DNA of 64,000 bases from contig WSXW01000003.1 in the NCBI GenBank assembly GCA_009773495.1, positions 1-64,000 on the forward strand, written 5' to 3'. Position 1 is the first letter of the stretch. Every line of letters starts with the position of its first letter. The notes under the pieces are model-generated. The model saw only the letters and a list, made by a program, of their open reading frames with translations. It did no database searches and had not been told where the DNA came from. The translations under genes were made by a program, and so were the position numbers. This DNA is from Bacillota bacterium (GTDB lineage Bacteria > Bacillota > UBA994). This document shows positions 1-64,000 of this stretch, in pieces.

Positions 1-28
1 TCCCTTCCCCCCCTAGGGGGGGAAGGGA
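1..28. repeat. Perfect 28-bp palindrome TCCCTTCCCCCCCTAGGGGGGGAAGGGA
   Basis: Read directly; arms TCCCTTCCCCCCC / GGGGGGGAAGGGA around TA. Confidence 0.85.
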
Positions 29-71
29 GAAGGAAACACGACAGGACGCTATGCACAAATTAGCTGCCACT

Positions 72-470
72 CTATGCAATTCTTACTTGCCAAACACACC
101 AACTTAATAGGTAATGATAATAGTACTTCTTAAACTGCGTTAACTGGTATGGAATTTCATCGTTCTCACGACACTTTTCGCAGTACTCAAACCAGAGCAA
201 CTGCAATGTCACGCCAGGCTTTGTCAGCTCACGGTGAACCCAAGTGTAATATGGCAACTTGTAGCTAGGCTTGCCTTCTTCCTTGGGGTACAATCGTTCC
301 CCAAGCTCCCGGTCAGACAGCCCTTCGGTCGTTTGCCAGCTCAACCCTTGTGACTCCGCACACCGTAGAATTTTGATCACGGTCGGGCGAGAGATTCCCG
401 CACTCGCGGCAATCTTGCTGTGGTTGAGTCCTAAGTTATGCAACCGCAGAACCTCTCTGTAGTCGGTCAT
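72..470 (-). pseudogene. Truncated IS21-family transposase (IstA N-terminal HTH fragment)
   Basis: N-terminus MTDYREVLRLHNLGLNHSKIAASAGISRPTVIKIL and KPGVTLQLLWFEYCEKCR...PYQLTQFKKYY are typical of IstA; homology stops after about 118 aa and no DDE catalytic domain or istB follows before the window edge. Confidence 0.8.
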
Positions 471-650
471 TTGATGACCGCCTTGGATGTATTTACGCCG
501 TCAATACGACGCATGAACCCAATTCTACTACAGACTTAAGGTGTAAAGGTGCGCGACGGGACTGTCAAATTATTGCGCTGTGAGTGTAAAATCTCCGCGG
601 CTCAAGTGTTAAGTTAGATGCGACGTATTCAGGAGAGAACTATTCATATG

Positions 651-680
651 AAAAAGCGACCCGGGGAAACCAGGCCGCTT
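651..680 (-). terminator. Rho-independent terminator downstream of the S1 protease gene
   Basis: Minus strand AAGCGGCCTGG-TTTCC-CCGGGTCGCTTTTT: 11-bp stem with two G.U wobbles, then a T-run. Confidence 0.65.
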
Positions 681-784
681 GTGTGCTTAGTTGGATCCTC
701 TTTGCATGCTCAAAAAACCACAATTAAGGAGGCGCCGCTCAACTTGCGACAGCCCCTACTTCACTATCTAGGTAGCCGAATAAT

Positions 785-1996
785 CTAATAATCTTCTGCA
801 CCAAACTGCTGAAAAACAGCATTTACCCGGCTATATACGGAGTTGTTGTGGTCTGATCCTATCCAAGCTTTAGTCACTCCTGTAACACAACGGACCGCCG
901 ATGCGCTTCCGACATACCTAATCCATGTAACTGCACAACCGCTGTCACCACTGTCGGTATGATAGCTAGCCCTTATCATGTCCCAGTAAATTAAGTTACC
1001 ACCCTGATCATAGGCCTTCCAATCTGTTTGTGAAATGTATCCTGTCGTTCTAAGAGAGGTACCACCATAACTCTCTACATAGAGGCCGATTTGATTTGGC
1101 GACTGCAAGACATAAGCATAAGAATCTCCATTCATGAACGTCCTTGAGGGGGTTCTCCCGGATGCTGCCGCTATGAAGGACGCATCAACCGTTCCTCCGT
1201 CGTGCTTCGCACGCATCACACCTGCTAGAGTCCACGTACCCGTCTGAGGGTTGATGTCATATACTGATTGACCAGAAGAAGTAGATACGTGGCCTGTGGA
1301 AATATAGCCGTTCTCCCATACACCGGAATTCAGCCTTCTAGCACGAAAACCAATAGTTGCACCTTGACCGTATTGGTCCGCATGATGCCAGCCGTTGATG
1401 ATGTTCGTCGCGTTATTAATTTCCTCTGCCTTAATAAAAGTTATGGCATCTTTTGCGTCTACTTCAGTTTTCAAAGATACTTTATTAACTACACTGGCAA
1501 TAACATCCTTATCCATGGATCTTATCCAGACATGAACTGTATTAGATATAACATCTGTTGCAGCGGCCTGAATTACGTGACTAATTCCTTCCACTTTTAG
1601 TTCCTTTGCAACCTCATCAATCGCACTATGCACTGCTTTTAGTTCTTTGTAGGTATATTTGACCACTTCGACCGTAACACCGTTCATCTTAGAGAAGTGT
1701 TCTTTTACAGGCTGGGTAAACTGAACTGTCAGACCGTCTTTCCCTAGGTAGTTTCCTCCGTAGACATATGCCAATTTGGAATCGGACTCTATCATCTTAT
1801 GGATAACTTCCACGTTTTCCATTGCTCTCCACTGGTTTTGTACAATGTTAGCTTCATCTAAGCTCAAGCCTAATTCACTTGTCAACACATCTACCATGAT
1901 ATCTTCTGACGAAATAGAAGATTGATGTGCTCCTTCGACCATAGGTGCAAGAAGTAGTCCAACGCCTAGAAGAATCGCTAGGAGTGTTTTTTTCAC
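785..1996 (-). CDS. Secreted S1-family (trypsin/streptogrisin-like) serine protease
   Basis: 403 aa; signal peptide MKKTLLAILLGVGLLLAPMVEGA; catalytic-type motifs YISTGHVS and TDSGDSGCAVTW; N-terminal pro-region. Confidence 0.75.
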   Translation of the reverse strand: MKKTLLAILLGVGLLLAPMVEGAHQSSISSEDIMVDVLTSELGLSLDEANIVQNQWRAMENVEVIHKMIESDSKLAYVYGGNYLGKDGLTVQFTQPVKEHFSKMNGVTVEVVKYTYKELKAVHSAIDEVAKELKVEGISHVIQAAATDVISNTVHVWIRSMDKDVIASVVNKVSLKTEVDAKDAITFIKAEEINNATNIINGWHHADQYGQGATIGFRARRLNSGVWENGYISTGHVSTSSGQSVYDINPQTGTWTLAGVMRAKHDGGTVDASFIAAASGRTPSRTFMNGDSYAYVLQSPNQIGLYVESYGGTSLRTTGYISQTDWKAYDQGGNLIYWDMIRASYHTDSGDSGCAVTWIRYVGSASAVRCVTGVTKAWIGSDHNNSVYSRVNAVFQQFGAEDY

Positions 1997-2043
1997 CTTG
2001 ACACCACCCTTTAACTATTTATTGGCTTACGAACCACTATTAT

Positions 2044-2071
2044 AATATACAACTTCGGCTAGATATGTCAA
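2044..2071 (-). promoter_or_regulatory. Sigma-A-type promoter for the S1 protease gene
   Basis: Minus strand TTGACA-N16-TATATT upstream of the 1996 start. Confidence 0.5.
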
Positions 2072-2167
2072 GAAAACCTTTGACAGGCACCTCTAATGAG
2101 GAAGACCAGAAACCCTTGACCCATAAGGTTTAGGAGTGATTTTCTGCGAATAGCGAATATTGTTGCT

Positions 2168-2674
2168 TCAGTTAGACGGTAATTGCTCGAGATATAAAGT
2201 CACTCGCTCTTGATCATCAACACTTAATGACAAACTGGCCATGACGTTTGACAAGGAATTCACGGTGTACCACGACTCTGTTATGGTCCGTAGGACATTA
2301 CCCTGGTCGTCATATATGTAAATATCCCGTTCGTGATACCGCAACCAACTTTCAGCGAGATTGCGGATTGTTTGTCTCGTGGCCTGGTCAAAATCCTGAT
2401 CGTAGGTTATAGCAAAAACGGCTACTACTTCACGCCATGGAATCGTGACCCCTGCTTCGTGTTGGTATGTTCCTAGTCATGCACCAGTATGTCAAACAAG
2501 CTGTCCGACTCCCTATAGGTAAACTGAGTGCATTTCTTGTCATCATACTTGATCAACGGGCTGAGCTACTTCTAGTCGCATTGCCTTTAGTGTTTCATTA
2601 ACGACTTTAACAAGGCGGCTAACATGTTTCTCGTTATTCTTGAGAAACTCCATCAGTTCAGTATACAACCCCAT
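2168..2674 (-). pseudogene. Frameshifted remnant of an uncharacterized protein
   Basis: Minus-strand pieces in successive frames join into one protein: MGLYTELMEFLKNNEKHVSRLVKVVNETLKAMRLEVAQPV / IKYDDKKCTQFTYRESDSLFDILVHD / YQHEAGVTIPWREVVAVFAITYDQDFDQATRQTIRNLAESWLRYHERDIYIYDDQGNVLRTITESWYTVNSLSNVMASLSLSVDDQERVTLYLEQLPSN*. At least two frameshifts. Confidence 0.6.
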
Positions 2675-2722
2675 GTCTCCCCTCTTTAGTGATCGGATTG
2701 TTCGCAAAAAGTCCTTTAGATA

Positions 2723-3183
2723 TTAAAGGTATTTGTGATGGGCACCTCCCCAATAGCTACCAAGAATGTGTTCCACACGGTTAAAGTAATCATCATAACT
2801 CACCTGCACAAAATCTGCTGTGTTGGGAACCATACCACCGTGCAGAGTAAGGAGGATTTTAACCGTTCTCCTCCCGTTTGCCTGACTATCTAGCCAAGTG
2901 CTATAGTCCTTCAAGTCATTCGTGACAACAGCGAAATCTTGTTCTCAATTCCTATAAGCTCCTCGTCGGTATTAACCACAATGTCAATACGTCCACCACT
3001 GCTAGTTGGCACCTCACGTTCAACCTCACGTACTACTATCTGGCGCTTTGCTTGAATGTGTGCCGCTTCCAGCAGAGCTCTTACCATCATATCTTTCAAT
3101 CCAGGGACTTCCTCTGTCGATAGGTAGAACTTCAGAATGTTACTACAGACATTCTCATAGTGTGGATAGCCAGATAAATCCAT
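2723..3183 (-). pseudogene. PD-(D/E)XK nuclease superfamily protein, frameshifted and truncated
   Basis: ORF 2911-3183 has RIDIVVNTDEELIGIENKI (D-Xn-ExK core) and stops after a frameshift; the next frame continues AVVTNDLKDYSTWLDSQANGRRTVKILLTLHG (ORF 2723-2914). Confidence 0.65.
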
Positions 3184-3239
3184 TAAAGTCGGCTCAGATG
3201 GACTCGCCTTATCTATGAAACATATTGGCCATGCGGCCC

Positions 3240-3500
3240 AATACCCTCTGCATGGCCTGAATATCTGCTATTGCCGCGCCGATAAACATAAACTATCCCC
3301 CACTTCGTAAACATTAACTAGGAACTGCGGGGTAACTCTGTCGCTTGCCGCGATAAAATACTCGACCTTCTCCTACATCAGCTGGAGTTTGTCCTATTCA
3401 GGACTGATGAAGGGACTGATTATCCTGACCGCTGCTTCCCTTTCTCAAAAGCGTCAATAATCGTATCTCGATGATTCAGAGCTAACACTTCAACAGACAT
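3240..3500 (-). pseudogene. Degraded ORF, possibly phospholipase-D-like N-terminal region
   Basis: MSVEVLALNHRDTIIDAFEKGKQ then, in a shifted frame, AVRIISPFISPE and FIAASDRVTPQFLVNVYEVGDSL; several stops. Confidence 0.35.
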
Positions 3501-3516
3501 CACAAACCTCCTGTTC

Positions 3517-4164
3517 TCAATTTCGGCCAACCACCCTGACAATCGAGTACATAAAGAGGCCGTTTTTGGCGTCGACCTGGCTGTAGTCATGCCAGTCGAT
3601 AATGTAGCGCCCGGAGAGGACGAGTGCGTTATCCCGACCTTTGGTAGTACCCTTGCTCATGCTAATGCCCCAGGACATCGTGCCTTCCTTGACGGCACCG
3701 TGATGAACGCTGAACGCAGAGTATCCAGCGGTATTATTCTTCGGTTTGTTCCAGTAGTATGGATCATTCGTCAACCAAATGGCGTAGCCTTCACTGTAGC
3801 CAGAGATATGTTCGCGGAAAGCCTCAACACGGCAGATGTCTTTCACAAAGTCATATTTGCCGACGTCCTGCGCTCCATGATTTTTTAGGTAATACGGCTC
3901 ACCGCCGACCATCGCACTGAACAGCTTCGTTTTGTACTTCAACTCTATGGGGTAAACATCCTCACCAAGCCGCACGAGAATATCGACGTACTTCGTGGGA
4001 TCGTGCGGGGGCGGGTACTCAAGCCGGACAGAAGCATCGGGATATTGTAGTTGTAGCTCCCAAGCAAGGGCGAATTGAAAATCAGCCTCCGAATGAAAGA
4101 CCTTTCTTTTGTTCTTAAGCCGTAACAAAGGAATCTGCAGGTCCATATTTACACCCCTAATCAA
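3517..4164 (-). CDS. Uncharacterized protein with PD-(D/E)XK-like nuclease signature
   Basis: 215 aa; DPTKYVDILVRLGEDVYPIELKYKTK resembles the D-Xn-ExK core; adjacent to an HTH gene with a 9-bp gap. Confidence 0.55.
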   Translation of the reverse strand: MIRGVNMDLQIPLLRLKNKRKVFHSEADFQFALAWELQLQYPDASVRLEYPPPHDPTKYVDILVRLGEDVYPIELKYKTKLFSAMVGGEPYYLKNHGAQDVGKYDFVKDICRVEAFREHISGYSEGYAIWLTNDPYYWNKPKNNTAGYSAFSVHHGAVKEGTMSWGISMSKGTTKGRDNALVLSGRYIIDWHDYSQVDAKNGLFMYSIVRVVGRN

Positions 4165-4173
4165 TACGATTGC

Positions 4174-4944
4174 TCAGTCCGTATCTCTAATGACATGAGG
4201 GAAGTACTGTATGTGTCCTCCAATGCGTGCTTTCCCTGACTCAATAATGGTGTGTTCCAGTCTTTCGACTTCACTTCTTGTAAGCTCAAGTTCGCTGTGA
4301 AACTTGGTTATGTCATTGTTAAGGTAGCAGATGAATCTGCTCTTCTTGTCTTGGTCTTGCACAATCGTTATCCGATTGGACACTGCCAGCAGAGGGAACT
4401 CATCACTATCAATTCGAGCATCATCTTCTACAATGTACAGCACGCTGGTATAGCCCCTACCAGGCTTATCTTCTGTGTTTGGGATTAGCCAGTCACGCCC
4501 GGTCTTCTTTGCATGTCGTAGTTTCCCACGCCTAATCCATTGCCTGACCGTGACGGGCTCAATGCCGAGCATGGCGGCATATTGCTCAACGGTAAGATAA
4601 TCGCACTCTACAGTTATCAAGGTGTGTTCCACGGTCGAAGTCATCGTGCTAATTTGGCCATTTTCAACTTCAATATCGCTGGCCTGGCAAAGATTTAACT
4701 CCATGCGGTTTTCGAGGAAGTCATACTCGTAATACCACCAAAGCTCAGTCAAAACTGGTAGCTTACATTTTTTCACCGCCGCATAGAACTTCTTGCAGAG
4801 CTTTATTCTGTTTCTCAGTACGTCGACCGAACAACCGGGCTCTTCATTGGCCTTTTCGGGTTCGATGAAAAGCTCAAGTGAATGCAGGACGTCATCACGC
4901 GAAAACAAATAGTGTTCACGGAACAACACCTCTCTAATGTCCAT
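4174..4944 (-). CDS. Uncharacterized protein with excisionase/MerR-like HTH domain
   Basis: 256 aa; DYLTVEQYAAMLGIEPVTVRQWIRRGKLRHAKKTGRDWLIP is a typical excisionase-family DNA-binding segment. Confidence 0.6.
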   Translation of the reverse strand: MDIREVLFREHYLFSRDDVLHSLELFIEPEKANEEPGCSVDVLRNRIKLCKKFYAAVKKCKLPVLTELWWYYEYDFLENRMELNLCQASDIEVENGQISTMTSTVEHTLITVECDYLTVEQYAAMLGIEPVTVRQWIRRGKLRHAKKTGRDWLIPNTEDKPGRGYTSVLYIVEDDARIDSDEFPLLAVSNRITIVQDQDKKSRFICYLNNDITKFHSELELTRSEVERLEHTIIESGKARIGGHIQYFPHVIRDTD

Positions 4945-5042
4945 TAAGACCCCCCCCTAACGCGAGACTCGTCGATATTGTAACGCAACGCTACATAAAC
5001 GTCAAACCATCATGGGTGCATCTTTTGAAATGCTCTAAGGCT

Positions 5043-5674
5043 GATACTAGGGTCCCAGTAACTTTAGCACTTTACTTAGGTTGCGCATCTTAGCTACTGT
5101 AAGCAGGTCATCGCCATCTCAATTTTTTGCTTTGGGGTCTATCCCTGCATCCAGGAATATTTTCACAATCCTAGCTAGACTTCCGTCCAGATCATAATGT
5201 TGGTCGACCATATCGGTTATTTGTATTGTGAACAGTGAATACTGCACTATCTCCTTGCTTGTCTTTAATGTTTGCATCTACACCGAGCCCAAGCAAAGTT
5301 GCCATAGCCTCTTCTTCACACTTCCTAGCAGTCCACATAAGTGCTGTATATCCGTTATTGTCTTGAATATTACCGCCTGCCCCTGCTTCAATTAATAAGC
5401 GGATATTCCTTTCTAATCCATGCTTCGCAGCGCACATTAGGGCTGTTAACCCATCAGCATCCTGGTGATTCAAGTTTGGCTGCTGGCTTAACAGAATTAG
5501 TAGACCTGTGTTATCGTGATGCTTCGCAGCAAAAGACAACGCCGTTCGAGGCTCCGTCCCCACTGCTTCCCCACTGCTTCCAATGCGCATAAAAATGGAG
5601 ACCAAGAGACGAGCTCTTGGTCTCCATTTATTTAGGTTCCTTAAGTTAATGACATTGCCCGCGAGGGGCGCCAC
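5043..5674 (-). pseudogene. Ankyrin-repeat protein, disrupted
   Basis: ORF 5192-5674 has repeats RTALSFAAKHHDNTGLLILLSQQPNLNHQDADGLTALMCAAKHG... NGYTALMWTARKC...; downstream, in another frame, MVDQHYDLDGSLARIVKIFLDAGIDPKAKN(TGA)DGDDLLTVAKMRNLSKVLKLLGP* is another repeat with an in-frame TGA. The apparent N-terminus overlaps the neighbouring terminator. Confidence 0.7.
5592..5629 (-). terminator. Rho-independent terminator of the aminotransferase gene
   Basis: ATGGAGACCAAGAG-ACGAG-CTCTTGGTCTCCAT perfect inverted repeat followed by TTTTTA on the minus strand. Confidence 0.8.
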
Positions 5675-5680
5675 TTTGTC

Positions 5681-6886
5681 TTATATCCCTTTTACTTGAC
5701 GATACTTTTCTACGCCGGCAGCGAGGACGCGCATCGCTTGAGTTAAGTCCGCAGGCTTTAGAACGTAGGCCAAGCGAATTTCATCCTTGCCTAGGACAGG
5801 TGTGGCATAGAAGCCTGCTGCTGGTGCAACCATGGTGGTAGCCCCGTCGAGGGAGAACTCTTCTAGCATCCATTGAGCGAACGCATCTCCATCGTCAATA
5901 GGTAGTTTCGCAATCACATAGAAGGCGCCCTTAGGCCGCATGCAAACTGCGCCGGGAATACTCATGATTCCTTCGTAGATGATATTGCGGCGGTTTTGAT
6001 ATTCGGTCAAGATACCTTCAAAGTAAGACTCGGGGACATCAAGTGCACCAATGGCGCCGACCTGCTCAAGGGTAGGTGGGCACAGGCGTGCTTGGGCGAA
6101 GCGCATAATCGAATCCATTAGGACCTTGTTCTTACTGACAAGGTTTCCGATGCGAGCGCCGCAGGCGCTAAAACGCTTGGAAATGCTATCGGCGATAATC
6201 GCATGCTGTTCTACACCCGAAATCGTCATTATGCTGGTGTACTTTTCACCGTCATAGACGAACTCACGGTACACTTCGTCAGCTATGATGTAAAGATTAT
6301 GCGAAATGGCGATATCCGCAACAACCTGTAATTCCTCCTTGGTATAGACCACTCCTGTTGGGTTACCGGGGTTACTGATTAAGATAGCGCGGGTGCGAGG
6401 TGTTATTTTTTGTAGGAAGTGCTCCTTAGGAGGCAACCTAAACCCATCTTCGGCCCTAGCGGTTACGGGGACTACCTTAATGTCACCGTACACAGCAAAA
6501 CCATTATAGTTGGCGTAAAACGGCTCGGGGACTAAGACTTCGTCTCCGGCATCGCAAGTTGCGAGCATAGCAAAAAGTAAGGCCTCGCTGCCGCCTGTAG
6601 TAATAATGATTTCGGAAGGTGACACATGTACATCGTACTTTGCGTAATAATTGGAGAGCCCTTTACGAAATTCCAACAGGCCGTTAGAGGGCCCGTAAGC
6701 TAGAACTTTCTCTTCGTAGTTCTTGATACGGTCCCACATTTCTACCGGAGTCTCAATGTCGGGCTGACCAATATTGAGGTGGTACACTTTTATGCCGCGG
6801 TTTTTGGCCTCGTCTGCGAAGGGGACGAGTTTACGGATGGGCGATGCCGGTATATTAATGCCTCGGTTTGATAATTGCATACTCAT
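5681..6886 (-). CDS. Pyridoxal-phosphate-dependent class I/II aminotransferase
   Basis: Motifs NPGNPTGVVYTKEEL, ADEVYREFVYDG, SISKRFSACGARIG; likely start at 6886 (MSMQLSNRG) behind an RBS. Confidence 0.9.
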   Translation of the reverse strand: MSMQLSNRGINIPASPIRKLVPFADEAKNRGIKVYHLNIGQPDIETPVEMWDRIKNYEEKVLAYGPSNGLLEFRKGLSNYYAKYDVHVSPSEIIITTGGSEALLFAMLATCDAGDEVLVPEPFYANYNGFAVYGDIKVVPVTARAEDGFRLPPKEHFLQKITPRTRAILISNPGNPTGVVYTKEELQVVADIAISHNLYIIADEVYREFVYDGEKYTSIMTISGVEQHAIIADSISKRFSACGARIGNLVSKNKVLMDSIMRFAQARLCPPTLEQVGAIGALDVPESYFEGILTEYQNRRNIIYEGIMSIPGAVCMRPKGAFYVIAKLPIDDGDAFAQWMLEEFSLDGATTMVAPAAGFYATPVLGKDEIRLAYVLKPADLTQAMRVLAAGVEKYRQVKGI

Positions 6887-6918
6887 TTGAGCACCTCCAT
6901 TTATATTATACATTGAAG

Positions 6919-7986
6919 CTATTCTCTAAAACTCACAGAAATCCTGCGCTTTTGTTCATACTTGGCAAAAGCCAGACTAATCATATTAGTTATCAAATCT
7001 GTGTAACAGAGCCCCGATGCAGCCCACATCTTTGGGTACATGCTGATCTGCGTGAATCCGGGCATGGTGTTGATTTCGTTCACATAGATTGTTCCCGATG
7101 GTAGCAAGAAAAAATCCACCCTAGCCAACCCTACACAGTCAATCGCTTTATATGCTCTAATGGCTAAGTCTTGAATCTGTACTATCTGCTGAGGAGTGAG
7201 GACAGCGGGAATGTGTAGTGTCGATGGTTGCTCATATTTGGCAGTATAGTCGTAGAAATCGGCGCTAGGTACAATTTCTCCGGGCAGTGATGCCCTAGGG
7301 TCGTCGTTACCCATAACGCTACACTCGATCTCTCTAGCTATGACGCCTTTCTCCACCAATACCTTGCGGTCATACTTTAAGCTTAGTTCAATTGCACGTG
7401 CCAATCCGCTCTCTGTACTAACTTTGGTAATCCCAACGCTAGAACCCATATTAGCGGGCTTAACAAAACAAGGGAAACCCAAAGCTTTCGCAACTTGAGC
7501 ATGAAATACGGCGGGTTCTTGCTCGTAATCAAAATTACTAATCCAGCAAAAATCGACTACAGGAATATTTCTTTGTGTGTAAATGGTCTTGTGGAATATT
7601 TTATCCATACCTAACGCAGAGCCTATAACGCCAGCGCCCACGTATGGCTTATTCACAATTTCTAACAAGCCTTGGATGCAGCCGTCTTCGCCAAAAGGAC
7701 CATGCATGACCGGAAACACCACGTCGCCTTGGCTGAGAATGCGCGCGATAGGCCCTATGCCTTCATCCTGAGCGGGCTCCGGTACAGTAGTTTTCCTAGT
7801 GGCAATAATTTCCCTAGGGTCTATACCGCCTACCCATCGCCCGGTCTTAGTGATACCAACGGGAATAGGAAGATATCTATCAGCGTCAATTGCAGTCATT
7901 ATCGAGGCGGCAGAGTTAACGGAGACTTCATGCTCCGCTGACCTTCCACCGTACAGCACAATCACTTTTTGTTTAATGCTCTCCAC
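6919..7986 (-). CDS. ddl: D-alanine--D-alanine ligase
   Basis: VLYGGRSAEHEVSVNSA, KPANMGSSVGITKV, EINTMPGFTQISMYPKMW. Confidence 0.93.
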   Translation of the reverse strand: MESIKQKVIVLYGGRSAEHEVSVNSAASIMTAIDADRYLPIPVGITKTGRWVGGIDPREIIATRKTTVPEPAQDEGIGPIARILSQGDVVFPVMHGPFGEDGCIQGLLEIVNKPYVGAGVIGSALGMDKIFHKTIYTQRNIPVVDFCWISNFDYEQEPAVFHAQVAKALGFPCFVKPANMGSSVGITKVSTESGLARAIELSLKYDRKVLVEKGVIAREIECSVMGNDDPRASLPGEIVPSADFYDYTAKYEQPSTLHIPAVLTPQQIVQIQDLAIRAYKAIDCVGLARVDFFLLPSGTIYVNEINTMPGFTQISMYPKMWAASGLCYTDLITNMISLAFAKYEQKRRISVSFRE

Positions 7987-9107
7987 CTCCGCCTAAAAAT
8001 TATGGTCCCTCCGAGAAAGCCCATAATACATAGTATTCCTATTATCCTAGGAGTGGTCACTAATGGTATATACACTGGGACAGTCAATGCCGTTCGGGCA
8101 ATTTCAACGCCGCCATTACGGATAATGATTTCCCCGACTACTTGTCCAGGTCTGAGTGGCGGTAGAAGGCGATCGGTGACTTTTACCTCAGTACTCAAGT
8201 TTAGCGTTTCAGAGGTCTTATAGACTCGCGCAACTTCCCCCTTGGCGATTAATAGTATCTCACCGGCTAAGGGAATGCGTGTAACGCCAATCGTCTGTTT
8301 ATCTCTCACGAGAACACGTCGGGTGTAGTTGCTAAAACCAAAATCCAATAAGCTTGCTGTGTCAGTCCACATGGATTGTCCTTGCGAACCAAGGATTACA
8401 CTTACGAGCGTTAAGCCGTCTTGTTCAGCTATAGTCAGAAGACATTGTCCCGCTGCATCGGTATATCCCGTTTTTCCTGCCTTCACGCCAAGGGTATTGA
8501 GCAGTTTATTTTGATTGTTTACGACTCGTCCATTTGCTAGTATGTACCGCTTGGTCGATGCTATTTCTAGATACAACGGCAGTGATGCTGCGTGCACACC
8601 CAAGATACTTAGGTCTTCTGCGGTTGAGTATTGGCCGTCTTCCGGCATGCCATGTGGATTTATAAAAAAGGAATTGGCCATACCTAGGCCAGTGGCCCGC
8701 TGATTCATCATCTCTGCAAAGCCGCTAATGCTGCCTCCCAAATGCTCCGCGATTGCTGCGGTTGCATCGTTAGCCGAGATTAGCATCGCTGCGTAGAGCA
8801 GCTCTCGCAATGAATAGACCTCTCCTGCCTTAATATACAGGGAGGAACCTCCGGCAGATGGCGCTGTTGCACTTACGGTGACTGGTTCGTCTAGTCGGCC
8901 CGATTCTATGGCGAGAACAGCCGTTAGAACTTTAGTAATACTAGCTGGCGAGTGGCGTGCAGCAGCGTTCTTACTATAAAGAGGAGTTTGCTGACCAACA
9001 GCTACTAGGATAGCGCGCGAAGCTACCACTGTTTGCGCACATACGAATTGGTTGAGGGTCAATACGCCCACTAAGGTAAAAATTACGACCCTGACAAGTT
9101 GTCGCAT
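7962..9107 (-). CDS. dacF: D-alanyl-D-alanine carboxypeptidase (S11 family)
   Basis: SPASITKVLTAVLAIE (SxxK), SANDATAAIAE (SxN), KAGKTGYTDAAGQCL (KTG); signal peptide and C-terminal TM. Confidence 0.88.
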   Translation of the reverse strand: MRQLVRVVIFTLVGVLTLNQFVCAQTVVASRAILVAVGQQTPLYSKNAAARHSPASITKVLTAVLAIESGRLDEPVTVSATAPSAGGSSLYIKAGEVYSLRELLYAAMLISANDATAAIAEHLGGSISGFAEMMNQRATGLGMANSFFINPHGMPEDGQYSTAEDLSILGVHAASLPLYLEIASTKRYILANGRVVNNQNKLLNTLGVKAGKTGYTDAAGQCLLTIAEQDGLTLVSVILGSQGQSMWTDTASLLDFGFSNYTRRVLVRDKQTIGVTRIPLAGEILLIAKGEVARVYKTSETLNLSTEVKVTDRLLPPLRPGQVVGEIIIRNGGVEIARTALTVPVYIPLVTTPRIIGILCIMGFLGGTIIFRRRWRALNKK

Positions 9108-9219
9108 ATCGGTCTCCTTATTGTCGAAGTATGAGGAGAAAGCAATGTACGTGTCGTATTGGGTCTATTTCCCAGGCAATCTGCGCTCTCCCTCAGTAAT
9201 TTTAGCATAAATGCTAAGT

Positions 9220-9846
9220 CTAAAATAGGGTTAAGGCTGCCTTAATAAAAACGGGCGTAATGAAGACTTCCACGAGGCTGGCTGCAGCCATCAGTAACAA
9301 GAATAGTACGGTGTTCGCGCTGTACTGAACAGCGGGTGATGTATTTTTGCGCAGCCCCACTCTATGCTTGCCGCCAAAAATGACAGAGAACGAAAAACAA
9401 ATGCCCAGCGCACCCAACCCTACCAGGGCGGGAACAACGATTAGATTGTGTGGAATTATCGAGGCCAGAGCGAATAGGAAGCCTTTGAGGCCCAGTTCAT
9501 CTACTAGAAAACCCACACTAAAACCAATTACGAATCCCCGCGCAAAGATCAGGCCAATAATCACCGGTACTCCGAAAACTATGAGACCGCATAACCACAT
9601 CAGGACAACAGTCTGAAAATTCATCCATACAACGCTTTGCCAAGTCGCTGCCTCTAGTTTGCCCACCATCATGGTTTCAAAATAGGTGTTAATATAACCG
9701 ATTAAGTCTTGTTTTTGGTGAAAGGTTATAGCCTTTACCGTAACTGCTCCAGAGACAGTTCCGATCACGAATACTAGGCAGGCTATAGCATAGGCCAACC
9801 ATCGCTGACGAATATGTTCTGCAAAGCCAAATCCTCTGCGACTCAT
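9220..9846 (-). CDS. spoIIM: Stage II sporulation protein M
   Basis: 208-aa multi-TM protein with the SpoIIM pattern (GFVIGFSVGFLVDELGLKGFLFALASIIPHNLI). Confidence 0.9.
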   Translation of the reverse strand: MSRRGFGFAEHIRQRWLAYAIACLVFVIGTVSGAVTVKAITFHQKQDLIGYINTYFETMMVGKLEAATWQSVVWMNFQTVVLMWLCGLIVFGVPVIIGLIFARGFVIGFSVGFLVDELGLKGFLFALASIIPHNLIVVPALVGLGALGICFSFSVIFGGKHRVGLRKNTSPAVQYSANTVLFLLLMAAASLVEVFITPVFIKAALTLF

Positions 9847-9935
9847 GTACAGCCCCCCCCTTCTGCATGTTTAGTACTAAATACTATAAGGTATGCGGGA
9901 AGCGTGGCCTTCATAAGCTAGGGTGAGGTGATTTG

Positions 9936-10070
9936 ATGAAAATCTTTGTCCGCGCTTCATCCTTAGTAATAAAAGGTACTACGTCTAGCATTATGCGTCA
10001 GTTGCGGGAGATGGCAAAGACTTATCCCCATATGACCTTACTTGAGTACATCAAACACCGTCTAAATTAG
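9936..10070 (+). CDS. Small protein (44 aa), candidate MciZ-like FtsZ inhibitor
   Basis: ATG behind GGGTGAGGTG; MKIFVRASSLVIKGTTSSIMRQLREMAKTYPHMTLLEYIKHRLN*. Below the ORF-track length cutoff. Pattern G....I...L.E...T[FY] and size match MciZ as remembered; divergent from spoIIM. Confidence 0.55.
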   Translation: MKIFVRASSLVIKGTTSSIMRQLREMAKTYPHMTLLEYIKHRLN

Positions 10071-10148
10071 GATCGAAGTCAGCGTTATGGGTTAAGTACA
10101 GTATGCCTCCGCTGAATTCCTTCCTGCCGCTGTCTATGTTCTGTCAAC

Positions 10149-10181
10149 GAGGAACAAGGCACTAGAAACTAGGAACAGAAC
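10149..10181. repeat. Heptanucleotide array, AGGAAC dialect
   Basis: GAGGAAC AAGGCAC TAGAAAC TAGGAAC AGAAC. Confidence 0.7.
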
Positions 10182-10213
10182 AAAGGCGAGAGTATATGCT
10201 CCCGCCCTTGTTT
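10180..10213 (-). terminator. Terminator of the 2-oxoacid oxidoreductase cluster
   Basis: Minus strand AACAAGGGCGGGAG-catata-CTCTCGCCTTTGTT, mismatch-containing stem. Confidence 0.55.
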
Positions 10214-10215
10214 CA

Positions 10216-10752
10216 TTATTTAACTAGCTCTCTGCCGCGGGCTATGGCCTCTAAGTTTAACGGCAGTAGATCTTGGCGGTGAGCCGGCAAGGCCTTCTTT
10301 AAGGCGGCTTCTACCGCAGAAGTACTTACTGCTTCAGTAGCAGCGAGTAACGCCCCCAACATTACCATATTCGCTACACGGGTGTTACCAAGCTCTGCTG
10401 CTATTTCATTAGCAGGGATGGCAATTAAACGCACATCTGTGCGGGTAGGAGCTCTGTGGATAAGGGAGCTATTGTAGATAAGCACCCCGCCTGGCTTAAC
10501 TAGGGGTTCAAACTTGTCTAGCGAAGGCAGGTTCATGGCGATAACTGCCTTCGGCTCAGATACAACCGGTGAACCTACAGGTGCATCCGAAACGATTACG
10601 GTGCAGTTAGCTGTACCACCGCGCATTTCAGGGCCGTAAGCGGGCATCCATGATACCTGTTTATTGTCTACCATCCCGGCGTAAGTCAGTAGCTGACCCA
10701 TGAGCATAACGCCCTGTCCACCAAATCCGGCCATAATCACATCAAGTATCAT
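10216..10752 (-). CDS. 2-oxoacid:ferredoxin oxidoreductase, gamma subunit (VorC/KorC type)
   Basis: [44 protein letters not shown]. Confidence 0.88.
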
Positions 10753-11501
10753 TTTTTTTCACCTGCCTCGATGTCCTTAATTTCGCCTAAGGGGAAGTAA
10801 GGCAGCATCTCGGATTTTACTTTATTGAGCGCCTCAATAGGGGTGATTCCCCAGTTAGTGGGACAAGTTGAGAGAATTTCGACTAGCGTAAACCCTTTGC
10901 CGGCTAACTGATACTCAAAAGCCTTCTTAATGGCTTTGCGAGCCCTAACGATATTAGCTACATTATGAACGGACACTCGCGCAATATAGGCGGGGCCGTC
11001 CAGGGTCGCTAGCATTTCTGATATTCTAATGGGGAAACCTTGTTTACTGGTATCGCGGCCGTAGGGGGATGTTGTGGTCTTGTCGCCTGGTAAGGTCGTA
11101 GGAGCCATCTGGCCACCAGTCATACCATAAATGCCATTGTTGACGAAGATGGTAGTAATCTGTTCGCTACGTGCCGCGGCATGCACAATTTCGGCACAAC
11201 CGATGGAAGCCAAGTCGCCGTCTCCCTGGTAGGTAAATACGGCAGAGTCAGGGCACACGCGCTTAATACCAGTGGCAACTGCAGGCGCACGGCCGTGAGC
11301 AGCCTGCTGCATATCGCAAGTAAAGTAGTTATAGGCCAACACTGCGCAACCTACGGGTGCTACACCAATAGTCTTATCTACGATGCCTAATTCATCTATA
11401 ACCTCGGCGATTAACCTGTGAATAATACCGTGGGTACAGCCGGGGCAATAGTGGGTAGGTACGTCAGCTAGAGCTTTCGGACGTTCAAAAACTTTAACCA
11501 C
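10749..11501 (-). CDS. 2-oxoacid:ferredoxin oxidoreductase, TPP-binding beta subunit
   Basis: [47 protein letters not shown]. Confidence 0.9.
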
Positions 11502-12568
11502 TATTTTGCACCCCCTAGGATCTCTCTTACTTGAGCCGCAATCTCCTCAGGCGCGGGAACAATGCCGCCCATACGACCATAGAAATAAACAGGCTTACAG
11601 CCATTTACGGTTAAACGCACATCTTCTACCATCTGACCGGCACTCATTTCCACTGTCAAGAAGCTCTTTACAGTAGGAATAACCTTTTCAAAATCCTTAA
11701 CGGGGAACGGCCACAAAGAAATTGGCCTAATTAGCCCGACTTTTAGCCCTTCTTGCCTGAGCTGAGTTACAGCGGTTTTAGCTATACGGGCAGTTGAACC
11801 GTAAGCCACGATAGCAAGTTCGGCATCATCACAGTCAACGATCTCAGCCTTTTGCTCCGCTTCCACAATGCGGGCGTATTTCTCTTGTAGCCTGATATTG
11901 TGTTCTTCTAGTCCATGCGGGTCCAAAACTAACGAATTGATGATATTGGTTTTCCCGCCGTGATTACGAAGGCCATTTGTGGCCCATTCTTTAGCGGGCA
12001 GTTCCCGTAGTTTTGTAGCTTTGAACTCAACGGGTTCCATCATTTGCCCTAGGAGGCCGTCGCCTAAAATGAGCACTGGATTGCGGTAGTAGTCAGCAAG
12101 GTCAAAGGCTTCCGTTACTAGGTCCACAGCCTCTTGTAAATTGGCCGGGGCAAGTACAATTAGTCTGTAATCACCATGTCCTCCACCCTTAACAGACTGG
12201 AAATAGTCTCCCTGACCAGGCTGGATTCCACCTAATCCCGGACCTCCGCGAACGATGTTGACAATTACAGCTGGCAATTCTGCACCAGCAATGTAGGAGA
12301 TGCCCTCCTGCTTTAGGCTAATACCAGGGCTAGATGAAGAAGTCATGGCCCGTGCACCAGCTCCAGCTGCCCCATATACCATATTAATCGCAGCTATTTC
12401 ACTCTCGGCTTGCACAAAGGTGCCATCTACTTGAGGCATACGACGTGACATATACTCAGGCAACTCGTTTTGCGGGGTTATGGGGTAACCAAAGAAAAAG
12501 CGGCAACCTGCCTTAATGGCTGCTTCCCCTATCGCCTCGTTGCCCTTCATTAAAATGCGTTCGCCCAT
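11501..12568 (-). CDS. vorB: 2-oxoacid:ferredoxin oxidoreductase, alpha subunit (VorB type)
   Basis: [64 protein letters not shown]; start trimmed from the ORF-track start. Confidence 0.88.
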
Positions 12569-12579
12569 AGTCTCTCCTC

Positions 12580-12783
12580 CTACTTCTCTACTTCGATTAC
12601 TGCGTCCGGACAGATGCGGGCGCAAGCTGCACAAGCAATGCACTTTTTCATATCACTCACGGTAGCTGGTCGAAAACCCTTGCTGTTGATCTTGTCTGCC
12701 ATGACCACAATCTTGACGGGGCACACAGTGGTACATAGTTCACAGCCTTTGCACCTTTCTTCGGTGAATGTCACCTTTCCCAT
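12580..12783 (-). CDS. 4Fe-4S ferredoxin subunit of the 2-oxoacid oxidoreductase
   Basis: Two CxxCxxCxxxCP clusters: CKGCELCTTVCP and CIACAACARICP. Confidence 0.9.
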   Translation of the reverse strand: MGKVTFTEERCKGCELCTTVCPVKIVVMADKINSKGFRPATVSDMKKCIACAACARICPDAVIEVEK

Positions 12784-12796
12784 GTCAGAACCTCCT

Positions 12797-13498
12797 CTAT
12801 ATTTTGTCAGGCTCCTTCCATGGCGGCCTCATCGATAACCGCAAGGGAAGGACGGGGTATTCGGGTAGCAAGCGTGTGACCTCTTCAACTAACTCAGGTA
12901 CACACGCGGTGAACACTGTCTCGATACCAGTCAAAGCGGTAACTTCTGTGAGCAACTGCTGACCTCTAACTAAATCAGACGCTTGGGTATACTCCATGAT
13001 GTTCGCATTGTTGCACAAACCGGTGACGGTCAAACGGGACTTCTGTTCAATTAAGCGCAGTAACTCTGCTACATCCCTTGCCGTTCTGGTGTGCGGTCTA
13101 TTGGGGTTTACCACCAAGTACAGGTCGTATGGCGTCGTACTAAGGTCGTGCTTGAACCGACCTAAAGCCCTCGCACCTGCAGGGTCCCCCCCTACATCAA
13201 TCACTACGTCTTGGGTTTGATCTAAGATGCTGCCGCCAATGGAAGGGGGCAAAGCAGGTAAGTCTGCCGTACGCAAGGCACCTTCAGGCGCGATGACGTG
13301 GACGCCTCGAGCGGCTAGCTCAACTATTCTATCTCGACTGCGAAAGTACGGGTTAACGATATCTAAGTCCACTAAGGCTATAGGGTTTTCGCGTGCGCTC
13401 GCACTCTTAGCCAAGGCTAGATTAATGGAAACCTCAGTCTTACCACTCCCGTACCCGCCAGTAATAATCGTTACTCTGTGACGCCAAAATTTAGGCAT
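12797..13498 (-). CDS. P-loop NTPase of unknown role, between the ferredoxin oxidoreductase cluster and butyrate kinase
   Basis: ITGGYGSGKTEVSINLALA (Walker A) and VDLDIVNPYFRSRDR. Confidence 0.75.
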   Translation of the reverse strand: MPKFWRHRVTIITGGYGSGKTEVSINLALAKSASARENPIALVDLDIVNPYFRSRDRIVELAARGVHVIAPEGALRTADLPALPPSIGGSILDQTQDVVIDVGGDPAGARALGRFKHDLSTTPYDLYLVVNPNRPHTRTARDVAELLRLIEQKSRLTVTGLCNNANIMEYTQASDLVRGQQLLTEVTALTGIETVFTACVPELVEEVTRLLPEYPVLPLRLSMRPPWKEPDKI

Positions 13499-14573
13499 AG
13501 ATCTGAGCTGTCTCCTGACCCATCAGCACACGCAGTGCCCCCTCACACAGCGCGATCATTTCATCTTCTCCAGGCATAACTTCCACAGGACCGATAAACT
13601 GTACTGCTTCCTTAACCCAAGGTATGAGGTACTCCTGATCGTATGCTAAGCCGCCCGTAATAATAATTGCGTCAACTTGGCCGCGAAGTACCGTGGCCAT
13701 AGCCCCGATTTCTTTGGCCACTTGATAGGCTAAGGCCTTAAACACCAAGCGTGCCTGATCGTCCTGGGCCTCGATTCGGCGACGCACTTCTCGACCGTCA
13801 TTAGTACCTAAGTAGGCTATAAGGCCACCTTGGCCAGTGAGCATCTTCTTAATGTCACCTTGAGTGTATTTGCCACTAAAGCACAAACGAGCAAGGTCGC
13901 CCACAGGGAGGCTTCCACTTCTCTCTGGGGAAAATGGTCCGTCTCCGTCTAAGGCGTTATTCACGTCAATTACCTTGCCGTTTTCATGTGCTCCGACAGA
14001 GATTCCGCCCCCCAGATGTGCAATAATCAGGTTCAATTCTTCGTAGTTGGTGCCCTTAGACTGCGCATAACGCTTAGCAACAGCTTTCTGATTCAAGGCG
14101 TGAAAAATGCTCTTGCGTTCGATTAGGGGGTGCCCCGAAATACGGGCAATAGGTTGCATTTCGTCGACAACCACAGGGTCAACAATAAAGGCAGGAATAT
14201 TAAGAGCAGAGGCGAAATCCTTGGCGAGGAGTCCTCCTAGGTTAGAGGCGTGTTCACCCCGCTCTGCCTGTTTTAAATCACTTGCCATAAGTTCGTTGAC
14301 CGTATAGGTCCCACCGGGGATAGGCTTTAAGAGACCACCGCGCCCCACTACAGCGGTTAATTTTTGCATCGGGAACTCTTGGGAGGCGATGAATTTAGTA
14401 ATCGCCTCCCGGCGAAACTGGTACTGGTCCGCTATGCGGGGGTACGGTGTCAGTTCCTGAGCGGCATGGCGCAGCGTCTCTTCAAAAAGAAGCAGGTTAC
14501 CCTCGAATACAGCGACCTTAGTAGAGGTAGAGCCAGGGTTAATACACAGGATAAATTCCTTGTCAGTAGTCAT
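13491..14573 (-). CDS. buk: Butyrate kinase
   Basis: CINPGSTSTKVAVFEG, HLGGGISVGAHENGKVIDVNNALDGDGPFSPERSGSLP. Confidence 0.93.
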   Translation of the reverse strand: MTTDKEFILCINPGSTSTKVAVFEGNLLLFEETLRHAAQELTPYPRIADQYQFRREAITKFIASQEFPMQKLTAVVGRGGLLKPIPGGTYTVNELMASDLKQAERGEHASNLGGLLAKDFASALNIPAFIVDPVVVDEMQPIARISGHPLIERKSIFHALNQKAVAKRYAQSKGTNYEELNLIIAHLGGGISVGAHENGKVIDVNNALDGDGPFSPERSGSLPVGDLARLCFSGKYTQGDIKKMLTGQGGLIAYLGTNDGREVRRRIEAQDDQARLVFKALAYQVAKEIGAMATVLRGQVDAIIITGGLAYDQEYLIPWVKEAVQFIGPVEVMPGEDEMIALCEGALRVLMGQETAQIYA

Positions 14574-14575
14574 GG

Positions 14576-15478
14576 CTACTTCCTAGCGGCTACGGAGGCG
14601 CAAGCTATGGAGAGTAGTTTTGCCTCATGAGAGTCGGAACGCGAGGTGAGAACGATTGGCGCAGCGGCTCCGGCGATGAGTCCGGCAACCTTGGCATTAG
14701 CCAAATAAACAAGCGTCTTGTATAAGACGTTACCGACCTCAATGTACGGAACAACTAGGACATCAACGTCGCCAGAAACCTCTGACTTAATGCCTTTGTG
14801 TTTTGCCGCCTCGGCGCTAATCGCCCCATCAAAGGCTAGTGGTCCATGTACAATACAATTCGTAAGCTCTCCCCGTTCTGCCATGGCTTGTAGCTCGGCT
14901 GCGTCGACAGTTGCTGGCATCTTGGGGTTAACCAGCTCGAGAGCTGCAATAGCTGCGACCTTTGGCGTCTTGATGCCTAGGGCCCGCGCAATGTCCACTG
15001 CGTTCTGGGTTATCTCAGCTTTCTGCTTAAGATCCGGAGCTATGTTCTGCCCACCATCGCTCATAAAGAGTAGTTTATGGTATGTTGGTACTTCGAAGAC
15101 AGCTACATGACTAAGCACTCTGCCGGTCCTTAGGCCGTTATCTTTGTCTAGTACAGCCCTCAAGATATCAGCTGTGCCGATCAGACCTTTCATTAACATA
15201 TGAGCACGACCTTCGCGTACGAGTGAAACGGCTAATTTAGCCGCCTGGACATTGTCCGTTTCGTTTTGAATCTCGAGCGAGGTGATGTCAAAACCTACTT
15301 CTTCGGCAATCGAGCGTATCTTTACGGCATCGCCAACTAGAATAGCCTCAGCTATGCCAGCTTCCTGCGCGTCTTTGATAGCAGATAGTACGTCTGCGTC
15401 CTGGGCAACCGCAACTGCAATCGTGCGCCGTGGGCCTTGCTTTGCTGCAGCAAGGACTTCTGAAAAGTTTTTTAGCAT
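14576..15478 (-). CDS. ptb: Phosphate butyryltransferase
   Basis: HMLMKGLIGTADILRAVLDKDNGLR, ALELVNPKMPATVDA, GPLAFDGAISAEAAKHKGI. Confidence 0.92.
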   Translation of the reverse strand: MLKNFSEVLAAAKQGPRRTIAVAVAQDADVLSAIKDAQEAGIAEAILVGDAVKIRSIAEEVGFDITSLEIQNETDNVQAAKLAVSLVREGRAHMLMKGLIGTADILRAVLDKDNGLRTGRVLSHVAVFEVPTYHKLLFMSDGGQNIAPDLKQKAEITQNAVDIARALGIKTPKVAAIAALELVNPKMPATVDAAELQAMAERGELTNCIVHGPLAFDGAISAEAAKHKGIKSEVSGDVDVLVVPYIEVGNVLYKTLVYLANAKVAGLIAGAAAPIVLTSRSDSHEAKLLSIACASVAARK

Positions 15479-16569
15479 TTTAGCCCCTCCTGTTTATATA
15501 TTTGAGGTTTTTCTTCTTGAGATAAAACACGGCAAGCGCCTTCAGCAAGTGCCAGCATTTCATCTTCTCCCGGGTAGACTTTTACAGGAGCAATGAATTT
15601 AACATAGTCTGTGACTGCTTGAGTTAGTCGTTCTGAGTTTGCCAACCCTCCGGTAAGAACAATGGCATCTACTACACCCATTAACACAGTAGCCATTGCC
15701 CCAATCTCCTTTGCTATTTGAAACGCCATGGCTTGCATAATGGTTTTAGCTTTAGTATCTCCCTCGTCTGCTCTGCGGTAAGCTTCTCTAGCATCATTTG
15801 TCCCGAGGTATGCAACCATGCCGCCTTGACCAGAGATAAGCTTTAGCACTTCCCTTTCAGTATACTCGCCGCTAAAGCACAGCGATACCAAGTCGCCGCA
15901 GGGCAAGCTCCCTGTGCGTTCAGGTGAAAAAGGCCCCATTTCGTTTGCATTATTTACGTCAACTATTTTGCCGTCTCGTAGTGGAACGACAGAGATGCCG
16001 CCTCCTAAGTGTACCATAATAAGCTTTGTGGCCTCAAAGCGAACTCCCATATCTTGTGATACGCGTCTAGCAACAGCCTTTATGTTGAGGGCATGACCTA
16101 AGCTGCGTCGCGTGATGGCGGGATGTCCGGAAATACGGGCTACGTCATCAAATTCATCAACAGCTACAGGATCCACAACAAAGCTAGGTATGTTGTACTG
16201 CTCTGCAATACCGCGCGCTAATAGTCCGCCTAGGTTCGAGGCATGCTGACCCTGCACACCCCTTTTCAGATCGGAGAGCATATGGTCGCTAACAATATAA
16301 GTGCCGCCTCTTAGTGGCTTAAGTAGACCTCCCCGACCAACTACAGCGTCTAAACGTGCGTTGGTGCCAAGTTGAGGGAGGTTAGCCTTCAAAAACTCTT
16401 GAACCGCTTGCAAGCGAAACTGATACTGCTCAGAAATCGTGGGGAATTGGGCTAGTTCACTGGCAGAATGACTAAGGTTCTCCTGTTTAGAGCCGGTGGT
16501 CCCAACGAAAAGAGCAACCTTAGTTGAAGTGCTGCCTGGGTTAATAACTAGCAGGGAATGGTTGTACAT
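15472..16569 (-). CDS. buk: Butyrate kinase, second copy
   Basis: VINPGSTSTKVALFVG, HLGGGISVVPLRDGKIVDVNNANEMGPFSPERTGSLP; paralogous to 13491-14573. Confidence 0.93.
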   Translation of the reverse strand: MYNHSLLVINPGSTSTKVALFVGTTGSKQENLSHSASELAQFPTISEQYQFRLQAVQEFLKANLPQLGTNARLDAVVGRGGLLKPLRGGTYIVSDHMLSDLKRGVQGQHASNLGGLLARGIAEQYNIPSFVVDPVAVDEFDDVARISGHPAITRRSLGHALNIKAVARRVSQDMGVRFEATKLIMVHLGGGISVVPLRDGKIVDVNNANEMGPFSPERTGSLPCGDLVSLCFSGEYTEREVLKLISGQGGMVAYLGTNDAREAYRRADEGDTKAKTIMQAMAFQIAKEIGAMATVLMGVVDAIVLTGGLANSERLTQAVTDYVKFIAPVKVYPGEDEMLALAEGACRVLSQEEKPQIYKQEGLKC

Positions 16570-16664
16570 TCGCTAACCTCCTCCAAGTTGTACAGTTTAC
16601 GTTCTGAAACATACTATTCTTCCCTTGATACGTAAAACCTTTTGAAAGAAAATTGCGTGTTTTG

Positions 16665-16700
16665 TCGTTCCTTGTAAACAGGAACTAAGAACGAGGAACG
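16665..16700. repeat. Heptanucleotide array, AGGAAC dialect, with inverted GTTCCT
   Basis: GTTCCTtgtaaa then CAGGAAC TAAGAAC GAGGAAC. Confidence 0.7.
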
Positions 16701-16711
16701 GTCCATGGTCA

Positions 16712-16746
16712 ATAAAAAAAGCACACAGTGAGCTGTGCGCTTTTAC
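16712..16746 (-). terminator. Terminator of spo0A
   Basis: Minus strand AAGCGCACAG-CTCA-CTGTGTGCTTTTTTT. Confidence 0.75.
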
Positions 16747-16749
16747 TCA

Positions 16750-17523
16750 TTAGACTGCTCTTTCTAGCCTTAGACGGTCTGCAACCATAGCTATGAATTC
16801 TGAATTAGTTGGCTTGCCCCGCCGATGGTCTACGGTAAATCCGAACAGCTTATTAATCGCATCAATATTACCGCGACTCCATGCCACCTCAATGGCATGC
16901 CTAATGGCACGCTCGACGCGACTTGGCGTCGTGTCGTGTTGTTCGGCAATCATCGGGTAAAGAATCTTGGTGATGGCAGTGAGAAGTTGAATCTCCTCAG
17001 TTACCATGGATATAGCCTCTCTCAGATATATATACCCACGAATGTTAGCAGGTACGCCTAGCTCATGTAGAAAGTTTGAGATTTTTTGATCGAGGTTCTT
17101 ATGAGAGCGTTGTTGTTCGTAGCTGGCAGGGCTGGGTGCACTGTCACTGCTAAACAACTGTCTAATTCGTTGAGCCAAAGTTTCGAGATTAAAGGGCTTT
17201 AATATGTAGTAACTTGCCCCAAGCTCAAGTACCCGCTTTGTCATTTGTTCTTGACCTAGTGCGGTCAACATAATAGTCTTGGGCTTAGACTTCTCTGGCA
17301 TAGATACCATGCGTTCTAACACACCGATGCCATCAAGATGGGGCATGATAATGTCAAGAACGCACACGTCGGGCTTGTGAGCCTGCATCAAGTCTAGCGC
17401 TTCAACGCCGTTATGACCTACACCTACAACTATAAACTCTGGACGTTTGGACAAGAACTCCGACAAGAGGTCACAGAAGTCCCGGTTGTCGTCTACGATT
17501 AGGACTTTGATTTTATCGCTCAC
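16750..17523 (-). CDS. spo0A: Sporulation master regulator Spo0A
   Basis: Receiver [19 protein letters not shown]...[16 protein letters not shown] and DNA-binding domain [30 protein letters not shown]...[15 protein letters not shown]. Confidence 0.97.
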
Positions 17524-17621
17524 GCTACTACCTCCTCATTTAATCCACAAAAAAGCTTATATTTACCATTCCACAGCACGATACGTTTCTCCTTCAGATA
17601 ATCTCATAATTTTATTGAATA

Positions 17622-17650
17622 ACAAAATAGAGCGCGCTTAGGGCGCGCTC
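17622..17650 (-). terminator. Terminator of spoIVB
   Basis: Minus strand GAGCGCGC-CCTAA-GCGCGCTC then TATTTTG. Confidence 0.75.
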
Positions 17651-17659
17651 ACTAGTAAC

Positions 17660-19012
17660 TTAGCTACTCGTCAGGGGTACAAATCTACGATAGAAGAACG
17701 TTGGTGCTGTCTCTTGTCTCTTTTCAAGCATGCCTGACTCATGAATCATCCACTCTATGAAAATTCCGTATCCGCGCGTCGGATCGTTAACGAAAACATG
17801 TGTTATGGCGCCTACGATGATACCGTTCTGTACTATAGGACTTCCCGACATCCCCTGAACAATACCTCCTGTTGCTTCTAATAATTTTGGGTCTGTAACC
17901 TTAATTACCAAACCTTTGCCGCTTGGAGTGTACTGTTGCCTGGAGACGCGTTGAATCTCAATGTCAAAGTTCTCTACATTCTCTCCCTCAATAACGGTGT
18001 AGATTTGCGCTGGCCCTTCCTGTACCTGATCCTTTAAGGCGATGGGGAGAGGATTACTGCCGTTGGTCAGGTCGATTAGAATGTCACCGAAAATTCCAAA
18101 AGGCGTGTTCCTCGTTATGCTGCCCACGGTGATGTGTTCTTCAATAAAAACACTACGCTTTTCACCCGGCATACCCTTTTTACCCGCCTCAATCGAAGTC
18201 ACTGTGGCCCTAACAATCTTTCCTGAGCCAACTTCGACTATTTGCCCAGTGTCGGCGTCGGTAATCACATGACCTAGTGCCCCGTACATTAGTGATTCCC
18301 GGTCAACAAAGGTAAGCGTACCTATTCCGACTGCATCGTCCCTGACATAGAGTCCCAGACGATACTTTTCAGTTTCTTCACAGTAACGGGGGGTTAGAGT
18401 GATTGTGAGCTCCGTGCTACCCCGACAGATGAGCATGGTGATGCTGTGCCCTGTACTACCTCGTTCATCAACAACCTGGCCGATAGTGTTGATACTGGGA
18501 TTCTCATGACCCTCAATCGACATTATTCTGTCACCTAGTTGCAGACCAGCATCTCTGCCTGGAGAGGTTGAACCACTAGAGTTGCGGACAGTGGCAAAAC
18601 CGACTACCATTGAACCCTTAGATTGTAGGCTGACCCCCACCGACTGACCACCCGGTACAAGCTGAATCGATGGTACAATTTCAAGGGACAGTTTCTTGAG
18701 TGTAAGTCCAAAAAGGCTTAACTTTAACTCAACCTTGCCCTGTTGCAGTGGCTCCAGAGAAAGAGGAATGCCCAATTGGTATTTTTTTGCTCCGATTAGA
18801 TCGTCCCCGTTAACTTTGAGAATACCAGGTTGATCAAGAGAAACCCATAAACCGAAAGGTAGTTGTAAAGGTAGTGCGTGTTGACTGCCTTCAGATATGC
18901 GTAGCTGGCTAGGTAGGCTCGTAAAGCTGCGAAATTGCGGTGACAGACATATAGCTAGCACCAGCGCTGAACAGAACCAACCTAACAAGATTTTGCGTGT
19001 TTGCTTGTTCAT
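17660..19012 (-). CDS. spoIVB: SpoIVB peptidase
   Basis: PDZ domain (SPGRDAGLQLGDRIMSIEG) and ATGGIVQGMSGSPIVQNGIIVGAITHVFVNDPTRGYGIFIEWM; start trimmed to MNKQTRK. Confidence 0.93.
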   Translation of the reverse strand: MNKQTRKILLGWFCSALVLAICLSPQFRSFTSLPSQLRISEGSQHALPLQLPFGLWVSLDQPGILKVNGDDLIGAKKYQLGIPLSLEPLQQGKVELKLSLFGLTLKKLSLEIVPSIQLVPGGQSVGVSLQSKGSMVVGFATVRNSSGSTSPGRDAGLQLGDRIMSIEGHENPSINTIGQVVDERGSTGHSITMLICRGSTELTITLTPRYCEETEKYRLGLYVRDDAVGIGTLTFVDRESLMYGALGHVITDADTGQIVEVGSGKIVRATVTSIEAGKKGMPGEKRSVFIEEHITVGSITRNTPFGIFGDILIDLTNGSNPLPIALKDQVQEGPAQIYTVIEGENVENFDIEIQRVSRQQYTPSGKGLVIKVTDPKLLEATGGIVQGMSGSPIVQNGIIVGAITHVFVNDPTRGYGIFIEWMIHESGMLEKRQETAPTFFYRRFVPLTSS

Positions 19013-19138
19013 CTGAGCACTCCTTTCTAAAAGTCGAATCTGTTTGTAAGTTAACCTGACAGGATTTTTACTATCCCCGTTTGTTAACATAAACAGCGTG
19101 CCTATTCGTGGGCACTAAACTACCGTTAGAAAAAAACA

Positions 19139-19168
19139 AAAAAAGCTGGCTCAACGAGCCAGCTGGGA
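19139..19168 (-). terminator. Terminator in the recN-spoIVB spacer
   Basis: Minus strand CAGCTGGCTC-GTT-GAGCCAGCTTTTTTTG. Confidence 0.75.
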
Positions 19169-19295
19169 AAAAACGGTATCATGAAAACACTGCCCGAGGA
19201 AGTGAACTGAAGCCACTGAAAGGAGCGACGAGGGAGGGAATCGCTCATATATCAGTCCATTCAGTAAACTATCTTTCGGCAAGTGGTGCAGATTT

Positions 19296-20975
19296 CTAGT
19301 TCTTGTGATGTTTGTTTAGCAGCTCTTGAGCGTGTTGTAACGCGACATGACTCTCGTCGCCACTGAGCATGCGTGCCAGTTCGCGAACACGTGTCGTAGC
19401 ATCAAGTGCAGTTACAGTGGTAACAGTGCGCTCTTCGTTGGTATCCTTGTGAATATAAAAGTGAGTTTTGGCTACAGCTGCGATCTGAGGTAAATGTGTA
19501 ACGCATAGCACTTGTTTGCCGATAGCGACTCGAGCGATTTTTTCTGCTACTGCTTGCGCTGCTTTGCCGCCCACTCCACTGTCAATTTCATCAAAGACTA
19601 ATGTGGGGATGCTATCTAGCTGGCTGAAAACCGCCTTTAGGCCAAGCATCACGCGGGACATTTCGCCTCCTGAGGCAATTTTACTCAACGGCTTCGGCTC
19701 TTCGCCGAGGTTTGCGGAAAAGAGCAACTCTACTTTCTCAGTACCAGACGTGCTTAAACTGTCCCCACCGAGTGTCTTGACTTCTAGCGTGAGGCGGGCA
19801 TTTTTCATTCCCAAGTCCTTAATGTGGTTCTCTGCCTCAGCGGCGAGTCGTTCTCCTTTTGCTAGGCGCAATGCACGAAGCTTTTGCGCAGCGATATTGA
19901 ACTTCTTATACACGGCCCCGCGCTCCGCTTCAAGCTCAGCCACCCGCTCCTTGGAGTTAGAAATTCGCTCTAGAGTTGCTGCAGCTTCATGACGAAACGC
20001 TAAAATCTGTTCTATACCATCACCATATTTGCGTTTTAGCTTACTAACTAAATCTAGGCGGGTTTCAATCTGCTCCAAACGTTCAGGCTCGAAGCTAAGC
20101 TCATCTTTGAAAATACTAATATCCCGCGCTGCATCATCAAGCAAATAGGAGGCTTGCTCTAGTAGTTCCTTGCTGTTATTTAGCTGTGGAGCAAGTCTTG
20201 CAGCGTCAGTTACGTCAGTAATAATTCTGCCTAGTATGTCTAGAACAGACCTGCCGCGTCCCTGGCCCGCATAAAGCTCGTGATAAACTCTATCCACTGC
20301 GCTTTTCAGCTTTTCAAAGTTTAGGAGCCGAGAACGCTCCGTTCGAAGATCGTCTTCTTCACCTTCGGTAAGCCGGGCCTTGTCAATTTCCTGCACCTGA
20401 AACAAAAACAAGTCGATCAGTCGTGAGCGTTCCCGTTCGTCGCCGGATAACTCTTGTATTTCATGGGAAGACGCATTATGGCGTTTCACGCAAATGGAGA
20501 GCTCCTGCAATAGTACACGAGCCTCTTCACCGATGTATGAGTCAACCAGTCGTAAATGCTTGTCTGGATGTAGTAGTGATTGATGTTCATGTTGCCCATG
20601 CATATCCACTAGGTACGCTCCAACGTCCTTGAGGGTAGTCTGGCTGACAACCCTGCTATTGATGCGGCATGTGGAGCGGCTAGGTGTTATCTCCCGCGTT
20701 ATAATTACAGCATCTTCCTCATATAGGCCTAACTCCATAAGGGTATTTACAGCTGTATCATCCTCAATTGTAAATACACCTTGGACAAATGCCTTCTCTG
20801 CACCTGAACGCAAGAGGTCGCTGCTAGCGCGACCGCCTAGTAATAGGTTTAAGGCATCGACAATAATCGATTTGCCTGCCCCGGTTTCACCAGTCAGAAC
20901 GGTGAGCCCGGCATTAAGCTCAAGGTCAAGTTTTTCTATAACCGCAAGATTGCGAATAATCAGCCGTTCTAACAT
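19296..20975 (-). CDS. recN: DNA repair protein RecN
   Basis: MLERLIIRNLAVIEKLDLELNAGLTVLTGETGAGKSIIVDALNLLLGGRAS, FDEIDSGVGGKAAQAVAEKI. Confidence 0.96.
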   Translation of the reverse strand: MLERLIIRNLAVIEKLDLELNAGLTVLTGETGAGKSIIVDALNLLLGGRASSDLLRSGAEKAFVQGVFTIEDDTAVNTLMELGLYEEDAVIITREITPSRSTCRINSRVVSQTTLKDVGAYLVDMHGQHEHQSLLHPDKHLRLVDSYIGEEARVLLQELSICVKRHNASSHEIQELSGDERERSRLIDLFLFQVQEIDKARLTEGEEDDLRTERSRLLNFEKLKSAVDRVYHELYAGQGRGRSVLDILGRIITDVTDAARLAPQLNNSKELLEQASYLLDDAARDISIFKDELSFEPERLEQIETRLDLVSKLKRKYGDGIEQILAFRHEAAATLERISNSKERVAELEAERGAVYKKFNIAAQKLRALRLAKGERLAAEAENHIKDLGMKNARLTLEVKTLGGDSLSTSGTEKVELLFSANLGEEPKPLSKIASGGEMSRVMLGLKAVFSQLDSIPTLVFDEIDSGVGGKAAQAVAEKIARVAIGKQVLCVTHLPQIAAVAKTHFYIHKDTNEERTVTTVTALDATTRVRELARMLSGDESHVALQHAQELLNKHHKN

Positions 20976-20999
20976 TTGTGAGGCCTCCTTTGAGTGGGG

Positions 21000-21052
21000 G
21001 ATTGTTGATTGGGGTAAACAAATACCATGTGCTAATCTGCTATGTGCTTCCG
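21000..21052. repeat. Heptanucleotide arrays, GATTGKK and GCYATGT dialects
   Basis: GATTGTT GATTGGG; ACCATGT GCTAATCT GCTATGT GCTTCCG. Confidence 0.6.
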
Positions 21053-21055
21053 TCC

Positions 21056-21931
21056 CTAAAGCTGTGCTTGCGGCAATGTTGTCTCGCTCATTTTATGCCG
21101 TAGTACATCATAGAAGCTTCGGGGGGCTATTTTTATCAGCCGAGTCACGATATCGGCTTTTTCTATTAGGACTTCATCGTCGGGGTATAACCGAATACCC
21201 TCCTGCCCATCTAAGGTCAAAACCATATCTTCATGTACGGAATGGAGCTTGATACGGATTTTTTCTCGAGCCGAGATGACTACCGGCCGAGCCTGAAGCA
21301 TGTGTGGGCAGATGGGGGTCAGAAGCATGAGCTGCATAGATGGATCTACTATCGGACCGCCCGCAGAAAGTGAGTAAGCAGTTGATCCCGTGGGGGTAGC
21401 GATAATTACGCCATCTGCTGGGAATGTCTCTAGATAGCTCTTGCCGATATGTACTTCTAAACGGATCATTCGTGCGAATGCGCCTTTAGTCACAACACAA
21501 TCATTTAGAGCAAAAGCTTCAGATACTCGTATACCTTTGCGGTGTACTGTTGCCTTGAGCATCATGCGCTCCTGCAGACGGATTTCGTTTTTCGCAATCA
21601 TCGCAACGGCTTCTTTGGTACCGCGCTCTTCTACTTCGGTCAGAAAGCCAAGATGACCTAGGTTAACACCTAGCAGGGGAACTCCCCAGAAAGGCCAACG
21701 CCGGGCGACAGAAAGCAGAGTCCCGTCCCCACCCAGCACAATAATGGCAGAGCTTTCCTGGGCAATTTCTTGCTCAGTAAATCCTAGTTCCGTACGCTCG
21801 ATCTGTATGGCTAAATTCACTGGCAGCATTGCATCGGTGCCAAGCTCACTAAGGTAGCCAAGTATGTCGCGGGTAACATCAACGGTAGTAGGTTTGTCTA
21901 GGTTAGCGATTATTCCTAACGGCATTCGCAA
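21056..21931 (-). CDS. nadK: NAD kinase
   Basis: IIVLGGDGTLLSVAR, GVNLGHLGFLTE, ATPTGSTAYSLSAGGPIVDP. Confidence 0.95.
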   Translation of the reverse strand: MRMPLGIIANLDKPTTVDVTRDILGYLSELGTDAMLPVNLAIQIERTELGFTEQEIAQESSAIIVLGGDGTLLSVARRWPFWGVPLLGVNLGHLGFLTEVEERGTKEAVAMIAKNEIRLQERMMLKATVHRKGIRVSEAFALNDCVVTKGAFARMIRLEVHIGKSYLETFPADGVIIATPTGSTAYSLSAGGPIVDPSMQLMLLTPICPHMLQARPVVISAREKIRIKLHSVHEDMVLTLDGQEGIRLYPDDEVLIEKADIVTRLIKIAPRSFYDVLRHKMSETTLPQAQL

Positions 21932-21954
21932 CCCCCCTTATCCGGAAATATTCT

Positions 21955-22767
21955 CTACTTAGTGCTCAAGTCCTTGTGAGCGACGTCAACGAGTTCGCTA
22001 ATTATTGGGGGGGCGATGGCGTCACCAGTTATACGCCACCATCCAATAAACTCAATATTACCTTCCGGACCGGTAATAGGAGAAAAAGTTAACCCTTGCA
22101 GTGCCCAGTTAAGAGACTGAGCAGTTTTAACAATCTCGAGTATTACTGACTCATGTGCGGTACGATCGCGCACAACTCCCCTACCCCGTGAGACCACTTC
22201 TTTACCAGCTTCGAACTGGGGTTTAATCAGTGCAACTACTTCGCCATGCGGCGGTAGCACTTGCATCAGCATGGGGAATATCAGCTTAAGAGAAATAAAG
22301 GCAACATCTACCGTAGCGAGATCTGGCGTAAGGTTAAGCATATCATTCGTAAGATAGCGTGCATTTGTCTTTTCCATTACAGTTACGCGGGGGTCTGTGC
22401 GCAACCTCCAGGCCAGCTGTCCGCTGCCCACGTCTACAGCTACTACATGTTTGGCCCCATTTTGCAGGGCACAGTCAGTAAAGCCACCTGTAGACGCGCC
22501 TACATCTAACACAATCTTATCAAGCACCGACACCTTGAGCTCTCGCAGGGCCTTTTCGAGCTTTAAGCCCCCACGCGATACATACGCATGCTCAGGTGCA
22601 ATGATTTCAATAATGGCATCCATCGGGAATGCATGGCCGACCTTATCTGCTCTGGAACCGTTCACACTAACAAGGCCACTCAAAATTAGACCTCTTGCCT
22701 TTTCACGTGATTCGCACAGACCGCGCTCAGCCAACAAAACGTCAAGCCTTTTATTGTTGTTGTTCAT
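21955..22767 (-). CDS. tlyA: TlyA-family 2'-O-methyltransferase/hemolysin A
   Basis: S4 domain KRLDVLLAERGLCESREKARGLILSGLV; LDVGASTGGFTDCALQNGAKHVVAVDVGSGQL. Confidence 0.94.
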   Translation of the reverse strand: MNNNNKRLDVLLAERGLCESREKARGLILSGLVSVNGSRADKVGHAFPMDAIIEIIAPEHAYVSRGGLKLEKALRELKVSVLDKIVLDVGASTGGFTDCALQNGAKHVVAVDVGSGQLAWRLRTDPRVTVMEKTNARYLTNDMLNLTPDLATVDVAFISLKLIFPMLMQVLPPHGEVVALIKPQFEAGKEVVSRGRGVVRDRTAHESVILEIVKTAQSLNWALQGLTFSPITGPEGNIEFIGWWRITGDAIAPPIISELVDVAHKDLSTK

Positions 22768-24598
22768 GTTCTACTACCACTTCCCTAATTTTAGCGGCAC
22801 TTAATCCTGCCTCCGCAAGCAATACCTGGCGCGGGGCCTGTGGTACAAAACCATTCTCAAAACCGATACAGCACATTTTTGTCTTAGCATTTCGCTTTAA
22901 TAAGGCCTCACTTAAACTCGATCCGAAACCTCCAGCCAAAACATTGTCCTCTAGGGTTACAATGAGTTGCGCCGTCACTGCCTTCTCGATGAGATCCTCC
23001 GGCAGCGGCCAGACCTGCGGACAATAATAAACGCTCGTGGCGATACCACTCTTCGTAAGTTCGAGGTGCGCTTCAATACACTCCTCGAGTAGAGGCCCCA
23101 CACCCACTAATAGGATCTCTCCGAAACCACACAAGAGTTCTCCGGTCGTAGTGGCTGGGAGCTCTATAGGCTTTGCGTTATCCTTAGGGTAACGCAAAGC
23201 AACGGGAGCGTTGATAGCTAAAGCATGCCCGAGCAATCGCGGCATGTCTTCAGAGCCTACCGGGGCGTAGACAGTAAGGCCCGGCATAGTACGTAAATAA
23301 GACAGGTCGTAGATGCCATGGTGTGTTTCGCCGTCTTCTCCCACCACTCCCGCCCGATCTAGGCAGATCACCACGGGTAGTTTTTGTAGACAAACATCAT
23401 GTAGCATCTGATCGTAAGCGCGCTGCATAAAAGTTGAGTATACCACCACCACAGGCTTCATGCCTTCTGCTGCTAGCCCAGCCGCGAAGGTCACGGCATG
23501 TTGCTCTGCAATACCTACATCATATAAACGATCTGGGTGTGAAAGAGCAAAAGCAGCTAGGCCTGTGCCGTCAAGCATTGCTGCCGTGATGGCCGCTATT
23601 CTTATGTCGCTATCCGCTAGTTCAACTAGAGTTTGCCCAAGCAATTCAGTAAAGCTAGCCGAGCCCGCTGTACGGCGTCGTTGTCCTGTCGCAACTGTAA
23701 AAGGGGGCGCACTATGGAAAAGCGAGGGACTGTCTTCGGCTGGTATGTAGCCTTTCCCTTTGCGGGTAAGACAGTGCACCAATACGGGAGTAGACAGTTG
23801 TTTAGCTTGACGCAATACCGCTTCTATATCTCTCATACTGTGCCCGTCGACAGGTCCCAAATAGGTAAAACCTAATTCCTCAAAAACCACACCCGGCACC
23901 AGAAGGTATTTAAGGCTTGACTTAAAACGCGTCACCCAGCTAAAGACAAAGTCCCCTAATCGGGGGATGCCCTTAAGAACCCCACGTACATCGCGCTTGG
24001 TGCGCTGATAAAGGGGGGCTGTTCGTAGGCGATTAAGGTATTTGGCAATAGCGCCTACATTGGGTGAAATGGACATTTCGTTATCGTTAAGTATGACGAT
24101 TAGTGGCTTACCAATGTGTGAAGCGTGATTTAGAGCCTCCCATGCCATGCCGCCGGTTAGGGCGCCATCCCCAATCACCGCGACGACATGTCTGTGTTTG
24201 CCCTGTAAGCGCAAAGCTTCTGCTATGCCAAGGGCAGCAGAAATTGAGGTTGTACTGTGTCCCGTATTAAAAACATCATGGCTGCTCTCTTCTCGCTTAG
24301 GAAACCCACTTAACCCACGGGCCTTACGCAGCGTAGCAAACCTTTGCTGCCTACCCGTGAGCATTTTGTGCGCATAGGTCTGATGCCCAACATCCCAGAC
24401 TATTTTGTCCTCCGGTGAGTCAAACTCACGATGAAGCGCTATTGTCAGTTCTATTACGCCAAGGTTAGATGCTAAATGACCACCGTTTTCCGCAACACCC
24501 GAAAGAATGGTAGTGCGTAAGTCATTAGCGAGTACGCTAAGTTCCTGTTCAGTGAGTTTCTTGAGATCTTGTGGCGAGTTAATCCGCTCTAGCAGCAT
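22751..24598 (-). CDS. dxs: 1-deoxy-D-xylulose-5-phosphate synthase
   Basis: GGHLASNLGVIELTIALH, GDGALTGGMAWEALNHA, DRAGVVGEDGETHHGIYDLSYLR. Confidence 0.96.
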   Translation of the reverse strand: MLLERINSPQDLKKLTEQELSVLANDLRTTILSGVAENGGHLASNLGVIELTIALHREFDSPEDKIVWDVGHQTYAHKMLTGRQQRFATLRKARGLSGFPKREESSHDVFNTGHSTTSISAALGIAEALRLQGKHRHVVAVIGDGALTGGMAWEALNHASHIGKPLIVILNDNEMSISPNVGAIAKYLNRLRTAPLYQRTKRDVRGVLKGIPRLGDFVFSWVTRFKSSLKYLLVPGVVFEELGFTYLGPVDGHSMRDIEAVLRQAKQLSTPVLVHCLTRKGKGYIPAEDSPSLFHSAPPFTVATGQRRRTAGSASFTELLGQTLVELADSDIRIAAITAAMLDGTGLAAFALSHPDRLYDVGIAEQHAVTFAAGLAAEGMKPVVVVYSTFMQRAYDQMLHDVCLQKLPVVICLDRAGVVGEDGETHHGIYDLSYLRTMPGLTVYAPVGSEDMPRLLGHALAINAPVALRYPKDNAKPIELPATTTGELLCGFGEILLVGVGPLLEECIEAHLELTKSGIATSVYYCPQVWPLPEDLIEKAVTAQLIVTLEDNVLAGGFGSSLSEALLKRNAKTKMCCIGFENGFVPQAPRQVLLAEAGLSAAKIREVVVEHEQQQ

Positions 24599-24686
24599 AA
24601 GTCTCCTCCGACACATAAAAATTGGCGCCTCAAAGCGCCTGTAAATTCATCAGTGCGTTACGGGCACACTATAGTATAGCATACAT

Positions 24687-25127
24687 TCAATTCCAATAGG
24701 CTATTGTGATCCCGAGTAAGGCGCCTGCGAGAACCTCCACCGGGGTGTGCCCAAGTAGTTCTTTAAGCGGAATTTCGCTCACATGCTTGTGTAAACGAAA
24801 CTGCTCAATGATCTTATTAAGGACTTCTGCCTGTTTTCCAGCAGCTTGTCTCACACCTGCAGCGTCGTACATAACTATTAGCGCAAATGTAATGGTAATG
24901 GCTGTTAAAGGGCTTTCAAACCCTGTAAATCTAATAGCTCCAGCTGATAATGCGCTTACTATAGCAGAATGTGCACTTGGCATTCCCCCAGCACCAGTGA
25001 GCCTCTCTAAGTCCACCCGCCCCGCCTTAACCCAGGCGACAATAACTTTTAACCCTTGTGAAATAAACCATGCCAGTAAAGCACGGTAAAGAATGGGGTT
25101 GGTGGTGAGGGCGTGAAAGAAGGGCAT
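24687..25127 (-). CDS. Divergent PAP2-family membrane protein
   Basis: GGMPSAHSAIVSALSAGA, MYDAAGVRQAAGKQAEVLN, LGHTPVEVLAGALLGI. Confidence 0.88.
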   Translation of the reverse strand: MPFFHALTTNPILYRALLAWFISQGLKVIVAWVKAGRVDLERLTGAGGMPSAHSAIVSALSAGAIRFTGFESPLTAITITFALIVMYDAAGVRQAAGKQAEVLNKIIEQFRLHKHVSEIPLKELLGHTPVEVLAGALLGITIAYWN

Positions 25128-25145
25128 AGGCGAACTCCTCCTACA

Positions 25146-26036
25146 TTACTTAGTCCTGTTTATGCATAGATCTGCGGCTTGGCGCAAGGGTTCGCTACCA
25201 CCAAGCGCATCTAATGTTGTCAGGCAGGACTCATAGCATTTTCTAGCACGTTCCTCGGCCCCCTGCAAGCCATACACGCTTACATAAGTGAGTTTCTTGG
25301 CCTGCTGGTCCTTACCTGCGGTCTTACCCAAGTCCTTTTCGTTACCTACCACGTCAAGAATATCATCCCGGATCTGAAAACCTAGGCCGAGATATGCAGC
25401 GTACCGAGTGACACTCGCTAGTTCTTGCTTAGTCGCTCCCGCTAAGATCGCACCAATGCGAAGTGAGGCCGTGATCAAAGAGCCTGTCTTGTGGGCATGT
25501 ATATAATCTAAGGTTTGGGGTGGATTACTGACCTCTGCTGATTCGGAGAGTATGTCTACGACCTGTCCTCCGATCAATCCATTTGTTCCAGAGGCGAAAG
25601 CTAATTCTGCCGTGCTTTGCAGAATACGAGTTGCACTGTATTGATCAACGAGTTTGTGAGTCATTAGCTCAAAGGCAAGGGTAAGCAAAGCGTCACCCGC
25701 TAGTATCGCTATAGCTTCGCCAAAAACCTTATGGTTAGTGGGCTTACCTCGCCTGTAGTCATCGTTATCCATGGCAGGCAGGTCATCATGAATAAGTGAA
25801 TATGTGTGGATTAGCTCTATAGCTGCCGCTGCTGGCAAAAAACTCAAAGCGTTACCACCAAACATCTCATGAGCGACTATAGCCAAGCTGGGCCTGAGGC
25901 GTTTACCGCCGGCAAGAACACTATAGCGCATAGCCTCATGGATGGTGGGCGGGAATTCATTGGTGTTGGGAAGATAGCTCTCTAGGACTTCGTTAACTAA
26001 GAGGGTGTAGTGCTTAAGGTCAAAATCTTTCATCAT
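25146..26036 (-). CDS. ispA: Polyprenyl (farnesyl) diphosphate synthase
   Basis: YSLIHDDLPAMDNDDYRRGKPTNH and GLGFQIRDDILDVVG (two Asp-rich motifs). Confidence 0.94.
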   Translation of the reverse strand: MMKDFDLKHYTLLVNEVLESYLPNTNEFPPTIHEAMRYSVLAGGKRLRPSLAIVAHEMFGGNALSFLPAAAAIELIHTYSLIHDDLPAMDNDDYRRGKPTNHKVFGEAIAILAGDALLTLAFELMTHKLVDQYSATRILQSTAELAFASGTNGLIGGQVVDILSESAEVSNPPQTLDYIHAHKTGSLITASLRIGAILAGATKQELASVTRYAAYLGLGFQIRDDILDVVGNEKDLGKTAGKDQQAKKLTYVSVYGLQGAEERARKCYESCLTTLDALGGSEPLRQAADLCINRTK

Positions 26037-26236
26037 TAGCCCTCAACAAACGCTGTGCGTTCGTCCCTAAGTATTATTTCCACTTTCTGTTCGGCTTCAA
26101 TCAAAAGCTTCTCGCAGTTCTTGAGAGCCTCAACGCCAGCGAGGTAGAGCGCCATCGCTTCATCTAAGGTAACTTCACCGCCCTCTAGTTTGGCGACGAT
26201 CTCCTCTAGCTTTTTTATGGCACTTTCAAATTGCAT
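26036..26236 (-). CDS. xseB: Exodeoxyribonuclease VII small subunit
   Basis: MQFESAIKKLEEIVAKLEGGEVTLDEAMALYLAGVEALKNCEKLL; start trimmed. Confidence 0.93.
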   Translation of the reverse strand: MQFESAIKKLEEIVAKLEGGEVTLDEAMALYLAGVEALKNCEKLLIEAEQKVEIILRDERTAFVEG

Positions 26237-27437
26237 CACAGTGCTCCTTTCCCGTAACCACCGACATGATCTTGCCATGCCGCAACGTGGTAGTAAGATT
26301 ATCCCCAATATTAACCTCTAAACAGGACGTGATGACATGGGCGTCCTCGCTTTGCGTAACACTGTACCCGCGCGCGAGTACCTTGAGAGGGCTCAGGGCG
26401 TGTAGCGTTGCAGCGTAAGACGATAGCAGCCCCCGTTGTTTTGTCAGATACAAACTAGAGGATCCGATCAGTCTAAAGTGTAAATGTGTCGCATGCTCCC
26501 TCAGCATGCGTAACTGTCTTCTAGGTGAATTGGTATTGAGCCTTACGCTGAGATTGTCTGTGTGTTGGCGTAAAGATGTTAGCTTGCGCTCTAGACTAGT
26601 GCTTAGGCTCAGGCGCATCTCTAGGAGCCGACTCTCTAGGGCTCGTATGTCCGGAACTACTAATTCTGCAGCGGCAGAAGGTGTAGGGGCACGCATATCT
26701 GCTACAAAGTCGGCAATGGTAAAATCAGTCTCATGCCCTATTGCAGAAACAATCGGATACGGGCATTGCGTGATGGCGCGGGCTACCTGTTCGTCATTAA
26801 AAGCCCATAGGTCTTCGATGGAGCCACCACCCCGGCCCAAGATCACCACGTCAATATCGCTATGAGCGCAAATATTGTGTAGGGCCGAAACAATAGAAGG
26901 AACAGCGTCTGCCCCTTGCACCGTTACAGGGATAATTAAAACCTGGGCTAAAGGATATCGACGACGCAAAACCGTAATAATGTCACGGATGGCTGCTCCC
27001 GTAGGGGAAGTCAAAACAGCTACCGTGCGAGGGTGCTTGGGTAAGGGTCTTTTGCGATGCTCTGCAAACAGCCCTTCCTCGTCGAGCCGTTTTTTTAGCT
27101 GTTCGTATGCTACGTATAGAGAGCCTAGCCCGTCTGGTTCAATTAGGTCAACGTAGAATTGGTAAGCCCCATCGCGCTCATAGACTCCGATATTACCTTT
27201 AGTTAAAACCTTCATGCCGTCATAAGGTCGAAATTTTAGCAGACCCGTACGGCTTCGCCACATAACTGATTTTAAGCTAGCTCTATCATCTTTTAAAGTG
27301 AAGTAGTAATGCCCTGAGCTGTGTGCCTTAAAATTAGATATTTCACCACTGACCCACACCTTCTGAAGCAGCGCGCTCCCTTCAAGAATTTCGCGAATAT
27401 GAGCAGTGAGATCGTAGACGGATAGTGGCCTAGCCAT
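26226..27437 (-). CDS. xseA: Exodeoxyribonuclease VII large subunit
   Basis: VWVSGEISNFKAHSSGHYYFTLKD, VAVLTSPTGAAIRDI, GRGGGSIEDLWAFNDE. Confidence 0.95.
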   Translation of the reverse strand: MARPLSVYDLTAHIREILEGSALLQKVWVSGEISNFKAHSSGHYYFTLKDDRASLKSVMWRSRTGLLKFRPYDGMKVLTKGNIGVYERDGAYQFYVDLIEPDGLGSLYVAYEQLKKRLDEEGLFAEHRKRPLPKHPRTVAVLTSPTGAAIRDIITVLRRRYPLAQVLIIPVTVQGADAVPSIVSALHNICAHSDIDVVILGRGGGSIEDLWAFNDEQVARAITQCPYPIVSAIGHETDFTIADFVADMRAPTPSAAAELVVPDIRALESRLLEMRLSLSTSLERKLTSLRQHTDNLSVRLNTNSPRRQLRMLREHATHLHFRLIGSSSLYLTKQRGLLSSYAATLHALSPLKVLARGYSVTQSEDAHVITSCLEVNIGDNLTTTLRHGKIMSVVTGKEHCDAI

Positions 27438-28269
27438 TCTGTATTTTAGCTGCTAAAACAGTATTTTTGAGTAGCAAGGCAATAGTCATGGGTCCCACAC
27501 CGCCGGGAACAGGAGTAATAAATGATGCCAATGTTGCCACAGCGTCGTAATCTACATCACCAACCAGCTTATCCCCTACACGATTAGTGCCAACATCAAT
27601 CACCACCGCACCGGGCTTTACCATGTCCGCTGTAATTAGATTAACCTTGCCCACAGCTACAATAAGCACGTCGGCTTGGCGAGTAAAGTGCGCTAAGTTT
27701 TCGGTGTGGCGATGGCAAGTGGTGACGGTAGCGTCTGCTAGGAGGGCCAAGGTAGACAGTGGTTTACCCACTACGTTGCTACGCCCTACTACTACCACAT
27801 GCTTACCCTTGAGGGGGTAATCTATAGACTTAAGCATTTCCATTATACCGGCTGGCGTGCAAGGGATAAGAGCCTCAGCAAAGCCGAGGTTCATTAAGCC
27901 TATGTTCGTGGGGTGGAAACCATCAACATCCTTTTCCCGTTTGACAGCTCCAAAAATTGCCATTTGGTCAAGATGACTCGGTAATGGCATTTGCACTAAA
28001 ATGCCGTTTACGCCACGGTCGCTATTAAGGCCGTCTATCAGCATCATTAACTCATCCTGAGTGGCCTCAGCAGGCAGTCGGTGGACGGTAGACTCAACAT
28101 TAGCCGCCTTACACGCCTTTTCTTTCATGCCGACATAAGTGTGGCTGGCTGGGTCATCGCCTACCAGAATTACAGCTAAGTGTGGTTTTACTGTAAGAGT
28201 CTTGGCCTCTGCTGCGACCTCTTCGCGAAATTTTTTAGCTAAGTCTTTACCATCAATAATTTTAGCCAT
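27430..28269 (-). CDS. folD: Methylenetetrahydrofolate dehydrogenase/cyclohydrolase
   Basis: VGDDPASHTYVGMKEKAC, VVVGRSNVVGKPLSTLAL, PVPGGVGPMTIALLLKNT; start trimmed to MAKIIDGK. Confidence 0.95.
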   Translation of the reverse strand: MAKIIDGKDLAKKFREEVAAEAKTLTVKPHLAVILVGDDPASHTYVGMKEKACKAANVESTVHRLPAEATQDELMMLIDGLNSDRGVNGILVQMPLPSHLDQMAIFGAVKREKDVDGFHPTNIGLMNLGFAEALIPCTPAGIMEMLKSIDYPLKGKHVVVVGRSNVVGKPLSTLALLADATVTTCHRHTENLAHFTRQADVLIVAVGKVNLITADMVKPGAVVIDVGTNRVGDKLVGDVDYDAVATLASFITPVPGGVGPMTIALLLKNTVLAAKIQNG

Positions 28270-28325
28270 ATGTAATACCTCCTTAGTTATCTGTGTTCCA
28301 CCAGTCCTCGCGGGCGGCACTGTAT

Positions 28326-28742
28326 TTATTGCTTCACCCAGCCCTGCTGACGTGCAATATTACCGAGCATTCCGTTAATAAATCGGCTTGACTCCTCGGT
28401 GCTATATTGTTTAGCCAGTTCTAACCCCTCATTGATAACGACGTTAATCGGTGTATCAGGGTCATGACTGAGCATTTCTGCCAGAGATAAGCGGAGTAAG
28501 CTGATGTCAACGCGGGCCAAACGGTCGATGGTCCAACCGACGCTGGCATTAGAAATAAAAGCATTAATCTCTTCCCAATGACTGAGCGCCGCCCGGACGA
28601 TGCGTCGTGCATAATCTGCGTCCCGATTTGCAAGCGGAGTTGATTCCATAGCGTAGGCAAAAGCCTGGGGCTCGTCCACCAGACCCAAGTCAAGCTGATA
28701 TAAAGTCTGCAGAGCAGCTTCTCGAGCTGTTCTTCGGCTCAT
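28326..28742 (-). CDS. nusB: Transcription antitermination factor NusB
   Basis: MSRRTAREAALQTLYQLDL ... PINVVINEGLELAKQYSTEESSRFINGMLGNIA. Confidence 0.94.
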   Translation of the reverse strand: MSRRTAREAALQTLYQLDLGLVDEPQAFAYAMESTPLANRDADYARRIVRAALSHWEEINAFISNASVGWTIDRLARVDISLLRLSLAEMLSHDPDTPINVVINEGLELAKQYSTEESSRFINGMLGNIARQQGWVKQ

Positions 28743-28796
28743 TAAGCGTTCCCCCTGTTTAGTGGCCTAGGGCCATTTGTTTATATATCTTACCAT

Positions 28797-28828
28797 AAAA
28801 AAACCACCTTTAAACGGGTGGTTTAGGT
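28797..28828 (-). terminator. Terminator of the Asp23/AmaP cluster
   Basis: Minus strand AAACCACC-cgtttaaa-GGTGGTTTTTTT. Confidence 0.7.
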
Positions 28829-29047
28829 TTAGTCAACCGGTGGCAGCAACCTTTCGAGCAGGGCGCGGAGGTCTTCATCACGATCAAGCCGAAGCCCGAT
28901 ATAATACCCTGCTGTAGCACAGAGTAAGATGAAGAGCGTCCGCAAGAATCCATAATGTAAGTATACAAAAGCAAAGGATAGACCTGAAATAGTGCCGACA
29001 ATCCGACCGCGATACAGCGTTAAAATCTTTCGCACTACGTTATACAT
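28829..29047 (-). CDS. DUF2273-type small membrane protein
   Basis: 72 aa; GTISGLSFAFVYLHYGFLRTLFILLCATAGYYIGLRLD; next to amaP and asp23. Confidence 0.8.
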   Translation of the reverse strand: MYNVVRKILTLYRGRIVGTISGLSFAFVYLHYGFLRTLFILLCATAGYYIGLRLDRDEDLRALLERLLPPVD

Positions 29048-29055
29048 AGCCCTTC

Positions 29056-29598
29056 CTACTGCACTCGCACTCTAGATGTCGGCGCCATTTCTACCACAAG
29101 TACTTTAACGGTCACCACGTTGACTCCTGCGCTCGCTTCTACAGTGCGCTTAAGCGTATCCTGCAATAAGGTTGTGACGGTGGGAATGTTGCTATCCTGA
29201 CTTGTGGATACCTCCGCATAGATGGTGAGTCCATCATCACCCAATTCTACTCGCACTTTGGCATTGCTCACGCCGCGGACGGATTGCGCTGCTTTCTGGG
29301 CGAGGTTCTTAATGGCCGTGATGGAGATGCGTACATCCCCTAACTCGCTATGATGAGTGATGGCGGAAAGTGTTGTGCGTTCCTTGCGAATACCCGACAG
29401 CAGAAATCGAACGCTAAAGATTAAGAACAGTGCGGTTAAAGGGATTGCTTCCCATCTAGTTAGAAAGGCACCTAATTCAGGAGCTCCCCATCCTGGAGGA
29501 AAACCTAGGTACGCACCAAGCACCATCAGTGCAATGGTGGCGACAGCGAGGGTGTATAACGACAACATAATGCGGTCAAAAATCTTCACCAAGAACAC
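29056..29598 (-). CDS. amaP: Alkaline shock response membrane anchor protein AmaP
   Basis: Two N-terminal TMs followed by an Asp23-like domain; asp23 neighbourhood. Confidence 0.8.
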   Translation of the reverse strand: MFLVKIFDRIMLSLYTLAVATIALMVLGAYLGFPPGWGAPELGAFLTRWEAIPLTALFLIFSVRFLLSGIRKERTTLSAITHHSELGDVRISITAIKNLAQKAAQSVRGVSNAKVRVELGDDGLTIYAEVSTSQDSNIPTVTTLLQDTLKRTVEASAGVNVVTVKVLVVEMAPTSRVRVQ

Positions 29599-29615
29599 CC
29601 CTTTATACTGCTTGT

Positions 29616-29653
29616 CCCGTTTGAGATAGACCTTCAGGTCTATCTCAAACGGG
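29616..29653. repeat. 38-nt perfect inverted repeat spanning the asp23 stop codon
   Basis: CCCGTTTGAGATAGACCT-TC-AGGTCTATCTCAAACGGG: 18-bp arms, 2-nt loop, no T-run after it. Confidence 0.9.
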
Positions 29654-30029
29654 TCTCTTCCTCTTTTGGTTCATGAACACTAACAGACTGTACATAAACG
29701 TTAACTTCAACAACCTGTAGACCTGTCATGGTCTCAATCGCACTACGGACATTCTCTTGTACTTTAAGGGCAACTTCCGGAATCTTAAAACCATACTCCA
29801 ATACAACATATAGATCAACCGCAGCTTCTTTTTCGCCTACGGTTACTTTTACCCCCTTGGACAAATTGCGCTTGCCCAGCATCTCTACTAGAGAGACTCC
29901 ACTCATTCCTGCCACTCCGGCCACTTCGCTTGCCGCTAAGCCAGCGATTGTTCCAACGACATCGTCAGAAATATGTACCGTGCCCACATCAGCTGATCTA
30001 AATTGGAGAGCTTTCTCCAAGCGTATCAC
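29640..30029 (-). CDS. Asp23/Gls24 family envelope stress response protein
   Basis: ISDDVVGTIAGLAASEVAGVAGMSG... VDLYVVLEYGFKIPEVALKVQENVRSAIETMTGL. Confidence 0.93.
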   Translation of the reverse strand: MIRLEKALQFRSADVGTVHISDDVVGTIAGLAASEVAGVAGMSGVSLVEMLGKRNLSKGVKVTVGEKEAAVDLYVVLEYGFKIPEVALKVQENVRSAIETMTGLQVVEVNVYVQSVSVHEPKEEETRLR

Positions 30030-30094
30030 CTCCTGCTTGCTACGGGCTTATTATACCAAAAGATGAAAGCATATGACAGCCTATTTGCGGAAGC

Positions 30095-30637
30095 CTATTT
30101 ACGGAAGCGCACTCTGACGTTTTGGAGCTTAATTCCGCCCACTGTGGTTACCACGTCCGCTACCTGGAGTGCTTGTGGCTCACTCAACGATTCGGCCTTA
30201 ACTATAATCTCCGCACCGACTGGCCCAAAGAATACAACTGCATCGGCAAAACCTTTTCCTACGATTAAACGTTCGACATAGAGCTCTACTTCCCTCTGCG
30301 CGGCCACTTCTATCATTTCCATCTGAGCCTTAGAGCGTGTTTCATGTGATGAATTGACGTTGTTGACGACTTCACGCAATAATTCAATTCTTTGACTGCG
30401 TTCCCGCTCTCGCTCCATGCGATGTTCCACGAAATAGTCACGCACAGACTCTTCTAGCTCAGGAACAGCAACAGAGGACTCCGGCAGAGAACTAGCAGGG
30501 ATATCTAGCGGTTTTATGGTGCTAATGGGTGCAGTCGGCCAAAAAGTGTACAAGGCATAATAACCCACTGACCCCACTACAATGACAGTCACAAGAAACT
30601 TAGCCAACATGCTTTTATCAATAATTATTTTGGCCAC
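30095..30637 (-). CDS. spoIIIAH: Stage III sporulation protein AH
   Basis: Single N-terminal TM and C-terminal ring-building-motif region; last gene of the spoIIIA operon. Confidence 0.88.
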   Translation of the reverse strand: MAKIIIDKSMLAKFLVTVIVVGSVGYYALYTFWPTAPISTIKPLDIPASSLPESSVAVPELEESVRDYFVEHRMERERERSQRIELLREVVNNVNSSHETRSKAQMEMIEVAAQREVELYVERLIVGKGFADAVVFFGPVGAEIIVKAESLSEPQALQVADVVTTVGGIKLQNVRVRFRK

Positions 30638-30640
30638 CTC

Positions 30641-31258
30641 CTATTTGCCTGGGAATACGCGCACCCTGTGTGCGGGTAGAGAGAGAATGGTTTGCACAGC
30701 CTGGGTTAACGAAGCCTGCATCTTAGGGTCATTAGCTCCACTTGCAACTACAACTACTCCTCTGATCTCTGGAGTCAGCTCTTTTAGCTTCACCACTGAG
30801 TCGCCACTGGTGTTACGGGCCATGACAGGCTGTGAAGAAAGGGTTTCTTCTTGGGATACCTTCGATGCTCCTGAGGGGTCCTTATCTTCGGTAGTACGGG
30901 AGGTCTGCTGGGTGCTTGAGGCAATCTCTACATCGTTAGACGATGCTAAGGTAAGCATCACCGTGACCTGACCGGCTCCCTTGATTTGTCCCAAGACACT
31001 CTCAAGCTGCCCTTCGAGGGATTCTTGGTACTGTTGCCTAGCCACAATGGCGGCGTTAGGTTGTGTATTACCAGATACAGAAGCCTTTACAAGCTGTGCG
31101 TCAGGTGGAGCGGTGGCGGGGAAATAAAGGCGAATGGCTAGCAGCACTAGGATTAGTGCTAAGATCAGCTGCGCCTTCTTATTCTCAATCAAGCGCTGTA
31201 ACGTCTGTATTAGTGTATTGTCGGCCTTAAGGGTTCGGCCTTCCTGCATCTCCAACAC
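30641..31258 (-). CDS. spoIIIAG: Stage III sporulation protein AG
   Basis: LEGQLESVLGQIKGAGQVTVMLTL...EIRGVVVVASGANDPKMQASLTQAVQTILSLPAHRVRVFPG. Confidence 0.9.
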   Translation of the reverse strand: MLEMQEGRTLKADNTLIQTLQRLIENKKAQLILALILVLLAIRLYFPATAPPDAQLVKASVSGNTQPNAAIVARQQYQESLEGQLESVLGQIKGAGQVTVMLTLASSNDVEIASSTQQTSRTTEDKDPSGASKVSQEETLSSQPVMARNTSGDSVVKLKELTPEIRGVVVVASGANDPKMQASLTQAVQTILSLPAHRVRVFPGK

Positions 31259-31260
31259 TC

Positions 31261-31797
31261 CTATCTCTTTATATGTATTCTTACTTGTATCGTTTCAAGC
31301 CCATAAGTTGTGCGTAGCTTATCCGATAACTGTCGTCTGATTTGCTCTCCACTGTCGCTTTCGGCGAGCGGCTTACGCAAAGCGACGGTCAACTCAATCG
31401 TGGTAGGGTTACCGTAACTTGGACTGGCTGAATTTTGGTCAACTGTAACTGTAGCTGTAGCTGACTGAATAATATCAATCTCTTCAGCGAGTTGGGCGAC
31501 CCTAGCCTCTAACACGAGATTGTAGGCAAGCCAAGCGGATTTGTCCGAGAGAGGCTCAACAGCAGTGACCATGGCTCGGCCCGAATGTTGTTCGGCAGAG
31601 GCTAACCTAGTGCTTACGTCTAGTTCGGAATTAATGAGCTTTAGCACCGGTGTGAGTAGCAGGAGTAGAAGAATCAGGCCCACTGTGTAGTCTACATACT
31701 TTTTAAGAGAGGAGTTAGGCAAGGCCAGATCGATGAACGTGGCTAGTACAAGAAGTATGACGATTTCTTGTATCCATTCCCTAAGAAAAGCAAACAT
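31261..31797 (-). CDS. spoIIIAF: Stage III sporulation protein AF
   Basis: LREWIQEIVILLVLATFIDLALPNSSLKKYVDYTVGLILLLLLLTPVLKL. Confidence 0.92.
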   Translation of the reverse strand: MFAFLREWIQEIVILLVLATFIDLALPNSSLKKYVDYTVGLILLLLLLTPVLKLINSELDVSTRLASAEQHSGRAMVTAVEPLSDKSAWLAYNLVLEARVAQLAEEIDIIQSATATVTVDQNSASPSYGNPTTIELTVALRKPLAESDSGEQIRRQLSDKLRTTYGLETIQVRIHIKR

Positions 31798-31813
31798 TTT
31801 CTCTTACCTCATT

Positions 31814-32986
31814 TCAGCGAAGGCTCAAAGCGGCATTTCCGGTACCAATCACAATTGTGATGAGAATGAATAACATGACCCCGACAGTCACTAAGGCTGC
31901 TCCCACTACTGTAAGCAGACTCGCCAAATTGCTCAATGCATCCACCACGGGATTTGATCCCATAGGTTGGATGATGGCTGCCGCTAGCCGATAAATAACA
32001 ACAATGACCATTATTTTTAAGGCTGGCATAGCACAGAGAATAAAAACGGTCATCAGTCCCACCAAACCAATCCCATTCTTTAAGAGCATGGAGCAACCCG
32101 CTACAGTTTCAAAGACATCAGAGAACAAACTTCCGACTACGGGTATAAAGTTCTTCACCGCAAACTTCGCCGTGCGGAATGCTATACCGTCCGCTACCCC
32201 TGCGGCAGTGCCTTGCACCACGCTTAATCCAATAAAAACTGTAAAGCTGAGACCCATTACTGCCACTGCGATATCGCGCAGTAATCCAGCCAACTTACTC
32301 ACCTGAAGTTTGTCAGAAAAGCTGTTGATGAGATATAACACCCCAGAGAAATAAAGAAGAGGGAGCACGGTGTTAGCTACGATTGTACTTACGGTAGTGG
32401 CTGCTACAGTAATAAGTGGGTGAAACAGCGCCGCGGAGCCAGCAGCACCCATGGAGACCAGTAGAGTAAGCAACACAGGCAAGAGACTGTAGATGAAGCC
32501 AACCATGGTGCGTATTGAGCCAGAAACAGTCTGGATTGCGAAGGCAAAGCTTTGTAGTGTAAAGCCCATTAGCACTACAAAGCAGATCGCGTAAGCTACA
32601 TTGCCTACGTCGCCGCCTAAGCTGTCCTGCATTTTTTTCATTAACGCACAGAGGACTGCCAGCACTATGAGCTTACCTAGGAGCGACAACTGCCCTATTA
32701 TTTCGCTCAGAAAATAGCGCAGAAGACTTGCCAAGACTTCTTTAGGATTCAGGCCTCCCCCAGAATGCAGATTAGAGATAACCGAGCGGATATCAAGATT
32801 CGGGATGTAGCCGGCATACTCATCTTGAATTGCCTGAAGCACAGTCTCTAGCGAAGCAAGGTCTAGCTCGTCTAATTGCTCGTTTAGTACAGACTCTAAT
32901 GCACTTTCCCAGTCCTCAGGAGCGGCAAATACTTGAGTGGGTAGCAATAGGAGGAGCAGCATTATAACTGCAACGAATTTTTTCAT
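31814..32986 (-). CDS. spoIIIAE: Stage III sporulation protein AE
   Basis: 390-aa multi-TM protein with signal peptide; operon position. Confidence 0.92.
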   Translation of the reverse strand: MKKFVAVIMLLLLLLPTQVFAAPEDWESALESVLNEQLDELDLASLETVLQAIQDEYAGYIPNLDIRSVISNLHSGGGLNPKEVLASLLRYFLSEIIGQLSLLGKLIVLAVLCALMKKMQDSLGGDVGNVAYAICFVVLMGFTLQSFAFAIQTVSGSIRTMVGFIYSLLPVLLTLLVSMGAAGSAALFHPLITVAATTVSTIVANTVLPLLYFSGVLYLINSFSDKLQVSKLAGLLRDIAVAVMGLSFTVFIGLSVVQGTAAGVADGIAFRTAKFAVKNFIPVVGSLFSDVFETVAGCSMLLKNGIGLVGLMTVFILCAMPALKIMVIVVIYRLAAAIIQPMGSNPVVDALSNLASLLTVVGAALVTVGVMLFILITIVIGTGNAALSLR

Positions 32987-32994
32987 CTTCTCAC

Positions 32995-33381
32995 CTACGG
33001 TATTATGCTTAGCAACGTTTCAAGTATGACAAGTACTACAGGCACTGACAAACTGAGAATAGTCAGTTTGCCAGCCAGTTCGACTTTAGAGGCTAGGGAG
33101 TTCTCACCTGCGTCTTTACAGATCTGCGCGCCATATTCAGCCACGTAGGCCACTCCCATGATCTTGATCAGTGTATTCATGTGCATAGTGCCGACATTAG
33201 CTCGCTTGGCCAGCTCCTCGACCATTCTGATGACGGTGGCCATTTTGCCTAGTAAACCAATCATGATGGCAACTGAGGCCGCAATGACTAAAATTATGGC
33301 TAGTTCGGGCCTAAGTTGTCGCAGGAGTAATGACGCCATTACTACAGCTAGGGCTAGCATTACGTAAAGGAATATTTCCAT
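32995..33381 (-). CDS. spoIIIAD: Stage III sporulation protein AD
   Basis: MNTLIKIMGVAYVAEYGAQICKDAGENSLASKVELAGKLTILSLSVPV. Confidence 0.93.
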   Translation of the reverse strand: MEIFLYVMLALAVVMASLLLRQLRPELAIILVIAASVAIMIGLLGKMATVIRMVEELAKRANVGTMHMNTLIKIMGVAYVAEYGAQICKDAGENSLASKVELAGKLTILSLSVPVVLVILETLLSIIP

Positions 33382-33382
33382 T

Positions 33383-33583
33383 CTAGAAGTGCATCAGGGT
33401 CTGTATTGCCCTAAAGAGAGCAACAACTTGATACACAATAAACGTCAGCACCATAATTATGCCGGTGATCCATACTAGGGTGGCCGACTCTTTGCGGTCC
33501 CAACTGCTGAGGAGGTTGTAAATAATACCAATGGCCAGCAGAAAGGCTGTGAGCTGCATGATAACGCGAAAGTTCATCTCCAT
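33383..33583 (-). CDS. spoIIIAC: Stage III sporulation protein AC
   Basis: 66-aa two-TM protein in operon position. Confidence 0.9.
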   Translation of the reverse strand: MEMNFRVIMQLTAFLLAIGIIYNLLSSWDRKESATLVWITGIIMVLTFIVYQVVALFRAIQTLMHF

Positions 33584-33599
33584 GAAAATGCCCCCTTAG

Positions 33600-34118
33600 C
33601 TAAAAGATGATGATTACAGCCACGATTCCCGCTAGGACTCCTAGGTAGCGCCAGAGGCGCTCATTTTTGGCCGCCTCGTTAACAGCGGACTGATGAAGGC
33701 CTTCTATGCGACGCGAAGCTAAGAGCAAGTGACGCTGCTGATCTTCCCGATCACTGGTGCCGATTACGTCTCCCAGGGCACGCAGCGCCTCAATATCCGG
33801 AGCGAGTAGGGCTGAGGCAGCCTGTAACTGTTCTAACCCCTCCTCCCAGGCTATCCGCGCGGGCTTTAGGTTATCTATTTCCTGTGCAACTCGAGAGAAA
33901 AATGCGCCGATGGTGTCACAGCTTCGGCTCAAGTTTTGTAGCGCTTCAGAGAGAGGTGTAGCTGCATATACAATTTCTGTTAACAATATTTGGACGCCTG
34001 TAAGCAGGGCCTGTAGTTGCCGCGGTCGCTCGGCGTAGTTACGGGCAATGGTGAAGCCCATCATAGAAGACCCATAGATAATTAGGGCGTAGCAGAGAAT
34101 GTTAGCTATGTTGTGCAT
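33600..34118 (-). CDS. spoIIIAB: Stage III sporulation protein AB
   Basis: GFTIARNYAERPRQLQALLTGVQILLTEIVYAATPLSEAL; start trimmed to MHNIAN. Confidence 0.92.
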   Translation of the reverse strand: MHNIANILCYALIIYGSSMMGFTIARNYAERPRQLQALLTGVQILLTEIVYAATPLSEALQNLSRSCDTIGAFFSRVAQEIDNLKPARIAWEEGLEQLQAASALLAPDIEALRALGDVIGTSDREDQQRHLLLASRRIEGLHQSAVNEAAKNERLWRYLGVLAGIVAVIIIF

Positions 34119-35052
34119 GAAGCTCCCCTTTTTGACGGCTGAATACTCCACCGATGTATTCTACAGTCCCGGGGCCCCTTCTATTGCTAAGAATCACCAC
34201 GCGCTGAAACAGACCGCGCTGTAGTAAGGTGCTCAGGTTAGGTCGAGCGGCTACTTCCTCGTAAGTAGCTCCATGCGCGCTGGCCATCACTCGTACACCG
34301 GAGTTCAGTGCTTCTTCGATGGCTGAGGCATCCTCCGCACTGCCAATTTCGTCTGTCACAATTACGTCTGGCGAGAGAGCTCTAAGTGCCATCAGCATGC
34401 CCTCAGCTTTAGGGCAGCCGTCCAGCACATCAGTACGGAGTCCTACGTCAAGTTGGGGCCGTCCGTTATAGCAGCCGGCTATCTCTGAGCGCTCGTCAAT
34501 AATACAGACACGCTGTCCTTTATCACTGAGCTGGCGAGCCATGTCGCGCAGCAGTGTGGTTTTCCCAGCTTGAGGTGGAGAAATAACTAGGGTGTGGTAC
34601 GGACAGCCTTCGGCATCCAGTAACTCCCGCCAAAGTCTGTCCGCGCAGCCCTCCACACTCTTGGCGATGCGCAGACAGATAGTCGATATATGCTTAAGAC
34701 CACGGATATGACCTTTGGGGTCTAGCAGGGCTTTGCCCGCAAAGCCGACCCGGTGACCGCCGGGGAGTGTAATATAACCTTGGCGGAGTTCATCTTCAAA
34801 GGCATAAAGTGAACTTCCCGAGAAGGCCGAGACCAGGTGTTGAATATCTTGGTTAGAGGCAATAATGGGGAGCATGATCTCTTTTCCGGATTGCACAATT
34901 TGTACAGGCTTGCCTGTACGTGCGCGGATTTCCAGACAGTCTAGGTGGTATAGAGAATCTTGCCAATGTGGAGGGAATAGTTTTAGTAGGCTAGTCCAAT
35001 CGGTGTTTATAACCTTGTCCATTTTTGCACCTGCCTTTCTGCTTAAATACAT
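34102..35052 (-). CDS. spoIIIAA: Stage III sporulation protein AA (ATPase)
   Basis: SPPQAGKTTLLRDMARQLS (Walker A), PDVIVTDEIGSAEDASAIEEALNSGVRVMASAHG. Confidence 0.93.
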   Translation of the reverse strand: MYLSRKAGAKMDKVINTDWTSLLKLFPPHWQDSLYHLDCLEIRARTGKPVQIVQSGKEIMLPIIASNQDIQHLVSAFSGSSLYAFEDELRQGYITLPGGHRVGFAGKALLDPKGHIRGLKHISTICLRIAKSVEGCADRLWRELLDAEGCPYHTLVISPPQAGKTTLLRDMARQLSDKGQRVCIIDERSEIAGCYNGRPQLDVGLRTDVLDGCPKAEGMLMALRALSPDVIVTDEIGSAEDASAIEEALNSGVRVMASAHGATYEEVAARPNLSTLLQRGLFQRVVILSNRRGPGTVEYIGGVFSRQKGELHAQHS

Positions 35053-35080
35053 ATGTGGGCTAGACCAATTTTAGGACAAC

Positions 35081-35102
35081 AAAAAAGCCCCCCGAGGGGG
35101 CG
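35081..35102 (-). terminator. Terminator between the CD1247-like gene and spoIIIAA
   Basis: Minus strand GCCCCCTC-GGGGGGCTTTTTT. Confidence 0.75.
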
Positions 35103-35157
35103 AAGGAATTCGTGAGCGTCCGTACCTACAGAGAACGCCGTTGGAGTACCATTGGCC

Positions 35158-35529
35158 TTAGCTAGGACTGTACAGTTGTAGCCGCGCGTGGCAACTCGGG
35201 CAGGTTGTGGACTGCTGCTCCATGGCATTCATAGACACGGTTACCGACTCGTGGCAGTAAGGGCACATCATAAACATTTCTTCTAGTTCAGGGTCACCGT
35301 CACCGGAGTAATTGTTGAGATCGTAGCGCTCAGACATCTTCATTTGCTCCTCGACTAACTCCTTAGTAAGTTCGGTTAGTTCAGCAGTAAGGTCTACTGT
35401 CTCTAGCAATAACGTCTCCATTTCGCCGTAGCTACCTTCAGCCTTCTTGGCCACGTAGCGCTTTAGTCGCTCAGAGCGATGGGTGAGTTCCTTCATGCGC
35501 GATTCCATTACATATCTGTCCATAAACAT
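35158..35529 (-). CDS. CD1247-type N-terminal domain protein with C-terminal zinc ribbon
   Basis: 123 aa; CPYCHESVTVSMNAMEQQSTTCPSCHARL. Confidence 0.7.
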   Translation of the reverse strand: MFMDRYVMESRMKELTHRSERLKRYVAKKAEGSYGEMETLLLETVDLTAELTELTKELVEEQMKMSERYDLNNYSGDGDPELEEMFMMCPYCHESVTVSMNAMEQQSTTCPSCHARLQLYSPS

Positions 35530-35640
35530 CCTCCAGCCCTAGATTCACTTGTATGGTGCCCAGGTGGAGACTATTTATAAACAAAAATCAAAGGGAGCCG
35601 GAAGCGCTTGCCGCTTTTTGAGACTAATCACTACTCCCTA

Positions 35641-35661
35641 GAAGGAACAGGGAACTACCTT
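35641..35661. repeat. Short heptanucleotide array abutting the cobO stop
   Basis: GAAGGAA CAGGGAA CTACCTT. Confidence 0.4.
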
Positions 35662-36182
35662 CACTGCTCAATGCCGTCTTGGGCGGGGATGCCTTGGCGC
35701 CAGTGGTGGCGGATTTCGCGGATTTCGCTGATGAGGTCTGCTATGCGCTCTATATCTGGATTTAGCCCTCTACCTGTCAGCACCACAGTCATCTTGGCTG
35801 GGCGAGACTCTAAGGCGCTAACGAGCTTCTGGCGGTTGAACAGACCATAATCCATAGCCACGTTTGCTTCGTCTAGCACCAGCAGGTCAAGGTCAGAGCG
35901 AAGCAGCTCGATAGCTGTATTGAGACCATCCTGCGCTAATCTTTCGTCTGCAGGGTCAGGATTAGAGGCATCAACGAATACGTCCCTTCCAAATCGGTGG
36001 ATGTCAACGCTAGGCATAAATTTGGCGATGGCGTCAACCTCACCAGTGGGTTGACCTTTCATGAACTGCACTATAGCTGCCTTGTGTCCATGCCCTACTG
36101 CTCTCAGCACCAAGCCCATGGCCGCGGTGGTCTTGCCCTTACCGTCTCCGGTATAAACCATAATAATCCCTTTTCGCTCCAT
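35661..36182 (-). CDS. cobO: Cob(I)yrinic acid a,c-diamide adenosyltransferase
   Basis: MVYTGDGKGKTTAAMGLVLRAVGHG, DLLVLDEANVAMDYGL, VVLTGRGLNPDIERIADL; start trimmed. Confidence 0.93.
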   Translation of the reverse strand: MERKGIIMVYTGDGKGKTTAAMGLVLRAVGHGHKAAIVQFMKGQPTGEVDAIAKFMPSVDIHRFGRDVFVDASNPDPADERLAQDGLNTAIELLRSDLDLLVLDEANVAMDYGLFNRQKLVSALESRPAKMTVVLTGRGLNPDIERIADLISEIREIRHHWRQGIPAQDGIEQ

Positions 36183-36223
36183 AAAACAGGCCCCCCTTAC
36201 GGCACTATTATAACACGGGCTGC

Positions 36224-36251
36224 CAGGAGCTAGCCACCAGCCACAAGCTGC
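36224..36251. repeat. Heptanucleotide array, NAGCCAC dialect, next to the cobO extended -10
   Basis: CAGGAGC TAGCCAC CAGCCAC AAGCTGC. Confidence 0.65.
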
Positions 36252-36263
36252 CCCCGTCCCGAG

Positions 36264-36319
36264 GATAGTTAACAAGGCAACTAGTTTGTTTGCGGAGAGT
36301 AGTTAATGTGTTAACTATC
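36264..36319. promoter_or_regulatory. Two 18-bp Rex-like dyads upstream of cobO
   Basis: TAGTTAA-TGTG-TTAACTA (36300-36317, perfect) and TAGTTAA-CAAG-GCAACTA (36266-36283); same geometry as the known Rex operator TTGTTAAnnnnTTAACAA. Confidence 0.4.
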
Positions 36320-36400
36320 TAGGAAAGGCCAATCAAGTAAGTGCCTACAAAACGGTTCAGTCACCCATTGTAGCATAGGAGAGACCGTTCCCCGGTCTAC

Positions 36401-36495
36401 TAGGAGCTAGCAGCTAGGAGCGCATCATTTCCGTGTATTGTGTTCTGTGTACCATACGCCTGCATGTGCCATGTGCTATCCGCCATATGCCATCC
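36401..36495. repeat. Composite heptanucleotide array (TAGGAGC, TGTNYYG and GCCATNY dialects)
   Basis: TAGGAGC TAGCAGC TAGGAGC; TGTATTG TGTTCTG TGTACCA TACGCCT; GCATGT GCCATGT GCTATCC GCCATAT GCCATCC. Confidence 0.8.
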
Positions 36496-36497
36496 CG

Positions 36498-37667
36498 TTA
36501 ATAGTACTCAATCACAACTTCTTTGCTCAAGCTCCGGAGGTGTTTAGCTAGATCAGTTGCTAGCTGTTGCCTAAAACCGATGTAGAGGGGCATGGCCACT
36601 AAGTGTGCTTCATTTACTGCGCAACCAATGAGTAGGCGCACATGGGTACAACGATTCAGAAGTAGGTCCGCGAGTCTCGAAGCTCCGTCACTGCGTTTGA
36701 GCAAGGCGCTAGCGGATAAGTCATCATGGGCCTGGGCAAAGGTGCGAATGATCGACATCGCTGCAGTCAGGGTGAGAATGCCTTCAGTTACGAGGGCCAC
36801 CCCTTGCATGTGGGCAATGGGCGGCAGCTCGTCGTCCATAGTGCCAAGCTCGGTAGATAGGCGTAGCCCCGCTTCCCGCGCTACCATTTGTGCTGTAGAT
36901 CCACCACAGATAACTTTCACCCCTGGGCTTGCCAAGAAAGTGCTCACTATCTGTCCGTCTTGTGATCTATCTCGGGGGGGGCCGCTTAGAATTGTCACAG
37001 GCAGGGGAAGATTAGCGCGAACACCCATGACTGTGGCGTCGTCGCCCGGCTTTCCACTATAAAGATGACCGCATGTGTTTATTAGGCTGCTGACTATAGA
37101 GCGCAGACTGTGCTTCTTAGCGCTTAGGGTCGAGACATATTGCGCTACGTTGCTCCATTGCCAGCCCATGTATAGTGTTGCACCCACCCCGGCGTGAATT
37201 ACCCCGTCAGATATAAGTATGACGGTATCACCAAGGTCTAAAGTAAAGTGGCTTTCGCGAATTTTCCGACCGGCAATAACCCGCTCAACGCGGGCTAGTT
37301 CCTGGATCTGGTCGTTTTTTAGCAACAGGGTATCCGGGGTGTCAAATTCAGCGAGGTAACTCTCTCCGTTAGGCCTGATCTGCAGTATGGCAATAGTTGA
37401 ATAGGCCAACTCCCGCACCTTACACACTGGGAGCGTCTCAGCAATGGTTGCGATTACTTCGTCTATGTCTGCTCCCTCTCGGAGCATGGTGGAAGCAATT
37501 TTGGTGGTCAGCGTAGCTAAGATGTTAGCCTTAACCCCACTTCCTAATCCATCTGCCACAGTAATAGTCAGAGCATCAGGAGTGCGGATAATCTCCACAT
37601 TGTCGCCACAGAGTTCTTCACCCCACTTAGTCAGTTGGCGAGTATAGGTCTCAAGAAAGAGGTCCAT
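36498..37667 (-). CDS. SpoIIE/PP2C-type serine phosphatase
   Basis: LTITVADGLGSGVKANILATLTTKIASTML, TVILISDGVIHAG, GDDATVMGVR. Confidence 0.85.
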   Translation of the reverse strand: MDLFLETYTRQLTKWGEELCGDNVEIIRTPDALTITVADGLGSGVKANILATLTTKIASTMLREGADIDEVIATIAETLPVCKVRELAYSTIAILQIRPNGESYLAEFDTPDTLLLKNDQIQELARVERVIAGRKIRESHFTLDLGDTVILISDGVIHAGVGATLYMGWQWSNVAQYVSTLSAKKHSLRSIVSSLINTCGHLYSGKPGDDATVMGVRANLPLPVTILSGPPRDRSQDGQIVSTFLASPGVKVICGGSTAQMVAREAGLRLSTELGTMDDELPPIAHMQGVALVTEGILTLTAAMSIIRTFAQAHDDLSASALLKRSDGASRLADLLLNRCTHVRLLIGCAVNEAHLVAMPLYIGFRQQLATDLAKHLRSLSKEVVIEYY

Positions 37668-39298
37668 TACATCTCACCTTGGACAACTTTCATGAGCTTT
37701 ACGAGCAGCATCTTGCTCTCCGCGGTTGTCTCCCCTAACAAGCTCGCGATTTCCTGGGCGACGCTCATTTGCTTGTTAATTACTTCTTGGGCTTTCTCCA
37801 AAGTCTCATGGCGAACTTTTGCCAATGCTTTGGCTTGCTCTTCCATTTGGGTTATGTCTGTAAACACTCCCATGGCTAGTTCTCCGCCCTTAACAGGCGT
37901 TATATTCACAGAGACAATCAAATCCCGGTTAATTTCGAGCTTCTTTGAGGACAGGGAGGTATTGTTATCTAACACGATAGCAAAATCTACTGAAGGAATA
38001 GTAGACGTCAATGGTCGTTTGAGCACTTGTAATGCAGGCAGCTTGAACATGCGCTCGGCAGCCTCGTTCCACTCCTGCACCTTGAGGTCCCGGTCTACTA
38101 CTACCACGGCGTTGGGTGTAGACCGCAGGATTAGATTGGCCAGTGATTCCGCTTTGGTCCGCATATACGGCAGACACATCTCTAGCTCTGCCCTACCCTG
38201 CACTACTGCAGCTGCTTTCTCCCGACAGGTGTGGTAGCCACAGGCGCCACAGTTGTACTCAAGCGTTGGGTCGGTTTTACCTAGCTGCTTAAGCACTTCG
38301 TTAATGGCTTCATCGTTTGGCAAAGCCAGACGTTTTCCTAACGGGAGATAGACACTGCGTAAGGGCCCAGAGCCATGGGAGTTATCTTCTTTAAGTTCTC
38401 GTACTAGGGCTCTGCGTTCCGCGATAGTGAGCTCTCTTCTGTAGGCATTTGCCCCACCTAAGCAAGAACCGCGACACGCGGAAATCTCAATAATACCCAT
38501 AGGTCGTACGGTATCATTTTGCAGGCGAGTAAGAAAGGCCATGAGCTCACTCAAGCCGTCAATACTCAGCACAGACACATCTACTTGCGTCTCAAGCCCT
38601 CCAGCTATAGGAAAGTGAGTCAAGCCGTGGCTTGAGAAAGTTCGGTGTAATATGGCAGTATTTTCGGGTTGACGATGGCCAAAAAGTTTATCCCCCTCAG
38701 CAAAGGTGAGGGCCACATCGACCACGCTGCTCTTTACCGCCTCTTCCTTTTTTGCCGGACATGGCCCAATGAATACTACTTTGGCTCTATACTTCTGCCG
38801 TAACCAAGCAGCATGGTTTTGCATCGGTGAAGCTACCGGAGCCAGTCGATGAGCGAGCCGCGGGAAGTGGCGACAGACAAGCTTAACTGCAGCCGGACAC
38901 GCAGTAGTTAGGGTATAACCTTCATTGTTGGCGGTCTCTACGTAAGCTCTAGTAGTTGGCACTGCTCCCCAGCTTGTCAGACTGACACCCTTAAACCCGA
39001 CTTGCATTAAACGCTGTTCCCATTCAGCAAAACTCCAAGGGCCTAAAACCGCCGATGGTGCAAGACTCACCCATACCGGCGTTGCACCCCTGAGTAGGTT
39101 TGAAACCACGCTCAGGTCCTCGCGGATTTCTCTCGCATGCTGCGGGCATACAGCTAGGCATTGCCCGCAGGAAAGACACTCTTCTTCAAGTAGCGAAGCC
39201 TGACCCTGTTTTATACTAGTGGCCTTGACTTCACACGAGCGAATACAAGCGTAGCAGTTCTTGCATAAGCCTGGTTTGACCTTGATGGGGTGCATCAC
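37667..39298 (-). CDS. [FeFe]-hydrogenase-like sensory protein (HydS type) with 4Fe-4S, Fes and PAS domains
   Basis: Two N-terminal 4Fe-4S motifs; H-cluster-like motifs TTACPAAVK, GPCPAKKEE, SACRGSCLGGANA; EYNCGACGYHTC; C-terminal PAS (LANLILRSTPNAVVVVDRDLKVQEWNEAAERMF). Confidence 0.82.
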   Translation of the reverse strand: MMHPIKVKPGLCKNCYACIRSCEVKATSIKQGQASLLEEECLSCGQCLAVCPQHAREIREDLSVVSNLLRGATPVWVSLAPSAVLGPWSFAEWEQRLMQVGFKGVSLTSWGAVPTTRAYVETANNEGYTLTTACPAAVKLVCRHFPRLAHRLAPVASPMQNHAAWLRQKYRAKVVFIGPCPAKKEEAVKSSVVDVALTFAEGDKLFGHRQPENTAILHRTFSSHGLTHFPIAGGLETQVDVSVLSIDGLSELMAFLTRLQNDTVRPMGIIEISACRGSCLGGANAYRRELTIAERRALVRELKEDNSHGSGPLRSVYLPLGKRLALPNDEAINEVLKQLGKTDPTLEYNCGACGYHTCREKAAAVVQGRAELEMCLPYMRTKAESLANLILRSTPNAVVVVDRDLKVQEWNEAAERMFKLPALQVLKRPLTSTIPSVDFAIVLDNNTSLSSKKLEINRDLIVSVNITPVKGGELAMGVFTDITQMEEQAKALAKVRHETLEKAQEVINKQMSVAQEIASLLGETTAESKMLLVKLMKVVQGEM

Positions 39299-39567
39299 TT
39301 AACACCCCCTTCAGTCAAAATATGCTTCTCAAAGGCTTCCTTCGCTGTCTCAGGGGTTACTCGAGCTAAACTTTGCCCATTTACGGTTACGGCTACCCCA
39401 TCTTTGCAGCGGTCAAGACAAAAGGTCCCCTTAAGTTCCACGCGAGCATCAAGTTTGTGTAAGCTGATGAGCGCCTGAAAGCATTCAGCGACTGCATGGG
39501 CGCCCTTAATATAGCATGAACTGCCGACGCAAACAGTAATTACCACCATTATTACCCCTCCTCCCAT
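39295..39567 (-). CDS. [2Fe-2S] thioredoxin-like ferredoxin
   Basis: CVGSSCYIKGAHAVAECFQ...KGTFCLDRCKDGVAVTVNG. Confidence 0.85.
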   Translation of the reverse strand: MGGGVIMVVITVCVGSSCYIKGAHAVAECFQALISLHKLDARVELKGTFCLDRCKDGVAVTVNGQSLARVTPETAKEAFEKHILTEGGVK

Positions 39568-39572
39568 GCCAT

Positions 39573-39606
39573 AAAGGAGCTAGCAATTTGAACTGCTAGC
39601 TCCTTT
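39573..39606. repeat. Perfect hairpin AAAGGAGCTAGCA-N8-TGCTAGCTCCTTT
   Basis: 13-bp perfect arms in the spacer between the ferredoxin gene and the NuoE-type gene. Confidence 0.85.
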
Positions 39607-39621
39607 GTCGTGGCGCCCTCC

Positions 39622-39674
39622 GCTATCAGCTATCCGCTCCTAAAAAAGCGGTAAGCGAAAGGCAGAAAGCGCGT
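39622..39674. repeat. Heptanucleotide arrays, GCTATCM and AGCGNNA dialects in inverted orientation
   Basis: GCTATCA GCTATCC GCTCCTA; AGCGGTA AGCGAAA GGCAGAA AGCGCGT. Confidence 0.7.
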
Positions 39675-39682
39675 CGCTGTTA

Positions 39683-40192
39683 CTACTTGGCGTTGTACTT
39701 CGCCAATATCCCAGGCACTCTGTCAGCGCTAATGCTACCATAGACATCCTCGTTAACGGTCATGACCGGAGCGATGCCGCAGGCACCAATGCAACGAGAT
39801 ACTTCCAATGTATACATTTTGTCCTCCGTTGTTTGACCAACCTTAATACCTAATTCCTTCTCAAAGGCCGACACAATATCGCCCGCGCCGCGCACGTAAC
39901 AGGCCGTACCCATACACACAGCAATGCGGTACTTGCCACGGGGCGTCAGCGAGAAGTAGGAGTAGAAGGTGGTAACACCATAGACATCCGTCAAGGGAAT
40001 GTTTAGTTCTTTGGCTACGTGGCGCTGCACTTCTTCTGGTAGGTACCCGAAGATTCCCTGTGCGCGATGCAAAATCATGATTAGAGCGCCTTCCATACCC
40101 TTAAACTTAGCGATAACTTGATCTAACTCAACGTACTTAGGGTCAGCCTCGTTACCGTAATTGCAGTTACAGCAGCTCTTCTTTTCTTCCAT
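39683..40192 (-). CDS. hydC: NuoE-type [2Fe-2S] subunit of NAD-dependent [FeFe] hydrogenase
   Basis: HRAQGIFGYLPEEVQRHVAKELNIPLTDVYGVTTFYSYF, CMGTACYVRGA, CIGACGIAPVMTVN. Confidence 0.9.
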   Translation of the reverse strand: MEEKKSCCNCNYGNEADPKYVELDQVIAKFKGMEGALIMILHRAQGIFGYLPEEVQRHVAKELNIPLTDVYGVTTFYSYFSLTPRGKYRIAVCMGTACYVRGAGDIVSAFEKELGIKVGQTTEDKMYTLEVSRCIGACGIAPVMTVNEDVYGSISADRVPGILAKYNAK

Positions 40193-40206
40193 ATTTACAC
40201 CCCCGT

Positions 40207-41940
40207 TTAGTAGCGCGAACGCGCGTGGTAGTGAGTATGCAGCAGGTCATGAGCCTTTTGCCCGTTCGGTTCGCCTAAGAAACTCCGGTATAGCTCTTTG
40301 ATGGCCGGATTCTCATGCGCCTTGCGTACGCGCTTGAGGTGATCTTGACGGTAAAGTGCGCTGGCTCGCTTTTGCTTGATATCAGGGTCCTTACTAAAGG
40401 GTTGGCCACCGCCACCAATGCAACCACCTAGGCAACCCATAATCTCAATAAAGTGGTATTCTGCTTCACCGCTTTTAACACGTTTAAGCAGTTTTTCGGC
40501 CTGCCCGAGGGAGTTGGCAATCGCAACCTTGAGGGTGAGGCCGTTCATGGGGATAGAAGCTTCACGCACTCCGGCAAAACCACGCACATTATGGAAGTCG
40601 ATTTCTTCTAGCTCCTTGCCCGTCTTAATCTCATACACTGTACGTAGCGCAGCCTCGGTAACGCCGCCTGTTACACCAAAGATAGTACCCGCACCGCTAG
40701 ACATGCCTAAGGGCAGATCGAACTCACTGTCAGGTAAATTCTCAAAGTCGATGCCCGCCTCTTTGATCATGGCCGCCAACTCGCGGGTCGTGAGCACCGC
40801 ATCTACATCGCGCAAACCATTGCGACCCATTTCCTCTCGGCTGGCTTCGTATTTTTTAGCTGTACAGGGCATGATTGCTACATGGAAAATATTCTCCGGA
40901 GCAATGCCTACCTTCTCAGAGTAATAGGTCTTTACTAAAGCACCGAACATTTGCTGGGGTGACTTGCAGGTGGACACATTGTCGAGCATCTCAGGGAAGA
41001 AGTGCTCGGCATACTTAACCCAGCCTGGACTACAGGAGGTTATAAGCGGTAGATTCTCCTTGGTTTCAAGGCGATGCAATAATTCGTGACCTTCTTCAAT
41101 GATGGTGAGATCGGCACCAAACTGGGTATCAAATACTCGATCAAAGCCGAGCTTACGGAGGGCCGTAACCATCTTCTCTGTAACGAGAGAGCCCGGGCGC
41201 ATGCCAAATTCCTCACCTAAAGCGGTACGCACTGCCGGAGCTACTTGCACCACGGTGTGAATCTTAGATTCGTTGAGGGCTTTCCAGGTTACTTCTGTAG
41301 CGTCGCGCTCATGGAGAGCGGCCACAGGGCAGACCTTAATGCACTGACCACAGGAGACACAGGGGCCATCATTCAAACCCTGATTAAAAGGTGTGGTTAC
41401 CACGGATTTCGAACCGCGGTAGGCAAGGCCAATTGCCGATACCTTTTGCGTTTGTTCGCAAATACGCAGGCAGCGTCCACACAAGATGCACTTATTGGGG
41501 TCGCGCACAATTGCTACACTGCTTTCGTCCTTTTCCATTTCACGCAATTCGCCCTTAAAGCGTACTTTTCGCACACCAAGCTGGTGAGAAAGATCTTGCA
41601 TCTCGCAGTGACCATGGCGGGTACAAACTAGGCAGTCTTGTGGGTGGTTGGCCAGTAGTAACTCTACAATAGACTTACGGGTCCGGCGCACAGTTTGCGA
41701 ATTAGTGCGCACCACCATACCGTTAGAGGCAGGATATACACAAGAAGCAGCGAGACTACGCATGCCCTCTACTTCTACTACACACAGGCGGCAAGAGCCC
41801 TCAACGCGGAGTTCTGGATGATAACATAGTGTGGGAACATGTACGCCAGCTTTCTTAGCTGCGTCAAGAACTGTGGAGCCAGGATCAACCTCAACGGGTG
41901 TGCCGTCAATCGTTAGCTTTATGCGTTCCATGCTATTCAC
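40207..41940 (-). CDS. hydA: [FeFe] hydrogenase catalytic subunit (NADH-dependent/bifurcating type)
   Basis: N-terminal 2Fe-2S and 4Fe-4S domains; ITSCSPGWVKYAEHFFPE, IMPCTAKKYEASR, EIMGCLGGCIGGGGQPF. Confidence 0.93.
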   Translation of the reverse strand: MNSMERIKLTIDGTPVEVDPGSTVLDAAKKAGVHVPTLCYHPELRVEGSCRLCVVEVEGMRSLAASCVYPASNGMVVRTNSQTVRRTRKSIVELLLANHPQDCLVCTRHGHCEMQDLSHQLGVRKVRFKGELREMEKDESSVAIVRDPNKCILCGRCLRICEQTQKVSAIGLAYRGSKSVVTTPFNQGLNDGPCVSCGQCIKVCPVAALHERDATEVTWKALNESKIHTVVQVAPAVRTALGEEFGMRPGSLVTEKMVTALRKLGFDRVFDTQFGADLTIIEEGHELLHRLETKENLPLITSCSPGWVKYAEHFFPEMLDNVSTCKSPQQMFGALVKTYYSEKVGIAPENIFHVAIMPCTAKKYEASREEMGRNGLRDVDAVLTTRELAAMIKEAGIDFENLPDSEFDLPLGMSSGAGTIFGVTGGVTEAALRTVYEIKTGKELEEIDFHNVRGFAGVREASIPMNGLTLKVAIANSLGQAEKLLKRVKSGEAEYHFIEIMGCLGGCIGGGGQPFSKDPDIKQKRASALYRQDHLKRVRKAHENPAIKELYRSFLGEPNGQKAHDLLHTHYHARSRY

Positions 41941-41953
41941 TCCTTCCCTGGGC

Positions 41954-43744
41954 CTAGCGTACTATTGCCTTAAATGGACACTTAGTTAAGCAGGCGCCGC
42001 ATTTAATACACTTAGCTGCATCAATAGTATGAACTTGCTTAACAGAGCCGCTAATGGCGTCAACAGGGCAAGCTTTCTTACATAAGGTACAGCCCTTACA
42101 CTTTTCGGCGATAATGCTGTATGAGAGCAGTGATTGACAGATACCCGCTGAGCAGCACTTATCAATAATATGAGCTTCGTATTCATTACGAAAAAAGCGC
42201 AGCGTGGCCAGCACAGGGTTAGGTGCAGTTTGACCTAAGCCGCATAGCGAAGCCCCCTTAATCGTCTCACTGAGTTCCTCGAGCAAAGTGATATCATCCA
42301 TAGTACCTTCGCCCTTAGTAATACGCTCAAGGATCTCTAGCATGCGCTTGGTTCCTTCTCGGCACGGTACACACTTGCCACAAGACTCATCCTGCGTAAA
42401 ATCCAAGAAGAAGCGAGCTACGTCAACCATACAGGTGTCCTCATCCATTACTATCAGGCCACCAGACCCCATCATGGAGCCAACAGAAATAAGTGAATCA
42501 TAGTCTACCGGGGTGTCGAGTAACTCCACCGGCAAGCAACCGCCTGAAGGACCACCGGTTTGGCAAGCCTTAAACTTCTTGTTGTCGGGTATACCACCGC
42601 CGATATCATAAACAATCTCACGTAAGGTAGTGCCCATTGGTACTTCTACCAAACCAGTGTTATTGATATTACCGGCCAGAGCAAAAACTTTGGTGCCTTT
42701 AGACTTCTCTGTGCCCATAGAAGCGAACCACTCTGCGCCTTTGAGCAAAATCTTGGGCACGTTAACCAGCGTCTCAACGTTGTTGATAAGAGTTGGTTTG
42801 TCCCACAGGCCACGCACAGCCGGGTATGGTGGGCGGGGCTTGGGCATACCGCGCTTGCCTTCGATAGAGGCAAGCAAAGCAGTTTCCTCACCACACACAA
42901 ACGCACCTGCCCCTAAACGGATAGACACATCAAACTTGAAGTTTGTTTCAAAAACACCATCACCTAAGATGCCCAGCTTACGAGCCTGGTCGATAGCTAT
43001 GCTTAAACGATCCACAGCTATGGGGTATTCGGCGCGCACATAGACGTAACCTTGATTTGCGCCAATAGCATAGCCTGCAATGGCCATGGCTTCGATAATA
43101 GAGTGAGGGTCACCCTCAAGGATACTGCGATCCATAAAGGCCCCAGGATCGCCTTCGTCAGCGTTACATACCACATATTTCACATTGCCGGGAGATTTAG
43201 CTGCTAGCTCCCACTTAACACCAGCCGGGAAACCACCGCCGCCTCTACCCCGCAAGCCTGATTGCTTAAGAGTGTGAATGACTTCTGCAGGGGTCATAGA
43301 GGTTAAAACCTTAGCTAAGGCCTGGTAACCGTCGACCCCAATGTATTCTTCAATACTCTCTGCATCTATGGCGCCGCAATGCTCCAGCGCCACACGGTGT
43401 TGCTTCTTATAGAAACCGATATCGTTAAAAAATGCTTCAGGCTTAGGGTTATGCACATCACGATATAGCAATCGATCTACCATACGACCCTTGAGGAGGT
43501 GCTCGTTTACTAGCTCTACTACATCCTCAGGCTTAACGTGGCAGTAAAAAGAACCTTCAGGATACACCATAACAATCGGCCCCATCTTACAAAAGCCGAA
43601 ACAACCCGTTTCCACGATCTTTACTTCCGAGGTGAGGCCTTGGCGATCAACCTCCGCCTTCATGGCTTGCTCTACTGCTTTGCATCCAGAGGATGAACAT
43701 CCGGTACCTGCACATACAAGAACATGTGATCGAATGTGTTCCAT
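41954..43744 (-). CDS. hydB: NuoF-type subunit of NAD-dependent [FeFe] hydrogenase
   Basis: GRGGGGFPAGVKWELA, NADEGDPGAFMDRSILEGDPHS, CGKCVPCREGTKRM, C-terminal 2x[4Fe-4S]. Confidence 0.93.
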   Translation of the reverse strand: MEHIRSHVLVCAGTGCSSSGCKAVEQAMKAEVDRQGLTSEVKIVETGCFGFCKMGPIVMVYPEGSFYCHVKPEDVVELVNEHLLKGRMVDRLLYRDVHNPKPEAFFNDIGFYKKQHRVALEHCGAIDAESIEEYIGVDGYQALAKVLTSMTPAEVIHTLKQSGLRGRGGGGFPAGVKWELAAKSPGNVKYVVCNADEGDPGAFMDRSILEGDPHSIIEAMAIAGYAIGANQGYVYVRAEYPIAVDRLSIAIDQARKLGILGDGVFETNFKFDVSIRLGAGAFVCGEETALLASIEGKRGMPKPRPPYPAVRGLWDKPTLINNVETLVNVPKILLKGAEWFASMGTEKSKGTKVFALAGNINNTGLVEVPMGTTLREIVYDIGGGIPDNKKFKACQTGGPSGGCLPVELLDTPVDYDSLISVGSMMGSGGLIVMDEDTCMVDVARFFLDFTQDESCGKCVPCREGTKRMLEILERITKGEGTMDDITLLEELSETIKGASLCGLGQTAPNPVLATLRFFRNEYEAHIIDKCCSAGICQSLLSYSIIAEKCKGCTLCKKACPVDAISGSVKQVHTIDAAKCIKCGACLTKCPFKAIVR

Positions 43745-43770
43745 GGGTAACTACCTCCTGTCGATGTGTT

Positions 43771-43931
43771 TGGGATTAGAGAAACATGAATCGGGAATCA
43801 TGACCCAGAAGGGGTTCAGGACCTCCCTACAATCCACTGGGAACTGGCAACTGAGAATTGGGCACATCCCTCTCTGTATCGTGTACTGTGTACCGTGTAC
43901 GCCCCGCCTCGCCATGCGCCATGTGCTACCC
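43771..43931. repeat. Long composite heptanucleotide array, at least four dialects
   Basis: CATGAAT CGGGAAT CATGACC; CTGGGAA CTGGCAA CTGAGAA TTGGGCA; TGTATCG TGTACTG TGTACCG TGTACGC; GCCATGC GCCATGT GCTACCC. Confidence 0.85.
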
Positions 43932-43936
43932 CACCC

Positions 43937-44275
43937 CTAGTTGGCTACCTCACTATTCGCTGCAGCTGATTGAGCGACTAGCCCGCGCACCATCTCTGGT
44001 GTGCAGCGCTTATAGAGGGTTTCTGAGGTTTCGGTTACTACAAGCACTGCGGGCTGCTCGTCGCAGTTTACATCGAGCTCGCGTTGTTCTATCTGGACTA
44101 CCGCATTGTGCTTGGTAATCTCGTCAAGTGCCGCAAACATAATCTGCCGCGAACCGGCTGCAATGGCAGTGGTGCCAGAGGAGATAACTATCTTGACGGT
44201 GGTTTCATTCATACGAACAGAAAGATGCCGGCGTACTCTAGTTCGAATCTCATTTAGCTCTGTGATTGTTAACAC
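43937..44275 (-). CDS. [2Fe-2S] thioredoxin-like ferredoxin (HndB-like)
   Basis: 112 aa; VKIVISSGTTAIAAGSRQIMFAALDEITKH...DEQPAVLVVTETSETLYKRCTPEMVRGLV; first gene of the hyd cluster. Confidence 0.75.
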   Translation of the reverse strand: MLTITELNEIRTRVRRHLSVRMNETTVKIVISSGTTAIAAGSRQIMFAALDEITKHNAVVQIEQRELDVNCDEQPAVLVVTETSETLYKRCTPEMVRGLVAQSAAANSEVAN

Positions 44276-44313
44276 TACAAACTCCCCCTTGCAATTTTCA
44301 AAATATTTAGAAC

Positions 44314-44343
44314 TTGTGAAATATTACACTAATATTGTGAAAT
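44314..44343. promoter_or_regulatory. Repeated TTGTGAAAT half-sites upstream of the hyd operon (candidate Rex region)
   Basis: TTGTGAAAT at 44314-44322 and 44335-44343, exactly 21 bp apart, in the AT-rich region preceding the 44275 start. Confidence 0.45.
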
Positions 44344-44359
44344 AAATAACTATGAGAAA

Positions 44360-44394
44360 TAAAAAAAGAGGTCACATGTATGGTAGCATGCGAC
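44360..44394 (-). terminator. Terminator of rex
   Basis: Minus strand GGTCGCATG-ctaccata-CATGTGACC followed by TCTTTTTTT. Confidence 0.65.
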
Positions 44395-44410
44395 CCTATC
44401 GTGGTCAAGT

Positions 44411-44436
44411 ATCAATTACCGGGATCAATTACCGGG
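44411..44436. repeat. Tandem 13-bp duplication (ATCAATTACCGGG)x2
   Basis: Read directly in the rex-hyd spacer. Confidence 0.9.
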
Positions 44437-44527
44437 ATAGGGGAAATTTCATCATGTTATACACCATTTCACATAGTGAACTAAAATTGTGTCTTCGCCA
44501 ACAATATTGCTGTGCCTGAACGCCCCG

Positions 44528-45157
44528 TTACTTCTCTCGCTGTGCAAGGTAATACGATAGCGCCAATAGACCTACTATCATATTTTCTTGACGAACTTCG
44601 ATGTCATCTGGCAAGCTGATTCGTGTCGGTGCAAAATTCCAGATTGCCCGTACGCCTGCCTTAACTAAAGCATCGGCAACCCTCTGAGCAGCGTGAGCAG
44701 GAACCGTAAGGATAGCCAGTTCGATACCCGCCTGACTGACTACCTCCGGGATGCGGTCAGAGTGCAATACTCGCTGGCCTGCGACTGTCATGCCAACTTT
44801 GTTGGGGTCAGCATCAAATACAGCACTAATATTAAAGCCGTGCTCCCGAAAACCATCGTAGTTGGCCAATGCCTGGCCAAGATGCCCAACACCGACCAAG
44901 GCTACTTTGTGCGGCTGGTCAGCGCCGAGGATTCCGGTTACCTGAGCCAGTAAGGACTGTACGTCGTATCCTACCCCGCGTCGCCCAAATTCACCGAAGT
45001 ACGCCAAGTCCTTACGGATTTGTACTGAAGTAATCCCGAGAAGATTGCCTAGTTCATCCGAAGATGCAACTTCCACACCGCTGCTTTTAAGCCGGGATAG
45101 GCAACGTAGATATAGTGGTAAACGCTCAATCGTGGGGCGGGGAATGTTCAACGCCAT
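44528..45157 (-). CDS. rex: Redox-sensing transcriptional repressor Rex
   Basis: IPRPTIERLPLYLRCLSRLKSSGVEVASSDELGNLLGITSVQIRKDLAYFGEFGRRGVGYDV; VALVGVGHLGQALANYDGF. Confidence 0.95.
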   Translation of the reverse strand: MALNIPRPTIERLPLYLRCLSRLKSSGVEVASSDELGNLLGITSVQIRKDLAYFGEFGRRGVGYDVQSLLAQVTGILGADQPHKVALVGVGHLGQALANYDGFREHGFNISAVFDADPNKVGMTVAGQRVLHSDRIPEVVSQAGIELAILTVPAHAAQRVADALVKAGVRAIWNFAPTRISLPDDIEVRQENMIVGLLALSYYLAQREK

Positions 45158-45168
45158 AATATCCTCCC

Positions 45169-46470
45169 CTACTCGTCGTAGACTCCTGCTTTCTTGCCGC
45201 CTGTAGAAGCGGTAAGAACTCTTTTCGCCATACCGAGATTTTTCTTAATAGCCTCGCCAAAATTCTTGCTGCCGGCTTCCTCTAGTTTGAATAGTGCTGC
45301 TTCGGCTACTGCTGTAAGGTAAATAGTAAAAATGGTGGTCCCGCAATACTTTTTATCTCCGGCACGCATGCCTTCAATGTTCTGAACAGAATACTCACCG
45401 ATAGCAGTAGCGCCTGCTACAAGAAAATGTGTATTAACATTATTTTTCCCAACTAAGCCGCGCGCTACTTTAGCAGCGCCTGAGCCACCATGCTGTGCGA
45501 AAGGAATATAACGGCCGACAGTCTTGAACAGGGTGCTTTGTACCACTTCTAAGCGCTCGATGTCCGGTTCGTGTCGTACGCTCTTCTTAGCTGCGTGTTC
45601 CATACCTATGGGGTAGGCAATAGCATCTGCACCTGTGTACTTAATAAAGCAGGCTACCTTGTCAGCGAACAACTGTAAGTCCTCGCCTGTGAGTTTTTGG
45701 TAATCTAACGCCTGCCCGCTTACACCGGTTGCGCCAAATTCTGCTTCGATCATAATATCGTGGTTCCCCAACACCTGACGCACGGTATCGATAATATCGC
45801 GCGTAACCACAAAGTCAAGGACCGGAGGTAGGTGCTCAGTGTCGATCATCCCCCAGGCTGGTCGCACATTCTCTACGATGCGTACAAAATCACGCTTAAA
45901 ACGAATGTATTCTTCGCTAGTAAGGTAGTGACTGTACAGCTTGATGTTCTCATCAGTAAGCGACACTTCTGAGCCGAACATGGGATACATGTGCTCTACT
46001 GCATGCCAAATTCGCGCTTCTGTTACACGCTTGCCAATCCCCTTGTCGTGGCGAGACATGGGGCTATATTTACTGGGGGCAAAAGCTGGCACCTTAAAAT
46101 GGTCCAATGATACTGCCAGCAGAGGTGTGTTGTACTGCTCTGCATATAGGCTGATCTGGTCAGCAGCCATTTTGGCGCCTATAACCACGTTCGTATCGTT
46201 AGAATAGTGGCTAACACCAGGTAGAGGGGGAATCTTGCTCGGATCACCAGCAGCTGTTTCGGCTGAGTTGTGGCTTAGCTGAACCATAATCGGAGACCCC
46301 TCCCCTGCAGCAGAGGCCATGGCGAAAGCCCTAGACTGTAGTTCAAAGGGGTAGTTAGCGTTAGCCGCTAAAATAGTCACGCGTTCGGACTCTGGTTTAA
46401 GCTTACCTTCAGGAGTGAAGGGAGAAGCTAGTTCAAAGACCTTGCGTAACTCCGCACCTGTCATAAGCAT
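45169..46470 (-). CDS. Class II fructose-bisphosphate aldolase family protein
   Basis: 433 aa; SLDHFKVP, EAEFGATGVSG, PFAQHGGSGAAKVARGLVGKNNVNTHF. Confidence 0.75.
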   Translation of the reverse strand: MLMTGAELRKVFELASPFTPEGKLKPESERVTILAANANYPFELQSRAFAMASAAGEGSPIMVQLSHNSAETAAGDPSKIPPLPGVSHYSNDTNVVIGAKMAADQISLYAEQYNTPLLAVSLDHFKVPAFAPSKYSPMSRHDKGIGKRVTEARIWHAVEHMYPMFGSEVSLTDENIKLYSHYLTSEEYIRFKRDFVRIVENVRPAWGMIDTEHLPPVLDFVVTRDIIDTVRQVLGNHDIMIEAEFGATGVSGQALDYQKLTGEDLQLFADKVACFIKYTGADAIAYPIGMEHAAKKSVRHEPDIERLEVVQSTLFKTVGRYIPFAQHGGSGAAKVARGLVGKNNVNTHFLVAGATAIGEYSVQNIEGMRAGDKKYCGTTIFTIYLTAVAEAALFKLEEAGSKNFGEAIKKNLGMAKRVLTASTGGKKAGVYDE

Positions 46471-46516
46471 AAAAAGGAAACACCTCCCGCTTCATTTTAC
46501 ATTATTCTGACACTTA

Positions 46517-46573
46517 GAGGAATAGGAAATGTGAAAACTGGAACAGGAAAACGGGAGAGGAAACGAAGAACGG
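46517..46573. repeat. Heptanucleotide array, purine-rich dialect
   Basis: GAGGAAT AGGAAAT GTGAAAA CTGGAAC AGGAAAA CGGGAGA GGAAACG AAGAACG. Confidence 0.55.
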
Positions 46574-46685
46574 TACCCATGAACAAATAATGTATTGCGG
46601 TATGTATCTTCATTCCTTTCAGTGAAGATCACGTGCCAATCAGGTCTCGTCAGTGGTACAGGTTCCCCCTCCCCACCCCAATTGC

Positions 46686-46710
46686 CAAAAGGAAGCCTTG
46701 CGGCTTCCTG
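46686..46710 (-). terminator. Terminator of efp
   Basis: Minus strand AGGAAGCC-GCA-AGGCTTCCTTTTGG. Confidence 0.65.
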
Positions 46711-46717
46711 AGTGGGT

Positions 46718-47275
46718 CTATAGGCGGTCGAGATATTCTTTGGTGCGGGTATCGATGCGGAGTTTGTCACCTACGTTAATAAAAAACGGTACGTTAATTA
46801 CCAGACCAGTCTCCATCGTAGCAGGTTTTGTGCCGCCTGAAGCGGTGTCGCCTTTAAAACTTGGTGATGTGTCAGTTACGGTTAGCTCAACATAGTACGG
46901 CAGTTCGATACCAATAATGCGCTCGTGGTACAGTAACATGCTCACGTTATCATTCTCTTTAAGGTACTTGATGTCGTCACCAAGGTCATTGTGAGACACA
47001 TTCAGCTGCTCGTAGTTCTCGGTATCCATAAAAGTGTAGAAATCACCGTTGTCATAAAGATATTGCATTTGACGGCGTTCTACATGGGCCTTGCTGACCT
47101 TTTCGCCTGCCCTAAAGGTTAGTTCCTGAACGGCGCCAGTTTCAACATTCTTAACTTTAGCACGTACAAATGCGGCACCCTTGCCTGGCTTAACATGCTG
47201 GAAGTCAACTATGGAGAAAGCTACACCCTCAAGCTCAATGGTGAGCCCGGTCCTAAATTCACTGGTGGAGATCAT
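46718..47275 (-). CDS. efp: Translation elongation factor P
   Basis: MISTSEFRTGLTIELEGVAFSIVDFQHVKPGKGAAFVRAKVKN. Confidence 0.97.
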   Translation of the reverse strand: MISTSEFRTGLTIELEGVAFSIVDFQHVKPGKGAAFVRAKVKNVETGAVQELTFRAGEKVSKAHVERRQMQYLYDNGDFYTFMDTENYEQLNVSHNDLGDDIKYLKENDNVSMLLYHERIIGIELPYYVELTVTDTSPSFKGDTASGGTKPATMETGLVINVPFFINVGDKLRIDTRTKEYLDRL

Positions 47276-47315
47276 CTTTTCATCCTCCTACAATTTTAAC
47301 CTGCGGCAGAGGGGG

Positions 47316-47402
47316 ATCGTACCTAGTACGGCGTCGGACTCGTACCTCGTACTCAGTACCTCTTAGATACGAAGCACGAAGTACGGAGTACGAAGTACGG
47401 CT
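47316..47402. repeat. Heptanucleotide array in head-to-head inverted arrangement
   Basis: ATCGTAC CTAGTAC GGCGTCG GA CTCGTAC CTCGTAC TCAGTAC CTCTTAGA TACGAAG CACGAAG TACGGAG TACGAAG TACGGCT. Confidence 0.85.
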
Positions 47403-47410
47403 CACACCTT

Positions 47411-48472
47411 CTACAAACAGATTAACTCCTTACTAAATCGGTTAAAGTTGCGATACCCATTCTCAGTAACTACTACCATATCCTCTATGCGTACTCCGCC
47501 CCATTCCGGTATGTATATGCCGGGTTCAATCGTAACCACCATGCCCGGCTGCAAGATGTCTTCGGACTTGCTGCCAGCGCTGGGGCCTTCATGAACCATG
47601 CGGCCTACGCCGTGGCCGAGACCATGCCCAAAGCGCTCGCCGTATCCTGCGGCAGAAATGATGTCACGGGCAACTTTGTCTACGTCTTTACCCACTATCC
47701 CAGGACGAACAGCAGCCAAAGCAGCACGCTGTGCCTCTAGCACAATGTTGTAAATCTTCTCTTGTTCTGGGCTCGCCGTGCCAATTACGAATGAACGGGT
47801 CATGTCACAACAATAACCATTGTACACAGCACCAAAGTCTAGCGTCAAGAAGTCTCCTGTTTGTATTACCCTTTCGCTAGCACGACCATGGGGTAGGCTT
47901 GAGCGCGGACCTGAGGCGGAGATAGAATCAAAGGCCAAACGTTCCCCACCTAGACGGCGCATAGCTACTTCTAACTCCAACGCGACGTAGGCTTCGCTAA
48001 CACCGGCCTTGATTTTTGGTAAAATCATTTCTAAGGCAGCCTCAGCAATCTCAGTAGCCTTTTGCATGTAAGACAGTTCTGCCTCATCTTTAACCATGCG
48101 AAGTTTTTCTACTGCGCCAGTAACTGGTACCAGTTCTACTACAAGGTTTTCTTTTAGAGTTTGGTAATTGCCGAAGGTTACAAAATCGCTTTCAAAACCG
48201 AGTTTTGTTATATTGCCGTCGTTTAACGCCTTGTTGAGAGCGTCGTGGAGCGAGGGAGCATAATCAAGGCAGGTAAACTCCGTAGCTTGAGCAGAGGCCT
48301 GCTCCACGTAACGGAAGTCCGTAAGGATAGAGGCCATGTTTTTACCAACTAATACATAGCCGGCGGAACCAGTGAACCCTGTAATATAGGCTCTGTTATC
48401 GGGCTTGAGGATTAAAATTGCATCTACCTCTACAGGCAGAACCTGCCTTAATTGTTCTAGTCTTGTTACCAC
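47411..48472 (-). CDS. pepQ: Xaa-Pro aminopeptidase (M24)
   Basis: [59 protein letters not shown]. Confidence 0.93.
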
Positions 48473-48514
48473 TTAGCTTTCCCCCTTGATTAACTGAACC
48501 TTGCTCTTAGAATA

Positions 48515-48970
48515 CTACGCCTCTACAGTAGGCACCTTACCTAAAATATTAAGAGCAGCCTGTAACCCTAAGACGTAACCATAAGGTCCAAACCCACTTA
48601 TTTGCCCGATTGCTACCGGGGCAATAACAGACTTGTGTCTAAACTCTTCGCGGGCGTAAATATTGCTTAAGTGAACTTCGACGGTGGGTATACCGCAGGA
48701 AGCTATAGCATCACGAATAGCTATACTGTAATGCGTATAAGCACCGGGGTTAATGATGATGCACTCATAGCTACCGATGGCCTGCTGAATGGCGGTAATT
48801 ATCTCCCCTTCACCATTATGCTGTATTACATCGACAGTAATGCCGGCGTGTAAACCAGCAGCAACCAGCAGGGCATTGATCTCCGGCAAGGTGGTAAGGC
48901 CATAGATCTTCTTCTCGCGATGGCCGAGTAAATTGAGATTAGGTCCATGAATCACAAGAATATTGGTCAA
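48515..48970 (-). CDS. aroQ: Type II 3-dehydroquinate dehydratase
   Basis: ILVIHGPNLNLLGHREKKIYG, IINPGAYTHYSIAIRDAI, VEVHLSNIYAREEFRHKS. Confidence 0.96.
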   Translation of the reverse strand: MTNILVIHGPNLNLLGHREKKIYGLTTLPEINALLVAAGLHAGITVDVIQHNGEGEIITAIQQAIGSYECIIINPGAYTHYSIAIRDAIASCGIPTVEVHLSNIYAREEFRHKSVIAPVAIGQISGFGPYGYVLGLQAALNILGKVPTVEA

Positions 48971-49154
48971 ACAAGTTCCTCCTTAATAGGGCAACACAGC
49001 GTCACCAATCGCAAATTACACCTTAGACTATCCAAATATATTCTGCTTTAAAGCTAATACTCCTGCCTGAGAAGGTCAATCTTTCGAATTAGTGGGGCTT
49101 TGTGGTACTGTGGTCCCCTGCGTGCACCTGTACTAGGCTCTTACGTATCCTCAT

Positions 49155-49703
49155 TTAAAGCTCAGATTGCTGGCCTTCTTTCCACCAGGCGGCAATATGA
49201 GCCGCCACCTGGTTTGGTGTCATGTCGTCTGCATCTACAGAGAAATCCGCATAGCCTGTGTAGAGGTCTTGACGCACCTTGAGAATACTGGTTAATCTTG
49301 CTTCGAGATCTGATTCCTCGGCAACTAGTGGTAGATTGTGTTTGCTCCGGATAAGCCGTCTAGCGAGGCTCGACACGCGGGCTCGCAGGTATACAACCCG
49401 GCCGACTTTTTTTAGAGCGTTCATGCCCCGTTCTGAGAGCACGCTACCACCACCAAGGGCTAGCACTATGCTTTCCTCAGTTGCAGCTAAGCTGAGCATA
49501 AGCTCTTCTTCACGCTGTCGAAAGGCTTCTTCGCCGAGCTTTTTAAAAACATCTGTAATAGACATAGTAAATGAGTCCACAATCATCTCGTCTAAATCTA
49601 GGAAACGTGCCGTCAAAGCTGCCCCCAGTCTCCTACCTACACTGGATTTCCCGCTCCCCATCATGCCTGTTAATATCAGGTGCATGCTAGTTGGGGTACT
49701 CAT
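49155..49703 (-). CDS. aroK: Shikimate kinase
   Basis: LILTGMMGSGKSSVGRRLGAAL, FLDLDEMIVD, ALGGGSVLSERG; start position uncertain. Confidence 0.92.
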   Translation of the reverse strand: MSTPTSMHLILTGMMGSGKSSVGRRLGAALTARFLDLDEMIVDSFTMSITDVFKKLGEEAFRQREEELMLSLAATEESIVLALGGGSVLSERGMNALKKVGRVVYLRARVSSLARRLIRSKHNLPLVAEESDLEARLTSILKVRQDLYTGYADFSVDADDMTPNQVAAHIAAWWKEGQQSEL

Positions 49704-50151
49704 CAGAGATTCTAATTCGCCCAGCAATATTCAAGACCAGATGTTTTTTCTTTCCGTTTGTGGCAACTAACGTTATGGTCTTATTGGGTGTAGGTGCCCC
49801 AAACGCCACTGGCTCGCCTAAATAGTTAAAGGCAAAGTTCACGTTGGTTTGTTGAAATCTAACGCTACTAGGCAGAATTCTGCGGTATTCTTTCAATTCT
49901 ACGCCGTCGCGATAGACCCTTAGTTGATGAGGAGGTGGGTCGAAGTGATGGAACTGCATGTTAAGCGTTGCCCCACGCAGAATAGCCTGTTGCCGAACCA
50001 GCTGCGCATCTGCCGCTAGCTGACGCATAAAGCTCGAAAGCTCTGCAGTGACTAATGTGTCAGTAATGCGGGGTGCTACGACAAGGGCTAAAATTCCCAT
50101 GATGCCTATAACCGCGATAAATTCGATAAGTGTGAAGCCGTTCTTTTTCAT
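49687..50151 (-). CDS. Prepilin-type N-terminal cleavage/methylation protein (GspH-like)
   Basis: MKKNGFTLIEFIAVIGIMGILALVVAPRI. Confidence 0.88.
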   Translation of the reverse strand: MKKNGFTLIEFIAVIGIMGILALVVAPRITDTLVTAELSSFMRQLAADAQLVRQQAILRGATLNMQFHHFDPPPHQLRVYRDGVELKEYRRILPSSVRFQQTNVNFAFNYLGEPVAFGAPTPNKTITLVATNGKKKHLVLNIAGRIRISDEYPN

Positions 50152-50360
50152 CGTAGTACACTCCTAACCGACCCACGCATAAATTCAATAAGGGCAGATA
50201 CCCGTCCAAGCTCAAACGCAGCAGCGCCTTGGCAAGCCCACGGTGTTGGCAGCAACGCATACTTAGCCTCCAGCCCGTAGTAACTAAAGGCCGCCTGCTG
50301 CATGCCAGGCGACCGGGAATACGTCAGAGGAAAACCAAGTAAGTATAATTCCTTCGCCAT
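50148..50360 (-). pseudogene. Internally deleted shikimate dehydrogenase (aroE) mini-ORF
   Basis: 70 aa: MAKELYLLGFPLTYSRSPGMQQAAFSYYGLEAKYALLPTP (AroE N-terminus, S-x-S-P motif) joined to CQGAAAFELGRVSALIEFMRGSVRSVL (AroE C-terminal helix, cf. QGA.AFELWTG..AP...MR..V); open, overlaps the next start codon. Confidence 0.65.
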
Positions 50361-50369
50361 AGTTAACTC

Positions 50370-50939
50370 CTATTTCCTAGGTGTGAAAAGGGACCGGGTC
50401 GGGTACCCACCCTCTTTAGCTTCTCCTATAATGGCTCCGCTAAATAATCTCACGCGGAGCAAACCCGTCAAATTATTTTCTAGGCCAGCGAATTGCAGCG
50501 ACTCTAGTACTAGCGCCTGGTCTTGTTCATCGAGTATAGAGAGAAAGCGATAGAGGGACTGGTAAGATCCGCTGATATTCAGGGTAGAAATACCACCAAT
50601 TTCAGTCACGTGGAGGGATGTATTCTGCAGGGTTATGGCTGAAGTACTAACTGCTCCCTCAACCATTACCAAAAACTCCGGGAGAGGAATGCCCAGCTCT
50701 CTTTGTTCAGTAGAGGCAGTGAGCTTGGCCTTCAGTCCCTCAATAGCTGTATGCAGCTCTTGCTCTGCTGCTTCCCAGGGCGCGAGCCTAGCGATAGTAG
50801 TCTCAAGTTGAGCTATCTCCTGTAGCAAAGAAAGTTTCTTTGCACTGAGAGGTTGCCAAAAATAGAGGTATAGTACAGTAAAGGTGGCGATTATAAAGAG
50901 TGCAGCTACAAGTAGTATCTCGCGCTTACTAAGTTTCAT
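50370..50939 (-). CDS. pilO: Type IV pilus assembly protein PilO
   Basis: Single TM and coiled coil; operon position after PilM/PilN. Confidence 0.75.
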   Translation of the reverse strand: MKLSKREILLVAALFIIATFTVLYLYFWQPLSAKKLSLLQEIAQLETTIARLAPWEAAEQELHTAIEGLKAKLTASTEQRELGIPLPEFLVMVEGAVSTSAITLQNTSLHVTEIGGISTLNISGSYQSLYRFLSILDEQDQALVLESLQFAGLENNLTGLLRVRLFSGAIIGEAKEGGYPTRSLFTPRK

Positions 50940-51460
50940 GGCGCCGTCACCGCCCTAATCTGCACTGTAATTTCAAAGCCGTGCCCACCTGTTTCGGAAT
51001 TTAGAAAGCTCAAGGTGGGGGCGCTAAACACCTCAGACCCAGCTAAAAGCTTTAGAAACTCAGCCGACAAGGCATAAGTAGGTGTCACACCACGAACCGT
51101 GAAACGGGTTTCGTCAAGGGATAGGTCAGAAATAAAGAGGCTGTCAGGCATGAGCCTGGCCAGTTCATCAAGATACACCAGCAGGCGGGTTTGCCCGGGT
51201 ATCGGCTCCCCTTCAATTCTTCTCAGTTCCTGTTCGAGGGCGGCCCTTTCCCTAAGTAAGCCGTCTAGAGGCAAAAGCTTTGTAGCGCGGGCCTCCAATG
51301 CATTGCGCTGGCTGCTGAGAGTCTCCACCGTCGTTACAAGGTTAAGACTGTAAAGGGCTAAGGGTACTACCGCACAGATAATAGACAGCAATATTATTAG
51401 GGTGGTTTTGCTACGGCGGGGTCGCTGCTGCAGTTCCTGAGGCAACAGGTTTATCTTCAC
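50936..51460 (-). CDS. pilN: Type IV pilus assembly protein PilN
   Basis: VKINLLPQELQQRPRRSKTTLIILL; probable GTG start at 51460. Confidence 0.8.
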   Translation of the reverse strand: MKINLLPQELQQRPRRSKTTLIILLSIICAVVPLALYSLNLVTTVETLSSQRNALEARATKLLPLDGLLRERAALEQELRRIEGEPIPGQTRLLVYLDELARLMPDSLFISDLSLDETRFTVRGVTPTYALSAEFLKLLAGSEVFSAPTLSFLNSETGGHGFEITVQIRAVTAP

Positions 51461-51461
51461 G

Positions 51462-53054
51462 CTAAACCTCCCCCAGCGCCAAGCCGATGGCCACACTGAG
51501 GGTGGCTCCGGCCAAAGCCAATTCTGCTTTGGGCACATTGTGCACCATATGCTCCAGCGGGTTAGCCACTTGGAGCTTAAAGTTAGTGGCTACGCTACTC
51601 AAGGTTTCCCGCAGGTGAATCTCCAGTTGTGGTGCCATGTCTGGAAGGATGCTGTTGCCCCCCACAAGCTGTACACTGTCTATTGATTCGCCCTTATTTT
51701 TAGATAAATAGTAGTTAACCGTGGTGCTTATTTCAACAAAAAGCCTGTCCCGTACCGGCAGTAAAGAAGAGTAAATCGGGCTATCTGGCTGTAGGCCATG
51801 TAAAATCTTTTGATTTTCCGCATCAACGAAATCTACATTTAGCTGGGTCATAACGGCTCGAGTCAACTGATTGCCGCCCATGCTAATAACGCGCGCGGCT
51901 TGAAGAACACCGCCTTTGAAAATGCTTATATTGGTGGTGCCAGCACCAAAATCGCAGATTAGATGTGTTCCCTGACTAATTGCGTCTCGTGAGGCCAACA
52001 GCACTGTGCGGTAGACGGAAAGGGGCTCGATGTCTACCCGCGATACGTTAAAGCCTTTACCCCTCATGTAATCAAGAAACTTGACGATAGGCTCCTTCTG
52101 CATGGCAACTAACATCACTGAGGTAGCTTCGCCTTTTTTCCCAGGCATAATCGTAAAGTCAGTGAGAGTATCTTCTTTGCTCAATTGCAGGAGCTGATCG
52201 ATCTGCCAATTGATGGCGGCTCGCATTTCTTTCTTAGGCATGGGTGGGAGCTTCATTTCTCTAAGCATCAAGTTTTGTCCGGTGAGGGTGGTGGCGGCTT
52301 TGTGGGTAGTGAATTTGCCCATTTGTATGGCCTCATCTAGAGCAACGCTTAATTCGTCCGGTCGACGAATTAAGCCGTTTTCTACGCTACCTCTAGGTGT
52401 GGGCACAATTGAATAGCGCAAGATATTAGGCGGGTTACCTTGTTGTAGTTCAACTATCTTAATCTGTGAGTTACCGACGTCTATACCGAGGACTGGACGT
52501 GAGAACAGTCTTTTAAAGAAGGATAGCTCTACGCCGTGTTTTTTTTCGCCTTCTTCCGGTATCTCTTGAGCAACAACCGCTGAGCGGACGGTTTCTATAG
52601 GTTTGACCACTGCTGCGGGCGACTTAAGGGGCTGTTCTTGCTGTTTTACAGTCTTATCAATCTTTGGTTCTGCTACAGCTTCTAGGGCGGCCATCTGAAA
52701 TACTGGTGCATACGCTTGGGTAGAGTTTACCTCAGCAGTAGGCTCTAGCTGTGTTAACTGCTCTGGGGGAGTCGTCTCTCCGTCTGCGGCTATCTTGTTG
52801 AAAGCTCCCTTTCGCCACCGCTCAACCCCTAACACAGTGACATAGATAATCAGCGCGAGACCCAAGAGGGCCGCAGCTCCGATCGCAACCATCAACCCAT
52901 AATCTTCGGCCACGTAGGGAAGAACCATAAGGAAGGCCACAACCAGTAGGCCTATAGCAATCCGAGTGCGGAGGCTTCTACGAGCGGCCTTGGTGCGTTC
53001 AATCCGGGTGGTGAGCGTGTACTTTTTTCGTTCTCTGCGTGAATTCAGATCCAA
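51462..53054 (-). CDS. pilM: Type IV pilus assembly protein PilM with N-terminal membrane extension
   Basis: VLGIDVGNSQIKIVELQ, CDFGAGTTNISIFKGGVL, VQLVGGNSILPDMA; about 190-aa N-terminal extension with two hydrophobic segments. Confidence 0.85.
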   Translation of the reverse strand: MDLNSRRERKKYTLTTRIERTKAARRSLRTRIAIGLLVVAFLMVLPYVAEDYGLMVAIGAAALLGLALIIYVTVLGVERWRKGAFNKIAADGETTPPEQLTQLEPTAEVNSTQAYAPVFQMAALEAVAEPKIDKTVKQQEQPLKSPAAVVKPIETVRSAVVAQEIPEEGEKKHGVELSFFKRLFSRPVLGIDVGNSQIKIVELQQGNPPNILRYSIVPTPRGSVENGLIRRPDELSVALDEAIQMGKFTTHKAATTLTGQNLMLREMKLPPMPKKEMRAAINWQIDQLLQLSKEDTLTDFTIMPGKKGEATSVMLVAMQKEPIVKFLDYMRGKGFNVSRVDIEPLSVYRTVLLASRDAISQGTHLICDFGAGTTNISIFKGGVLQAARVISMGGNQLTRAVMTQLNVDFVDAENQKILHGLQPDSPIYSSLLPVRDRLFVEISTTVNYYLSKNKGESIDSVQLVGGNSILPDMAPQLEIHLRETLSSVATNFKLQVANPLEHMVHNVPKAELALAGATLSVAIGLALGEV

Positions 53055-53097
53055 TCGTGCAGCTTCCTTTCCTCAGATTGCTATTCAGGTATGAGGG

Positions 53098-54477
53098 TTA
53101 CCTCCCGCCCCAAGTGTGGAACGTATATACGTCGCCTGTGGGCCATAGATTTAAGGCATTGGCAAAGCGGGTGAACGTAGTGGCGGGGCTGCCATCAAGA
53201 ATAACCCTATCCCCGCTCGCACCACTTCCATTGAGCTCCCGCCCTACAACGATACCTTTGAGCTTACCGTTACCAGTAAGACTGATTACAGCATTAGGGG
53301 CATAGAGGACCCTTAGATGGGCCTCAGCAGCGCCGCTTACGGTTACGCTATTGCCCCCGGTAATGACATGGCCGACAATTCCTCCACTGGCACCGATGTT
53401 AACATTTGCTGAATGGGCAATTAGCGAGGCCTTCACTATAGAAGCACCGCCAAGGTTGATAGTTTGTGTGCCATAGTAATAAATATCTACCTTATCAAAG
53501 CTGCCATCAGTATTAATAAACCCGTCCGCGGTTATGGATAGAGTGTTTTCTACATGAAAGATGAGACGGCCTTTACCTGACCCGGTGATGTAGATTCCTC
53601 GTCCTGCACCAGCACCATTCACTGTAAGATTCTTGGTTCTGATGATGACGTCAGCATCTCCAGGGACGTTGATGAGCAAGGTAGCCCTAACAGTGATGCT
53701 ATCGTAGCTGCCAGTCCCTGGCAGCGTAGAGGTGGACGGATTCCATCCAGCAGTGAAAGACCCCCGTGGAGTCAGGCCCTGCGGCAGGCGCCCGGTCAGA
53801 TCTGGGGGGGAGAATGTTGGAGCAGAGGGAACTAGGCTCACTGTGCCGGTGATGTGATTACTGATTGGTTGGGTGAGTTTTATTTTTCCGGCAAGATCAT
53901 CGCCAACAATATAAACATCGCCCGTTACCTTAGTATTCCAAGCGTTGAATTCGAGCGAATTTGCCATCACGTCGCCAACAATCGCGAAATTGGCGCCTAA
54001 CTTTACTGTACCAAACATGGCTGCTAGAGGCAGGCCCGAGTCCGACCCGCTCCCCACATCTACTTTCGTACTGACTTTACTCTTGGCCAGGTTCTTCTTG
54101 CCCTCTGAGACAATATTCCAGCCTTCGTTTGTTCTGATGTAGGAGATGCGCATGTCCCCAATATCTGACATAAACGAGCTCAGGGGTTCCGCGCCGGCAA
54201 AACCCGCACTCCTATAGGCAACATATTCCTGACCAACCGCTAGGTTCGTGGGAAAAGTGAGGCTTCCAGACAGGATGCCTTGCATGGCCCAGGCGAGCCC
54301 AGCCTCCGCCACGTAAAAAGCCTGAATACTTGAGGTGTGGGCTATAGCTGCCCGGTACTCAGCCGTGGTAACGGAAGTAAAGGTGACTCCTACCACCATC
54401 AAGACCGCAACAACAATCAGCGCAAAGACCAAGATACTGCCTTTCTCCTGAACCATCAAAATCACCCTTCCACTCAT
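53098..54477 (-). CDS. PilX-like pilus assembly protein with bactofilin-like repeat region
   Basis: QEKGSILVFALIVVAVLMVVGVTFTSVTTAEYRAA... and a glycine-rich beta-rich C-terminus. Confidence 0.65.
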   Translation of the reverse strand: MSGRVILMVQEKGSILVFALIVVAVLMVVGVTFTSVTTAEYRAAIAHTSSIQAFYVAEAGLAWAMQGILSGSLTFPTNLAVGQEYVAYRSAGFAGAEPLSSFMSDIGDMRISYIRTNEGWNIVSEGKKNLAKSKVSTKVDVGSGSDSGLPLAAMFGTVKLGANFAIVGDVMANSLEFNAWNTKVTGDVYIVGDDLAGKIKLTQPISNHITGTVSLVPSAPTFSPPDLTGRLPQGLTPRGSFTAGWNPSTSTLPGTGSYDSITVRATLLINVPGDADVIIRTKNLTVNGAGAGRGIYITGSGKGRLIFHVENTLSITADGFINTDGSFDKVDIYYYGTQTINLGGASIVKASLIAHSANVNIGASGGIVGHVITGGNSVTVSGAAEAHLRVLYAPNAVISLTGNGKLKGIVVGRELNGSGASGDRVILDGSPATTFTRFANALNLWPTGDVYTFHTWGGR

Positions 54478-54959
54478 CGATAATTTCGGAGGGCCACTCT
54501 GGTTGAAAAGGTCATGGGCAGCCCAGTGCCGGGGCGAGCGCCTGGGACTGAGCTCACCGTGGTGACAGTAATTGTGACGACTTTCTTTACCACCTCAAAG
54601 TCAAAGCGAAGAGATTGGACATAGCTACACAAGGGCTGGTTATTAGCTCTGATCTCTTGTCCTACAATCGTGTAGCTAAAGGTACGATAGCTGTTTGTGC
54701 CTGCCTCCCATACCGCGAAGTCCACCTGGTTTTTAGCGCCGTTAACCACGACAGAACCATCGCGGGCCTCTCTCAAGCGCACAGAGATCTGATCCATGGC
54801 AAACCGCACGTCTGACACGACAAGACCCGCTGTTTGTCCGGCGCTATAGGAGCTCATGGCCTCCATGAACAGCGCAGATATCGCCATGGCGATAATGCCG
54901 AGGCAGGCCATGACCACTACCATCTCTATCAGTGTAAAACCACGCTCACTACGGAGCAA
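54474..54959 (-). CDS. Prepilin-type protein (PilW-like)
   Basis: SERGFTLIEMVVVMACLGIIAMAISALF. Confidence 0.8.
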   Translation of the reverse strand: MLRSERGFTLIEMVVVMACLGIIAMAISALFMEAMSSYSAGQTAGLVVSDVRFAMDQISVRLREARDGSVVVNGAKNQVDFAVWEAGTNSYRTFSYTIVGQEIRANNQPLCSYVQSLRFDFEVVKKVVTITVTTVSSVPGARPGTGLPMTFSTRVALRNYR

Positions 54960-55326
54960 AGAGACTCACCACCTTGAGGCTGCGCTCTAGTTTGCCCTCG
55001 ACCCAGTAGATATCAATAGTCACTTCCGTGAGGCCAGTCGAGTGGGTCGCTACTCTGCGCTCATAGGAGTACTTGCTGTCAATGACTGTTCTAGGAATCT
55101 GCCCGCGGTTAGCTGCGTCGGCCACACGAAAATCATCCATAAGAGCCTGAGCGTGGTAGGCAGCTGCCACCTGCGACTTAGCGAAGTGGGTGGTGCGAAG
55201 ACTCATTCCGAACATGCCCATAAGGGGGAGCACCACTACACCTAAAACCGCTATGGCCACCAGAACCTCCACTAATGTGAACCCCTGCTGTTTCACTCTT
55301 TCGGAAAGGATAGTTTGGGATCGCAT
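54949..55326 (-). CDS. Prepilin-type protein (PilV-like)
   Basis: KQQGFTLVEVLVAIAVLGVVVLPLMGMF. Confidence 0.8.
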   Translation of the reverse strand: MRSQTILSERVKQQGFTLVEVLVAIAVLGVVVLPLMGMFGMSLRTTHFAKSQVAAAYHAQALMDDFRVADAANRGQIPRTVIDSKYSYERRVATHSTGLTEVTIDIYWVEGKLERSLKVVSLFAP

Positions 55327-55347
55327 AACCTCACTTCCTTTCTTGCC

Positions 55348-56115
55348 TTATAACCCAACCATGGCGGTGTACCACTTTATAATTACCGGCCCCCACACCA
55401 TGGATATATAAGCGCCAAGCGCCAAGAAGGGCCCAAAAGGTAGCATATCCTTCCTACCTCTAATTTTCAACGCTATTAGAGAAATTCCTGCCACTGCGCC
55501 GACAACAAATGACAATAAAAGCGTCAAGATGACAGGGGCGGGGCCGAGATAGAGCCCAATCAGCGCCGCCAGCTTTACATCTCCAAAGCCCATGCCGCCT
55601 CGCGAGCCAAGATAAATAAGCAGCATGATTGCATACCCCAGGGTAGCTCCTAAGAAGGCATTCCGCAAGGTAATAAAGGGCAGAAACACTCTTAGCCCCG
55701 CCCAAAATACCACACCGGTAAGCAACAACTTATCTGGTATGTAAAAATGGTCGAGGTCGATGAAGCTTATCACGATGAGGAGTGATGAAAGCACTAGGTA
55801 CGGGATCAGCGCGCCTTGCAGCTGGTGCTTGAGGCCGAGGAGCAAGAAGACCAGCCCGGTGAGCAGCTCTACCGCCGGGTAGCGCCAGCTGATCTTACAG
55901 CCGCAGTAGCGGCAGCGGCCGCGGAGGAGGGCATAAGATCCCACGGGTAAAAGATCCACGATTGATAAGCGATGGCTACAGCTCGGGCAATGAGAAGGCG
56001 GGCGAACAAGACTCTCGTTAAGTGGTAAACGGTAGGTTAGGACGTTCAAGAAAGAGCCAAAGATAAGGCCAAATATAAAATACATGTGATGCATCACCTC
56101 ATAAATTAAGGCCAC
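55348..56115 (-). CDS. pilD: Prepilin peptidase (A24)
   Basis: GSFLNVLTYRLP, CPSCSHRLSIVDLLPVGSYALLRGRCRYC, GMGFGDVKLAALIGLYLG. Confidence 0.93.
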   Translation of the reverse strand: MALIYEVMHHMYFIFGLIFGSFLNVLTYRLPLNESLVRPPSHCPSCSHRLSIVDLLPVGSYALLRGRCRYCGCKISWRYPAVELLTGLVFLLLGLKHQLQGALIPYLVLSSLLIVISFIDLDHFYIPDKLLLTGVVFWAGLRVFLPFITLRNAFLGATLGYAIMLLIYLGSRGGMGFGDVKLAALIGLYLGPAPVILTLLLSFVVGAVAGISLIALKIRGRKDMLPFGPFLALGAYISMVWGPVIIKWYTAMVGL

Positions 56116-56151
56116 ACAATACTGTGCGGCCTTAACAAGTTAAGGATTACC

Positions 56152-56562
56152 TTAATAGGATACCACTGTGGCAACGTGAACGGATTGAGTACCCACCGTA
56201 ACCAATGTAATGTTGATCCTGTAACCAACAGCCGTAGGATTGGTCGGGTATTTTGATACGTAGGAGGCAAGGGCTGAACGCAGGATAAAGTTATCCCCTA
56301 AAGTTGCAGTACCTGCAGTAGTGCCGGCTTCAGCAGTTGCTACCAGACCGCTCCATCCAACTAAGGTGCCGCTAGGATTATTATCTAATCCCCACCGCTC
56401 AACAGCCGATTGTAAGACCGCGATGTTCGCTTCGTTAGCCTTAGCGCGGGCGTCCGCCAGCGACGTCATTACCCTCGGCACGGCAATACCGGATAATACT
56501 CCCAGGATGGCAATTACCACTAGTAGCTCTATAAGTGTAAAACCTCTTTCACTCTTCTTCAT
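56152..56562 (-). CDS. pilA: Major pilin-like prepilin
   Basis: MKKSERGFTLIELLVVIAILGVLSGIAVPRVMTSLADARAKANEANIAVLQSAVERW. Confidence 0.88.
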   Translation of the reverse strand: MKKSERGFTLIELLVVIAILGVLSGIAVPRVMTSLADARAKANEANIAVLQSAVERWGLDNNPSGTLVGWSGLVATAEAGTTAGTATLGDNFILRSALASYVSKYPTNPTAVGYRINITLVTVGTQSVHVATVVSY

Positions 56563-56620
56563 ATATTTTCACCTCCTTTCCGGTTGCCTAGAACCTCTCT
56601 CTATATCTAGGCTTATCCAC

Positions 56621-57850
56621 TTAGCCCACCATTTTCAGCGAATCGAACATGGGGAGCATGATGGCCAAAATGATAAACGTGACGATAACACCGAGGATGA
56701 GAAAGACGATGGGTTCTATCAGCTGGGTCATTTGCTCGGTCATGGCCTTGATTTCGGCGTCGTAGAAATCGGAGGCCCGCTCCAGCATAATGTCTAGGGA
56801 ACCGGTCTCCTCCCCTACCTCAACCATTTGTATTACTAAGGGGGGAAAGTAACCGCTCTTTTCAAGTTGAGGGGCAATACCTTGGCCGGTGCGGATGGCC
56901 TCCTGAGCCGAACTCAGGGACTCCGCTATAATGGCATTGCCGAGAGTTTGTCGAACTAACATCATGGCAGGAATGATAGGTACTCCACTTCGCGTCAGGG
57001 TCGATAAACTCCTGCAAAATCGCGACACAAAATTCTTTCTATTGAGTTCTCCGAAGATTGGTACGTGTAAGGCCATGCGGTCAAACACTACTTTACCCGG
57101 GGGGGTGGACCGATACCAGGAGAAGAGGACATACATTCCGATAAAAATCAAGCCTATGAGCCACCACCAACTGGTCAGGATAGTGCCAAGACCTATCAGC
57201 ATCCTCGTCGGAAGAGGAAGATCAACGCCCATGCCAGAGAAGAGCTCGGCGAACTTGGGCACGACAAAGGCTATAAGAAAGGCACAGACAATAATGATTA
57301 CTCCTACGACCATCTTGGGGTAAAAAAGAGCCGCTTTAACCTTGGCCCCAATTTCGTGCTCACGTTCAAAGTGATTAGCCGCGCGGTCTAATACCTCGTC
57401 AAGCGACCCTGCTACCTCACCGGCGGCCACCATGTTGTAAAAGATCGCGGGGAAAACATCGGGGTAGCGCTTCATGGCTTCGCCAAGACCTAGGCCCGAT
57501 TCTACGTGCATGGCTACTTTGCGCAAGGTATCTTTGAGCTCTGGTTGCTGAGTTTGCTTATACACGGTGTGTAAGGACTTGATGATGGTGACTCCGGCGT
57601 TATAGAGCACAGAGAACTGCCGAGCCATGATGGCAAGATCCCTCTCCGGCACTCTCTTTTGAAAGATACTCTTTAGCCCGCTCCCACTCTTAAGCGTGTG
57701 GGCGATATCGCGGCTGAGTTGAAGGTCAATCACTACTAGTCCTTGTTGCTGGATCTTCTTCAGGGCCTCATCCTGACTCTCTGCCGAAACAGTACCGGAA
57801 TGCGAGGTCCCGGACATGGCCCGTGCCTTAAAAGTATATACTTGGCTCAT
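56621..57850 (-). CDS. pilC: Type IV pilus/T2SS inner-membrane protein PilC (GspF)
   Basis: RDLAIMARQFSVLYNAGVTIIKSL, FYNMVAAGEVAGSLDEVL. Confidence 0.93.
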   Translation of the reverse strand: MSQVYTFKARAMSGTSHSGTVSAESQDEALKKIQQQGLVVIDLQLSRDIAHTLKSGSGLKSIFQKRVPERDLAIMARQFSVLYNAGVTIIKSLHTVYKQTQQPELKDTLRKVAMHVESGLGLGEAMKRYPDVFPAIFYNMVAAGEVAGSLDEVLDRAANHFEREHEIGAKVKAALFYPKMVVGVIIIVCAFLIAFVVPKFAELFSGMGVDLPLPTRMLIGLGTILTSWWWLIGLIFIGMYVLFSWYRSTPPGKVVFDRMALHVPIFGELNRKNFVSRFCRSLSTLTRSGVPIIPAMMLVRQTLGNAIIAESLSSAQEAIRTGQGIAPQLEKSGYFPPLVIQMVEVGEETGSLDIMLERASDFYDAEIKAMTEQMTQLIEPIVFLILGVIVTFIILAIMLPMFDSLKMVG

Positions 57851-57862
57851 GGATACACCCCG

Positions 57863-58930
57863 TTAGTCTAGGATTTTAAGAATACTGGACTCTGTGCTGT
57901 AGAGTTTATAGGTCTCAGAGGAAATAATACCTTGCTGCAAAAGAGCCTTGAGGGATGATTCCATAGTGACCATTCCCGCTCTGGCATTAGTTTGAATAAT
58001 AGATGGCAACTGATGGGTCTTGCCCTCGCGAATGAGGTTACGAACCGCGGGTGTAGTCACCATAATTTCGAAGGCCGCGACTCGGCCCGGGCCATCGGCG
58101 CGGAGCAGTAATTGTTGGGCCACAACTCCCTGCAGCGAGGCGGCGAGCTGAATGCGGATTTGGGCTTGCTGATGTGGTGGGAAAATATCTATGATTCGGT
58201 CTATAGTTTGTGAGGCTGAAGGGGTATGCAGCGAAGCCAATACAAGGTGACCAGTTTCTGCGGCACTTACAGCAATCTGTGTTGTGTCATAGTCGCGCAT
58301 TTCACCGACCAAGATTACATCAGGGTCTTCGCGCAGCGCTGCCCGTAACCCGGAGGCAAAGGACGGCGTGTCCGGCCCGATTTCTCGTTGGTTGACCATA
58401 CACTGCCCGTGGCGATGGAGAAACTCAATGGGGTCCTCTAGGGTGAGAATGTGTAGCCTCTCCTCTTGATTGATTTGCCCGATCATGGCGGCCAGAGTAG
58501 TGGATTTGCCACTGCCGGTGGGCCCCGTGACAAGAATAAGGCCGTTAGGCTTGCGTGCCAACTCACTAATTATGGGAGGAAGGTTCAGAGCCTCTATACT
58601 TGGTATACCCATGGGGATCAGGCGGAGCGCCACGGCCACGGTGTTACGCTGCCTATAGGCATTAACCCTAAAGCGGCCAACGCCGGGTAAGCTGTGGGAG
58701 AAATCCACACTCCCGTTCTTAGTAAACTCCTCTTTCTGCCGTTGGTTTAACAGCTCATCAAGGAGCCGGTGGGTGTCGTGGCTTTTAAGCACTGGCATTT
58801 CGGGCATCCTTAGCAGCTCCCCGTCCACTCTCATCATGGGAGGAAGCTCGACGGTGAAATGAAGATCCGAAGCTCTGCGCTCCGCTGCATTTTTTAGGAG
58901 TAAGTCTATGTGTAGTTCATGAGCTTCCAT
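57863..58930 (-). CDS. pilT: Twitching motility ATPase PilT
   Basis: ILVTGPTGSGKSTTLAAMI, LREDPDVILVGEMRD, ETGHLVLASLHT. Confidence 0.94.
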   Translation of the reverse strand: MEAHELHIDLLLKNAAERRASDLHFTVELPPMMRVDGELLRMPEMPVLKSHDTHRLLDELLNQRQKEEFTKNGSVDFSHSLPGVGRFRVNAYRQRNTVAVALRLIPMGIPSIEALNLPPIISELARKPNGLILVTGPTGSGKSTTLAAMIGQINQEERLHILTLEDPIEFLHRHGQCMVNQREIGPDTPSFASGLRAALREDPDVILVGEMRDYDTTQIAVSAAETGHLVLASLHTPSASQTIDRIIDIFPPHQQAQIRIQLAASLQGVVAQQLLLRADGPGRVAAFEIMVTTPAVRNLIREGKTHQLPSIIQTNARAGMVTMESSLKALLQQGIISSETYKLYSTESSILKILD

Positions 58931-58931
58931 G

Positions 58932-60560
58932 TTATCCCTCCTGAAATGCTACCCTAAGGATTTCTGTTATGGTGGTTAACCCCTGTTTGGCCTTAATAAT
59001 ACCGTCTTCCTGAATCGAGCGGCCCCCCTGCCTGCGGGATGCGGCCCTGATAGCGCTGGTATTGGCTCGAGATGCAATTAAGTCCCTAATTTCTTCATTA
59101 ATGCTCAGTACTTCGAAGACGCCAAAGCGCCCGCGGTAACCCTCGCCGCCGCACTTATCGCAGCCCACCGGGCCATAGAAGTGATGATCAACACTCGGGT
59201 CCAGCCCTAAGGCCAGGAGCTCAGGGGAGCTTGCCATCATCACTGTTGGCTTTTTGCAATGCAGGCAAAGCTTGCGCACCAGCCGCTGGGCAATGACTCC
59301 AACTACTGAAGAGGCGATGAGGAAGGGTTCCACCCCCATTTCGGAGAGGCGAGTGATAGTGCTGGGAGCATCGTTGGTATGGATTGAAGACAACACCAAG
59401 TGCCCGGTCAAGGCGGAGCGGACCGCGATGTCGGCGGTTTCGTAGTCGCGAATCTCACCGACGAGTATAACGTCAGGATCCTGCCGTACCAGCGATCTAA
59501 GCACATTGGCAAAGCTTAGCCCTATTTTGGGGTTCACATTTACCTGGTTTAGGCCCTGGACTCTAAATTCTACTGGGTCTTCAACGGTACAGATATTTTT
59601 ATCCGGAGTGTGTAGGTGAGCGAGGGCCGAATAGAGGCTGGTTGTCTTACCGCTACCCGTTGGGCCAGTGATCAGAATCATGCCGTAGCTATAACGAAGC
59701 ATGCGCTCCACCGCCGCGCGGGAGTCAGGCAGGAGCCCTATATCTGAAAGCGAAAGATTGGCCTCTGAACTATTTAGAATACGCATAACGACCTTCTCGC
59801 CGGTGATGGTGGGCAAGGTGGAAACGCGCAAGTCAGTCACCCCTGATCCCCTGGTGAAGCGCAGGGCCCCATCCTGGGGTAGCCGGCGTTCGGAGATATC
59901 AAGGCCAGCCATGATCTTTATGCGGGAGATCAGCGGGAGGCTGATCTCTTTATCTAGCTTGCTAATATCCTGTAGCACGCCATCAATCCGGTAGCGCACG
60001 CGAATGGCGTCATCCTGAGGTTCCATGTGGATGTCGCTGGCCCGCTCCTGCACTGCCTGGGTGATTAGCCTGTTGACCATGCGCACCACAGGTGTGGCTT
60101 CGGCCTCGTTAACCTCGGCTACTTCTGTGTGAACGGGAGAATCGGCGTACAATCTTGCCAGGGCCCGCTCGATGTCTCGCGTGGTCATAACTGCCATCTC
60201 GATATTAAAGCCCGTGATCAGGGCAATGTCGTCTACAGCCAATACGTTCATGGGATTGGCTGTGGCGAGCCTGAGGGTTTTCTCAGCTCTCGCGAGCGGT
60301 ACAACTTGATAGCGGCGAGCGGTGGCTGCGCTAAGAAGCTTGACCGCCTCCTGGTCAGGAGTGATATCCCTTAGGAGCACAAAGCGTAACCCGAATTGTT
60401 TGGCGATGGCTTGGGCTAATTTTTCCTCGCTGATATATCCATGAGCCAAGAGCGATTCACCTAGGCGCGCCCCCCCCGCCTTGTTCAAGGCATGCTCTAA
60501 TTGTTCTCTAGTAATAACGCCGTCTTCAAGTAGAATTTCTCCGAGTTTTTTGCGGGACAT
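58932..60560 (-). CDS. pilB: Type IV pilus assembly ATPase PilB (GspE)
   Basis: ILITGPTGSGKTTSLYSAL, VRQDPDVILVGEIRD, CLHCKKPT...CDKCGGEGYRGR; start trimmed to MSRKK. Confidence 0.94.
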   Translation of the reverse strand: MSRKKLGEILLEDGVITREQLEHALNKAGGARLGESLLAHGYISEEKLAQAIAKQFGLRFVLLRDITPDQEAVKLLSAATARRYQVVPLARAEKTLRLATANPMNVLAVDDIALITGFNIEMAVMTTRDIERALARLYADSPVHTEVAEVNEAEATPVVRMVNRLITQAVQERASDIHMEPQDDAIRVRYRIDGVLQDISKLDKEISLPLISRIKIMAGLDISERRLPQDGALRFTRGSGVTDLRVSTLPTITGEKVVMRILNSSEANLSLSDIGLLPDSRAAVERMLRYSYGMILITGPTGSGKTTSLYSALAHLHTPDKNICTVEDPVEFRVQGLNQVNVNPKIGLSFANVLRSLVRQDPDVILVGEIRDYETADIAVRSALTGHLVLSSIHTNDAPSTITRLSEMGVEPFLIASSVVGVIAQRLVRKLCLHCKKPTVMMASSPELLALGLDPSVDHHFYGPVGCDKCGGEGYRGRFGVFEVLSINEEIRDLIASRANTSAIRAASRRQGGRSIQEDGIIKAKQGLTTITEILRVAFQEG

Positions 60561-60625
60561 AGTCGCACCTCCACTAATGTGTAACATTTAACATTGACCT
60601 GCCGTATACCTGCACGCTTTGATTA

Positions 60626-60653
60626 AAAATGCAGTGCCTTTAGCACTGCGTTT
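60626..60653 (-). terminator. Terminator at the 3' end of the 75-aa ORF
   Basis: Minus strand AACGCAGTGC-taaa-GGCACTGCATTTTT. Confidence 0.6.
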
Positions 60654-60867
60654 CGGAATTGAAATATAGTGTCATATGTACAGTCTCTTTTTCTCTGAGA
60701 AAACCTATGTCCACAAGCTCTGCCCGAGCAAGCTCAGGATACTCATTACGGGCATTGGCTACACTCTTACGCATTTTTCTCAATAACAAAGTCGGCCGGT
60801 CGTAAAAACACTCTGCAGCAAGTTTTATTCGTTTTTTCACGAGGACCACGCACATACCTCCATTCAC
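60640..60867 (-). CDS. Hypothetical protein (75 aa)
   Basis: Open frame in an operon-like position with a terminator overlapping its stop. Confidence 0.45.
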   Translation of the reverse strand: MNGGMCVVLVKKRIKLAAECFYDRPTLLLRKMRKSVANARNEYPELARAELVDIGFLREKETVHMTLYFNSETQC

Positions 60868-60927
60868 AACTAGAACAAGTATTAGCGTGGTTTTGGATGG
60901 ATATACGTAGAGCAGTCGCGGCGGGGC

Positions 60928-60967
60928 GTTCCCGGTTCCTTTTTACGAGGAACTAGGAACGTTTCCT
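60928..60967. repeat. Inverted heptanucleotide array, AGGAAC dialect
   Basis: GTTCCCG GTTCCTT ttta cGAGGAAC TAGGAAC. Confidence 0.75.
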
Positions 60968-60974
60968 AAACGAT

Positions 60975-61472
60975 CTATTTTTGTGGCGCTAAGTGCCTCA
61001 AGAACCAGCGCTCAAAGAGACGCACTGCGCGAGTGCCGATAAATTCTTGTTTGCTGAGGGGAACTACAAGGATGGTATAGAGCCCCATGCGGTTTCCGCC
61101 CAAAACATCGGTAAAGATTTGATCTCCGATCATGGCGGTATGTTTAGCCTCACTCCCGAGGAGTGCCAGGGCTTGCTTAAAAGCGCCGCTCAGCGGTTTG
61201 TAGGCCTTGCTAAAGCCGGGGATGGACATAGCACCCCGGAAACTTGCAATGCGGCTTTCCACTGCATTGGAGAGAAGACAAACTTTAAAACCCTTGCCGC
61301 GCAGTTGCTCTAACCAATCGAGCAGCTGCTGATTTACCCTCGTTTCTGACCAGGGAACAAGAGTGTTGTCTAAGTCTGTCACTATTGTATCGATGCCTTT
61401 AGCCTTGAGTTTTTCAAAGTCTATATGGTAAATGCTTTCTACGTAAAGGTCTGGTAGAAGTTTGCGTAGCAT
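60975..61472 (-). CDS. yqeG: YqeG-family HAD IIIA phosphatase
   Basis: GIDTIVTDLDNTLVPW, AMIGDQIFTDVLGGNRMGLYTILV. Confidence 0.92.
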   Translation of the reverse strand: MLRKLLPDLYVESIYHIDFEKLKAKGIDTIVTDLDNTLVPWSETRVNQQLLDWLEQLRGKGFKVCLLSNAVESRIASFRGAMSIPGFSKAYKPLSGAFKQALALLGSEAKHTAMIGDQIFTDVLGGNRMGLYTILVVPLSKQEFIGTRAVRLFERWFLRHLAPQK

Positions 61473-61512
61473 CTCGTCACCTCGGCGAAATTATAGCACA
61501 CCTTACCAGTGA

Positions 61513-62223
61513 TTAAAAGTCGCCTTCCTTTTGGATCTCTTCCATAAGCCTCTGCATGGCCTTCTTCTCTATCCTTGATACGTAAGAGCGGGATATCTTT
61601 AGCTCCTTGGCGATTTCGCGCTGAGTCAGTCGCACGCTATCTACCAGACCAAACCTAAGCATGAGCACCATTCTCTCTCGTCGCTCGAGCCGGCCCAAAA
61701 GCTTTTGCAGGCGTTCCTGCTGCATCTGTGTCTCGACCATGTCCGGGATAGAGTCTCCATCGTAGGGCAGTGTGTCAAGCAAGGTAATTTCGTTGCCCTC
61801 TTTATCCACACCGATGGGTTCTCGGATGTAAAGGTCTAGCCGCATGCGCTTGGTAGCACGCAGATGCATGAGTATTTCGTTATCTATACAGCGAGCGGCG
61901 TATGTAGCTAGTTTGGTGCCTTTGTCCATATCGAAGGTGTTGACGGCCTTCATGAGTCCGATAGTGCCGATAGAAATTAAGTCGTCGGGATCGTCGCCAC
62001 TGGACTCATATTTCTTGGAGATATGAGCCACTAGCCTAAGGTTGTGCTCAATCAGTAGACCTCGCGCGTTTTCATCCCCTTGTTTCCAAAGGAGTAACTG
62101 TTTGCGTTCCTCTTCCTCTGACAGGGGCTGGGGAAAGGAGTTGTTGGAGACGTAACCGACCAGCAGCTGGAGCCCGCGGAACAGGCCTAAGGCTTTAAGC
62201 AACAGCCCCAAAAAAATAAGCAT
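61513..62223 (-). CDS. sigK: Sporulation sigma factor SigK, uninterrupted, with pro-sequence
   Basis: VGYVSNNSFPQPLSEEEERKQLLLWKQGDENARGLLIEHNLRLVAHISKKYE; hydrophobic N-terminal pro-sequence; no skin-type interruption. Confidence 0.95.
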   Translation of the reverse strand: MLIFLGLLLKALGLFRGLQLLVGYVSNNSFPQPLSEEEERKQLLLWKQGDENARGLLIEHNLRLVAHISKKYESSGDDPDDLISIGTIGLMKAVNTFDMDKGTKLATYAARCIDNEILMHLRATKRMRLDLYIREPIGVDKEGNEITLLDTLPYDGDSIPDMVETQMQQERLQKLLGRLERRERMVLMLRFGLVDSVRLTQREIAKELKISRSYVSRIEKKAMQRLMEEIQKEGDF

Positions 62224-62373
62224 ATTACACCCCCAAAAATAGCAGCTTATTAGTCACTATATGCGTCCGATAATAAGAAGGTGTAAGTCCCAACATGATT
62301 TTAAGAAAAACATATCTATAGAGGGTTACTGCAGGGTGTTTATGGCAAAACTCCTCACTAAGGAGTGAGGACA

Positions 62374-62727
62374 GTGTTTGATAAGCGTCAACGGGGAGCA
62401 ACCCTAATGGAAGTGCTTGTGGTAGTAGCGATTGTAGGCATAATTTCAAGTATGGCCATAACACGGATACAGAATGTCTCCGCCGCCGACAGCGATGGAT
62501 CAACGCAGCGTGAACAGTGGGAGCGAGCCGCTTGTCTCTTCAACCTGAGCATAACTCAAAGCTCTACCGAGTATTTTGCGGTGTTTAACGGGAGTTACCC
62601 CACTGCTCCTGACGATCTATACCCCCACTACCTAGATCGAGTCCCAAACTGCCCGGCGCAGGCGACAGAGTACCTGTACGATGAGTACCACATTATTCAG
62701 TGCGTACACCATCAACGCAAAAAATAG
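62374..62727 (+). CDS. Stand-alone prepilin-like protein
   Basis: Probable GTG start at 62374 with AAGGAG 8 nt upstream; KRQRGATLMEVLVVVAIVGIISSMAI prepilin signature; plus strand. Confidence 0.75.
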   Translation: MFDKRQRGATLMEVLVVVAIVGIISSMAITRIQNVSAADSDGSTQREQWERAACLFNLSITQSSTEYFAVFNGSYPTAPDDLYPHYLDRVPNCPAQATEYLYDEYHIIQCVHHQRKK

Positions 62728-62755
62728 GGCAGCAAGGCTGTGCCCTATTTTTGTG
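62718..62755 (+). terminator. Terminator of the stand-alone prepilin gene (likely bidirectional)
   Basis: AAAAAATAGGGC(A)...GCCCTATTTTTGT. Confidence 0.7.
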
Positions 62756-62861
62756 GATTGACGGAGGTCGTAGCAAGTGTGTGCATAGTGGTAAGTCCGT
62801 GTTATTCTCCATCAGGGTATCAGCGGGATCAGGTACATCAGGCTCGCGTATCCTCTTTGAT

Positions 62862-64000
62862 TTAGGCTTGGGTGCGCATGATGGAGTATTCTTGGAGGGC
62901 TGAGGGGTATGGAATGTAGACTAGTTGCTGGGCGTGCCGGGCGGCGGCGAGTGCCTCGCCGGTGTCAGCCGAGTGTATGGCAGGTATCTCAAAGGCAATA
63001 GGCCCTGCAGTTGGTCCTATAAATTCTACGGCAGCGCCTGGTCTAAAGTGGCCGCGTTGTTCAAAAAGCAGACCCTTCTCTTGGTCAAAGCCCCGCACTA
63101 TACCCAGAAAATCTGCTTCACCGTGAGAATTCCTGCCCGAATAAACATGGTCCTCGGCAGTTGGCTTACCTAAGGCAAAGCCAGTGGTGTAATCGCGGTG
63201 GTTTACTTTAAACAATTCTCGATGTAAGTGCTCAGGTGGTTCTTCGCCGCGGCCGATAGCATCGAGGGCTAGCCTATAGGCACGCGTAACCGTGGCTACG
63301 TAATGCACACTCTTCATGCGGCCTTCGATCTTAAGCCCGTTAATACCTGTGGCCAGTACATCCTTGAGGTGGGGGTAAAGAGATAGATCCTTAGAGTTCA
63401 TAATGTAGGCGCCGCGCGCATCTTCCTCAATAGGGAAGTATTGGCCGGGGCGTTTTTCTTCTACAAGAGCGTATTTATAGCGGCAGGGGTGGGCGCACTC
63501 GCCTTTGTTGGCGTCGCGACCGACCATAAAGTTACTGAGCAGACACCTGCCGGAGTACGAGATGCACATAGCGCCATGTACAAACATTTCAATGTTTACA
63601 CCGGGTACCCGTTCATGTATCTCGCGGATTTCGCCTAAGCTGAGTTCGCGGGCCAGAATAACCCTAGCAAGGCCCTGCTCATGCCAGAACTTAACGCTCT
63701 GCCAGTTAACGGCATTAGCTTGGGTACTCAAATGTAATTCTAGTTGGGGGGCCACGGCTTTTGCTGTTACCAGCACGGCGGGGTCGCTTAAGATAATGGC
63801 GTCGGCGCCAATCCGAGCGACCTCTTCGATATACTCAGGCAAACCCTGTAGATCTTCATTGTGAGGCATAATGTTAATAGTAATATATACTCTGCGGCCG
63901 TGTTGGTGGGCAAAACTAATACCTCGCTGTAGTTCATCCAAAGAGAAGTTACCGGCGAAGGCACGTAACCCAAACTGAGGGCCACCGGCATATACCGCAT
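62862..64000 (-). CDS. Peptidase U32 family protein, N-terminus beyond window end
   Basis: Reading frame continues to the window edge (AVYAGGPQFGLRAFAGNFSLDEL...); EMFVHGAMCISYSGRCLLSNFMVGRDANKGECAHPCRYKY, KDLSLYPHLKDVLATGINGLKIEGRMKSVHYVA. Confidence 0.93.
   Translation of the reverse strand, partial: AVYAGGPQFGLRAFAGNFSLDELQRGISFAHQHGRRVYITINIMPHNEDLQGLPEYIEEVARIGADAIILSDPAVLVTAKAVAPQLELHLSTQANAVNWQSVKFWHEQGLARVILARELSLGEIREIHERVPGVNIEMFVHGAMCISYSGRCLLSNFMVGRDANKGECAHPCRYKYALVEEKRPGQYFPIEEDARGAYIMNSKDLSLYPHLKDVLATGINGLKIEGRMKSVHYVATVTRAYRLALDAIGRGEEPPEHLHRELFKVNHRDYTTGFALGKPTAEDHVYSGRNSHGEADFLGIVRGFDQEKGLLFEQRGHFRPGAAVEFIGPTAGPIAFEIPAIHSADTGEALAAARHAQQLVYIPYPSALQEYSIMRTQA

Follow-up and report, generated by a model that had tools for sequence, protein, structure and literature searches.

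Does the short open reading frame that faces spoIIM in this genome encode MciZ, the peptide that inhibits FtsZ in sporulating Bacillus subtilis? A first-pass annotation had proposed as much for one frame in the window (the whole stretch of 64,000 nucleotides of Bacillota DNA analysed here). Read directly from the sequence, this frame lies on the plus strand at 9936-10070, starts with ATG and encodes 44 amino acids, its position and sequence being exactly those first given. Profile searches, the modelled fold, the genomic context and a promoter of sigma-E type agree in supporting the MciZ reading.

A short gene divergent from spoIIM

The locus comprises the following features:

9220-9846, minus strand: spoIIM, stage II sporulation protein M, the divergent partner (PF01944 at 90.9 bits)
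9888-9895, minus strand: candidate sigma-E-type -10 element of spoIIM, CATACCTT, overlapping the mciZ -35 element
9890-9895, plus strand: candidate sigma-E-type -35 element of mciZ, GGTATG, with a 16-nt spacer; relatives have GGTATA, GGAATA or GGTATC at the same position
9912-9919, plus strand: candidate sigma-E-type -10 element of mciZ, CATAAGCT, 24 nt before the ATG (family motif CATANNNT)
9925-9932, plus strand: Shine-Dalgarno sequence GAGGTGAT, matching the anti-Shine-Dalgarno, read directly from the sequence
9936-10070, plus strand: mciZ-like gene, 44 amino acids, MciZ family by profiles and MciZ fold by model

The ribosome-binding site had been described as strong, and indeed GGGTGAGGTG precedes the frame at 9921-9930. 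The only alternative start is a TTG at 9933, directly upstream of the ATG, and it is disfavoured because it lies too close to this site. The gap to spoIIM, on the opposite strand, is 89 nt, so the divergent arrangement holds; on the other flank, about 145 nt on, a 2-oxoacid:ferredoxin oxidoreductase gene (PF01558) ends. A plus-strand gene is as unusual here as had been remarked, since non-overlapping frames of at least 70 amino acids number 67 on the minus strand of the window and 3 on the plus strand. Another of the few plus-strand frames, at 62365-62727, has a prepilin-type N-terminus (GATLMEVLVVVAIVGI) and stands apart from the pilin-like genes at 53098-58930 on the minus strand. At the mciZ-like gene we found no Rfam family and no sigma-70-type promoter on the plus strand.

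Family membership and predicted fold

Among 24,736 Pfam families, MciZ (PF13072) is the sole match to the 44-residue protein (E 0.0024), at 18.0 bits against a gathering cut-off of 22.2, which is a curation threshold and not a biological property. NCBIfam gave no match to the window protein and matched no other family member as MciZ. To avoid circularity, we used an out-group profile of 48 homologues from which the window and its whole class were excluded. Against this profile the window protein scores 27.1 bits, more than its own class relatives, while the best of 20,000 shuffles scores 12.8 (none reaches 27.1) and none of the other frames among the 1412 of the window exceeds 6.9; B. subtilis MciZ obtains 42.0 bits. 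The HMM search suggested in the first-pass annotation thus came out in favour of MciZ with both models. The resemblance, a homology to PF13072 over the whole peptide, is far beyond chance.

Single-sequence searches were unconvincing, so that profiles were needed to find homologues: across 61 relatives and the window's class, such a search returned nothing convincing except the window itself. With phmmer against the PDB, a single sequence retrieved only designed helical repeats and coiled coils, which we rejected as a composition effect. The A1 profile, built from the first 14 proteins, placed B. subtilis MciZ at the top of 177,635 PDB sequences (2mrw, E 8.9e-10; 4u39, E 3.2e-9); A1 and the A3 profile include the window protein, whereas the out-group profile does not.

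The alignment with B. subtilis MciZ proposed at first reading is gap-free through residue 30, and the residues it singled out (Gly14, Ile19, Leu23 and Thr29-Tyr30) turn out to be the conserved core of the family. In 47 sequences Gly14 and Leu23 are near-invariant; outside the core the family is variable, with a mean column identity of 29%. The window protein carries Thr in place of the widely kept Lys15 that follows Gly14, and a two-residue insertion after Tyr30 that the alignments show to be common to its class relatives. A length of about 40 residues and a single copy per genome are family traits, found here as 44 residues and one match.

The AlphaFold2 model, computed from a 27-sequence alignment, has strands at 2-6 and 9-13 and helices at 16-29 and 35-43, with a mean pLDDT of 88.6. 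When this model was compared with 350,542 PDB chains using Foldseek, the top match was 4u39_J, the MciZ chain of the FtsZ:MciZ complex (TM 0.62/0.74, rmsd 1.5 over 31 columns), with a probability of 0.66 against 0.05 for the next match; its E-value of 1.4 is as expected for 44 residues. The predicted structure is thus the MciZ beta-hairpin and helix, as found in the complex with FtsZ.

Neighbourhood, promoters and distribution

The PF13072, A1 and A3 searches use sequence alone, so the position of the matched genes is separate evidence. In a smaller match set, 37 of the 41 matches from genomes with a located spoIIM lie upstream of it, at a distance of 90-4,613 nt and on the other strand. A larger profile gave one match each in 44 of 150 relative genomes, 42 of them divergent from spoIIM and the other two (genomes G045 and G137) on separate contigs. 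All 44 are among the 126 genomes with spoIIM, against 0 of the 24 without it (p = 1e-4). On the genome contigs, a scan with SpoIIM alone gave no match, and one with an alignment worked.

Reading the loci, we commonly found a NUDIX gene resembling nudF between mciZ and spoIIM, and xerD-, deoB- and punA-like genes (by inspection) after spoIIM. The linkage of nudF and mciZ presumably holds in B. subtilis as well. No NUDIX gene stands at this place in the window's class, where mciZ directly faces spoIIM. Two further loci (L052 and L054) have short frames near spoIIM that begin MIVIIGK(R/K)xWVL and resemble truncated or divergent versions of MciZ that carry a C-terminal tail.

The motif CATANNNT occurs within 130 nt upstream of 49 of 60 mciZ genes, against a mean of 12.6 in dinucleotide shuffles and 9 on the other strand. 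In 36 of the 60 regions it is preceded at 15-18 nt by ATA (1.4 expected), an arrangement that we take to be that of the sigma-E promoter class. The predicted sigma-E-type promoter in the window belongs to this family-wide enrichment, although its -35 element, GGTATG, differs from the strict ATA core on which the count was based; sigE is present in the genome. On the other strand of the same stretch, the spoIIM side reads AGCTTATG, a spacer, then the -10 element CATACCTT, and the two putative promoters overlap in such a way that the -35 of one is the complement of the -10 of the other. These 32 bp (9888-9919) may form one bidirectional sporulation promoter. Three class relatives (L034, L035 and L037) also carry CATANNNT motifs on both strands. 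In B. subtilis, mciZ is sigma-E-dependent (PMC7430163).

Of 399 genomes sampled across the phylum, 95, belonging to 39 taxonomic families, carry one match each. The suggestion that MciZ extends beyond Bacilli is borne out by homologues in Clostridia, Negativicutes, Tissierellia and the window's class. Named genomes with mciZ upstream of spoIIM include those of Sporomusa ovata, S. malonica, S. acidovorans and S. silvacetica (Negativicutes), Thermotalea metallivorans and Anaerosolibacter carboniphilus (Clostridia) and Thermohalobacter berrensis (Tissierellia). The Pfam model detects 29 of 47 family members at E <= 0.1, and its cut-off is exceeded in 6 of 150 relative genomes against 44 of 150 with a synteny-supported match; the cut-off thus misses most of the wider family.

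Conservation and dN/dS had been proposed as a further check, and the part that concerns the family stood. Between close to moderate relatives, pN was 0.06-0.35 and pS 0.26-0.93 in 10 of 11 comparisons, the eleventh pair (Sporomusa sp. KB1 and S. ovata) showing few changes of either kind. Purifying selection acts on the family overall; the window copy itself is comparable only with distant class relatives, at saturation. The remaining seven genomes from the same family as the window (G001-G007) have no mciZ match, though most have spoIIM, and the same-family loci that we read (L030-L033 and L042) keep spoIIM, and usually the junction with the por gene, without such a frame. Probably the gene was lost in these seven close relatives, in which it is therefore dispensable.

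Is the window copy then a relic with little activity, in a lineage that is losing the gene? The seven genomes without mciZ would fit such a decay, as would the change of Lys15 to Thr and a score under the Pfam cut-off. We nevertheless regard this as improbable, because the copy retains its promoter, Shine-Dalgarno sequence, full length, Gly14, Leu23 and Thr-Tyr pair, is modelled confidently as a hairpin and helix, and scores above its class relatives against the out-group profile.

Putative action on FtsZ and relation to known inhibitors

In the mother cell of B. subtilis, sigma-E directs the production of MciZ, which caps FtsZ filaments at their C-terminal face and contributes to keeping the second polar Z-ring from being used; the second polar division is likewise affected by SpoIID, SpoIIM and SpoIIP (PMC6126333, PMC4929429, PMC7430163). 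The capped end is given as the minus end in these three reviews and as the plus end in PMC11938149. In the 4u39 structure, the MciZ hairpin extends the C-terminal sheet of FtsZ (PMC4929429). Only one FtsZ is encoded in the window genome; its identity to the B. subtilis protein is 70% overall and 67% over the C-terminal part. On contig C43 (58000-66000), ftsA, ftsZ, spoIIGA, sigE and sigG follow in a row, the sigma factors being assigned by inspection. This order is that of Bacillus, though the genome lies outside Bacilli.

Homology, fold, a conserved divergent position by (nudF-)spoIIM, a sigma-E-type promoter and a single FtsZ lead us to consider the frame, with good confidence, an mciZ orthologue, most likely encoding a putative sigma-E-dependent inhibitor that would cap FtsZ filaments and block a second division of the mother cell. 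With the fold, the promoter and a 70%-identical FtsZ in place, the mechanism known from B. subtilis is the best explanation, by which the 44-residue protein would bind FtsZ. By analogy with B. subtilis, sigma-E in the mother cell would activate mciZ and spoIIM at the same time, after polar septation. The beta-hairpin of MciZ would join the C-terminal sheet of FtsZ, and the helix of the peptide would cover the polymerisation face, so that filaments would be capped, Z-ring assembly halted and no second septum formed. Meanwhile, SpoIIM would drive engulfment with SpoIID and SpoIIP.

A sporulation peptide of MciZ fold could also have a target other than FtsZ, or modulate FtsZ, for example by shifting or limiting the polar septum. 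The evidence in hand concerns fold, position and promoter class, and the family varies outside its core, both of which leave some room for this idea. It seems to us very unlikely, given that the only characterised homologue binds FtsZ, that FtsZ is well conserved and that sigma-E timing, after septation, suits the blocking of a second septum. As for a spurious or unrelated small frame resembling MciZ by chance, its short length, sub-threshold Pfam score and lack of an NCBIfam match are outweighed by the shuffle test, conserved synteny, promoter, fold search and a family pN well below pS, and we regard this reading as already refuted at the present level of evidence.

Beyond the FtsZ-capping orthologue proposed for this locus, it is likely that mciZ is an ancestral part of the Bacillota endospore programme. 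Under sigma-E control, it would have kept its divergent place beside nudF/spoIIM across Clostridia, Negativicutes, Tissierellia and the class of the window, and would have escaped notice through its small size (about 42 codons) and its drift to scores under the family thresholds. In the lineage of the window, a single overlapping bidirectional sigma-E promoter shared with spoIIM would then couple the division block to engulfment. With the window gene, a known family gains one more member; what makes it interesting is how widely the family is spread and how little of it is annotated. A few such members may already be in databases, since sequences of some sampled relatives exceed the Pfam cut-off. 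A 2012 survey of sporulation genes in Bacilli and Clostridia makes no mention of MciZ (PMC3533761), and our literature search, whose reach did not include the primary MciZ papers, found no treatment of MciZ outside Bacillus. With those papers out of reach and some members above the cut-off, the wide ancestral distribution is likely, but not certainly, new as a claim. If mciZ is old and widespread, capping of FtsZ against a second polar septum would be a general feature of endospore formation, and the family would supply many natural, diverged, putative FtsZ-capping peptides for comparison. Adjacency to spoIIM combined with a sigma-E motif can also reveal sporulation micro-proteins that length or score cut-offs miss.

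How does the window protein compare with known systems? With B. subtilis MciZ (PF13072; 2mrw, 4u39) it shares its size (44 residues against 40), its predicted beta-hairpin and helix, the core hydrophobic-x-x-G-x4-I-x3-L-[KR]-E-x3-T-[FY], a predicted sigma-E-type control, a single copy and the family linkage to nudF and spoIIM. It differs from it by the two-residue insertion after Tyr30, a second C-terminal helix (35-43) in the model, Thr instead of Lys15, a gene that directly faces spoIIM with no nudF between, and a host outside Bacilli. SulA, MinC and other inhibitors of the C-terminal face act on the same side of FtsZ as MciZ (PMC11938149); however, they belong to other protein families and are not sporulation genes.
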